From Candidatus Salinicoccus stercoripullorum (lineage in GTDB: Bacteria > Bacillota > Bacilli > Staphylococcales > Salinicoccaceae): 37,990 nucleotides of DNA. The notes under the pieces are model-generated. The model made no database searches, was not told the DNA's origin, and was given only the letters and a program-made list of their open reading frames with translations. Each line of letters starts with the position of its first letter. Within the stretch, counting starts at the first letter, position 1. The stretch covers positions 1-37,990 of the forward strand of contig DXHR01000027.1 of the NCBI GenBank assembly GCA_019113295.1. Direction: 5' to 3'. Shown piece after piece: positions 1-37,990 of this stretch. The position numbers and the translations under genes are program-made.

Positions 1-1
1 T

Positions 2-466
2 ATTGGTATATTAACAGGGACATTAAATACCAGTACAGGACTGGAGAGATTTAATGGATTCAAATCCGCTTTATCAAATTATAATCTGCCTTTTAATAAG
101 GAATGGCAATTTAACGGGGAATTTATAGAAGAGAAAGCCTTTAGCGCAATCGATGAACGGCTGAGTAATGGGCAATCGTTCCCGACGGCTCTCGTCAGCT
201 GCAACAATGTGATGACAAAAGGTGCCCTGAGAGTCTTTGATAAGTACGACCTGAGAATCCCTGAGGAGATATCAATCGTCTCATATGGAGCTTTGGCAAA
301 CAATAATCTATTCCAGGTGAAAATCACTTCGCTGGAACAGGACATCTTATCAATGGGAAGAGCAATTGCGGTTTCATTACTGGATCAGATGGAGAATCAG
401 GGTCTGGTTCCAGTCGAAGTGAACGATAGTATCATCATTGAAGGCAACTCGATCAAAGGATTATAA
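2..466 (+). CDS. LacI/GalR-family transcriptional repressor, C-terminal part (5' end outside window)
   Basis: The open frame runs in from the left edge and stops at 464-466, so only about 154 residues of the effector-binding half are seen. The visible part has the periplasmic-binding-protein-like fold of LacI regulators: ILTG, then S-T-x-x-E-R-x-x-G-F-K-S-A-L, a TALVSCNNVMTKGALRVF segment, and IPEEISIVSYG, which is the usual 'P-x-D-I-S-V-x-G-F' region. It ends about 180 bp before a sugar operon whose promoter region carries palindromes with a central CG, the hallmark of LacI-family operators, so it is probably the local repressor of genes at 646-3535. The helix-turn-helix is outside the window. 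The effector cannot be read from sequence. Confidence 0.85.
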   Translation: MGILTGTLNTSTGLERFNGFKSALSNYNLPFNKEWQFNGEFIEEKAFSAIDERLSNGQSFPTALVSCNNVMTKGALRVFDKYDLRIPEEISIVSYGALANNNLFQVKITSLEQDILSMGRAIAVSLLDQMENQGLVPVEVNDSIIIEGNSIKGL

Positions 467-497
467 AAATAACAGCCGGGCTCAAGAGCGGTGCTCA

Positions 498-527
498 TTG
501 ACAGGCTTTATTTTTCGAAATTAAAGT
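498..527 (+). promoter_or_regulatory. Candidate promoter of the sugar operon
   Basis: TTGACA at 498-503 is a perfect -35. An 18-bp spacer leads to TAAAGT (522-527), a weak -10 (4/6). The first palindromic operator (525-538) overlaps this -10, which would suit direct repression. The weak -10 makes the exact start uncertain. Confidence 0.45.
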
Positions 528-538
528 AATCGATTACT
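525..538. promoter_or_regulatory. LacI-type operator O1 (perfect 14-bp palindrome)
   Basis: AGTAATCGATTACT is a perfect palindrome with a central CG step, typical of LacI/GalR-family operators. The same 14-mer recurs at 605-618. It overlaps the presumed -10. Confidence 0.7.
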
Positions 539-554
539 AAGAATTTTAATTTTT

Positions 555-568
555 GGTAAGCGGTTACA
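555..568 (+). promoter_or_regulatory. Imperfect middle operator or CcpA cre site
   Basis: GTAAGCGGTTAC (556-567) differs from the flanking operator core GTAATCGATTAC at two positions. Read as GGTAAGCGGTTACA (555-568) it matches 12 of 14 positions of the cre consensus TGWAARCGYTWNCW. It could bind the local LacI protein, CcpA or both. Confidence 0.45.
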
Positions 569-602
569 ATAGGTTTTTAAGCAAATATATTTTTTTGCGT
601 CT

Positions 603-620
603 ATAGTAATCGATTACTAT
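603..620. promoter_or_regulatory. LacI-type operator O2 (perfect 18-bp palindrome)
   Basis: ATAGTAATCGATTACTAT is a perfect 18-bp palindrome, with the same core as the operator at 525-538, exactly 80 bp downstream. It lies just before the ribosome binding site of the isomerase gene. Confidence 0.7.
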
Positions 621-645
621 AAAAATTCAATCGGAGGAAGATGAG

Positions 646-1248
646 ATGGAATCTATAGAAATGGTACGGGCAGTCTTTAATTCTGAAATTAATGCGATAA
701 ATGAAGTGAAAGACACTATTAATGGAGATTATGAAAAATGCATCTCACGAATACTGGAATGTAATGGAAGGATAATCATTGTGGGAGTCGGGAAATCGGG
801 ACTGATTGGTAAGAAGATAGCTGCCACTTTTGCGAGCACGGGGACTCCTTCTTTCTTTGTACATTCTACGGAAGCTGTACATGGCGATCTGGGCATGATA
901 TGCCATGATGATATTGTGATAGCAATTTCCAATAGCGGGGAAACCCAGGAGGTTCTTGATGTCCTCTATTCCATCAGACAGATTGGAGCACAAATAATTG
1001 CAGTTACAAGTCATAAGGATTCGACATTGGGACGTGAATCTGATCTTGTGATTGAGGCCCCTGTAAAACAGGAAGCAGATGAGTTGAATCTGGCGCCTAC
1101 GAACAGCTCCACAGCCACCCTGGTAATAGGTGATGCGATCGCATTGACGGTTTCCCGGAAAAAAGGATTTTCCAAAAGTGATTTTGGTAAATTCCATCCA
1201 GGAGGATCTCTTGGGAAAGAACTTGTCAAAGATGGCGTCATTAAGTAA
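646..1248 (+). CDS. SIS-domain sugar-phosphate isomerase, KdsD/GutQ-like without CBS domains (probable arabinose-5-phosphate isomerase)
   Basis: A 200-residue protein that is almost only a SIS domain. The run GVGKSGLIGKKIAATFASTGTP, then FFVHSTEAVHGDLGMI, AISNSGET and the C-terminal HPGGSLGK are characteristic of the KdsD/GutQ/KpsF family, which interconverts D-ribulose 5-phosphate and D-arabinose 5-phosphate. KdsD enzymes have about 320 residues and carry two C-terminal CBS domains; these are absent here, so the protein is a SIS-only form. Gram-positives do not make KDO, so a catabolic role is more likely, consistent with its place as first gene of an operon with ribokinase and a FucP-type transporter. 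GGAGGA (633-638) stands 7 nt before the chosen ATG; another ATG at 641 is too close to it. A related SIS activity such as 6-phospho-3-hexuloisomerase is the alternative. Confidence 0.8.
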   Translation: MESIEMVRAVFNSEINAINEVKDTINGDYEKCISRILECNGRIIIVGVGKSGLIGKKIAATFASTGTPSFFVHSTEAVHGDLGMICHDDIVIAISNSGETQEVLDVLYSIRQIGAQIIAVTSHKDSTLGRESDLVIEAPVKQEADELNLAPTNSSTATLVIGDAIALTVSRKKGFSKSDFGKFHPGGSLGKELVKDGVIK

Positions 1249-1263
1249 AGAGGGGGAGCATTC

Positions 1264-2187
1264 ATGAAAAAAATTCTTGTGATCGGAAGTTTTATGACAG
1301 ACCTGGTATTTAAAACATCCAAGATGCCCTCTAAAGGCGAAACATATATCGGTGAACAGTATGAAAAATACACCGGTGGTAAGGGAGCAAATCAGGCAGT
1401 TGCAGCATCTAGGCTCGGAGCAGATGTCAGTATGATCGGCAAGCTGGGCTATGATGAATTCGGCAGGGAGCATATTGAAAAACTGAAGGAGGAAAACATT
1501 GGTCACGGCGGAGTGCTTTTTGACAGTACTGCCAGAACCGGAGTCGGTAATGTAACGATCGATGATGCGGGGGACAATAAAATCATAGTCGTACCAGGCG
1601 CTAATTTGACATTGAATGAATCGGATATTGAGCAGCATAAGCAATTGATTAAAGATTCGGATATAGTTGTCCTGCAGTTGGAAATACCCATAGACATAGT
1701 GTATCAGTGCATCGACTTGGCAGAGGAATATGGTAAGACAATTATCTTAAATCCCGCTCCGGCCCAGATCATTGATGAACAGATTGCTAAAAAGGTGGAT
1801 TATTTCATCCCCAATGAAGTTGAGAGCTGTTTATTGACGGGACAAAAGGTTGAGGGTGTTGATGACGCAAGGACAGCGGCACAAATACTGCTGAATCAAG
1901 GATATCAAAATGTGATTGTAACATTGGGGGATAAAGGTGCGATTTATACAGGAGAAGGGGTTGAGGAATATTTTGATCCACTCGAGGTGAAAGCAGTGGA
2001 CAGCACAGCTGCAGGTGATTCTTTCATAGGCACATTTGCTTATGGCCTATCAATGGATTGGAATTTGGCGGATATAATGGAAACTGCAATTAGAGCATCA
2101 GCATGTACGGTGACTAAACTGGGGGCGCAACCCTCTCTGCCTGCGTGGACGGATATAGAAAATATGAAAGCAACTGCAAAATTTTAA
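1264..2187 (+). CDS. rbsK: Ribokinase, PfkB family
   Basis: The 307-residue length and motifs fit ribokinase, which phosphorylates a pentose at O5 with ATP. Visible are the N-terminal GSFMTDLVF, the sugar-binding GGKGANQAVAASRLGA (PfkB signature 1, about residues 38-53), NPAPA, and the C-terminal DSTAAGDSFIGTFAYG with the catalytic Asp at about residue 252. AGAGGGGGAG lies just before the ATG. It follows the SIS isomerase by 15 bp and precedes the transporter by 13 bp, so the three are one transcriptional unit. Ribokinases are known to accept some other pentoses, and the neighbouring isomerase suggests that the substrate here may be D-arabinose rather than D-ribose. That substrate is inference; the kinase fold and family are clear. 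Confidence 0.88.
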   Translation: MKKILVIGSFMTDLVFKTSKMPSKGETYIGEQYEKYTGGKGANQAVAASRLGADVSMIGKLGYDEFGREHIEKLKEENIGHGGVLFDSTARTGVGNVTIDDAGDNKIIVVPGANLTLNESDIEQHKQLIKDSDIVVLQLEIPIDIVYQCIDLAEEYGKTIILNPAPAQIIDEQIAKKVDYFIPNEVESCLLTGQKVEGVDDARTAAQILLNQGYQNVIVTLGDKGAIYTGEGVEEYFDPLEVKAVDSTAAGDSFIGTFAYGLSMDWNLADIMETAIRASACTVTKLGAQPSLPAWTDIENMKATAKF

Positions 2188-2200
2188 GGGGGATTTCTGC

Positions 2201-3535
2201 ATGGAAATCAAAACAGAAAGTAACGGTTTTTTGAATCGGACGCCGATATTGCAATATGCCCTAGTGACCTTACTTTTTCCATTGTGGGGAGCAGCGGCAA
2301 GTTTAAATGATGTGTTGATTGCCCAGTTTAAAACGATATTCGATCTAAGTAACTTTGCTTCTGCATTTGTACAAAGTGCCTTTTACGGCGGTTACTTTAT
2401 CTTTGCGTTGCCGGCAGCGTGGCTGGTAAGGAAATCAAGCTACCGTCTGGCAATAGTGACAGGGCTGTTTCTATACATCATTGGATGTGCTTTGTTCTTC
2501 CCGGCATCCCATATGGCAACGTACGGTATGTTTTTAGCGGCGTTGTTTATCATTGCGATCGGTTTGAGCTGTTTGGAAACATCAGCCAATACCTACAGTG
2601 TAATGCTGGGCAGGAAGGATAAGTCCACCCAGAGAATAAATCTGAGTCAGACATTCTACCCGATCGGCGCAATGGTGGGTGCGATATTGGGTAAATATCT
2701 TATATTTACCGACGGTGCCAGTCTGGAGAGTCAGATGTCCACGATGAACCAAAAGGAAGCGACAGCATTCGGCCTGGAAATGTTACAGCGTACAATGACA
2801 CCCTACATCATTTTAATTGCGGTGTTGGTTGTTGTGATGCTTTTGTTCGTATTTATCAAGTTTCCTAAATGTAAGCCGGAAAACGGGACGAGCGAGAAGG
2901 TCGGTTTCAGACCGGCGGTTAAGCATTTATTTGGTATTAAAGGATTCAGAAAAGGTGTAGTTGCCCAGTTCATCTACATGGGGCTTCAGACAACAGTATG
3001 GTCATTTACTCTGCGTCTGGCGCTAGATGTTAATCCTGATATCAATGAACGCTTCGCAACCAATTTTGTGATACTCAGTTTCGTTGCATTTTTCATTGGC
3101 AGGTTTATAGCTACTGCGTTGCTTGCAAAATTCGATGCTAATAAAATATTGCTCACCTATTCATTGATCGGCGTGCTTGTACTGATGTACGCTTCCTTTA
3201 TTCCGAATGAAACAGCTGTTTATGCCGCTGTATTTGTAAGCGTTTTATTCGGGCCGTGCTGGCCTACGATATACGACAGGACATTGCAAAAAGTGGAGAA
3301 TCCGAAATATGTCGAATTTGGTGGAGCAGTGCTCATCATGTCCATAATAGGCGGCGCAGTTATGCCGGCTGTACAGGGCTTGGTTGCCGACCTGTTTGGA
3401 TCAATGCAGTTGTCATTCATTGTACCGGTGTTGTGTTTCGCTTATATAGCATTTTACTTCAATAGTGAAAGTAAAGAGGCGAAACAATGGAGTAAGGAAA
3501 CTGGTGTCAAAAATGTGGAGGCACTGGACTCCTGA
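2201..3535 (+). CDS. fucP: FucP-type sugar:H+ symporter (MFS)
   Basis: A 444-residue, roughly 12-helix membrane protein of the fucose:H+ symporter branch of the major facilitator superfamily. Family features include FPLWGAAASLNDVLIAQFK near the N-terminus, FVQSAFYGGYFIFALPAAW, LETSANTYSVMLG, and INLSQTFYPIGAMVG after helix 4. E. coli FucP carries L-fucose, L-galactose and D-arabinose, which fits the arabinose-5-phosphate isomerase two genes upstream. No fucose isomerase, fuculokinase or aldolase is nearby, arguing against L-fucose as the substrate. It is the last gene of the operon; a rho-independent terminator follows at 3564-3593. Confidence 0.85.
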   Translation: MEIKTESNGFLNRTPILQYALVTLLFPLWGAAASLNDVLIAQFKTIFDLSNFASAFVQSAFYGGYFIFALPAAWLVRKSSYRLAIVTGLFLYIIGCALFFPASHMATYGMFLAALFIIAIGLSCLETSANTYSVMLGRKDKSTQRINLSQTFYPIGAMVGAILGKYLIFTDGASLESQMSTMNQKEATAFGLEMLQRTMTPYIILIAVLVVVMLLFVFIKFPKCKPENGTSEKVGFRPAVKHLFGIKGFRKGVVAQFIYMGLQTTVWSFTLRLALDVNPDINERFATNFVILSFVAFFIGRFIATALLAKFDANKILLTYSLIGVLVLMYASFIPNETAVYAAVFVSVLFGPCWPTIYDRTLQKVENPKYVEFGGAVLIMSIIGGAVMPAVQGLVADLFGSMQLSFIVPVLCFAYIAFYFNSESKEAKQWSKETGVKNVEALDS

Positions 3536-3563
3536 AATTGAAGGAAAGAAGATTATCTCATGG

Positions 3564-3593
3564 ACAGAGCAGGATTTCCTGTTCTGTTTTTTT
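3564..3593 (+). terminator. Rho-independent terminator of the LacI-controlled sugar operon
   Basis: ACAGAGCAGGA (3564-3574) pairs with TCCTGTTCTGT (3577-3587) with a single G-U, followed by a T run to 3593. Confidence 0.8.
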
Positions 3594-3601
3594 ATATTTT
3601 T

Positions 3602-3615
3602 TGAAATCGCTTTCC
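3602..3615 (+). promoter_or_regulatory. Candidate CcpA cre site of the galactonate operon
   Basis: TGAAATCGCTTTCC matches 13 of 14 positions of TGWNANCGNTNNCA (last base differs). It sits immediately upstream of the -35 at 3624. Not verified experimentally. Confidence 0.5.
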
Positions 3616-3623
3616 ATTTTCTG

Positions 3624-3652
3624 TTGACACGGTTTTGGCGGAGTATTATATT
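3624..3652 (+). promoter_or_regulatory. Sigma-A promoter of the IclR/galactonate operon
   Basis: TTGACA (3624-3629), a 17-bp spacer and TATATT (3647-3652) make a near-consensus promoter about 60 bp before the IclR gene. Confidence 0.75.
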
Positions 3653-3680
3653 AATAAATAAGTTCATATATAAGAATCGA

Positions 3681-3696
3681 GTTCACATATGTGAAC
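3681..3696. promoter_or_regulatory. Perfect 16-bp palindrome, probable IclR operator
   Basis: GTTCACATATGTGAAC is a perfect palindrome between the promoter and the Shine-Dalgarno AGGAGGT (3697-3703). A related half, GTTCATATAT, lies at 3662-3671. The position suggests autoregulation by the IclR protein as a roadblock downstream of the start point. Confidence 0.6.
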
Positions 3697-3709
3697 AGGA
3701 GGTAATTGA

Positions 3710-4468
3710 ATGTCGGTAAAGTCAGCGGAAAGGGTTTTGGAAGTAATTGATTATTTGACAGCAATGGACGGCGGCTCGACGTTGATGGAATTGTCCGGTG
3801 AGCTGGGGATTCCCAAAAGCAGTATGTCGCAGCTTCTCGGGACGATGACGCGCAGGGATTACCTGGTCCGGACGGAAGGGAATGTGTACAAGCTTGGGCA
3901 TAAACTGATCACTGCGGGCAACCGGGCGCGTACGGGCAATGATATTTACAGCGCGTCAATTTCGATACTCCGTGAAACGGTGATGAAGACGGGGGAGACG
4001 GTTTTTCTCGCAATACGTTCCATGGATGAAATCATCTATCTTGCGAAAGTGGACAGTGATGAGTCGGCGCGGACGACAGCGCAGCCGGGTATGCGGAAGC
4101 CACTCCATTGCACGGGGCTCGGCAAGGCGTTCCTGTCATTTGAAGAGGAGGATGTGAGACGGGAGCTGCTGGATTCCATCGCCCTCACTCCCTATACATC
4201 CCATACCATCACGAACCGCGAGGAACTTGCGGCAGTGACTTCGGAATACAGGGCGCAGGGCTTCTCTATTGATGACGAGGAGAATGACATCGGTGTGTAC
4301 TGTGTTGCGGCACCGGTCTTCGGCGATGCGGGCGGGATGGTGGCCGCCATCAGTTGTGCCGGTTCGAAACCGAGGATGATTGATAAGGAGCAATCTGTGA
4401 TTGAAGAGATTACCCGGGCGGCGGGAAAGATTTCTGAAACCCAGGGGTATACAGGAGGTGTAATCTGA
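3710..4468 (+). CDS. IclR-family transcriptional regulator (KdgR-like) of the galactonate operon
   Basis: 252 residues with the IclR layout. The N-terminal winged helix-turn-helix (KSAERVLEVIDYL, then LMELSGELGIPKSSMSQLLGTM and a wing ending YKLGHKL) covers about residues 3-70, and the effector-binding IclR domain follows (RETVMKTGETVFLAI, GMRKPLHCTGLGKAFLS, YCVAAPVF). AGGAGGT precedes the ATG. Its TGA overlaps the ATG of the kinase gene by one base, so translation is coupled. E. coli uses a GntR protein (DgoR) for the same pathway; IclR proteins often sense 2-keto-3-deoxy sugar acids, so KDGal or galactonate is a reasonable effector guess. The palindrome at 3681-3696 is its likely binding site. 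Confidence 0.88.
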   Translation: MSVKSAERVLEVIDYLTAMDGGSTLMELSGELGIPKSSMSQLLGTMTRRDYLVRTEGNVYKLGHKLITAGNRARTGNDIYSASISILRETVMKTGETVFLAIRSMDEIIYLAKVDSDESARTTAQPGMRKPLHCTGLGKAFLSFEEEDVRRELLDSIALTPYTSHTITNREELAAVTSEYRAQGFSIDDEENDIGVYCVAAPVFGDAGGMVAAISCAGSKPRMIDKEQSVIEEITRAAGKISETQGYTGGVI

Positions 4469-5415
4469 TGGAAGTGATCGGTATTGGTGAATCGATGGTG
4501 TCACTGGTCAATGAACCGAAAGGCTATATCCGGCATGCGGACAGTTTCAAACCGTATGTTGCCGGTGCGGAAATGAACACGTTGATCGGACTCAGCCGGC
4601 TCGGACATGAAACGTCCTGGGTATCGGCTCTCGGCAAGGATGAACTGGGGGAGCTGATCCTCCACAAAGTGCGGGCGGAAAATGTCGATACATCGCATGT
4701 ACTTTATAAAGATAAGCGGACCGGCGTTTTCTTCAAGCAGATATCGCCGGACGGCAGTGTGGACGTAACGTACTACAGGGGAGACTCGGCAGCCAGCAAT
4801 ATGGACATCCGGGACCTCGATATGGAAGTTCTCAGACAGGCGAAAGTCCTTTATTTGACCGGTATTACACTGTCCCTGAGTGAATCGGCGAAAAAGATGC
4901 TCTTTGAAGTGGTGAGCCGGCTCGGGGACGACGTGAAGGTCGTCTTCGATCCCAACATCCGTCTGAAGATGTGGTCGGCGGAGGAAGCGCGGGAAACAAT
5001 CCTTGAATTCCTGCCCCATGTCGATTGTCTGATTGCCGGCAGGAATGAGGTGAAGATTCTGCTCGGTGCAGTGCGGTTGGATGAAGCATTGGATACGTTC
5101 CGGGAATACGGTTGCGGCAAGGTGGTCCTGAAACTCGGCAAAGAAGGTGCGATGTATGACTTCGACGGTGTCAGGGGTTCTGTGAAAAATCCGAGGCAGT
5201 TCGAAGAAATCGATCCGGTCGGCGCCGGGGATGCATTCGCAGCTGGCATTGTGTCCGGACTGCTCAATGATGAAGGAGCGGATGGACTAATCGGGAAAGC
5301 ATGCTTCCTCGGCGGGTATATCACGCAGTTTATCGGAGATTACCAGGGTTTCCCGTCTGCGGATCAACTCTGGGCGTCCATGGAGAATCTTAATGATGAA
5401 AAAGTAAACAGATAG
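4468..5415 (+). CDS. kdgK: 2-keto-3-deoxygluconate/galactonate kinase, PfkB family
   Basis: 315 residues. The N-terminus VIGIGESMVSLVNEPKGYIRHADSFKPYVAGAEMNTLIGLSRLG is KdgK-like, with the substrate-binding G-A-E-M-N-T segment in place of the ribokinase G-G-K-G-x-N. The C-terminal PfkB signature IDPVGAGDAFAAGIVSG carries the catalytic Asp. It would phosphorylate 2-keto-3-deoxy-galactonate made by the dehydratase at 6049. The start overlaps the IclR stop (TGATG) and is preceded by AGGAGGTG. E. coli DgoK belongs to another kinase fold, so this is a different enzyme filling the same step. Gluconate-derived KDG is a possible second substrate. Confidence 0.85.
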   Translation: MEVIGIGESMVSLVNEPKGYIRHADSFKPYVAGAEMNTLIGLSRLGHETSWVSALGKDELGELILHKVRAENVDTSHVLYKDKRTGVFFKQISPDGSVDVTYYRGDSAASNMDIRDLDMEVLRQAKVLYLTGITLSLSESAKKMLFEVVSRLGDDVKVVFDPNIRLKMWSAEEARETILEFLPHVDCLIAGRNEVKILLGAVRLDEALDTFREYGCGKVVLKLGKEGAMYDFDGVRGSVKNPRQFEEIDPVGAGDAFAAGIVSGLLNDEGADGLIGKACFLGGYITQFIGDYQGFPSADQLWASMENLNDEKVNR

Positions 5416-5426
5416 GAGAGATGATG

Positions 5427-6068
5427 ATGACTGTTCTGGAGCGGATCAAAAAGCACAGGATGATCGGCATTCTGCGGGGATATGATACGGGGGATGCGCT
5501 GAAGATTGCCCGGGCGCTGGAAGAGAGCGGTTTCAATGTAATCGAAGTGGCTCTGAATTCCCCGAATGCGAAGGAAACTGTAAAAGCAATCAAAGATGAA
5601 CTCGGTGACAGGATCGTGTTGGGTGCGGGCACTGTGCTCAATACGGAGGATGCGGGTGACTGTATTGATGCAGGTGCTGAATTCCTGTTGTCGCCGGTGT
5701 ACAGCAAAGAAGTACTGGATTTTGCAAGTGACAAGGATGTCCTCTATATCCCGGGATGCTACACACCGACGGAAATCTACAATGCCCATGCTGCCGGTGC
5801 GGGAATGATCAAGGTGTTTCCGGCAGGTGGACTGGGAGCTGGCTACATCAAGGATGTGCTGGCGCCGATGAATGAGCTCGTATTGCTGCCGACCGGCGGC
5901 GTGACGCCGGATAATATCAACGGATTCCTGGACGCAGGGGCCGCTGCGCTGGGCATCAGTTCGGCACTTGTACCGAAAGGTGAGGTAGACGGATCGCTGC
6001 TTGGAGACATACGCACGCGTGCAACCAAATTCAGGGAGGCGTTGGAACATGAAGATCAGAAGCTATGA
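5427..6068 (+). CDS. eda: KDPG/KDPGal aldolase (Eda/DgoA family)
   Basis: About 213 residues, a class I aldolase that splits 2-keto-3-deoxy-6-phospho-sugar acids into pyruvate and glyceraldehyde 3-phosphate. The TIM-barrel motifs are present: IGILRG, NVIEVALNSP with the catalytic Glu at residue 40, GAGTV, IPGCYTPTE, GMIKVFPA with the Schiff-base Lys at residue 129, and LPTGGV. Three ATGs in a row start at 5421, 5424 and 5427; the Shine-Dalgarno AGGAG (5414-5418) is 8 nt from the last, which I chose. The 3' end overlaps the dehydratase gene by 20 bp. Which stereoisomer is preferred cannot be read, but the neighbouring DgoD points to KDPGal. Confidence 0.88.
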   Translation: MTVLERIKKHRMIGILRGYDTGDALKIARALEESGFNVIEVALNSPNAKETVKAIKDELGDRIVLGAGTVLNTEDAGDCIDAGAEFLLSPVYSKEVLDFASDKDVLYIPGCYTPTEIYNAHAAGAGMIKVFPAGGLGAGYIKDVLAPMNELVLLPTGGVTPDNINGFLDAGAAALGISSALVPKGEVDGSLLGDIRTRATKFREALEHEDQKL

Positions 6069-7197
6069 ACTGTTCACAGTACCGCCGAGATGGCTGTTTC
6101 TGAAGGTGGAGACCGATGATGGACTTGTTGGTTGGGGGGAACCTGTCATCGAAGGGAAAGCGGCCACTGTAAAAGCGGCGGTCATCGAAATGATGGAGAC
6201 GATCATCGGCAGGGACCCGCTTGAAATCGAAGGTATCTGGAACGAGCTTTACAGGTCCGGCTTCTACCGCGGTGGACCGATACTCATGAGTGCCATCTCC
6301 GGTATCGACCAGGCGCTCTGGGATATCAAGGGCAAGTATTACGGTGCACCTGTCCACGAACTGCTTGGCGGCAGGGCACGCGATACCATCAAAGTCTATT
6401 CATGGGTAGGCGGCGATCGTCCGGCGGATGTCGGGGCGGCATCTCTTGAACTTAAGAACCAGGGCATCACGGCTGTGAAGATGAACGCCACCGAAGAGCT
6501 GCAGTACATCGACAGCTACGGCAAAGTCGATATGGTGCTTGAGCGCGTCGATTCGATCCGCCAGAACTGCGGCAGGGACTTCGGCATCGGCATCGACTTT
6601 CACGGGCGGGTGCACAAGCCCATGGCGAAAGTGCTGGCGCGTGAACTCGAGCAGTTCCGACCGATGTTCATAGAAGAGCCGGCGCTGCCTGAGAACAATG
6701 AGAATCTGAGGGATATCGCACTGCATACTGCGATTCCGATTGCCACCGGCGAGCGCATGTTTTCAAAGTGGCAGTTCAAGACACTCCTGCAGGACGGCTA
6801 TGCGGACATCATCCAGCCGGATCTGTCGCATGCCGGCGGCATCACGGAATGCAAGAAGATCATATCGATGGCCGAAGCCTTTGATGTCGCTGCTGCACCG
6901 CATTGTCCGCTCGGGCCGATTGCACTGGCATCGTGCCTGCAGGTTGATGCGACTTGCCATAACGCCGTCATCCAGGAACAGAGCCTCGGCATCCACTACA
7001 ACAAGGGGAACGACATACTGGATTACATCAAAGACCCGTCGGTATTCGAGTATACGGACGGGCATGTGAAGATTCCAGACAAGCCGGGGCTCGGCATAGA
7101 AATCAACGAAGATTACGTCCGCGAGCGCAGCGGAGTAGGTCACAACTGGAAGAATCCGGTATGGAAGCATTCAGACGGCAGTATTGCAGAATGGTAA
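6049..7197 (+). CDS. dgoD: D-galactonate dehydratase
   Basis: 382 residues, exactly the length of E. coli DgoD, and alike along the whole chain as far as I recall it (PPRWLFLKVETDDG, GFYRGGPILMSAISGIDQALWD, SWVGGDRPADV, LSHAGGITEC, APHCPLGPIALASC). It is an enolase-superfamily enzyme of the mandelate-racemase group, removing water from D-galactonate to give 2-keto-3-deoxygalactonate. The Mg ligands D183, E209 and E235 and the catalytic H185 and H285 fall at the same numbers as in the E. coli enzyme. GGAGG (6035-6039) is 9 nt before the chosen ATG; the frame is open further upstream from 6001, but that part lies in the aldolase gene and adds 16 unrelated residues. Confidence 0.93.
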   Translation: MKIRSYELFTVPPRWLFLKVETDDGLVGWGEPVIEGKAATVKAAVIEMMETIIGRDPLEIEGIWNELYRSGFYRGGPILMSAISGIDQALWDIKGKYYGAPVHELLGGRARDTIKVYSWVGGDRPADVGAASLELKNQGITAVKMNATEELQYIDSYGKVDMVLERVDSIRQNCGRDFGIGIDFHGRVHKPMAKVLARELEQFRPMFIEEPALPENNENLRDIALHTAIPIATGERMFSKWQFKTLLQDGYADIIQPDLSHAGGITECKKIISMAEAFDVAAAPHCPLGPIALASCLQVDATCHNAVIQEQSLGIHYNKGNDILDYIKDPSVFEYTDGHVKIPDKPGLGIEINEDYVRERSGVGHNWKNPVWKHSDGSIAEW

Positions 7198-7217
7198 TTA
7201 CGAAAGGGGTATAGAAA

Positions 7218-8579
7218 ATGTCTCATGAAACATGGCTGATTATAGCCACGATCATCGGAATTGCGCTGTTGCTTTTCCTAATCATGAAAATCAAACTTCA
7301 TGCATTCGTTTCATTGCTTATTGCATCACTCTTCATCGGTGTCGCAAGCGGTATGAGCCCATTGGACATCATAGATGTCATTGAAACGGGGATGGGTGGT
7401 ACGCTCGGATTCATCGCTGTCGTCGTCGGACTCGGCGCCATGTTCGGTGAGGTCCTCAAAGTGTCGGGCGGTGCCGAACGGCTGGCTCTCACACTCATCG
7501 ACAAATTCGGTGAAAAGCGCTCGCAGTGGGCGCTCGGCTTTACAGGATTCCTCGTGTCGATTCCGGTATTTCTGGACGTTGCGCTGGTCATCCTGATTCC
7601 GATCATATACTCATTGGCACGAAAAACGAAGAAATCACTGCTGTACTATGGTATTCCGCTGCTCGCCGGCCTTGCTGTAGCACACAGTTTCGTGCCGCCG
7701 ACGCCGGGGCCGATGACTGTTGCTGCGATGCTCAGCGTAGATCTTGGCTGGGTCATTCTGTTCGGTATACTCGCCGGTATCCCGGCGATGATTCTTGCAG
7801 GTCCGGTGTTCGGTAAATATATCGGCGATAAAATGCATCTTGAAGTTCCGGACTATCAGAAACTCGATGAAGAGGTCTCCTCCATCAGGGAGGAAAAGGA
7901 TCTGCCGAGCTTCATGCTGGTATTCACGCTGATCCTGATTCCACTTGTCCTCATCCTCGTAAACACAGTGACAGGGGCGATCGTCGGGGAGGATTCAGGC
8001 AACCTGCTTGCCGAGGTCATCCAATTCGTCGGCCATCCGTTCGTGGCATTGATCATTACGGTCGTCCTCACGTTCATCACACTCGGCACAAGACGCGGCT
8101 ACTCCAGGGATGAAGTGCAGGAAGTTGCGACGAAGGCGCTTGAACCGGCAGGGATCATCATCCTCATCACGGGCGCCGGCGGTGTGTTCAAGGAAGTGCT
8201 GATCCAGAGCGGCGTTGGGGATGTCATGGGTAACATGGTTGTCGGTGCAGGTCTGCCGCTGGTCGTGGCAGCGTTCGTCATCACGACATTCGTACGGGTC
8301 GCACAGGGTTCCGCGACTGTTGCGATGGTGACCGGTGCCGGACTCATGGCGCCGATCATAGATATCAGTCCGGTCACCCAGCCGGAACTCGGTCTGATCG
8401 CCATCTCCATTGCGAGCGGCGCGACAGTGCTGTCCCATGTCAACGATTCCGGTTTCTGGCTGGTCAACCGCTTCTTCGGCATGACCACCGGGGAGACACT
8501 GAAATCCTGGACGGTCATGGAGACCATCATCGGACTGACAGGTTTTGCCGTCGTATTCATATTGAGCCTTGTCATCTGA
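7218..8579 (+). CDS. gntP: GntP-family gluconate/galactonate:H+ symporter
   Basis: 453 residues with about 12-14 hydrophobic segments across the chain. GntP-family features are GLGAMFGEVLKVSGGAERLA, FLVSIPVFLDVALVILIP, HSFVPPTPGPMTVAAML, and the C-terminal GSATVAMVTGAG and LSHVNDSGFWLVNRFFGMT. GntP proteins import gluconate and related sugar acids with protons across the cytoplasmic membrane. It is the last gene of the dgo operon (20 bp after dgoD, GAAAGGGG Shine-Dalgarno) and directly before gluconokinase, so it may serve both D-galactonate and D-gluconate. E. coli uses an MFS carrier, DgoT, at this step. Confidence 0.88.
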   Translation: MSHETWLIIATIIGIALLLFLIMKIKLHAFVSLLIASLFIGVASGMSPLDIIDVIETGMGGTLGFIAVVVGLGAMFGEVLKVSGGAERLALTLIDKFGEKRSQWALGFTGFLVSIPVFLDVALVILIPIIYSLARKTKKSLLYYGIPLLAGLAVAHSFVPPTPGPMTVAAMLSVDLGWVILFGILAGIPAMILAGPVFGKYIGDKMHLEVPDYQKLDEEVSSIREEKDLPSFMLVFTLILIPLVLILVNTVTGAIVGEDSGNLLAEVIQFVGHPFVALIITVVLTFITLGTRRGYSRDEVQEVATKALEPAGIIILITGAGGVFKEVLIQSGVGDVMGNMVVGAGLPLVVAAFVITTFVRVAQGSATVAMVTGAGLMAPIIDISPVTQPELGLIAISIASGATVLSHVNDSGFWLVNRFFGMTTGETLKSWTVMETIIGLTGFAVVFILSLVI

Positions 8580-8598
8580 TAAGAGACATAATATCATT

Positions 8599-8620
8599 CC
8601 CCGCCTCCGGCGGGGTTTTT
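8599..8620 (+). terminator. Rho-independent terminator of the galactonate operon
   Basis: CCCCGCC (8599-8605) and GGCGGGG (8609-8615) form a perfect 7-bp stem with a 3-nt loop, followed by TTTTT. Confidence 0.88.
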
Positions 8621-8647
8621 GTATACAGCGGCAAAAACACATATAAT
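8619..8647 (+). promoter_or_regulatory. Promoter of gluconokinase
   Basis: TATAAT (8642-8647) is perfect. TTGTAT (8619-8624) with a 17-bp spacer is a weak -35 lying in the T-tract of the preceding terminator. Confidence 0.55.
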
Positions 8648-8681
8648 GAAACTAATAATGACAGCGAAGGGCGGTTGTTCT

Positions 8682-10199
8682 ATGAAAAGACATATGATCG
8701 GTCTCGATATCGGCACTACGGCCGTCAAGGCGGTGCTGTTTGATACCGGCGGCACGTATATAGATAAAGAGACGGGGGAATATCCGCTCCATACACCTGA
8801 TGCGAAAACTGCGGAGCAGGATCCTGATGAGATACTTGAGCGCACTTTTGAGACGCTCCGTCTTCTGGTAACCCGCAACGGATGTGGCGGCAGCATCGAA
8901 TTCATTTCGTTCTCATCCGCCATGCACAGCATGATCCTGCTGGATAGGAAAGGGGAACGGCTTACTGAATGCATCACATGGGCGGACAGCCGTGCAGATA
9001 AGTACGCGGACCGGCTGAATGAAGATGACGGGATTGAAATCTATCATCGGACGGGGACGCCGATACATCCAATGAGCCCGCTTGTCAAACTGCTCCATTT
9101 TAAGAATGAAGAGCCGGAACTTTATATGCAGATCGGTAAAATAATGGGTATAAAGGAATATGTATTCGCACGGATCTCAGGCAGGTATGCAGTCGACCGC
9201 TCCATCGCGAGCAGCATGGGCATGATGAACCTCGAAACGTCGGAGTGGGACAGGGAAGTACTTGCCATGCTGGAGCTTTCGCCGGACCAGCTGCCTGCAC
9301 TTGTGGATACGACGGATATTTTCAATATGGATGGAGATGCGGCCGGTGATATAGGTATTTCCCGGGAAACGAAGCTCCATATCGGGGCGAGTGACGGGGT
9401 GCTGGCAAACCTTGGGGTGAATGCGATCCGTGAAGGTGATATCGCCATTACGATCGGTACGAGCGGTGCGATCCGCACGGTCATCGACACCCCACGTACG
9501 GATGAGAAGATGCGCACGTTCTGCTATCATCTGACACCTGACGCTTTCGTCATCGGAGGGCCGGTGAACAGCGGCGGCGTCATTTTAAGGTGGGTACGCG
9601 ATGAGCTGTGCCAGCAGGAAGTCGGCGAAGCGGATTCATGCGGCCGTGACCCGTATGAAATCATGACGGAAGCAGCGAAGGATGTGCCCGCAGGCAGCAA
9701 CGGACTGATATTCCATCCGTATCTTGCCGGCGAGCGCGCTCCTCTGTGGGATTCGAAAGCAGCGGGTTCATTCTGCGGCCTGACGCTCTCCCACGAACGC
9801 AAACATATGATCCGGGCGGCGATGGAAGGCGTGGTGTACAACCTGTACAGTGTATATCTTGCACTCCGGGAGCAGATGACGGAAGTGCACTCGATCAAAG
9901 CCAGCGGCGGATTTGCCCGAAGCACATTGTGGAAGCAGTTGATGGCGGACGTTTTCGGCGAAGTGCTGCATGTTCCGGAATCATATGAATCAAGTGCATT
10001 CGGCGCGTGCATACTGGGATTATATGCGTTGGATGAGATGGAAAACCTTGATGAGGCATCCCGTTTCATCGGTGAAGACGAGGTATATTCCCCTGATGAG
10101 GAAAACTATATGAAATATCAGGATATCATGAGTGCCTATATAGAGATCGGCAGATCACTCGGTGAGTTTTACGGACGCATGCAGGAGCTCAGGGAATGA
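8682..10199 (+). CDS. gntK: Gluconokinase, FGGY family
   Basis: 505 residues with the FGGY carbohydrate-kinase architecture. The N-terminal ATPase-fold motif is IGLDIGTTAVKAVLFD. Gluconokinase-type segments follow: FSSAMHSMILLD, ITWADSRADKYADRL, YHRTGTPIHPMSPLVKLLHF and SIASSMGMMNLE. The second half has HIGASDGVLANLG, ITIGTSGAIR, PYLAGERAPLWD, and the FGGY signature region ASGGFARSTLWKQLMADVFG. It makes 6-phosphogluconate from gluconate in the cytoplasm. The frame is open from 8619, but the family N-terminus begins at the ATG at 8682. It has its own promoter after a terminator, so it can be expressed apart from the dgo genes; the GntP just upstream is a natural partner. The next gene starts 22 bp after its stop. 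Confidence 0.9.
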   Translation: MKRHMIGLDIGTTAVKAVLFDTGGTYIDKETGEYPLHTPDAKTAEQDPDEILERTFETLRLLVTRNGCGGSIEFISFSSAMHSMILLDRKGERLTECITWADSRADKYADRLNEDDGIEIYHRTGTPIHPMSPLVKLLHFKNEEPELYMQIGKIMGIKEYVFARISGRYAVDRSIASSMGMMNLETSEWDREVLAMLELSPDQLPALVDTTDIFNMDGDAAGDIGISRETKLHIGASDGVLANLGVNAIREGDIAITIGTSGAIRTVIDTPRTDEKMRTFCYHLTPDAFVIGGPVNSGGVILRWVRDELCQQEVGEADSCGRDPYEIMTEAAKDVPAGSNGLIFHPYLAGERAPLWDSKAAGSFCGLTLSHERKHMIRAAMEGVVYNLYSVYLALREQMTEVHSIKASGGFARSTLWKQLMADVFGEVLHVPESYESSAFGACILGLYALDEMENLDEASRFIGEDEVYSPDEENYMKYQDIMSAYIEIGRSLGEFYGRMQELRE

Positions 10200-10221
10200 C
10201 TATGAAAAAGGAGGTGGGAAA

Positions 10222-11646
10222 ATGGATCTGAAAAATTTTTTCGATCATTTTCTCGAGGGAAATGAACTGGTGCGTGCCAATCTGATGAGCGATGAATCAT
10301 TCGATTCAATAGAGTCTCTGGCAGAATTCAAGACGGAAAGTATGACCGATAAAGACATCCTTGCCGAAATTTCGGCGCATCTATCGATGGGGGAAGCGGC
10401 GCTTATACGGGACCTTGTTGATGTTGAACCGGCGGATAATCTCCATCATATCGATTACGATGTGTCGAAATATGGTGTCCTGATCGACTATCAATACATA
10501 CTGGAGGAGGGGGACGGTGCCGGCGTCATCCATCATGACATCGTCATGGCAATAGACGCGGCACTTAAAGACAACGGAGTGCTGCCGGCAGTGGACATGT
10601 TCATCCACCGCGATGAAGATTTTAATCCAAGGGATATCTCACGCCTTGAAGGGATATACAGAGGGCCGATATACTGGCTCTATAACAATCTGACATGGCG
10701 GGAGCTGAAGGCGATGCTCAGACGGCTCGGCAGCATGACTGAAGGTAACCAGAAAGATGACTATCTGCGTCATATTACCTCCCTGCTCACATCCCCCCGG
10801 TTCCTCGAAGAGATACTGCTCCATATCGGGGATGAGGAATTCAAAATCATCCGGGACAACGTGGAAAAGGGTTATAATGTATACGAAGCGAAATCCAGAT
10901 GGGAGGAAGCGAAGAATCTGGGACTGATCGTCAAAGTACATGCCCATTACCTTGTGATGCATCAGAAAGTACTGGATGCTCTGAAAACCGTTGATTTCGA
11001 TGCTGTGAACAGAGATCGGCGGCCCCAGAGCGCAAATAGACCGACGCAGGGGGATTTCAATGCCTACTCCCTCATGTTCGAAGTCATGGAGACGCATGAA
11101 CCCGTCTGGCGGGAAGTGCAGGTGCCGGCTGGGCTGAATTTCTACGAACTCCATCTGGTCATCCGGGAAATCATGGGCTGGAGGAGCAGCAGCCCGTCAC
11201 GGTTCACGGCTGATGGTTTCACGGTATATGAATCCATGCTGCTGATGGATGAAGCGCAGGCGGACGGCGGGGAGACCGGCGGACTCGTTGCGAGCTTCAC
11301 TCAGGCCGATGCACTGCTCGAGCGGGCCGGGGAAGTTTATTACCTGTATGAATCGGTGGATGGGTATGTTGTGAAGATCAGTATAATGGACAGGATCAAC
11401 ATCGACTATCGGATACCGGCCATCCGTGACTACGGCGGCCCGGTGCCGATAGAGAATGTGGGCGGCCCTCACGGGCTGAAGCGAACGCTTGAGATCCTCG
11501 GCGACAGGCAGCACCCGGATTACGCCGAGACATTCGAGAAGGCGCGGATGATGAACTACCGGGAACGCTATCCGATGACGGCAATCAACAACAGACTGGA
11601 GAAGCAGTTTGACAAAGCCCACCCGGTGACTGAATTCAACATCTGA
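10222..11646 (+). CDS. pRiA4b ORF-3-like domain protein, long paralogue
   Basis: 474 residues; I cannot name a function. The C-terminal third, from about residue 280, is a pRiA4b ORF-3-like domain: AYSLMFEVMETHEPVWREVQVPAGLNFYELHLVIREIMGW, then a GGP element and YRERYPMTAINNRL. The usual Y-D-x-G-D-x-W-x-H-x-I core is degenerate here (YLYESVDGYVVKI). The N-terminal 150 residues resemble the start of the next protein (MDLxxF, then GxIHxDIVxAI). A central helical segment of about 130 residues (LTWRELKAMLRRLG to ALKTVDFDAV) is absent from the neighbour. AAGGAGG (10208-10214) fixes the ATG at 10222. It lies 22 bp after gntK and 15 bp before its paralogue, probably one transcript with both. Confidence 0.75.
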   Translation: MDLKNFFDHFLEGNELVRANLMSDESFDSIESLAEFKTESMTDKDILAEISAHLSMGEAALIRDLVDVEPADNLHHIDYDVSKYGVLIDYQYILEEGDGAGVIHHDIVMAIDAALKDNGVLPAVDMFIHRDEDFNPRDISRLEGIYRGPIYWLYNNLTWRELKAMLRRLGSMTEGNQKDDYLRHITSLLTSPRFLEEILLHIGDEEFKIIRDNVEKGYNVYEAKSRWEEAKNLGLIVKVHAHYLVMHQKVLDALKTVDFDAVNRDRRPQSANRPTQGDFNAYSLMFEVMETHEPVWREVQVPAGLNFYELHLVIREIMGWRSSSPSRFTADGFTVYESMLLMDEAQADGGETGGLVASFTQADALLERAGEVYYLYESVDGYVVKISIMDRINIDYRIPAIRDYGGPVPIENVGGPHGLKRTLEILGDRQHPDYAETFEKARMMNYRERYPMTAINNRLEKQFDKAHPVTEFNI

Positions 11647-11661
11647 TATTTGGAGGATAAA

Positions 11662-12603
11662 ATGGATCTAAGACGATTTTACCATGTGGTTTTAAAGGAC
11701 GATGCACTTGCAGACATGTCCGTTTCATATATCAACGATGACTATTTCATGTCGAAGATCGCGGAGAAAATGAAACCCGACGAACGCAGCCTGGTCAAAA
11801 AGCTGATGAAGGTCCGTCCATTATCCGGATTTTACGAGATTCCGATCAACCCGGGTAAATACTTTCACCTGATCAAGAACCGTATAATACTGCCGGGCGG
11901 TGAGGACAGCGGCTTCATCCATGTGGATGTGGTCCGGAGGCTCTCGCGCCTCATTGAGATCCATGAGGCAGAAAAAAGGTATGAAGAAAAAGAGAGTGAC
12001 ACGGTCCCCGCCTACAATGCACTGAAGCTCAGAATCACCCTGGAAGATGCGCATACACCGGTTTGGCGGGAAGTTACGGTGCCCCGGGATTTCAATTTCT
12101 ATGAACTGTCCGTCGTCATCCAGAAAGCGATGGGCTGGGAAGGCAGACATCTGTCATCATTCTTCGGCAGGGACGAAAGGATATTCGTACATGCGTTTGA
12201 AATGGAGGAGGGTCCGGAACACCTGCTGGCAAGTGAAACAGGAATAGATCCGCTTCTCGTCCGAGCCGGAGCCATCACCTACGTCTATGACTACGGTGAT
12301 GACTGGATGCATGAAATCGAGGTGCTGGAGAAAGTGACGCTGGACAATCCGGAAATACCGGAGGTTCTGCGCCATAAAGGGCCGGGGCCTATCGAAGATT
12401 CAGGCGGCGTTGATGGGTTCAGGGAAGTGCACGGGGCGATCAGAGACAAGGCACATCCTGAACATGAAGAATGGCTGCTCTGGGCGAAATCGCAGAATTA
12501 TAAAGAGAGATATCCTAAAAAATCAATCAACCGCACCCTGAAGAAGATATTCGGGGGCAAAGGACCGGTCACGGAGTCGAACGACCCGACGGTGGATATG
12601 TAA
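11662..12603 (+). CDS. pRiA4b ORF-3-like domain protein, short paralogue
   Basis: 313 residues. The N-terminus (MDLRRFYHVVLKDDALAD to DVVRRLSRLIEIHE) is like that of the preceding gene. From about residue 116 there is an intact pRiA4b ORF-3-like domain: LKLRITLEDAHTPVWREVTVP, FNFYELSVVIQKAMGW, the conserved YVYDYGDDWMHEIEVLEK, and DSGGVDGF. The domain is named from an Agrobacterium plasmid ORF and is widespread; its molecular role is unknown to me. GGAGGA (11652-11657) precedes the ATG at 11662; a TTG at 11650 in the same frame would add four residues and lies before the Shine-Dalgarno, so I reject it. The gene ends at a strong bidirectional terminator. Confidence 0.78.
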   Translation: MDLRRFYHVVLKDDALADMSVSYINDDYFMSKIAEKMKPDERSLVKKLMKVRPLSGFYEIPINPGKYFHLIKNRIILPGGEDSGFIHVDVVRRLSRLIEIHEAEKRYEEKESDTVPAYNALKLRITLEDAHTPVWREVTVPRDFNFYELSVVIQKAMGWEGRHLSSFFGRDERIFVHAFEMEEGPEHLLASETGIDPLLVRAGAITYVYDYGDDWMHEIEVLEKVTLDNPEIPEVLRHKGPGPIEDSGGVDGFREVHGAIRDKAHPEHEEWLLWAKSQNYKERYPKKSINRTLKKIFGGKGPVTESNDPTVDM

Positions 12604-12645
12604 AAACAGACGGCAGAAGCCATAATGGCTTCTGCCGTCTGTTTT
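12603..12645. terminator. Bidirectional terminator between convergent genes
   Basis: A 21-bp inverted repeat (12603-12623 against 12625-12645) with AAAA and TTTT ends gives a hairpin with U-tracts in either direction. The last base of the plus-strand stop and the whole minus-strand stop codon (12644-12646) are at its edges. Confidence 0.88.
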
Positions 12646-12910
12646 ATATCTCATCATCTGCCGAGGCATCGGAACGGAGTTCGTTGTAGTACTGGACACT
12701 GGTCATGGCACCTTCGTCCACCATGTTCGCATCCCGCTCCTCATCCGGCTTGCCGAGGTGGAGCGTGTAAGGATCGCTCGTCCAGCTCCCCGCCTTATCC
12801 ACGGCCTTATCAATTCCACGCTTCACTTTCTCCCGGTTGTCTTCCTTGGATAAATATGCAACACCCGCCACGACACACGCCGCACCGATCAATTTTGTGA
12901 CTTTTCCCAT
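12644..12910 (-). CDS. Small membrane-anchored protein, function unknown
   Basis: 88 residues. Residues 5-20 (TKLIGAACVVAGVAYL) form a single hydrophobic N-terminal segment, followed by a charged stretch (KEDNREKVKRGIDKAVDKAGSW) rather like YtxH-type small membrane proteins, and an acidic C-terminus (ASADDEI). I do not recognise a named family. On the minus strand AAGGGAAGG stands upstream of the ATG, which supports real translation. It is monocistronic and divergent from the MOSC gene. Its stop codon lies within the shared terminator. Confidence 0.65.
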   Translation of the reverse strand: MGKVTKLIGAACVVAGVAYLSKEDNREKVKRGIDKAVDKAGSWTSDPYTLHLGKPDEERDANMVDEGAMTSVQYYNELRSDASADDEI

Positions 12911-13060
12911 AATGTATCCTTCCCTTCAGGTAAAGAAAATATAGAGATTCAAGCAACCTTCATTCACCCTAATCATCTCACAATGCCGTGTAAAATGAAA
13001 ATGAAGAGCTTTGTTGCCGGACGGGCTGCAGCGGCATCTGCAACGTGTTAAAATAGACTG

Positions 13061-13066
13061 TATAAT
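13061..13066 (+). promoter_or_regulatory. Candidate -10 element for the MOSC/manP transcript
   Basis: TATAAT at 13061-13066 is perfect, but the -35 at a 17-bp spacing (CTGCAA, 13038-13043) is poor. It is the best promoter I see between 12911 and 13097. Confidence 0.4.
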
Positions 13067-13097
13067 AAAGAAAATTTCGCATTATGGGGGGATGGAA

Positions 13098-13802
13098 ATG
13101 GAGAAGCCTTGTATTGATAAATTATTCACCGGCGGGGTGAAGCAGCTGGGGAATCCGAATGCTGAAAATAAGCTCGAACGGCCTTGGAAAAGCGGCATTT
13201 TCAAAAAGGAAACGGAGAAAGCGGTCTTTCTATCCAAAACGGGTTTTACAGGTGATGATGTGGCTGACAAGAAAAACCATGGCGGACCTGAGAAGGCGGC
13301 GTTCGCGTATGCGGCGAAACATTATGCGCACTGGCGGCATGAGCTCGGGATTGACATTGCGCCGGGCGGCAACGGTGAGAACCTGTCTGTTACAGAGATG
13401 GATGAAGCATCCGTGTGCATCGGGGATACTTATCATGTGGGGGAAGCGCTCGTCCAGGTCTCCCAGCCGAGGCGTCCGTGCTGGAAGCCGGCGAGGCGCC
13501 ACGGGATACTCGACCTTGCGCTCAGGATCCAGAAGACGGGCAGGACGGGCTGGTATTTCCGCGTGCTCGAAGAAGGCAGGGTCAAAGCCGGTGACGGATT
13601 TCACCTTACCAGCCGTCCCTATCCGGAATGGACAGTCAGAACGGCGAATGAAGTGATGTATGAGCAGAAGGACAATATGAGTCTGACGGAGAGTCTGGCA
13701 TCATGTGAACTGCTCGCTGATAATTGGAAAAATACGTTAAATAAACGTCTCATTGGCAAGGAAGGGGGTATAGATAAGAGAGTCTATGGGCCGAACAGAT
13801 GA
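13098..13802 (+). CDS. MOSC-domain protein, YiiM-like
   Basis: 234 residues. The order KSGIFK, FTGDDVADKKNHGGPEKAAFAYAAKHYAHW, GGNGENLSVTEMDE, CIGDTYHVGEALVQVSQPRRPCWKPARRHG matches the MOSC superfamily of the YiiM type, with the conserved Cys in QPRRPCWK and a C-terminal three-helix tail (NMSLTESLASCELLADNWKNTL). MOSC proteins bind molybdenum cofactor or carry sulfur in molybdoenzyme detoxification of N-hydroxylated bases. The G-rich Shine-Dalgarno (13086-13091) is 6 nt from the ATG at 13098; an ATG at 13092 abuts it. The stop is 26 bp before the manP start, with no obvious metabolic link to mannose uptake. Confidence 0.82.
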   Translation: MEKPCIDKLFTGGVKQLGNPNAENKLERPWKSGIFKKETEKAVFLSKTGFTGDDVADKKNHGGPEKAAFAYAAKHYAHWRHELGIDIAPGGNGENLSVTEMDEASVCIGDTYHVGEALVQVSQPRRPCWKPARRHGILDLALRIQKTGRTGWYFRVLEEGRVKAGDGFHLTSRPYPEWTVRTANEVMYEQKDNMSLTESLASCELLADNWKNTLNKRLIGKEGGIDKRVYGPNR

Positions 13803-13828
13803 GTAAACCATACGGGGAGGCAAAATAT

Positions 13829-15787
13829 ATGAAACTGTTGGCGGTCACAGCGTGTCCGGTGGGCATCGCCCATACTTATATGGCGGCAGAGAACATTCAG
13901 AAGGCGGCAGATGAACTGGGTGTCGATATGAAAGTGGAGACACAGGGGTCGATTGGTGCTGAAAATGAATTGACAGATGAGGATATCGAATCTGCGGACG
14001 GCATCATCATCGCAAGTGACAAGGATGTATCAAAAGAAAGGTTCTTGGGCAAGAAGCTGCTTACAGTCGGTGTACAGGAAGGCATCAGAAAACCCGAAGA
14101 ACTGATCAGGCGCTTTGAAAACGGCGAAGTGCCCGTATATAAAGCGGGGATGAAAAAGGCGGATGAAGTGAAGGATGAGAAGAAAAAGAAAGAGAACCCG
14201 ATCTACCGGCATCTGATGAATGGTGTCTCCTATATGATTCCATTCATCGTCGTCGGCGGGCTTCTGATTGCGATTGCCCTGACGCTGGGCGGTGAGCAGA
14301 CGGAGGGGGGAATCGTCATCCCGGACGGTTCGTTCTGGAAGCAGGTCGAAGCGATCGGGGGCGCCTCTTTCGCGTTCATGGTGCCGATACTGGCGGGATA
14401 TATCGCCTATAGTATCGCTGACCGGCCGGGCCTTGCGCCGGGTGTCGTCGGCGGCTACATCGCAGCCAGCGGCAGCTTTTACGGTTCCGAGGCAAATGCA
14501 GGGTTCATCGGCGGGATCATTGCCGGTTTTCTGGCAGGGTATATCGTCCTCGTGCTCAAGAAGATCAAGGTGCCGAAAGCGATGGAACCTGTCATGCCGA
14601 TCATATTCCTGCCGATCATCGGCACGTTCATCGTCGGACTTTTATTCATCTATGTAATCGGTGCACCGGTATCCGCGCTGTTCGACGGGCTGACCAACTG
14701 GCTTGAAGGCATGCAGGGGGCAAGCTCCATCCTGCTTGCGGTCATACTCGGCGGCATGATTGCGGTCGATATGGGCGGGCCGTTCAACAAAGTCGCATTC
14801 CTTTTCGGTGTCGGCATGATTGCCGAAGGGAACTATGCGATCATGGGAGCCATTGCGGTCGCAATCTGTATCCCGCCGATCGGCATGGGACTTGCGACAT
14901 TCATCAATAAGAAGAAATACAACCCTGCGGAGATTGAAGCGGGCAAGGCGTCATTTACGATGGGACTCTTCGGGATTACTGAGGGGGCGATTCCATTCGC
15001 CGCACAGGATCCGCTCCGGGTTATCCCGAGCATCGTCACAGGATCCATGGCGGGTGCGGTCATCGCAATGCTCAGCGGAGTCGGTGATCATGTCGCGCAC
15101 GGCGGACCGATCGTCGCAGTGCTGGGGGCAGTGGACAACGTGCTGATGTTCTTTATCGCCGCTGCAGTCGGAGTCGTCGTTACGGCCTTCATGGTAAACG
15201 CACTCAAGAAGACAGTAAGTGCGGAAGCGGCCGGTGTCGGTGAAGTTACGGTGGAGGAAGAAGCTGAAGAGGCGGCAACACCAGTTTCTGCACCAAAAGA
15301 GGAAGAAACGGCAACCGGGAAAGTTGAAATGGAAAGATTGACAGACATCATGGATAAAGATCTGATTGAAGTGGATCTCGTGGGAACAGGACGTGATGCG
15401 GTCATCGATGAACTGATAGGAAAGCTGGATGACAAAGGTGTCCTTTCATCCAAAGAGACATACAAGGAAGCGATTCTCGCCAGGGAGGCCGAAGGCACGA
15501 CGGGAATGGGCATGAACATCGCCATCCCGCACGGCAAGTCGGATGCAGTGAAGCATCCCGCGGTAGCCTACGGCCGGAGTACGGAAGGGGTCGACTGGAA
15601 CAGCATGGATGGGACGGATGCCAGGCTGATCTTCATGATTGCCGTGCCGACCGAAGCGGCCGGAGATGCCCATCTGAAAATACTGCAGATGCTCTCGCGA
15701 AAGCTGATGGATAACGATTTCAGGAATGAGTTGCTGGAAGCTGACTCGAAAGAAGGGGTATATGAACTGCTGGAACAAGTAAAATAA
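13829..15787 (+). CDS. manP: Mannose-type PTS permease, EIIBCA (fructose family)
   Basis: 652 residues in the order IIB-IIC-IIA, the order and length of B. subtilis ManP and different from FruA (A-B-C). IIB covers about residues 1-105 with the phosphorylated Cys9 in TACPVGIAHTYMAAE. The IIC membrane domain runs from about 125 to 470 and has eight or more helices (GVSYMIPFIVVGGLLIAIALTLG; MGLFGITEGAIPFAAQDP). A linker rich in Glu and Ala leads to IIA, whose active His568 lies in IAIPHGKSDA. It takes up and phosphorylates the hexose to its 6-phosphate. GGGGAGG (13814-13820) is 8 nt before the chosen ATG; an ATG at 13799 overlapping the MOSC stop lacks a good site. ManA two genes downstream supports mannose as the substrate. 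No manR-type regulator is adjacent. Confidence 0.88.
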   Translation: MKLLAVTACPVGIAHTYMAAENIQKAADELGVDMKVETQGSIGAENELTDEDIESADGIIIASDKDVSKERFLGKKLLTVGVQEGIRKPEELIRRFENGEVPVYKAGMKKADEVKDEKKKKENPIYRHLMNGVSYMIPFIVVGGLLIAIALTLGGEQTEGGIVIPDGSFWKQVEAIGGASFAFMVPILAGYIAYSIADRPGLAPGVVGGYIAASGSFYGSEANAGFIGGIIAGFLAGYIVLVLKKIKVPKAMEPVMPIIFLPIIGTFIVGLLFIYVIGAPVSALFDGLTNWLEGMQGASSILLAVILGGMIAVDMGGPFNKVAFLFGVGMIAEGNYAIMGAIAVAICIPPIGMGLATFINKKKYNPAEIEAGKASFTMGLFGITEGAIPFAAQDPLRVIPSIVTGSMAGAVIAMLSGVGDHVAHGGPIVAVLGAVDNVLMFFIAAAVGVVVTAFMVNALKKTVSAEAAGVGEVTVEEEAEEAATPVSAPKEEETATGKVEMERLTDIMDKDLIEVDLVGTGRDAVIDELIGKLDDKGVLSSKETYKEAILAREAEGTTGMGMNIAIPHGKSDAVKHPAVAYGRSTEGVDWNSMDGTDARLIFMIAVPTEAAGDAHLKILQMLSRKLMDNDFRNELLEADSKEGVYELLEQVK

Positions 15788-15798
15788 GGATGATTGTC

Positions 15799-16320
15799 AT
15801 GAGAAAAACACTGATTTATCTTCAGCATAATCTGGCCGATGTTCAGATCTACGAACTGCCGGAAGGGTATGCATTTGTCCGCTACGAAAAAGGATTGGAA
15901 GAAGATTGGGCGCACATTCTATTGGAATCAGGAGAATTTGACAGTCATAAAGATGCGTTGAAAAGATTTCACAGGGAATTTGGCCAAGTATCTGATTTGG
16001 GAAAGCATATGATCTTTATTGCGAACGAAAAATCGGAACTGGTCGGCACCGTCACCGCATGGCATGGAACATTGAAGGACAGGCTGCGCGGGCGGCTGCA
16101 TTGGTTCAATGTCATGCCGGAATCCCAGGGGAACGGGCTCGGTGTGCCCCTTTTGTCAAAAGGTATGAACATGCTTCAGAACAGTCACGAGGATGCCTAT
16201 CTGAAAGTGGACGTGAATAACGCGGTGCTGATCCGGCTGTTCATCAGCATGGGCTGGAAACCGCTCATCGTCCACTCCTGGGAAGTAAGGGTCTGGGTCC
16301 AGTCAGGCTATCACAGTTAA
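15799..16320 (+). CDS. GNAT-family N-acetyltransferase
   Basis: 173 residues. The acetyl-CoA-binding motif A of GNAT proteins is visible as GRLHWFNVMPESQGNGLGVPLLSKGMNML (Q-G-N-G-L-G), followed by AYLKVDVNNAVLIRLFISMGWKPL, the usual strand-helix end where a residue 'N..A..ly...GF' pattern stands. The substrate is unknown. It sits inside the manP-manA operon, 11 bp after manP, and its TAA shares a base with an ATG just before manA. AAGGA (15786-15790) is 8 nt before the ATG at 15799; an ATG at 15790 overlaps this site and is less likely. Confidence 0.8.
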   Translation: MRKTLIYLQHNLADVQIYELPEGYAFVRYEKGLEEDWAHILLESGEFDSHKDALKRFHREFGQVSDLGKHMIFIANEKSELVGTVTAWHGTLKDRLRGRLHWFNVMPESQGNGLGVPLLSKGMNMLQNSHEDAYLKVDVNNAVLIRLFISMGWKPLIVHSWEVRVWVQSGYHS

Positions 16321-16331
16321 TGGAGGGCAAT

Positions 16332-17282
16332 ATGTTAAAGGAACCGATATTTTTGAAACCGGTACTGCAGGAAAGGATATGGGGCGGAACGAAGCTCCGT
16401 GAAGAGTACGGCTACGAAATCCCGTCGGAGTCGACGGGGGAGGCGTGGGTGATATCCGCCCATCCGAACGGACCATCCACCGTGACCGAAGGTGAATTTG
16501 CAGGAGAGACACTCGGCCAGCTGTGGGAGAACCATGGGGAACTGTTCAATAAAAAGACTGATGGCGAGTATCCGCTCCTCGTCAAAATATTGGATGCTGC
16601 CGATGACTTGTCAGTGCAGGTCCATCCGGATGACCAGTATGCGAAGGAAGTGGAAGGTGCGCCGTACGGCAAGACCGAATGCTGGTATGTACTTGGGGCG
16701 GAAGAGGGCGCGAATCTGATACTCGGCCACAATGCGGCAGACAAGAACGAGTTCGAAAAAATGGTCGAGGAGGGCGAGTGGGAGCAGCTGTTCCGCTACG
16801 TCAAAGTCCAAAAAGGCGACTTCATCTACGTCCCGAGTGGTACGATTCACGCCATCGGACGCGGCATCACGATTTTGGAAGTGCAGCAGAGTTCAGACAT
16901 CACGTACCGTGTCTATGACTATGACAGGACAGACAAAGACGGCAACACCCGTGAACTGCATCTCGACCGGGCGAAGGACGTGACCAACATCCCCCACAAG
17001 GATGCGAATCTGGACTTCGGGACTTCCGAAAAGGATGGCATGACCATCCGGCAGCTGGTCAAAGAGAAGTATTTCACAGTGGAGAAATGGGAAGTTTCCG
17101 CTGATACAGAATACGCTATAAGCGCAGACTTCCTGCAGGTCGACGTCATAGAAGGCCAAGGCAGCATCGTAGTAGCGGGCGAGGAATATGAACTGACCAA
17201 AGGTGTTCATTTCATCCTGCCAAACGGAGTGGGAAAAATTAAACTCGGGGGAGATATGGAACTCATCGTCTCCCATCCATAA
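16332..17282 (+). CDS. manA: Mannose-6-phosphate isomerase, class I
   Basis: 316 residues, the usual length of Bacillus-type ManA. It is a cupin zinc enzyme converting mannose 6-phosphate to fructose 6-phosphate. Motifs are LQERIWGG near the N-terminus, the zinc-binding VQVHPDDQYA and GKTECWYVL, the second-cupin VPSGTIHAIGRGITILEVQQSSDITYRVYDYDR, and a C-terminal small cupin (FILPNGVGKI). GGAGGG (16322-16327) precedes the ATG at 16332 by 4 nt; an ATG at 16320 overlaps the upstream stop but lies before the Shine-Dalgarno. With ManP it forms the complete route from mannose to glycolysis. Confidence 0.92.
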   Translation: MLKEPIFLKPVLQERIWGGTKLREEYGYEIPSESTGEAWVISAHPNGPSTVTEGEFAGETLGQLWENHGELFNKKTDGEYPLLVKILDAADDLSVQVHPDDQYAKEVEGAPYGKTECWYVLGAEEGANLILGHNAADKNEFEKMVEEGEWEQLFRYVKVQKGDFIYVPSGTIHAIGRGITILEVQQSSDITYRVYDYDRTDKDGNTRELHLDRAKDVTNIPHKDANLDFGTSEKDGMTIRQLVKEKYFTVEKWEVSADTEYAISADFLQVDVIEGQGSIVVAGEEYELTKGVHFILPNGVGKIKLGGDMELIVSHP

Positions 17283-17285
17283 ATG

Positions 17286-17327
17286 AATTCAGGCGTCCCC
17301 CCTTTTTGGATGGACGCCTGAATTTTT
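17286..17327 (+). terminator. Rho-independent terminator after manA
   Basis: AATTCAGGCGTCC (17286-17298) pairs perfectly with GGACGCCTGAATT (17312-17324), followed by TTT. It closes the manP operon. Confidence 0.88.
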
Positions 17328-17350
17328 GTGTTTTTATGGGTGTTTGTTGT

Positions 17351-17675
17351 TTAATGTACGTCTGGATCGAAACGAGACGTACGTTAGAGAGTTAATGTAC
17401 GTCTGGACCGAAACGAGACGTACGTTAGAGAGTTAATGTGCGCCTGGATCGAAACGAGACGTACGTTAGAGAGTTAATGTACGCCTGGATTGAAACGAGG
17501 CGTACGTTAGAGAGTTAATGTACGTCTGGACCGAAACGAGACGTACGTTAGAGAGTTAATGTACGCCTGGACCGAAACGAGGTGTACGTTAAAGAGTTAA
17601 TGTACGCCTGGACCGAAACGAGACGTACGTTAGAGAGTTAATGTACGCCTGGATTGAAACGAGACGTACGTTAGA
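17351..17675. repeat. Tandem array of eight 41-bp hairpin-forming units
   Basis: Eight head-to-tail copies with an exact 41-bp period start at 17351, 17392, 17433, 17474, 17515, 17556, 17597 and 17638; the last loses identity after 38 bp. Each unit begins TTAATGTACG, ends CGTTAGAGAG in most copies, and has arms TAATGTACGTCT and AGACGTACGTTA that pair over 12 bp (one T-G wobble) around an 11-nt loop (GGAYYGAAACG). There are no unique spacers, so this is not a CRISPR. All differences between copies are transitions. It fills the space between the manA terminator and the convergent DUF819 gene. I do not recognise the family; it is not the STAR element of S. aureus. Confidence 0.95.
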
Positions 17676-17708
17676 ACTGAAATCGAAGGGCCGTTAAATG
17701 CAAAATCC

Positions 17709-18920
17709 TTACATCATCCCGGCGAACCAAATGCCGAGACCGGTACCGATATAGTTTCCGATGATGTACCCGAGTGTCCCGATGATCAGTATCGGGCCGA
17801 CGAGTTTGGTCCATCCCCGTGAGATTGCCATGGCGGCAGCGGTTGTCGGGCCGCCGATGTTGGCATTGCTGGAAAGGATGATCTCTTCGAGGCTGAATTT
17901 GAACAGTTTGCCGAAAGAGAATGAGATGATCATGTTGATGAAGACGATGATCGCCGCAAACAGCAGGATCAGTGGCGCATTCTGGATGATCAGCGGGATG
18001 GACGCGGGCACACCGATGACTACAAAGAATATGTAGATCAGGAATGTGCCGATTTCCTGAGCACCGTTTATGCTGCTGAAGTATTTGGGAATAAAGGACA
18101 CGAGAAGCAGAGTAATTGTCGTGAGCATCAGATAATCATCGCCGATGATGCCTCTTAAGACGGTCAGGAAGATATTTGCATCGTCAGGTATGACGTTGCT
18201 GAAAAATTCTGCGAGCTTGAAGGATACGGCCACGATGACGAATGAACTTCCGACGGCGAGTGCAATATCGTTGAGTGAAATTTCCTTGCGCTTCCAATAT
18301 GAAGAGGCCTGGTTATCATTCTCGCCGCCGTTCTTTTCGATTTCATCTATGTACGGTGTTTTGTAGTTCTTCTTGAAAAAACCGATTGCCGGAATGGCGA
18401 TGAGTACAAGGAAGTAGAGCGCCATCAGCAGATTGTCTGCCACAACAGTGGACGATACGGTTTCTCCTTCGACATCAAAACGGGTGGCCATTGCGGCGAA
18501 ATTCACACTGCCGCCCGTGTATGAAGCTGAAACCATCGCCCCGATCTCATTGAGCATGGGAATATGATTCCTGAGCAGGAAAAATGCGATGGTCGCTCCG
18601 GCAACAGTCCCAATCGAGCTGATCAGAAAAATCATGAGGAGCCGTCCGCTTTCCTTCCATATCTTTATGATGTTGGACTGGAAAAGAAGAAGCGGTATGG
18701 CAAGCGGCACGACGTAGGCCCACACGACGTCATAGGTCGGTGATTCAATCGGTATTACACCAAAGTTTGCAAGAAACATCGCCCCGACAAGCGCGATGAT
18801 GGCACCGGATAATTTCGATGCCCATTTGAATTTCTGTTCAAGATATATGGAGACTGCAGCCCATCCTACGAGGAATCCCCATAAAAGCCAGCTTTCATCC
18901 GGCGAAATCAAAGAATCCAT
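17709..18920 (-). CDS. DUF819 family integral membrane protein (YjcL-like)
   Basis: 403 residues with about 11-12 hydrophobic segments. ISPDESWLLWGFLVGWAAVSIYLEQ at the N-terminus, FGVIP, ASYTGGSVNFAAMA in the middle and SSNANIGGPTTAAAMAISRGW near the C-terminus are characteristic of the DUF819/YjcL family, whose repeated G-G-S-x-N and G-G-P-T motifs suggest a transporter with two inverted halves. The substrate is unknown. A minus-strand AAGGGGGA precedes the ATG. No terminator of the usual kind lies downstream; the transcript would run into the 41-bp array, whose hairpins could stop or protect it. Confidence 0.85.
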   Translation of the reverse strand: MDSLISPDESWLLWGFLVGWAAVSIYLEQKFKWASKLSGAIIALVGAMFLANFGVIPIESPTYDVVWAYVVPLAIPLLLFQSNIIKIWKESGRLLMIFLISSIGTVAGATIAFFLLRNHIPMLNEIGAMVSASYTGGSVNFAAMATRFDVEGETVSSTVVADNLLMALYFLVLIAIPAIGFFKKNYKTPYIDEIEKNGGENDNQASSYWKRKEISLNDIALAVGSSFVIVAVSFKLAEFFSNVIPDDANIFLTVLRGIIGDDYLMLTTITLLLVSFIPKYFSSINGAQEIGTFLIYIFFVVIGVPASIPLIIQNAPLILLFAAIIVFINMIISFSFGKLFKFSLEEIILSSNANIGGPTTAAAMAISRGWTKLVGPILIIGTLGYIIGNYIGTGLGIWFAGMM

Positions 18921-18946
18921 TATGTATTTCCCCCTTTATGAATCCG

Positions 18947-18975
18947 ATTATAATCCAAAAAGAGAACGATATCTA
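18947..18975 (-). promoter_or_regulatory. Promoter of the DUF819 gene
   Basis: On the minus strand TAGATA (18975-18970), a 17-bp spacer and a perfect TATAAT (18952-18947) lie 26 bp before the start codon. Confidence 0.6.
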
Positions 18976-19002
18976 ATTTTTCAGGCAATCCTGCAAAAGG
19001 GA

Positions 19003-19039
19003 CAAAAAAAGACCACAGGATAAGAAATCCTGCGGTCTT
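19003..19039 (-). terminator. Terminator of tRNA-Ala
   Basis: On the minus strand AAGACCGCAGGA (19039-19028) pairs with TCCTGTGGTCTT (19020-19009), followed by a T run down to about 19003. Confidence 0.8.
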
Positions 19040-19050
19040 CCGTAATGTGA

Positions 19051-19123
19051 TGGAGCCAAGGGGGCTCGAACCCCTGACCTTTGCGCTGCCAGCGCAACGC
19101 TCTCCCAGCTGAGCTATGGCCCC
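19051..19123 (-). tRNA. tRNA-Ala (anticodon GGC)
   Basis: 73 nt on the minus strand folding as a complete cloverleaf. The acceptor arms are GGGGCCA and TGGCTCC with the G3-U70 pair that identifies alanine tRNA, the D-arm contains AGCTCAGCTGGGAGAGC, the anticodon arm is TTGCG-CTGGCAG-CGCAA with GGC at positions 34-36, and the T-arm has GGTTCGAGCCC. The discriminator is A and the 3' CCA is not encoded. It has its own promoter and terminator. No duplicate of its 3' end was seen in the window, so there is no sign of an integrated element here. Confidence 0.96.
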
Positions 19124-19144
19124 TATGTACTGAATACATACCTT

Positions 19145-19173
19145 ATTGTAGGACATAACAGGAATTTATTCAA
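19145..19173 (-). promoter_or_regulatory. Promoter of tRNA-Ala
   Basis: On the minus strand TTGAAT (19173-19168), a 17-bp spacer and TACAAT (19150-19145) stand about 22 bp before the mature tRNA 5' end. The -35 lies only a few bases downstream of the LicR-like stop codon. Confidence 0.7.
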
Positions 19174-19181
19174 TACATTAT

Positions 19182-21086
19182 TCATTTATTGATCTTTTTG
19201 ATGAATTCAAGTGGGTCGCCTGCGCTGATGAGGTCTGTGACCTTATCCGGATTCTCTATGGTTTCGCCCAGAGTGTCGTAGACAACCTGCAGGTCTTCAT
19301 GGCTTCCCTTTTTGACCATCAGCATGCAGATAAGCTGCACTTTGTGTTCACCCCAGACCACCGGCTTGTCCAGTGTCATGAACGACAGAAAGGTCTCTCC
19401 GGACTGCGGCACAAGGGGGTGGGGGACTGCAATCCGGTTGCCGAATGATGTCGGCATGACCGCCTCCCTTTCCATGACGGAAGACAGGAAGGTATCATCA
19501 GCCAGTCCCTTTTCCCTGAACATGCTATCGAAATGGGACAGGACCGCCTCTTTGGAACCCAGATCTTGCCCGATGAATACAAGATCATCCCTGATATAGT
19601 CGCTGAATACACCGGATTCATTCTGGACAATGAATCTTTCGATTCTCTTCAGATCATTATTATTCATTATCGCATTCACTTCGATGACCGGTACCGGCAT
19701 TACGGCTTCGACGGGGATCGAGCTGATGATGAAGTCGATTCCGGACAGGGCATGCTCTCCGAGCCTGTAATACTGCATTGTATCCACGACTTCAAGTGAC
19801 TGGCCGAAATGGTTCCTGAGCTTATAGTAGATGAGCTGGGATGTTCCGGCGCCGGATGCACATACGACGATGCATCTTTTCGGTGCAGTTTTCAGTTTGC
19901 CTCGCTCGATTGCACCGCCGATGTGCAGGGCAATATAGCCGATTTCATTTTCATCCATCACTGTGTCCGTTTCGGATTCGATGATCTTTCCCGCGTAAAC
20001 GGCGATCTCGAACGCCAGCGGGTAATGCTGGCGGATATCCTCGAGCATCGGATTTCTGACATTCATGTGGTAGCGATGGCGGTTTATTGCGGGTTTCAGA
20101 TGGAGCAACAGGGACAGACGAAGTTCCTTATCCCGCCGGATCTGCATAGTGTACTGCCTGTCCACGGCCCTGAGTGTCCGGTCTATGACACGCTGCAGTT
20201 CTCTGTCATAATCTTTTTCGACGTCGCCGTCCGCCTGGCTGATGATTTTCGTGCCGGACAAATGGAGTGATATATATATGGTCTCATAAGCCGGGAATAC
20301 CACGCGGAATGAAGACTCGCAACTTTCGACGATTTGCTTCGCAATCATATGTTCGCGGTGGTTCGTCAGTGTGTTCAGTGCCGTGTTCTGTTCATCGACC
20401 GAATGGCCGCCGCGGATTCGGTGCAGTGCAATCGCAATGTGGATCACGAGGTTGTTGATTGCAATGTCCGTCATGACGAGGTGATTGTCATCGAGTGCTT
20501 CTGTCACCACTTCGTGTATTGCACTGATTTCCCCGCTGTCGAAATAATCGGATGACGGTTCTGACTTATGGGCCCGTCGGTCAAATACATACTGGCTCAG
20601 ACAGAACCTCATGTTCATTTCAGTGCCGGAGGCACGCATGCCATAGTTCGGCCTGGACTCGATTTCAAGATTGTACTGTGCAAACGTCTTTTTGACGGCT
20701 TTCAGATCATTCTGCAGCGTCGACCGACTGATGAACAACGCATTGGCAAGGTCGTCGGATTTTATATATCTGCCCGTAAGGAGCAGCTCGCATATGATGA
20801 ACGTCACGCGATCTTCATGAGTGGCGGGTGTTTCACATGTACGTCCCGTCGACTCTTTCAGAAAGGATTTGAAGGCATCAACGTCTTCTATGACGAGAAG
20901 ATAGCCTTGGCCCATGAGAGACTGAATTTCTGCACCTTCGGCACCGATTGCCAGATTGACCAGTTTGATATCCTCTCTGATGGTGCGGGCCGTCACATCA
21001 TTCATCCCGGCGAGATGGGTGCCGGAGACCGGGTAGTCATATTTCATCAGTTCCTGTACAATCGCCTGCTGCCTTGGTTCCAACAT
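19182..21086 (-). CDS. licR: LicR-like PRD-containing transcriptional activator with EIIB and EIIA domains
   Basis: 634 residues, near the 641 of B. subtilis LicR. Order: N-terminal winged helix (MLEPRQQAIVQELMKYDYPVSGTHLA), a second helix-turn-helix near 80-140 (YIKSDDLANALFISRSTLQNDLKAV), PRD1 with His in VIHIAIALHRIRGGH and YISLHLSG, PRD2 with His in LLLHLKPAINRHRYHM and IALHIGGAIER, an EIIB-like domain with Cys in CIVVCASGAGTSQLIYYKL, and a C-terminal EIIA domain with His in FGNRIAVPHPLVP. Such proteins are activated or blocked by PTS phosphorylation at these residues. The start follows AGGTG by 6 nt; ATG at 21092 and GTG at 21095 are alternatives. It is the last gene of the lic operon and probably controls the promoter near 24580-24630. 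Confidence 0.9.
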   Translation of the reverse strand: MLEPRQQAIVQELMKYDYPVSGTHLAGMNDVTARTIREDIKLVNLAIGAEGAEIQSLMGQGYLLVIEDVDAFKSFLKESTGRTCETPATHEDRVTFIICELLLTGRYIKSDDLANALFISRSTLQNDLKAVKKTFAQYNLEIESRPNYGMRASGTEMNMRFCLSQYVFDRRAHKSEPSSDYFDSGEISAIHEVVTEALDDNHLVMTDIAINNLVIHIAIALHRIRGGHSVDEQNTALNTLTNHREHMIAKQIVESCESSFRVVFPAYETIYISLHLSGTKIISQADGDVEKDYDRELQRVIDRTLRAVDRQYTMQIRRDKELRLSLLLHLKPAINRHRYHMNVRNPMLEDIRQHYPLAFEIAVYAGKIIESETDTVMDENEIGYIALHIGGAIERGKLKTAPKRCIVVCASGAGTSQLIYYKLRNHFGQSLEVVDTMQYYRLGEHALSGIDFIISSIPVEAVMPVPVIEVNAIMNNNDLKRIERFIVQNESGVFSDYIRDDLVFIGQDLGSKEAVLSHFDSMFREKGLADDTFLSSVMEREAVMPTSFGNRIAVPHPLVPQSGETFLSFMTLDKPVVWGEHKVQLICMLMVKKGSHEDLQVVYDTLGETIENPDKVTDLISAGDPLEFIKKINK

Positions 21087-21118
21087 TTTCATCACCTTTT
21101 CCTCATCCCCTGCTAAGG

Positions 21119-21145
21119 AAAGGTCCGGACGAAATCCGGACCTTT
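21119..21145 (-). other. Intercistronic hairpin between the 6-phospho-beta-glucosidase and licR
   Basis: AAAGGTCCGGA and TCCGGACCTTT form a perfect 11-bp stem with a 5-nt loop. On the minus strand it is followed by a C-interrupted U stretch, too weak for a full terminator. It could partly terminate the operon transcript or protect the upstream mRNA, lowering licR expression. Confidence 0.65.
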
Positions 21146-21153
21146 AAAAATTT

Positions 21154-22548
21154 CTATTCATCGAAGCCGTGAGCCTCGGATACTTCTTTGATCCAACGGC
21201 CCGATTTCTTGATTGTGCGCTTCTGGGTTTCGATATCCACAGAAATGAATCCATATCTGTTCTTATAGGCATTCGACCATGACCAGTTGTCCATCGTCGT
21301 CCACATATGATATCCCCGCACATTTGAACCTTCCTGATGGGCCCTGTGCACCCATTTCAGATGTTCTTTGACGAAATCGATTCTGTAATCATCCTGGATT
21401 TCACCGTTTTCGAGGAACCTGCTTTCGTTCTGGACACCCATGCCGTTTTCAGAAATGAAGGACTCGATATTGCCGTAGTTCTCCTTCAGGTTGATTAAAA
21501 TGTCATAGATGCCTTTTTCGTAGATTTCCCATCCGCGGTATTCATTCATCTTCCTGCCCGGCATCACATATGCATCGAAGTACCATTCCGGCAGGAAAGG
21601 ACCGTCCGGGTTCGGAACATGTTCTTTCGCTTTCACACGTCGTGGCTGGTAGTAGTTCACACCGAGTATGTCGACGGTGTTTTCCTTGAGCAGCGTTTTA
21701 TCATCCGGTTCAGTGGATGGTGCGATGCCGTGCAGCTTCACGATTTCCTTCAGTTTTTCTGGATAGTCACCCAGCACGGAAGGGTCGAGGAAGCTCCTGT
21801 TGAAGAATAGGTCCGCTGCTTCCGATGCTCTCAGGTCGGCAGAATTCCGGCTTCTCGGATAAGAAGGGGTCAGGTTGAGTATGATGCCTATTTTACCATT
21901 GTTTACATCCATTTCATGGAATGCTTTCACTGCTTTCGCACTGGCGACTGCCGTGTTGTATGCAACCTGCACCGCTGCTTTGGCGTCCACTTTGTTGGGG
22001 TAGTGGAAATCGTAGAGATATCCGCCCTCCACCGGCACAATCGGCTCGTTGAATGTAAACCATTTGGAGACCCTGTCACCGAACAGTTTGAAAGCAATCC
22101 TTGCATATGCCTCATACGCATCCACTGTTTCCCTCGTTTCCCATCCGCCTTCTTCCTGAAGCGCCATCGGCATGTCGAAGTGATACAGGTTAACGAACGG
22201 CTCGATGTCATTATCGAGAAGCTCATCAATCAGATCGTTATAGAAGTCCACAGCTTTCTGGTTCACTTCGCCTGTACCGTCCGGGATGAGACGCGACCAT
22301 GAGAACGAAATCCTGAATGTATTGTGTCCGATTTCCCTGATCAGCCTGATGTCATCTTTATACGTATTCAGGAAATCGGACGTCACTTCCGGTCCGACAT
22401 TCTGATAGAAGCGGTTGGGTTCTGTCTCATACCAGTGATCCCAGATGGACTGTCCTTTGCCGTCGCCATCGTTGGTTCCTTCTATCTGAGTGGCGGAAGT
22501 AGCGCTTCCCCACCAGAAGTCCTGTGGAAACTGATACTTTACTGTCAT
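21154..22548 (-). CDS. bglA: 6-phospho-beta-glucosidase, glycoside hydrolase family 1
   Basis: 464 residues. The GH1 start FPQDFWWGSATSATQIEG, acid/base Glu168 in FTFNEP and nucleophile Glu367 in FISENGMG are present. In the aglycone end DNWSWSNAYKNRYGFISVD (about 420-438) a Ser replaces the Glu of ordinary beta-glucosidases and K429/Y432 follow, the pattern for 6-phosphorylated sugars. It would hydrolyse cellobiose-6-phosphate or similar products of the adjacent PTS into glucose and glucose 6-phosphate. The B. subtilis lic operon uses a GH4 enzyme (LicH) at this step. AGGAGGT precedes the ATG at 22548; codons upstream to 22569 overlap the IIA gene and are unlikely. Confidence 0.9.
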   Translation of the reverse strand: MTVKYQFPQDFWWGSATSATQIEGTNDGDGKGQSIWDHWYETEPNRFYQNVGPEVTSDFLNTYKDDIRLIREIGHNTFRISFSWSRLIPDGTGEVNQKAVDFYNDLIDELLDNDIEPFVNLYHFDMPMALQEEGGWETRETVDAYEAYARIAFKLFGDRVSKWFTFNEPIVPVEGGYLYDFHYPNKVDAKAAVQVAYNTAVASAKAVKAFHEMDVNNGKIGIILNLTPSYPRSRNSADLRASEAADLFFNRSFLDPSVLGDYPEKLKEIVKLHGIAPSTEPDDKTLLKENTVDILGVNYYQPRRVKAKEHVPNPDGPFLPEWYFDAYVMPGRKMNEYRGWEIYEKGIYDILINLKENYGNIESFISENGMGVQNESRFLENGEIQDDYRIDFVKEHLKWVHRAHQEGSNVRGYHMWTTMDNWSWSNAYKNRYGFISVDIETQKRTIKKSGRWIKEVSEAHGFDE

Positions 22549-22552
22549 TGTA

Positions 22553-22873
22553 TTACCTCCTGGTTCCATTTTTGTACAGTTCTATGAACTCGATTGCCAT
22601 GTCCCTCACTGTCATCGCGTTCATCAGATGATCCTGGGAGTGCACCAGGATCACATTGACGGAGGCGCCTTCGCCTCTGGCTTCCAATTGGAGCAGTTCA
22701 GTCTGGTGGTTATGCGCCTTTCCGAGCTCTGCGTTTGCATCTTCAATCAGTTGGTCCGCCTTCTCAAATTCACCTTCTTTGGCATGCTGGATCGCTTCCA
22801 TGGCATTCGATCTGCCGTTGCCGCCATACAGAATGATCTGGAACGCTATTTCATTGATTTTTTCCATATCCAT
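22553..22873 (-). CDS. licA: PTS beta-glucoside/cellobiose EIIA component
   Basis: 106 residues, the all-helical EIIA of the lactose/cellobiose family, which passes phosphate from HPr to EIIB. EIAFQIILYGGNGRSNAMEAI and the C-terminal NVILVHSQDHLMNAMTVRDMA are typical; His78 in LVHSQDH is the phosphorylated residue. The ATG at 22873 lies 8 nt after GAGAGG; a GTG three codons earlier overlaps this site. It stands 4 bp before the glucosidase gene and 38 bp after the EIIC gene. Confidence 0.92.
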   Translation of the reverse strand: MDMEKINEIAFQIILYGGNGRSNAMEAIQHAKEGEFEKADQLIEDANAELGKAHNHQTELLQLEARGEGASVNVILVHSQDHLMNAMTVRDMAIEFIELYKNGTRR

Positions 22874-22911
22874 GTTTTTCACCTCTCGAGCGTCAGAAAG
22901 ACTGTCTTCGC

Positions 22912-24204
22912 TCAGTTTTCTTTATTTCCGGCAGATTTTTCACCTTCATAATACTGTTTGTCCATCACTTTGAGGAACGGCCACCAGATGACCATCACAA
23001 TCGCAAGATTGACGGCCTGGAGTGCAGCACCCTGCCATGCGTTTCCGGTGGCGAGGAATCCGCTCAGAAGCGGCGGTGTCGTCCACGGCACGATGATGCC
23101 TGCAGGTTTGGGGACCAGTCCGAGTGACATTGAATAATAAGTGACAACCGTTACGACTACTGGTGCGACAAGCCATGGTATCAGGATCAGCGGATTCATG
23201 ACGATCGGCAGACCGAAGATGATCGGTTCATTCACGTTGAATATGCCGGCCGGTGCACCGAGTTTGCCCAGCTCCTTGAGCTGTCTGCTTTTTCCGATGG
23301 CAAATATGAGGATGATGACTGCGAGCGTCATCCCTGTACCTCCCATGCCGACCAGGAACGTGTCGATGAACTGCTTTGTAATGACGTTCGGCAGTTCCTG
23401 TCCGTTTTGGAATGCCTGCAGGTTCTGGTCATTCAAAGCATACCAGATCGGGTCGAACACAGAGTTGACGATGATCTGTCCATGCAATCCGAAGAACCAG
23501 AACAGCTGGATGAAGAGGACCGCGACAATCGTCGCCGGCAGTCCGCTGCCGAGCACCGTCAGTGGTTCCTGGATGATTGAGTAGATGAAAGTCTGAGCCG
23601 TTTCAAAGTTTGTGATGCTGAACAGGAAGCGGATCAGGAGAAACACGGACAGCGTCAGTGTAATCGGTATCAGCGCGCTGAACGATTTCGATACCGCACC
23701 CGGGACCCCGGCGGGCATTTTGATCGCCCAGCCCCTGTTTACGAAGAAACGGTACAGCTCTGCGGAAACGAAAGCAGTGATGATACCGAGAAACATCCCT
23801 TCCGCTCCGAGTACCGATGTCGGAATGACACCGGTGGTATCCTCAAGCACCTGTGGTGTAAGGATCAGGAAAGCCGCAAGGGCCACGACACCGCCATATA
23901 TCGATTCAAGACCGTAGGACTCAGTCAATTTATACCCGATGCCGATGATGACGAACAGTCCCATTATGCTGAGTGTTGCAGCAGATGCGGGCCCCAGTGC
24001 GTCCTGATAGGCGGCGAATGCCTCTTCGCCTATCAGCATGTCCAGAAACGGGAAGTTCGCAATGACGACGAATATAGAACCGAAGATGATCAGTGGGAGG
24101 GCGACCATGAAACCGTCGCGCAGTGCCGTCAGATATCTGTTGTTGTTCAGCTTGTCTGCAATAGGCAGCAGTACCCCTTCAAGAAAGCTCATGAATTTAT
24201 TCAT
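22912..24204 (-). CDS. licC: PTS beta-glucoside/cellobiose EIIC permease
   Basis: 430 residues with about ten membrane helices. The N-terminus NKFMSFLEGVLLPIADKLNNNRYLTALRDGFMVALPLIIFGSIF is the standard start of the lactose/cellobiose EIIC family (CelB, LicC), and FNVNEPIIFGLPIVMNPLILIPW and PAGIIVPWTTPPLLSGFLATG are its conserved substrate-loop segments. It transports the disaccharide during phosphorylation. GGGGTGG lies 5 nt before the ATG at 24204; a GTG three codons upstream is less likely. It follows the EIIB gene by 19 bp. Confidence 0.92.
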   Translation of the reverse strand: MNKFMSFLEGVLLPIADKLNNNRYLTALRDGFMVALPLIIFGSIFVVIANFPFLDMLIGEEAFAAYQDALGPASAATLSIMGLFVIIGIGYKLTESYGLESIYGGVVALAAFLILTPQVLEDTTGVIPTSVLGAEGMFLGIITAFVSAELYRFFVNRGWAIKMPAGVPGAVSKSFSALIPITLTLSVFLLIRFLFSITNFETAQTFIYSIIQEPLTVLGSGLPATIVAVLFIQLFWFFGLHGQIIVNSVFDPIWYALNDQNLQAFQNGQELPNVITKQFIDTFLVGMGGTGMTLAVIILIFAIGKSRQLKELGKLGAPAGIFNVNEPIIFGLPIVMNPLILIPWLVAPVVVTVVTYYSMSLGLVPKPAGIIVPWTTPPLLSGFLATGNAWQGAALQAVNLAIVMVIWWPFLKVMDKQYYEGEKSAGNKEN

Positions 24205-24223
24205 AATTTCCACCCCGTATTAT

Positions 24224-24532
24224 TTACTTTTCGGCAAGTTCAAGAGCGCGTTTCAAAACAGCCTCTCCATCCACACGACCGTAGGCAACAGAATCGATCA
24301 CCTCGACCGGCACGCTGTATTCTTCAGCCGCCTTGGAGAATTTCTTCTGCATGAAGCGCATCTGCGGCCCAATGAGCAGGACATCCGCTGTCGGCAGGTC
24401 GGCAATCGCCTTGTCCTGGCCGACCGCCCAAATCTTTACATCTGCACCAAGCGAATCAGCAGCACTTTCCATTTTTGAAACCAGAAGACTGGTTGACATG
24501 CCTGATGAGCAGGCGAGAAGAATATTTTTCAT
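24224..24532 (-). CDS. licB: PTS beta-glucoside/cellobiose EIIB component
   Basis: 102 residues, the usual EIIB length of the lactose/cellobiose family. Cys8 in the N-terminal LLACSSGMSTSLLVSKM is the phosphorylated residue, and LLIGPQMRFM is the conserved loop. It relays phosphate from EIIA to the sugar bound by EIIC. GGAGGT stands before the ATG. It is the first gene of the minus-strand operon licB-licC-licA-bglA-licR. Confidence 0.93.
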   Translation of the reverse strand: MKNILLACSSGMSTSLLVSKMESAADSLGADVKIWAVGQDKAIADLPTADVLLIGPQMRFMQKKFSKAAEEYSVPVEVIDSVAYGRVDGEAVLKRALELAEK

Positions 24533-24573
24533 TTCGTAACCTCCAGAAATTGTTTTGTGTAACTGACTTGAAC

Positions 24574-24594
24574 TTTATATTAAAAGCGCTTACA
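24574..24594 (-). promoter_or_regulatory. cre site and candidate -10 of the lic operon
   Basis: On the minus strand TGTAAGCGCTTTTA (24594-24581) matches 13 of 14 positions of the cre consensus TGWAARCGYTWNCW. Just downstream TATAAA (24579-24574) is a plausible -10. No good -35 is present, as expected for an activator-dependent promoter. Confidence 0.65.
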
Positions 24595-24608
24595 TTTGAA
24601 CTTCTATA

Positions 24609-24630
24609 ATTTCCTCCATATGACGGAAAT
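24609..24630. promoter_or_regulatory. Imperfect dyad upstream of the lic promoter, candidate LicR site
   Basis: A 22-bp dyad has arms ATTTCC and GGAAAT around a CATATG centre; 9 of 11 positions pair. It is centred about 42 bp upstream of the -10, a fitting place for an activator. Confidence 0.45.
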
Positions 24631-24666
24631 GCCTGGTAGAAACTTCATTAGACAAAAAGGACACGG

Positions 24667-24700
24667 GAAAACCCTGAAGCATTTTTCTGAGCTTCAGGGC
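24667..24700 (-). terminator. Terminator of the methyltransferase gene
   Basis: On the minus strand CCCTGAAGC (24699-24691) pairs with GCTTCAGGG (24680-24672), followed by TTTT. Confidence 0.7.
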
Positions 24701-24728
24701 TGATTCTATATATAGAAAGCAGTTGTCA

Positions 24729-25331
24729 TTAAAGCTTCCGCAATTTCGCTTGTATTACAGAGGCCATGCCGTTGTGCATCCGTCCTTCGTGCCGCTCGAC
24801 GGCCTTTTTCTCCAGATGGATGATTTCGACCGAGAGAGGTTCCAGATAATCTTTGATTTCGTCAATGGTGTAGAGCATGCTGATATCCGGTGGACCGCCT
24901 GTACCGTATTCCAGCTGATCGGTGGAGTACAGTTCGAAGACGATTGTGCCTCCCGGTTTTACACAGCCGGTGAGATTTGAAAACATCTGTGCTTTCCCGT
25001 CTTTTGGTACGTGGCCGAAAATGTTGACGCTGATATCATACACTTTATCAGGCAGGGCATCTCTGACAGTTATATCCTGCAGGTGTGTGTCGATGGCAAC
25101 ACCTTCCGAGCCGGCCAGCCGTTTTGTCTTTTCAATGCCTTCTTTTGAAAAATCGTAAGTAGTGATGTTGTTTCCGAGTTTGCCCAGATAGACGGCGTTA
25201 CGGCCTTCGCCTTCAGCGAGCAGTGCGATGCTTTTATCCCGTTCCGACCCAAGGGCGACCCGGACCCATTCGTTAGGTTCGACACCGTAGACATACTCAT
25301 CCGTCCTGAACTTCTCATCCCAATGATTCAT
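24729..25331 (-). CDS. Class I SAM-dependent methyltransferase (TehB-like)
   Basis: 200 residues. The N-terminus NHWDEKFRTDEYVYGVEPNEWV is typical of a small methyltransferase family annotated near tellurite-resistance TehB. SAM-binding motif I reads IALLAEGEGRNAVYLGKLG, then TYDFSKEGIEKTKRLA for motif II and LTGCVKPGGTIVFELY for the post-motif strand. The methyl acceptor is unknown. GGAGTG stands before the ATG. The gene is monocistronic and divergent from the sulfide operon; whether it acts on sulfur or chalcogen compounds is only a thought from position. Confidence 0.8.
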   Translation of the reverse strand: MNHWDEKFRTDEYVYGVEPNEWVRVALGSERDKSIALLAEGEGRNAVYLGKLGNNITTYDFSKEGIEKTKRLAGSEGVAIDTHLQDITVRDALPDKVYDISVNIFGHVPKDGKAQMFSNLTGCVKPGGTIVFELYSTDQLEYGTGGPPDISMLYTIDEIKDYLEPLSVEIIHLEKKAVERHEGRMHNGMASVIQAKLRKL

Positions 25332-25399
25332 CGTAACACTCCGTTCATTCTTATATTTCTGACATCATTGTAACGGTTATATTTGCAAATATCATCCTG

Positions 25400-25419
25400 A
25401 TATACCCACCGGCGTATAT
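25400..25419. promoter_or_regulatory. Operator-like dyad 1 upstream of the sulfide operon
   Basis: ATATACCCACCGGCGTATAT has perfect outer arms ATATAC and GTATAT around a GC-rich centre, the style of CsoR/CstR-family operators. No CstR gene lies in the window. Confidence 0.45.
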
Positions 25420-25445
25420 TGGGAAGAAGGCGGAGCGTTTCCTGG

Positions 25446-25462
25446 TGTCCCCTCCGGGGTAT
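25446..25462. promoter_or_regulatory. Operator-like dyad 2 upstream of the sulfide operon
   Basis: TGTCCCCTCCGGGGTAT holds CCCC and GGGG arms around TCC with a GGGGTAT end, again resembling CsoR/CstR-type sites. It ends 8 bp before the Shine-Dalgarno of the small leader ORF. Confidence 0.45.
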
Positions 25463-25482
25463 TAGAAATAAGGAGGTTTCCG

Positions 25483-25551
25483 ATGAACAATACTAAAACA
25501 GGGTATTATATCAATGATGCAGAAAACGGCAACCTGAATCTTTTTATTTAA
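25483..25551 (+). CDS. Putative 22-residue leader peptide of the sulfide operon
   Basis: A short ORF of 22 codons starts 5 nt after a near-perfect TAAGGAGGT (25469-25477). The peptide starts MNNTKTGYYIND and ends LNLFI, without Cys or a run of one amino acid. It lies between the operator-like dyads and cstB, 45 bp before the latter. The very strong ribosome binding site suggests that it is translated. It could be a regulatory leader, a small protein, or the decayed start of a lost gene such as cstA. I do not recognise it. Confidence 0.45.
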   Translation: MNNTKTGYYINDAENGNLNLFI

Positions 25552-25596
25552 TTAATAAGCGAAGCGGGATATTCAATAAGAAGGAGTGTATATAAA

Positions 25597-26958
25597 ATGT
25601 TCTTCAAGCAATTTTTCGATAAGAAGCTTGCGCAGACATCCTATATGGTCGCCTGCCAGAAAACAAAAGAGGCAATCCTCATCGATCCGAAACGTGTCCT
25701 TGATGAATACGCGGAAGTGGCCAATGCAGAAGGTTTCGACATCACACATATCGCTGAGACGCATATCCATGCGGATTTTGCTTCCGGACTGCGTGATGCT
25801 GCCAAGCGCTTCAATGCGACGGCGTATGTCTCCGACGAAGGTGATGAGGACTGGAAATATGAGAACATGCCTGAAAATACCGTGTACCTGAAAGATGGTG
25901 GGGTCATCAATGTCGGCAATGTCGAATTGAAAGTCATCCACACCCCGGGCCACACGCCGGAAAGCATTTCCTTTATATTGACAGACCGCGGAGCAGGAAG
26001 CGATGAACCGATGGGTATATTCACAGGGGATTTCCTCTTTGTCGGTGACATCGGGCGTCCGGATCTGCTTGAAGAGACGGCACAGATGGAAGGCACGACG
26101 GAAGAAGGCGCAGAAGCGATGTTCGATTCATTGAAGAAAATGAATCAATATCCGGAATTCATGCAGGTCTGGCCCGGTCATGGTGCCGGCAGTGCATGCG
26201 GCAAGTCGCTCGGTGCAGTCCCGCTTTCCACAGTGGGCTATGAGCTGAGGAACAATTGGGTATTCAACTACGATGATAAGGATGCCTTCATCAAAGAATT
26301 GACAAGTGACCAGCCGGAACCGCCAAGCTATTTCGCACAGATGAAGAAAGTCAACAGGGAAGGACTGCTCGAGTTCAAAGTGAAGGATATCGAGGTGGGC
26401 ACCCCTCAGGAAATCCCGGGCCAGCTGTTCGATCTCAGAAGCAAAGAGGAATTCAAAAAAGGATTCAAAAACGGTGCGGTAAATATTCCTTACAATGATA
26501 AGTTCCTCCAGTTTGCAGGGTGGTATATTGATTATGATCAGCCGATGACAGTCATTGCCGATCCTAAAGACAGCAGGACGCTCCAGGAGGATCTCGCATC
26601 CATCGGTTATGATAAGCTGCAGCTGATTATACCGATCGAGAAGGCGGAACAGTATTTCGACGATGCATACGAAAATGTATCTGCGGAGGAGTTCGTTAGC
26701 AATTTTGAGGACAAAAATATTCTCGATGTCCGTTCCGTTTCAGAATATAACAGCGGGAGCCTGGAAAATGCGCATCATCTGCATTTCGGCCAGCTTGATG
26801 AAAAAGAAGTGCCGTTCGACCGGGACGATACGGTTTATGTGCATTGCCAGTCCGGTGTCCGTTCAGCAATCGCAATGAGTGCACTCAAAGCACGCGGATA
26901 CGAAAATGTAGTAAATATCAAGGATGGCTACGCGGGCATCACCCAAGTGATGCAGTAA
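25597..26958 (+). CDS. cstB: CstB: persulfide dioxygenase-sulfurtransferase
   Basis: 453 residues in three parts, as in S. aureus CstB. The metallo-beta-lactamase-fold non-heme iron dioxygenase (about 1-230) shows H56-x-H58-x-D60 in [15 protein letters not shown] and [11 protein letters not shown] pseudo-rhodanese without active Cys follows (about 260-350; MTVIADPKD where the Cys loop should be). The C-terminal rhodanese has Cys417 in VHCQSGVRS. Cys201 (SACGKSLG) stands at the same number as the dioxygenase-domain Cys of the S. aureus protein, as I recall it. CstB oxidises low-molecular-weight persulfides and makes thiosulfate in the cytoplasm. AAGGAG precedes the ATG. The stop overlaps the TauE start by one base. 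Confidence 0.93.
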
Positions 26959-27737
26959 TGGATATTGCAGCGATCATTGTCATATTCCTGATCGGTTTTG
27001 TCGGATCTTTCGTTTCTGGAATGGTGGGCATAGGGGGATCGATCATCAAGTTCCCTATGCTGCTCTACATCCCTGCATTACTCGGTGTCGCTGCATTCAC
27101 CTCCCATGAAGTATCGGGAATCAGTGCTGTGCAGGTGTTTTTTGCAACAATAGGAGGAGTCTGGGCGTATAAGGACAGCGGTTATCTGAACGTGAAGCTG
27201 ATCGGCTACATGGGGAGTGCGATACTTCTCGGAAGCCTTGTCGGCGGATATGGTTCCAGATTTCTTACCGAGCCCCAGATTGATGTCGTCTATGCCGTGC
27301 TCGCTGCAATCGCTGCAATCATGATGTTCGTCCCCAAGAAGGAAGTACCCTTTACAGAAGGTGATGAACTTCATTTCAACAGGACACTTGCGTCGTCACT
27401 TGCCTTCGTGACAGGCGCTGCCGCCGGCATAGTTGGTGCCGCTGGTGCCTTCATACTGGTACCAATCATGCTGGTGATCCTTAAAATTCCGACACGGGTG
27501 ACGATTGCGACCAGTCTGGCGGTGACACTGATTTCCTCCATCGGTACAACCATTGGAAAAGTGGTGACAGACCAGGTGCTCTATGGGCCGGCAGTCATCA
27601 TGATCATAGCGAGCCTCATAGCGGCCCACCTCGGGGCAAAAGCAGGACAGCACATGAATACCAAGATCCTCCAGTGGATTCTGGCGGTGCTGATACTGGC
27701 GACAGCCGTTAAAATATGGGGAGAGATCCTATTGTAA
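26958..27737 (+). CDS. tauE: TauE/SafE-family sulfur-anion exporter
   Basis: 259 residues with about eight hydrophobic segments. [37 protein letters not shown] and the second-half repeat [34 protein letters not shown] are the two G-G/G-A-rich halves of the TauE/SafE family. In staphylococci this gene accompanies cstB and is thought to export sulfite or thiosulfate. Its ATG overlaps the cstB stop (TAATG), so the two are translationally coupled. The frame is open upstream into cstB, but that part is out of family and unlikely to be used. Confidence 0.9.
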
Positions 27738-27789
27738 TGCAGCAGCGCTCCAGAGAAAGGAGGGCGATCCTTTTCAGAAGCTCCACGGA

Positions 27790-27820
27790 TTAGTTTACTA
27801 ACGTCATTTCTGGTTATAAT
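27790..27820 (+). promoter_or_regulatory. Candidate promoter and dyad for sqr
   Basis: A perfect TATAAT (27815-27820) lies 34 bp before the sqr ATG, with no good -35. The dyad TTAGT-TT-ACTAA (27790-27801) lies over the -35 position and may be an operator. It suggests sqr is controlled apart from cstB-tauE. Confidence 0.45.
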
Positions 27821-27854
27821 ATTCATAATGATAAATGCGGAAGAGGTGTATCAA

Positions 27855-29042
27855 ATGAATTTTCACGAAGTTCTGGTAGTAGGCGGCGGGACTGCAGGAA
27901 TAACGGTAGCTTCACGTCTCAAACGCATATCCGAGTATATCGACCTGGCCATCATTGATCCGGCAGACAATCATTATTATCAGCCATTATGGACACTTGT
28001 AGGCGGCGGGGTCGTTGATAAGGAAGCCTCGCAGCGCTCTGAAGCTTCACTGATTCCGAAAGGTGTCAAATGGTACAAAGAATCAGCGGAATCATTCAAA
28101 CCGGAAGAAAATAAAGTGACAACTTCGGAAGGCACCGAAATAAGGTATAAATATCTCGTCGTATGTCCGGGTTTGCAGCTTGATTGGGATAAAATAGAAG
28201 GTTTGGATGGAAACGTGGGGAAATATGGCATATGCAGCAACTATTCGTATGACCACGTGGATTACACATGGGAAACGATACGGTCTTTCCAGGGCGGCCG
28301 TGCGATATTTACTCATCCCAATTCTCCAATCAAATGTGGGGGCGCCCCCCAGAAAATCATGTATCTGGCAGATGAGGCATTCCGGGAGCAGGGGGTCCGT
28401 GACCAGGCGGAGATCCATTTCAAATCCGCAAACGGGACGGTATTCCAAGTTAAAAAATATGCTGATGCCCTTGATGATGTCATAGATAGAAAGCAGATCA
28501 GGGCAGATTATAACAAAGATCTGATCAAAATTGACGGGCCAAATAAAAAGGCGGTTTTCAAAGACTTGAACAGTGGTGATGAAGAAACGGTGGACTATGA
28601 TATGATCCATGTGGTTCCCTATATGAGCGCGCCTGATTTTATTAAAAGAAGTCCTCTGTCCAATGCTGATGGATGGGTCGACGTGGATCCCCATACCCTC
28701 CAGCATAACGAATACAAGAATGTTTTCAGCCTTGGAGATGTTTCAAGTGCGCCCACTTCGAAAACAGGTGCAGCGGTTCGCAAGCAGGCACCGGTAGTGG
28801 TATCACATATCAAATCAATGCTGAAAGGCGGGGAACAGTCTTCCCGCAGGTATGATGGATATACTTCATGTCCGCTTGTCACCGGCTATAACTCCCTGAT
28901 AATGGCGGAATTCAAGTATGACAATGTACCATCGGAAACTTTCCCGGTCAATCAGGCGAAAGAAAGAAAAAGTATGTATATGATGAAAAAATTCGGCCTT
29001 CCTGCGATGTACTGGCATGGGATGATGAAAGGCCGTATGTAA
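27855..29042 (+). CDS. sqr: Sulfide:quinone oxidoreductase (type II-like)
   Basis: 395 residues, a flavoprotein that oxidises sulfide to a persulfide or polysulfide and reduces membrane quinone. The FAD-binding motif VLVVGGGTAGITVASRL is at the N-terminus; NHYYQPLWTLVGGG, YLVVCPGLQLDWDKIEGL and FSLGDVSSAPTSKTGAAVRKQAPVV follow in the order usual for SQR. The redox cysteines are Cys161 in SPIKCGGAPQK and Cys339 in YTSCPLVTGYN. The C-terminus (YMMKKFGLPAMYWHGMMKG) would make the amphipathic membrane contact. GAGGTG precedes the ATG at 27855; an earlier in-frame ATG at 27828 falls before it. The gene lies about 115 bp after tauE with a candidate promoter of its own. Confidence 0.92.
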   Translation: MNFHEVLVVGGGTAGITVASRLKRISEYIDLAIIDPADNHYYQPLWTLVGGGVVDKEASQRSEASLIPKGVKWYKESAESFKPEENKVTTSEGTEIRYKYLVVCPGLQLDWDKIEGLDGNVGKYGICSNYSYDHVDYTWETIRSFQGGRAIFTHPNSPIKCGGAPQKIMYLADEAFREQGVRDQAEIHFKSANGTVFQVKKYADALDDVIDRKQIRADYNKDLIKIDGPNKKAVFKDLNSGDEETVDYDMIHVVPYMSAPDFIKRSPLSNADGWVDVDPHTLQHNEYKNVFSLGDVSSAPTSKTGAAVRKQAPVVVSHIKSMLKGGEQSSRRYDGYTSCPLVTGYNSLIMAEFKYDNVPSETFPVNQAKERKSMYMMKKFGLPAMYWHGMMKGRM

Positions 29043-29109
29043 TTTTAGAAATTTCCGGAGCTGGGACAAAAGTCCTCGGAAGATAATATATTTAATGAAT
29101 TATAGATAA

Positions 29110-29165
29110 AATCCGTACGTCATACTCCCGGACGACCCGGGGAAGCTGACGTACGGATTATTTTT
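29110..29165. terminator. Terminator between sqr and tsdA
   Basis: AATCCGTACGTCA (29110-29122) pairs perfectly with TGACGTACGGATT (29147-29159), with T runs on the plus strand (29161-29165) and a U-rich stretch on the minus strand, so it can serve both convergent genes. Confidence 0.8.
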
Positions 29166-29219
29166 CTGAAGGATACTTATGTCCCGTTCCTTTTTATTTC
29201 GTGAAGACCAAAAAGGGGG

Positions 29220-30095
29220 TCATTCTGAATTTTCCACTCTCTCTAATTCTTCCCATTCAAATATATTTTCTTTTATGGCTTCACGCTCTTTTTCAGTGAT
29301 GTAGTCATCAGGTTTCCCTCCGTCAGGAAATCTGTTTTCTCCTTGAAATTCAGGACGCTCATGTGAAAGGACATAGGCTGCAAGATCCGCAGCTTCTTGA
29401 TCATTCAGCGTTCCTCCTTCCCCAAGAGGCATATTCTTTTTAATGAAATCCTGCATGTCAGAAAATCTGCTCATTCCAGCACCATCGTTGAAAGAATTTT
29501 TCCCCCATAAATCCGGTCCGCTGTATGCGGCCTCAGGTCCACTTTTTCCATGACAGGAGATACAATTGTTCCTTTCGAACAATTCTGCACCACGCTCTAC
29601 ATCCGGCACAGGAATATTTTCCCCTTTGTTTTCCTCAGTCATGAAATCGTATTGATCACCGGATTCAACCTCATCACTCAGGAATTTCAGATAGGCGAGG
29701 AACGCGTCCATTTCCTCACTTTCCGGATCTATTGGTTCTCCATTCATACTGCGTGCAAAACACCCGTTTACACGCTCAGATAAAGATATCTCTCTACCTT
29801 CCCGCTTACTGTGTTGCGGAAATTTTTTGTCTACACCGATCAGAGTCAGAGCATCTCCCCGTCCGGCACCAGCATGACAACTGACACAGCTTAAGTTATT
29901 TCTGACATTTTCAGGCAATGCTGTATTTGTATGAGTCATCAGTGTCTGGCCTTGCTTTATCTTTTCTTGCTCTTCTTGGCTGTATTCATCAAGTGATGGA
30001 ATTAAAGAAGATTTATCGACTTCTTGTTTTCCTGCGTCCTGTGAACATGCAGACAGTGTTAAACTCAAAAGTAAAAGAAAGAATAATTTTCTCAA
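29220..30095 (-). CDS. tsdA: Diheme c-type cytochrome lipoprotein, TsdA-like thiosulfate dehydrogenase
   Basis: 291 residues. The signal peptide MRKLFFLLLLSLTLSAC ends in a lipobox with Cys17, so the protein is anchored on the outer face of the membrane. Two heme c sites are C70-V-S-C-H74 and C178-I-S-C-H182. Between them ERVNGCFARSMNG carries Cys112, the counterpart of the unusual Cys axial ligand of TsdA; KKNMPLGEGG carries Met222, a likely ligand for heme 2. TsdA joins two thiosulfates to tetrathionate. The start is TTG at 30095 with AGGAGG 8 nt upstream. A generic diheme cytochrome is the alternative. The base composition is lower in GC than the sulfide operon it faces. Confidence 0.8.
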   Translation of the reverse strand: MRKLFFLLLLSLTLSACSQDAGKQEVDKSSLIPSLDEYSQEEQEKIKQGQTLMTHTNTALPENVRNNLSCVSCHAGAGRGDALTLIGVDKKFPQHSKREGREISLSERVNGCFARSMNGEPIDPESEEMDAFLAYLKFLSDEVESGDQYDFMTEENKGENIPVPDVERGAELFERNNCISCHGKSGPEAAYSGPDLWGKNSFNDGAGMSRFSDMQDFIKKNMPLGEGGTLNDQEAADLAAYVLSHERPEFQGENRFPDGGKPDDYITEKEREAIKENIFEWEELERVENSE

Positions 30096-30333
30096 GCTGG
30101 TCTCCTCCTGTGTATCAATTTCTGATTAGAATGAAATCAGGTTAGTTATACTGCCCCTTCTCTGTAATAATTTTGAGCTTTTCTCAAATCAGCGTTTCTC
30201 TTTAAAAGGTTCTATGTAATCAGTGAAATGAGGAGAAAGGCCTTTTATTCATTTATATTACCCTGTTCCATTTGCATTAATCTCCTTTATATACTTTTGT
30301 TTCCAAATTATTGAAATGATAGTGTTCTTCCGA

Positions 30334-30624
30334 TTATTGGAAATATAAGGGGAATTCCAGCGTTCCGGGTATTTCCGGGATTTTCTGAGACGACAATGGG
30401 AAAAGAAGATTTCTTGATGTCTGGCTGTATAGATTCTGTATTGAATTTAATGACTGTTCTAACTCCGCGATGATATCGTCAGCGTCTTCCAGCCCCAGGG
30501 ATAAATGTATTAAGCCTTTGGTAATAACAATGTTCATCAGCCTGTCTTCTGTAATGGAAGAGTGAGTCATTGATAAGGAATGCTGAGCTAATGTTTCGGA
30601 AGCACCCAGACTGGTATCAAAATA
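30334..30624 (-). pseudogene. Remnant of a cystathionine/methionine gamma-lyase-type PLP enzyme
   Basis: The minus-strand frame reads YFDTSLGASETLAQHSLSMTHSSITEDRL and then GLIHLSLGLEDADDIIAELEQSLN. This is the C-terminal end of the Cys/Met-metabolism PLP-enzyme family (compare S-L-G-x-x-E-(S/T)-L, M-T-H-(A/S)-S-(I/V), I-R-L-S-x-G-L-E-D). A stop codon at 30625-30627 cuts it off at the 5' side, and the lysine-bearing catalytic part is gone. After about residue 65 the frame reads into unrelated sequence. Only about 60-70 of some 380 residues remain, so it is not functional. Confidence 0.8.
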
Positions 30625-30967
30625 TTATAGTTGTATGCAAAATTTGTATACAACACACAGTTTACATCTGGTTGAAAAATGAAATGTGCCGGGGAGTTTC
30701 ATAGAATCAGAGTGAATGCTGATTAATATGCTGTTTTATAACAGGGTGATGTGGTAAAATCTTGTTTGAAATCGGTTTCAACAAGTCGTTGGATATAAGG
30801 AAGAAAATACGGTGAAATATATATATTTTGAAAACTGAGAAGCAGTTTTAAAAATTCGAATTTTCAAAAATAATGGACATTGAATATACTGTCAGTTAGA
30901 ATAATTTTGTTGGTTATATTCATAGTCTTGCAATACGATTTTTAGCTAATGGAAAGTGAGGGGTATC
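30625..30967 (+). promoter_or_regulatory. Gene-free 343-bp stretch with the abgT promoter and several dyads
   Basis: AT-rich. It holds short hairpins ATGAAA/TTTCAT (30679-30702) and AATCAG/CTGATT (30705-30724), an operator-like CTGTT-N4-AACAG (30731-30744), an extended -10 TGGTAAAAT (30752-30760) and a cre site (30767-30780). From 30790 to 30955 I see no gene and no strong structure. Confidence 0.5.
30767..30780 (+). promoter_or_regulatory. CcpA cre site at the abgT promoter
   Basis: TGAAATCGGTTTCA matches all 14 positions of TGWNANCGNTNNCA and is nearly palindromic (TTGAAA to TTTCAA). It begins 7 bp after an extended -10, so it covers the likely start point, a classic repressing position. 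Confidence 0.7.
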
Positions 30968-32485
30968 ATGTCGGAGAAAAGAACCATATTCCAGAGAATC
31001 CTGGATGTCATCGAGCGGGTGGGTAATAAACTCCCGGATCCATTTGCGCTTTTCATCGGACTGGCTGTGCTGATGATTTTCGTGTCCTACATATTCAGTC
31101 TGTTTGATGCATCGGTCAGCCACCCGGGTACAGGGGAGGAGCTGCCGATCAGGAATCTTCTCTCCGGTGAGGGGCTGCAGTTCATCATCACGTCGATGCT
31201 CGAGAACTTCACAGGTTTTGCACCGCTGGGTCTTGTGCTTGCGATGATGCTCGGTATCGGGCTCGCGGAAAAAGTCGGATTGCTCGATTATGCAATCCGC
31301 AAGACGATTCTGAAATCACCGCCGTTCCTGGTCACTTATACGGTCGTGTTCGTGGGTATTTTGGGTAACCTGGCATCGGATGCCGCGGTTGTCCTCATTC
31401 CGCCACTCGGTGCACTCGTATTCTACAAGCTCGGCCGCCACCCGCTTGCCGGCCTCTCAGCTGGTTTCGCCGGGGCGGGCGCCGGGTTCACTGCGAACCT
31501 GTTCGTTGCCGGAACGGATGCACTACTTGCCGGAATTTCGACGGAAGCGGCTGCAATCATAAATGAGAACGTCACTGTGACAGCGGTCGACAACTGGTAC
31601 TTCAACATCGTCTCGACATTCATGCTGACAATCATCGGCGGTCTCGTGACGACGAGAATCGTCGAGCCGAGACTCGGTAAGTATGAAGGGGATTCAGTGG
31701 AGGATGAAAATACGGAAGAGCTTCCGAATGCGAAGAAAGGATTTTTTGCAGCTGTCATTGCCGGAGCTTTATACTGGATGATCGTCGTCGCAGTGATACT
31801 GATGCCAAACAGTCCGCTGACGAATGAAAACGGCGGCATCTCACCCTCACCGTTCCTTGACGGGATCGTGCCGATCATCCTGATCTTCTTCGTCATCATC
31901 GGCATGGCCTTCGGTATTACGGTCGGCAGGATCAAAGAGAGCAAGGATGTCACGCATTATATGACAGAGGCGATCAAGGACATGGCCGGCTATATCGTAC
32001 TCGTATTCGCCATCGCCCAGTTCATCGCATATTTCACATGGTCGAATCTTGGTACATGGCTTGCGGTGAACGGGGCTGAATTCCTGGAAAGCATCGAATT
32101 CACAGGCGTCGGACTGATTATCGGCTATGTGATATTCACGGGACTGCTCAACTTCCTGATTACATCAGGTTCTGCAAAGTGGGCGATCGAGGCACCGATC
32201 TTCGTGCCGCTGTTCATGCAGCTCGGCTATCATCCGGCATTCACACAGACCGCATACCGTATCGCCGACTCGTCCATCAACATCATCACGCCGCTGTTCC
32301 CGTACATGGTCATCATCCTTGCGTTCATGCAGCGCTATGACAAGAATGCAAGCATCGGCAGCTATATGGCGCTCATGATCCCGTACTCGCTGACATTCCT
32401 TGCAGCTTGGATCATACTGCTGCTGATCTTCTTCTTCACGGGGCTGCCGCTCGGGCCGGGGGTCAGTGTCTATCTTGAGAAATAA
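30968..32485 (+). CDS. abgT: AbgT-family transporter (p-aminobenzoyl-glutamate type)
   Basis: 505 residues with about 11-13 membrane segments. FQRILDVIERVGNKLPDPFALFIGL at the N-terminus, FTGFAPLGLVLAMMLGIGLAEKVGLL, GNLASDAAVVLIPPLGALVF, and TSGSAKWAIEAPIFVPLFMQLGYHPAFTQTAYRIADSSINIITPLFPYM are the conserved stretches of the family. AbgT of E. coli imports p-aminobenzoyl-glutamate; other members export sulfonamides. GAGGGGT lies before the ATG at 30968; the GTG at 30956 overlaps this site. The amidohydrolase 25 bp downstream makes import of an acylated amino acid the more likely role. Expression is probably under CcpA. Confidence 0.9.
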   Translation: MSEKRTIFQRILDVIERVGNKLPDPFALFIGLAVLMIFVSYIFSLFDASVSHPGTGEELPIRNLLSGEGLQFIITSMLENFTGFAPLGLVLAMMLGIGLAEKVGLLDYAIRKTILKSPPFLVTYTVVFVGILGNLASDAAVVLIPPLGALVFYKLGRHPLAGLSAGFAGAGAGFTANLFVAGTDALLAGISTEAAAIINENVTVTAVDNWYFNIVSTFMLTIIGGLVTTRIVEPRLGKYEGDSVEDENTEELPNAKKGFFAAVIAGALYWMIVVAVILMPNSPLTNENGGISPSPFLDGIVPIILIFFVIIGMAFGITVGRIKESKDVTHYMTEAIKDMAGYIVLVFAIAQFIAYFTWSNLGTWLAVNGAEFLESIEFTGVGLIIGYVIFTGLLNFLITSGSAKWAIEAPIFVPLFMQLGYHPAFTQTAYRIADSSINIITPLFPYMVIILAFMQRYDKNASIGSYMALMIPYSLTFLAAWIILLLIFFFTGLPLGPGVSVYLEK

Positions 32486-32510
32486 AGAATTGAATGAAGG
32501 AGCATGAATA

Positions 32511-33782
32511 ATGAATGAGCTTGAAAACAGATTGATTGAATGGAGAAGGGATTTCCACAAATATCCGGAACTCGGATTCCTGGAAATGCGTACATCGACA
32601 ATTGTGGCACATGAATTGGAAGCGCTCGGATTTGACCTCGAAATCGGCAGGGAAGTCATGTCTCCTGAACACTGCCTGGGCAAACCGGATGATGCTGAAA
32701 CGAAAGCCCATGCGGAATGGGCGAGGGAGAACGGTGCTGTGGAGAAATATATGGACCGGGTGTCTGAAGGATACACCGGCATCGTGGCTACATGGGATAC
32801 GGGGAGGCCCGGGCCGACGGTTGCCTACCGCGTTGATATGGATGCCCTGCCGATCTATGAAGCGGAGGATGAAAATCATGTTCCGGTTCAGTCAGGCTTC
32901 CGTTCGCTGAACACGGAAATGCATGCCTGCGGCCATGACGCTCACACCTCCATCGGACTGGGGCTCGCCGTCAAAATTGCGGAAAACCGGGATCGGCTGA
33001 ACGGGAGGATCAAACTCATCTTCCAGCCGGCAGAGGAAGGTGCGAGAGGTGCAATCTCCATGGTGCAGGCCGGGGCAGTCGATGATGTGGACTGCTTCAT
33101 CGCAACACATATCGGCATCGGTGTCGAACAGGATCATTTCGTCGCATCCAACAACGGATTCCTGGCGACGTCGAAGATGGATGTCCGCTTCAAAGGGGTT
33201 TCCTCCCATGCAGGCGGCAAGCCGGAAGAGGGGAAGAATGCGATGCTCGCAGCCGCCAATGCCGTCATCAATCTGAATGCCATCCCGAGACACTCCGGCG
33301 GCGTGACACGGATCAACGTCGGGGAACTGCATGCTGGAAGCGGCCGCAACGTCATCTCAGATGAAGCGGTGCTGAAGGTGGAAACCCGTGGTGAAACTTC
33401 TGAACTCAACGATTATATAAAGCATTACACGGAATCCGTCATCGAAGGGGCGGCCCGCATGCACCAGGTCGAGCATGAAATCGAACTCGTCGGAGAAGGG
33501 ATAAGTTCCAAAGGCTCCGTTGAGCTTGCGGAAGTTCTTCATGGGTGTGCAGCGGCAAACAACCTCACGAGCCTGGTTCAGAATGACGAAGCAGCGGGGT
33601 CGGAGGATGCGACGTTCTTCATGGACGCCGTTCAGAAACAGGGCGGCTGTGCGACATACTGTGTCATCGGCACGGATCTCGCTGCCGGGCATCATAATGA
33701 AAGATTCGATGTGAATGAAAAGAGTCTTCTGCAGGGTGTCGAGACTTTATTCGCCTCCGCAGTGAAACTGACCAATAAATAG
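32511..33782 (+). CDS. abgA: AbgA-like M20 amidohydrolase
   Basis: 423 residues. It resembles E. coli AbgA along its length: WRRDFHKYPELGFLEMRTSTIVAHELEALG, the insert IGREVMSPEHCLGKPDD, GYTGIVATWDTGRPGPTVAYRVDMDALP. M20 metal-site motifs are MHACGHDAHT, FQPAEEGARGA, THIGIG and the C-terminal AGHHNERFDVNE; VSSHAGGKPEEGKNAMLAAA is the dimerisation-domain signature. AbgA with AbgB cleaves p-aminobenzoyl-glutamate to p-aminobenzoate and glutamate in the cytoplasm. No AbgB is present here, so the enzyme may act alone, and its real substrate may be another N-acyl amino acid. AAGGAG precedes the ATG. Confidence 0.88.
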   Translation: MNELENRLIEWRRDFHKYPELGFLEMRTSTIVAHELEALGFDLEIGREVMSPEHCLGKPDDAETKAHAEWARENGAVEKYMDRVSEGYTGIVATWDTGRPGPTVAYRVDMDALPIYEAEDENHVPVQSGFRSLNTEMHACGHDAHTSIGLGLAVKIAENRDRLNGRIKLIFQPAEEGARGAISMVQAGAVDDVDCFIATHIGIGVEQDHFVASNNGFLATSKMDVRFKGVSSHAGGKPEEGKNAMLAAANAVINLNAIPRHSGGVTRINVGELHAGSGRNVISDEAVLKVETRGETSELNDYIKHYTESVIEGAARMHQVEHEIELVGEGISSKGSVELAEVLHGCAAANNLTSLVQNDEAAGSEDATFFMDAVQKQGGCATYCVIGTDLAAGHHNERFDVNEKSLLQGVETLFASAVKLTNK

Positions 33783-33786
33783 AAAG

Positions 33787-33828
33787 AAGTGCTCATTGAT
33801 GCCGATCGGCATCAATGAGCACTTTTTT
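33787..33828. terminator. Terminator between abgA and the convergent Gate-domain gene
   Basis: A perfect 38-bp inverted repeat (33787-33805 against 33806-33824) ends in a T run (33823-33828). The reverse side has a shorter U-rich tail (CTTCTTTC), so it may act in both directions. Confidence 0.9.
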
Positions 33829-35170
33829 ACATCCCCACGAATATCCACGCAAACAGGTAGATGACGGGGAAGGATATGACGGTCCGCAATATGAATATGA
33901 GTATGAGTTCCAATACGGAGACCGGTATCTTCGATTTGAGCAGCAGGGCACCGACTTCGGAGAAGTAGATGATCTGGGTCAGTGACATGACAGCGATCAG
34001 GAATTTCGTGAAGTCGCTCTCGATGCCGGAGCCGATGACGGCAGGCAGGAACATATCGGTGATACCGATGATGAACGCTGGTGCGGCAGCCGCAGCCTCG
34101 GGCACCTGGATGAAATCGAGGAACATCTGCACCGGGTAGCTCAGAAAGGTGAATACGGGTGTGTATTCCGCGAGTATCAGGGCGATGGTCCCGATTGCGA
34201 TTACGACCGGGATCAGACCGCCGTATATGTCGATGACGTTAATGGTGCCGTCCTTGAGCAGCCCCTTCGGTCCGTCGCTTTCGGCGGTCCTTCTGTAGGC
34301 GCGCAACTTGGCCGTTTCAAGCATGTTGTCCCCTTTTGTACGTTCGTCGATCTGGCTGCCGGTCTCTTCGTAATATGTCTCCTCTTTTATGGACAGCGGC
34401 GGGATGCGTACTAGTATCAATGTCGTGAACAGGCATGCGATCGTCATCGTCAGGTAGAACTGCAGGAAGTAGTGCTCGATGCCGATGACTGTGGCGATAA
34501 CGAGGCTGAACGGTATGGACAGTACTGAGAAGTTCGTTGCGATCGTGAGCGCCTCGCGTTTTGTATAGAAACCTTTTTCGTATTGTTCCGTCGTAATCAT
34601 GACACCGACCGGACTGCTGCCCATCCACGAAGCGAGCGCATCAATGGAGGAGCGGCCCGGCACCCTGAATAAGGGCCGGATGATAGGTTCAAGGAACGTC
34701 CCGACAAATTCCATCAGACCGAAATTCATCAGAAGCGGCATCAGGAACGCGGCAAGCAGGAGCCATGTCGCCAGAATCGGCACGAGGGAGTACATCATCG
34801 TGCCGCCGGTCGGGTCACCCGTGATTGCCTCCGGACCGAAACCGGTGATGACCATAACTGCAATGACCGCTCCTGTGAACCTGAGGATGAACCAGAGCGG
34901 CCCGAGGACGAAGATCCCCTGCAGCTTCGATGTATGGCTGAACAGGCTTTTATTCACAAACGTACCGTATATTGTAATCAGCAGGAAGACGACGATAGCA
35001 GTCGTCGTGATGGCAGGTATCGTCCCTTCAAGGTTGGCGAGGATCCCTTCGGCCATGACGCCCAGCATGATCGTCCATTGTCCGTCGATGCTGACGGGGA
35101 CGATGAACAGCAGCAGGGCGATGAAGGAAACGATCCATGTCTTTAACTTGGTCGCTGTATCAAAATGCAT
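33827..35170 (-). CDS. YjiH-family membrane protein with nucleoside-recognition (Gate) domain
   Basis: 447 residues with about ten hydrophobic segments. Two homologous-looking parts carry the Gate-domain pattern: FGLMEFVGTFLEPIIRPLFRVPGRSSIDALASWMGSSPVGVMIT in the first half and FLDFIQVPEAAAAAPAFIIGITDMFLPAVIGSG in the second. A soluble loop (IKEETYYEETGSQIDERTKGDN) lies between them. This is the arrangement of YjiH and of spore-type SpmA/SpmB relatives; the substrate is unknown. AGAGGG precedes the ATG. It is divergent from the aminotransferase gene, 115 bp apart. A role in amino-acid or peptide transport is only a guess from neighbours. Confidence 0.8.
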   Translation of the reverse strand: MHFDTATKLKTWIVSFIALLLFIVPVSIDGQWTIMLGVMAEGILANLEGTIPAITTTAIVVFLLITIYGTFVNKSLFSHTSKLQGIFVLGPLWFILRFTGAVIAVMVITGFGPEAITGDPTGGTMMYSLVPILATWLLLAAFLMPLLMNFGLMEFVGTFLEPIIRPLFRVPGRSSIDALASWMGSSPVGVMITTEQYEKGFYTKREALTIATNFSVLSIPFSLVIATVIGIEHYFLQFYLTMTIACLFTTLILVRIPPLSIKEETYYEETGSQIDERTKGDNMLETAKLRAYRRTAESDGPKGLLKDGTINVIDIYGGLIPVVIAIGTIALILAEYTPVFTFLSYPVQMFLDFIQVPEAAAAAPAFIIGITDMFLPAVIGSGIESDFTKFLIAVMSLTQIIYFSEVGALLLKSKIPVSVLELILIFILRTVISFPVIYLFAWIFVGM

Positions 35171-35244
35171 AATTAACCCTCTTTTATGTATTAATATGAA
35201 TAACTCAATGATAGAGGAGTGCAGGGGAAAAGTCCATAATATTC

Positions 35245-35253
35245 TGATATAAT
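35245..35253 (+). promoter_or_regulatory. Extended -10 promoter of the aminotransferase gene
   Basis: TGATATAAT (35245-35253) is a complete extended -10 with consensus TATAAT. No -35 is apparent. Confidence 0.55.
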
Positions 35254-35285
35254 TGAAGAGGAATATTTACGGAAAGAGTGATAGC

Positions 35286-36455
35286 ATGCCGAAAGCGAAT
35301 AAAAAAATGAAGAACATCGAGGTGCCGGGCACCCGCCAGTTTGCCAACCGGGTGGAAGAGTTCCCGGATTGTGTGGACCTGACACTCGGTCAGCCGGATT
35401 TTGAAACGCCGCGACCGATCAGGGATGCGGCAATTGATGCCATCAATACGAAATCGATGAAGTATTCCCACAACACGGGTCTCCCGGAACTCAGGGAAGC
35501 CATCAGCAGCTACTATAAAAAGCAGCACGGTGCGTATTATGATCCGAGCGGCGAAGTGCTGGTGACCGTCGGCGGAAGCGAAGGCATCGACGGTGTCCTC
35601 CGGGCGATCCTCGACCCTGGGGATGAGGTGATCGTCCCGGCGCCAACGTATCTCGGATATGAACCCATCATCGAACTTTCCGGGGGGGTGACGAAATTTG
35701 TCGATACGACCGACACCGGACTGATCGCCACACCGGAGTTGATAGAAGAAAACATTACGGATAGGACCAAGGCAATCATGCTGAACTATCCGACGAACCC
35801 GACAGGCGTCACCTATACAAAAGAACAGATGGATGCGCTTGTGGAAGTATTCAGACGGCATGATATATTCATCATCACCGATGAAATCTATGGAGAGAAC
35901 ACGTTGGAGGGCGACCACATCAGCCTGGCCGCCTATCCCGACATCAAGGAGAAAGTGCTCGTCATCAATGGACTCAGCAAATCCCATGGGATGACCGGCT
36001 GGCGGATCGGCTACGTCACCGGCCACCGGACGATAATGGAAGAAGTCACAGCCGTTCATCTCTATAACACGATATGTGCGAGCCTTCCGAGCCAGTACGC
36101 GGCCATCGAGGCACTGAAGCACCAGCTGCATGTACCGGCGGAGATGAACAAGGAATATATCAAGCGACGGGACTATATATATGATCGTCTGACGAATATG
36201 GGGCTTGAAGTCAAAAAACCTACCGGTGCATTCTATATATTCCCGTCTGTTGGGAAATACACGCGCGACTCATTTAAATTCTGCACGGAGCTGCTTGAAA
36301 CCGTGCAACTCGCCGTCGTACCGGGCCGCTCCTTCTCAGAGTTCGGCGAAGGTCACATCCGCCTGTCTTTTGCCTGCAGTATGGCAGAACTCGAGGAAGC
36401 GGCGGACCACCTGGAGAAATATATCGGGATGCTGGAAGCGGAAAATGAAAAATGA
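35286..36455 (+). CDS. Class I/II PLP-dependent aminotransferase (PatA-like)
   Basis: 389 residues, fold type I. DLTLGQPDFETPRPIRDAAIDAI, YSHNTGLPELREAISSYYKKQHG, VTVGGSEGIDGVLRAIL, NYPTNPTGVTYTKEQM, IITDEIYGE, and the PLP lysine in NGLSKSHGMTGWRIGYVTG are all in the expected order, with RLSFACS carrying the substrate-carboxylate Arg. It is close to B. subtilis PatA, which makes N-acetyl-LL-diaminopimelate, but aspartate and aromatic aminotransferases share these motifs. The chosen ATG follows GGAAAGAGTG; a TTG at 35253 lies within the promoter and is unlikely. A terminator follows the stop. Confidence 0.85.
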   Translation: MPKANKKMKNIEVPGTRQFANRVEEFPDCVDLTLGQPDFETPRPIRDAAIDAINTKSMKYSHNTGLPELREAISSYYKKQHGAYYDPSGEVLVTVGGSEGIDGVLRAILDPGDEVIVPAPTYLGYEPIIELSGGVTKFVDTTDTGLIATPELIEENITDRTKAIMLNYPTNPTGVTYTKEQMDALVEVFRRHDIFIITDEIYGENTLEGDHISLAAYPDIKEKVLVINGLSKSHGMTGWRIGYVTGHRTIMEEVTAVHLYNTICASLPSQYAAIEALKHQLHVPAEMNKEYIKRRDYIYDRLTNMGLEVKKPTGAFYIFPSVGKYTRDSFKFCTELLETVQLAVVPGRSFSEFGEGHIRLSFACSMAELEEAADHLEKYIGMLEAENEK

Positions 36456-36462
36456 CAGCTCG

Positions 36463-36497
36463 GCAGATTGCGATTTTATCATGCAATCTGCTTTTTA
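36463..36497 (+). terminator. Terminator of the aminotransferase gene
   Basis: GCAGATTGC (36463-36471) pairs with GCAATCTGC (36483-36491), followed by TTTTT. Confidence 0.85.
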
Positions 36498-36502
36498 TAT
36501 TG

Positions 36503-36531
36503 TTTATAAACTGATCAAGTAATGTTATACT
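36503..36531 (+). promoter_or_regulatory. Promoter of the symporter operon
   Basis: TTTATA (36503-36508), a 17-bp spacer and TATACT (36526-36531) with an upstream TG (36523-36524) make a good extended -10 promoter. Confidence 0.6.
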
Positions 36532-36545
36532 TATTTTTAATAACA

Positions 36546-36586
36546 GAATTGTCCGACAATTCACCAGAGGGAACCATATGGGTTCC
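36546..36586. promoter_or_regulatory. Two consecutive dyads in the symporter leader
   Basis: GAATTGT-CCG-ACAATTC (36546-36562) contains TTGTCCGACAA, an exact fit to the FadR/GntR-type operator pattern TNGTNNNACNA. It lies just past the expected start point. GGAACC-N5-GGTTCC (36570-36586) follows and may be a second site or a leader hairpin. Confidence 0.5.
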
Positions 36587-36626
36587 TATATTTGTTTCCA
36601 ATGATTTTTCGGGAGGAGGTTTGAAT

Positions 36627-36776
36627 ATGGGAGGTTTTCCACTGACCGGCTGGCTGATCATGATTGTGCCGCCGGTGCTGATGATCCTTTCTGTTGCGCT
36701 CTGGTATGTCAGGGAAGTGAAGATGGAAAAATTGGAAAATGAGCTGATAAGAAAAAATAATCCAAGAGGTGAATAA
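36627..36776 (+). CDS. Symporter small accessory protein
   Basis: 49 residues. One membrane helix (about 8-27, GWLIMIVPPVLMILSVALWYV) is followed by a charged tail (REVKMEKLENELIRKNN). A very strong GGAGGAGGT lies before the ATG at 36627. The frame is open upstream, but that part contains the leader dyads. Small one-helix proteins of this kind precede sodium:solute symporter genes in many bacteria. It is 2 bp from the symporter start, so translation is likely coupled. Confidence 0.75.
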   Translation: MGGFPLTGWLIMIVPPVLMILSVALWYVREVKMEKLENELIRKNNPRGE

Positions 36777-36778
36777 CA

Positions 36779-37990
36779 TTGGGCCACACAGGCATATTGG
36801 TCATTGTCATATTATATCTACTGTTCCTGCTTGTTGTCGGGTTCTGGTATTCGAAAGCGAGCAGCGCTGGTTCCTCCGAATATTTCCTCGGTGGCCGCAA
36901 AATGGGACCGTGGGTCCTGTCCATGAGTGAAAAAGCGTCCGAAAGCAGCGGTTTCATGACCGTGGGGCTGCCGGGCGAAGGGTACTCGACAGGGATGAGT
37001 TCCGTCTGGAATGCCGTTTCGTCCGTATTCTCGATATTCAACTGGTTCTTCTTTGCCAAGCGGATTAGACGTCTGTCCGAAATACTTAAATCGATCACGA
37101 TCCCCGACCTTCTGTCGGCAAGGTTCCAGGACCATTCACATGTGATGCGCATGGTATCCATCGTCGTCATGACTATATTCCAGACGGTGTACGTCTGTGC
37201 CCAGTTCGTGGCATTCGGCGTCCTGTTCGAAGTGGTCCTCGGCGTGAGCTTCTCTGTGGGGGTCATCGTCGGCGGCATCATCACAATCATCTACACGATG
37301 CTGGGCGGCTTCTTTGCGGTTGCCCTGACCGACTTCATCCAGGGGCTGCTCATGGCATTTGCGCTGTTCATACTGCCGATTCTGGCAATCATTGAAATCG
37401 GGGGATTCAACCGCATGGGTACGCTCCTTGACCAGTCGATGGGCACTGAGTTCCTGCAGCCATTCTTCGGCGAGTCGGTATTGACGCTTGCCGGGCTCAT
37501 CGGCATCATCAGCTACCTGTTCATCGGATTCGGGTTCAACGGTTCCCCCCATATTCTCGTCCGCTACATGGCGCTGCGCAATACGCGGGACGTAAAACGC
37601 ATCGCACTGATCGGCATCATCTGGATGATGATCGCCTACTACGGCGCTTCGTTCATCGGCATGTCCGGTGCGGTGCTGTTCCCGGATCTCGGGAATCCTG
37701 AACATATCTTCCCGACGATGACGGTTGAGCTCCTGCCGTGGTGGATTGCGGGTATAGTGCTGGCGGGTGCACTGTCTGCAATGATGTCCTCCATCGACTC
37801 GATGCTGCTTATTGCATCATCGACAATCGCCGAAGACTTATGGAATAAAGTCCTCCATAAAGGTGAACTTGATGAGGGGAAAACCATTCTCGTTTCAAGG
37901 ATTGCCACTGCGGTCATCGGCGGATTCGGCATCATCATCGCACTGAATCCGCTGGACTCCGTATTCTGGCTCGCCGTGTTTGCATGGGCG
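36779..37990 (+). CDS. Sodium:solute symporter, SSS family (3' end outside window)
   Basis: The frame is open to the window edge, giving 404 residues. The SSS pattern is clear: short first helix (ILVIVILYLLFLLVVGFWYS), the SSEYFLGGRKMGPWVLSMSEKASESSGFM loop, MTVGLPGEGYSTGMSSVWNAV, IRRLSEILKSITIPDLLSARF, and AGALSAMMSSIDSMLLIASSTIAEDLW, whose S-S-x-D-S carries the Na+-site residues of helix 8. It resembles PutP-type proline symporters most, but the solute cannot be fixed. The start is TTG, 6 nt after AGAGGTGA in the end of the accessory gene; no ATG fits. Confidence 0.88.
   Translation, partial: MGHTGILVIVILYLLFLLVVGFWYSKASSAGSSEYFLGGRKMGPWVLSMSEKASESSGFMTVGLPGEGYSTGMSSVWNAVSSVFSIFNWFFFAKRIRRLSEILKSITIPDLLSARFQDHSHVMRMVSIVVMTIFQTVYVCAQFVAFGVLFEVVLGVSFSVGVIVGGIITIIYTMLGGFFAVALTDFIQGLLMAFALFILPILAIIEIGGFNRMGTLLDQSMGTEFLQPFFGESVLTLAGLIGIISYLFIGFGFNGSPHILVRYMALRNTRDVKRIALIGIIWMMIAYYGASFIGMSGAVLFPDLGNPEHIFPTMTVELLPWWIAGIVLAGALSAMMSSIDSMLLIASSTIAEDLWNKVLHKGELDEGKTILVSRIATAVIGGFGIIIALNPLDSVFWLAVFAWA

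Follow-up and report, generated by a model that had tools for sequence, protein, structure and literature searches.

A cst-type sulfide-oxidation locus with a neighbouring gene for a TsdA-type diheme lipoprotein in Candidatus Salinicoccus stercoripullorum, and a putative extracytoplasmic thiosulfate step

In the stretch of contig DXHR01000027.1 of Candidatus Salinicoccus stercoripullorum analysed here (the window; 37,990 nt, 36 called genes), homologues of the staphylococcal CstB, TauE and SQR are encoded together, facing the gene of a TsdA-type diheme cytochrome c. On balance, we favour the interpretation that SQR, CstB, TauE and TsdA act as one chain, in which sulfide oxidation is extended by a thiosulfate step outside the cytoplasm. 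The features concerned are as follows.

24729..25331, minus strand: TehB-like SAM methyltransferase flanking the cst genes (PF03848, 33.7 bits, cut-off 20.4)
25402..25462, plus strand: two CsoR/CstR-type operator-like palindromes, at 25402-25417 and 25447-25462 (ATACCCN4GGGTAT with 1 and 2 mismatches)
25483..25551, plus strand: cstA remnant of a start, 22 codons and a stop, from alignment with relatives G008 and G010
25597..26958, plus strand: CstB-like persulfide dioxygenase-rhodanese fusion, 453 aa (PF00753 and PF00581; PDB 3r2u, 492 bits)
26958..27737, plus strand: TauE/SafE exporter by family, 259 aa (PF01925, 147.6 bits)
27828..29042, plus strand: sulfide:quinone oxidoreductase of the mitochondrial (SQOR) type, 404 aa (PDB 6mp5, 425 bits)
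29110..29159, no strand assigned: hairpin between the convergent sqr and tsdA, a possible two-way terminator (RNA fold -35 kcal/mol, z -5.3)
29220..30095, minus strand: TsdA-type diheme cytochrome c lipoprotein, 291 aa, TTG start (PDB TsdA, E 1e-36; PF21342)

All four open reading frames (cstB, tauE, sqr and tsdA) are intact at the positions given by an earlier sequence-only reading, with tsdA on the opposite strand as it had described. The CstB-like protein combines Lactamase_B and Rhodanese domains, retains the cysteine motifs GSACGK and VHCQSG and has 3r2u as its top PDB match; searches of 11 relatives in the genus gave best copies with 82-86% identity to it. The start of tauE overlaps the stop of cstB. 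The SQR, with mitochondrial SQOR as its top PDB match, retains the motifs KCGGAP and TSCPLVTGY, whose cysteines we take to be the two catalytic cysteines of the SQOR type. The convergent orientation of tsdA places it outside the cst transcript, which counts against the favoured interpretation; the hairpin between sqr and tsdA is seen on folding, though it is absent from the list of a simple terminator scan. The TehB-like methyltransferase gene is also a cst neighbour in G008 and G010 and lies close to tsdA in loci L017 and L068.

The TsdA pattern that the sequence-only reading had recognized in the lipoprotein is borne out by PDB, PF21342, profile and fold comparisons. The protein carries CVSCH (C70/C73/H74) and CISCH (C178/C181/H182), Cys112 within NGCFARSMNG, which aligns with the cysteine of the PDB TsdA chain as the heme 1 ligand, and Met222 at heme 2, where a methionine is described as strictly conserved in TsdA (PMC5146829); both CxxCH motifs and the Cys112 and Met222 positions are invariant in all 41 TsdA sequences compared. 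Thiosulfate dehydrogenases head the list of its PDB matches (E 1.1e-36), and PF21342 scores 45.4 bits against a cut-off of 27. Profile comparison places it nearer to TsdA than to SoxA (218 versus 58 bits), the top nine Foldseek matches are all TsdA (E 2e-16 for TsdA versus 1e-2 for SoxA) and its tree placement also speaks for TsdA; the SoxA and plain cytochrome c identities are ruled out by profile and fold. No NCBIfam model exceeded its own cut-off (SoxA 32.5 of 110 bits). The TTG start, preceded by AGGAGGAG, opens a signal sequence with the lipobox LTLSAC, judged by eye, by which the protein is expected to be exported.

The genome also encodes the cytochrome c maturation proteins ResABC, which the sequence-only reading had named as a check: ResB is found, and CcsB and ResA score over their cut-offs. 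A caa3 oxidase is encoded, with a CtaC carrying a heme motif (CoxB over cut-off), as are c550-like, c551-like and one b/c-type protein, all three below NCBIfam cut-offs; these three proteins and the caa3 oxidase are possible electron acceptors for TsdA.

In the chain proposed, SQR would convert sulfide to a low-molecular-weight persulfide and reduce quinone, CstB would oxidize the persulfide and yield thiosulfate in the cytoplasm, and TauE, a putative thiosulfate exporter by its PF01925 membership, would probably export thiosulfate or sulfite. The lipid-anchored TsdA would then probably join two thiosulfates to tetrathionate outside the cell at the Cys112-ligated heme 1, and the two electrons would pass via the Met222-ligated heme 2 to a small cytochrome c and on to the caa3 oxidase. 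The export step, the direction of catalysis, the electron acceptor and the benefit to the cell are what we infer here. The suggestion in the sequence-only reading that TsdA turns a detoxification pathway into an energy-yielding one was overdrawn: electrons already reach quinone through SQR, and TsdA would open another entry point for them at the cytochrome c level.

That reading had also spoken of the staphylococcal Cst set, and the homologues of CstB, TauE and SQR are indeed present, but it missed the deletion of cstR and most of cstA upstream of cstB, where the alignment to G008 and G010 leaves gaps of about 1.0 kb (cstA) and about 0.4 kb (the segment with cstR). The complete set, with the CstR repressor and CstA, is not present: neither a CstR nor a full-length CstA was found elsewhere in the genome, which has one CsoR-family gene versus two in each of G002, G008 and G010. 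The two palindromes sit in the stretch aligning to the sequence around cstR in G008 and G010, although the presence of two is not significant in itself, as a mean of 0.99 per window is expected by chance and two are reached in 24 of 100 shuffles.

The survey that the sequence-only reading had called for revealed linkage in other genomes of the class. A single-sequence scan of genome contigs found no relative; an alignment scan did (best 80 of 575). CstB, PDO or a close TauE is encoded near tsdA in six of the 36 Bacilli-class loci fetched and is absent from the fetched stretch in the other 30, one of which (G109) has, among the matches listed, a dioxygenase gene 9.7 kb from tsdA. Linked loci make up 8 of 44 named Bacillota versus 0 of 36 others. 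Among the matches listed, and with kinship ignored, a persulfide dioxygenase gene lies within 10 kb of tsdA in at least 7 of 45 tsdA genomes outside the window, with 0.48 expected; counted by genus, the excess is smaller (4 of 23 genera versus 0.36 to 0.89 expected, assuming two or three dioxygenase genes per genome, P 0.0005 to 0.013, kinship again ignored). A CstB- or YrkH-type dioxygenase is encoded in 41 of 42 tsdA-positive class genomes versus 213 of 356 without tsdA, and the CstB type alone in 27 of 42 versus 114 of 356 among the matches listed, both counts ignoring kinship. Well-supported branches of the tree force at least six changes of the linked state. In five Lysinibacillus species the genes for CstR, a sulfur carrier, the dioxygenase, TauE and DsbA run on one strand with tsdA last, TauE copies 65-71% identical to that of the window lie close to tsdA in six species of this genus, and Bacillus canaveralius also has a one-strand run, with 2.7 kb between. 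The linkage of tsdA with persulfide-oxidation genes is thus probably not due to chance, and the recurrence of a similar pairing in several other Gram-positive groups suggests that they may share a way of using sulfide.

At the present site, tsdA appears to have been inserted recently and is low in GC: its GC3 (0.342) is the lowest of the 36 window genes, and it is missing from the same locus in the two near relatives G008 and G010. Vertical descent within the genus was judged unlikely, since the product is 57% identical to its G002 homologue, versus 83% for CstB (G002) and 89% for ResB (G005, another member of the genus); a horizontal origin of tsdA, with insertion next to the cst operon, is probable. 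Among 100 relatives searched, four genomes besides that of the window have tsdA, with no cst genes in the fetched sequence around it except, in L020, a TauE-family gene of 23% identity; a pairing conserved in the genus or family is ruled out by these four, one of which (G018, 93% complete) gave no match to CstB, SQR or the YrkH type at the thresholds applied. The low GC3, the site without tsdA, its location elsewhere in other relatives and the G018 genome would all suit a TsdA that is independent of the Cst proteins and acts on outside thiosulfate or tetrathionate, its adjacency here being chance after horizontal insertion. We consider this rather unlikely in view of the linkage and co-occurrence recurring in several lineages and the one-strand runs in Lysinibacillus and B. 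canaveralius.

The direction of catalysis also admits of another view, in which a true TsdA works mainly as a tetrathionate reductase, outside tetrathionate being an electron sink or being detoxified, and the cst adjacency reflects a common sulfur niche. The heme 2 residues K219-x-N221-M222, counted back from the methionine, match those of Campylobacter jejuni TsdA, an enzyme that favours the reduction of tetrathionate (PMC5146829), and this match counts against the favoured interpretation; a lysine ligand of the Allochromatium vinosum type is ruled out by Asn221 and is missing in all 41 TsdA compared, and TsdA is bidirectional (PMC6879331). However, the heme 2 residue is not diagnostic, as an N254K change left C. 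jejuni TsdA not adapted to oxidation (PMC5146829) and this enzyme oxidizes thiosulfate too (PMC6879331), whereas the neighbouring CstB would make thiosulfate, the oxidative substrate, and a caa3 oxidase is encoded; a mainly reductive role appears unlikely. It is very improbable that the protein, as a cytochrome of the SoxA/TsdA family, acts on a different substrate or serves solely as an electron shuttle: although our literature search, within the text accessible, gave no reported activity for a Bacilli member, the Cys ligand position, Arg98, Arg108, Arg115 and Ser116 are invariant in all 41 sequences and TsdA is well ahead of SoxA in profile and fold.

The oxidative chain, if correct, would connect the detoxification of sulfide in Gram-positive heterotrophs with the formation of tetrathionate, and a possible source of this compound in the environment could be traced to known genes; should TauE supply TsdA, the amount of tetrathionate formed would report thiosulfate export and serve as a test of the TauE substrate. 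A wider proposal, which we regard as evenly poised, is that Bacilli have an unrecognized pathway from sulfide to tetrathionate. In it, persulfide-oxidation modules of the CstR/YrkD type would have recruited TsdA repeatedly as their outer step, with electrons recovered at two levels (quinone by SQR and cytochrome c by TsdA), and in the window species the pathway would have become constitutive through loss of cstR. TsdA has been counted in 11 Bacilli genomes (PMC6245092). Against the favoured interpretation, tsdA transcripts in Bohai Sea sediment fell, with no rise, after a sulfide spike (PMC12345210).

The chemical route itself is already known: sulfide is converted to tetrathionate in Pseudomonas that have SQR and PDO, which the authors credit to TsdA (PMC6245092). 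Our literature search found no description of linkage between tsdA and persulfide-oxidation genes in Gram-positives. The route in P. putida S16 and P. aeruginosa PAO1 is the one proposed for the window species, but they are Gram-negative, and genetic linkage of these genes is not described in the accessible part of that paper. As in the Staphylococcus aureus cst genes (CstR, TauE, CstA, CstB and SQR; PMC5480029), the window has CstB, TauE and SQR homologues together and operator-like sites, whereas it has lost cstR and cstA, carries tauE between cstB and sqr, and has tsdA in addition. The yrk-nreBC-sqr-pdo cluster of Bacillus licheniformis resembles the Lysinibacillus loci in its CsoR-type repressor, DsrE, TusA, rhodanese, dioxygenase and TauE, but the main text available for it mentions neither tsdA nor tetrathionate (PMC9918477), whereas the Lysinibacillus loci have tsdA. 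Finally, the TsdA proteins of A. vinosum and C. jejuni share with the window protein the two CxxCH motifs, the heme 1 Cys position, the heme 2 Met and the fold; the window protein differs in that the residue preceding the heme 2 Met is Asn, where the A. vinosum protein has Lys, and in being a Gram-positive lipoprotein without a second cytochrome gene directly adjoining in the window.

The sequence-only reading had proposed that SQR, CstB, TauE and TsdA form a route from sulfide through persulfide and thiosulfate to tetrathionate. Reading frames and a domain search confirmed that the four genes lie where it had placed them and are all intact, in the following arrangement.

24729-25331, TehB-like methyltransferase, adjoining the cst genes
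25483-25551, remnant of the cstA start, 22 codons
25597-26958, + strand, cstB
26958-27737, + strand, tauE
27828-29042, + strand, sqr
29110-29159, hairpin between the convergent sqr and tsdA (RNA fold z -5.3, strong)
29220-30095, - strand, tsdA, encoding a diheme protein with two CxxCH motifs, Cys112, Met222 and a lipobox
30334-30570, - strand, 78-aa ORF

CstB (453 aa) contains dioxygenase and rhodanese domains and is matched by PDB entry 3r2u over residues 1-448 (492 bits); the start codon of tauE lies inside the stop codon of cstB, and TauE scores 147.6 bits with PF01925. The top match of SQR is the mitochondrial enzyme, and its two cysteine motifs are both kept. The start codon of tsdA is TTG, preceded by AGGAGGAG; as sqr and tsdA converge on the strong hairpin, tsdA is probably a transcription unit of its own. 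The TehB-like methyltransferase also occurs near tsdA in two other genomes, G033 (locus L017, 12999-13604) and G203 (locus L068, 8273-8926), and possibly acts on sulfide or a thiol.

The TsdA pattern claimed for the diheme protein was borne out by several comparisons. Its best PDB matches are thiosulfate dehydrogenase (phmmer, E 1.1e-36), and an 18-sequence profile gave 218 bits for TsdA vs 58 bits for SoxA. When its AlphaFold model (mean pLDDT 84) was used in a structure search, nine TsdA chains came on top (E 2e-16 to 6e-12), followed by SoxA (E 1e-2). Both CxxCH motifs, Cys112, Arg98, Arg108, Arg115, Ser116 and Met222 are invariant in 41 TsdA sequences from 39 loci (loci L067 and L083 were also fetched, but yielded no called gene). 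The NCBIfam search with this protein returned no model above its cut-off. Tandem tsdA copies were seen in L066 and L085, and Neobacillus kokaensis carries three tsdA loci in one genome (L160, L201 and L211).

The staphylococcal cst set stands only in part: SQR, CstB and TauE are present, but cstR and most of cstA have been deleted. In the near relatives G008 and G010 the order is methyltransferase, cstR, cstA, cstB, tauE, sqr and AbgT (cstR and cstA assigned by domains in G010), and alignment with them left two gaps in the window, of about 0.4 kb (cstR) and about 1.0 kb (most of cstA). Two operator-like palindromes persist where these genes were deleted (25331-25597), and the first gap is located where the first palindrome ends; since two such palindromes per window are not unusual by chance (24/100 shuffles), the argument lies in their position. 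The window's genome contains one CsoR-family gene vs two each in G002 (same genus), G008 and G010, and full-length CstA was not found in it. The repressor of this cst module has probably been lost.

The window carries tsdA between sqr and AbgT, whereas G008 and G010 have none there. Its GC3 of 0.342 is the lowest among 36 called genes in the window, the next lowest (0.368) belonging to a gene within a low-GC stretch at the window start, and genes at 17.7-29.0 kb and 31.0-36.5 kb range from 0.46 to 0.73. TsdA is 57% identical to that of G002, against 83% for CstB. From this absence, composition and divergence, tsdA is read as a recent horizontal insertion. The stretch surrounding the 78-aa ORF shares 35% identity across 63 aa with the terminal part of L089_4, an ORF resembling a PLP transsulfuration enzyme; the 78-aa ORF is probably a gene remnant beside tsdA.

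A survey of tsdA beside cst genes, suggested by the sequence-only reading, gave a divided answer. Among 100 relatives searched, tsdA occurs in five, including the window's genome, and in the other four no cst gene was found in the 6.9 to 19.5 kb fetched around tsdA, although L020 has a TauE-family gene nearby (23% identical). CstB lies on contigs other than that of tsdA in G002 and G090 and 77 kb from tsdA in G033, and was not found in G018. By themselves, these four relatives favour chance adjacency. The linkage nevertheless recurs in other genomes of the class, where tsdA is present in 42/398 genomes and 20/146 genera; the class is read as Bacilli, because the TsdA cores of four class loci are identical to named Bacillota records and the tree places the window TsdA with Bacillota sequences. 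Neighbourhoods were fetched for 36 of the 41 class genomes besides the window's (the five omitted are genus g35), and in six of them CstB, a dioxygenase or a TauE of at least 60% identity lies near tsdA. In genus g55, tsdA has both SQR and CstB within 8 kb in two genomes; a third (L080) has no such pair within that distance. Among the matches listed, and with kinship ignored, CstB or a YrkH-type gene (another persulfide dioxygenase) lies within 10 kb of tsdA in 7/45 genomes, the window's excluded, where 0.48 are expected (Poisson 8e-7); by genus, again among the matches listed and with kinship ignored, the count is 4/23, with 0.36 to 0.89 expected (P 0.0005 to 0.013). At thresholds of E 1e-25 (CstB-type) and E 1e-20 (YrkH-type), one or other gene occurs in 41/42 tsdA genomes vs 213/356 others, among the matches listed and with kinship ignored. 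CcdA-like, OsmC, membrane and TlpA-like genes were seen near tsdA in L079 (3367-7452), L081, L174 and L089 (6090-7251), in the first two next to SQR and CstB as well; in G002 a membrane and TlpA-like gene pair stands beside the cst genes, with tsdA elsewhere.

Among the best 80 of 575 named loci, 8/44 from Bacillota are linked (six of them Lysinibacillus) and 0/36 others. Five Lysinibacillus species carry, in this order and on one strand, CstR, rhodanese, rhodanese, TusA-rhodanese, DsrE, dioxygenase-rhodanese, TusA, TauE, DsbA and tsdA (domains verified in locus L057; second TusA uncalled in one species). The same set lies 4 to 10 kb from tsdA in L. odysseyi. In Bacillus canaveralius a similar set precedes tsdA by 2.7 kb on its strand, the interval being occupied by other called genes. 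In Pontibacillus litoralis, TauE, TusA and a gene matching CstA lie 3.7 to 5.3 kb from tsdA, and the stretch taken contains no dioxygenase. Separately, a sigma-54 response regulator, a dCache histidine kinase and an ABC_sub_bind lipoprotein neighbour tsdA in L066 (9455-13675; domains checked there only), L069-L073, L075-L077, L166, L173, L175 and L188, possibly as a thiosulfate or tetrathionate sensor.

A TsdA tree was built by quick search, without bootstrap, from 121 loci (111 usable rows, 106 after dropping five identical ones). A branch (support 99) sets the 27 rows from other phyla apart from all the rest, and the window TsdA groups with the four other sequences of its order (support 99). 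The 'linked' label, borne by 15 rows (G109, linked only by the 10-kb dioxygenase count, being entered as unlinked), needs seven changes, at least six of them forced by well-supported branches. Repeated gain of linkage is the simplest reading, and some changes may be losses. L186, titled Pseudomonas sp. ISL-84, was placed inside the Bacilli clade and counted with it; the genome may be mislabelled, or the gene transferred.

Cytochrome c maturation genes, on whose presence the proposed route had been made to depend, were found in the window's genome: ResB, with CcsB (236.5 bits, cut-off 187.6) and ResA (177.7 bits, cut-off 170) beside it. ResB is present in 45 of the 100 searched genomes including the window's (44 above cut-off; none above it in genus g8) and in four of the five with tsdA, and was not found in the fifth, G018 (93% complete). 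Six proteins of the window's genome match PF13442: TsdA, CtaC with its own CxxCH (CoxB model 162.7 bits, cut-off 147.7), two c550-like proteins, a c551-like lipoprotein and a cytochrome b/c-type protein; for c550 and c551 the NCBIfam matches are below cut-off. With a reported Em of +198 mV for the thiosulfate/tetrathionate couple (PMC6879331), cytochrome c and caa3 would be suited as acceptors.

Against the oxidative direction speaks the K219-x-N221-M222 motif, which, counted from Met, corresponds to K252-x-N254-M255 of Campylobacter jejuni TsdA, described as a physiological tetrathionate reductase, yet N254K failed to turn that enzyme oxidative (PMC5146829). At the N221 position, the 41 TsdA sequences have N in 33, Y in seven, S in one and K in none. 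In marine sediment, tsdA transcripts were reported without a rise after sulfide (PMC12345210). The direction of catalysis therefore rests on context, not residues.

As for that context, CstR of Staphylococcus aureus represses cstA, cstB and sqr in a system converting sulfide to thiosulfate, and its tauE is termed a putative sulfonate/thiosulfate effluxer (PMC5480029); thiosulfate is given as the CstB product (PMC9774590). The main text of a paper on yrk-sqr-pdo of B. licheniformis mentions neither tsdA nor tetrathionate (PMC9918477). In the literature searched, mostly open-access and partly in excerpt, no description of tsdA-cst linkage in Gram-positives was found. Halomonas titanicae has tsdA and oxidizes thiosulfate to tetrathionate (PMC9237845), and the conversion of sulfide to tetrathionate is itself known in Pseudomonas, P. 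putida S16 and P. aeruginosa PAO1 having been reported to form tetrathionate from sulfide, which the authors credited to TsdA (PMC6245092).
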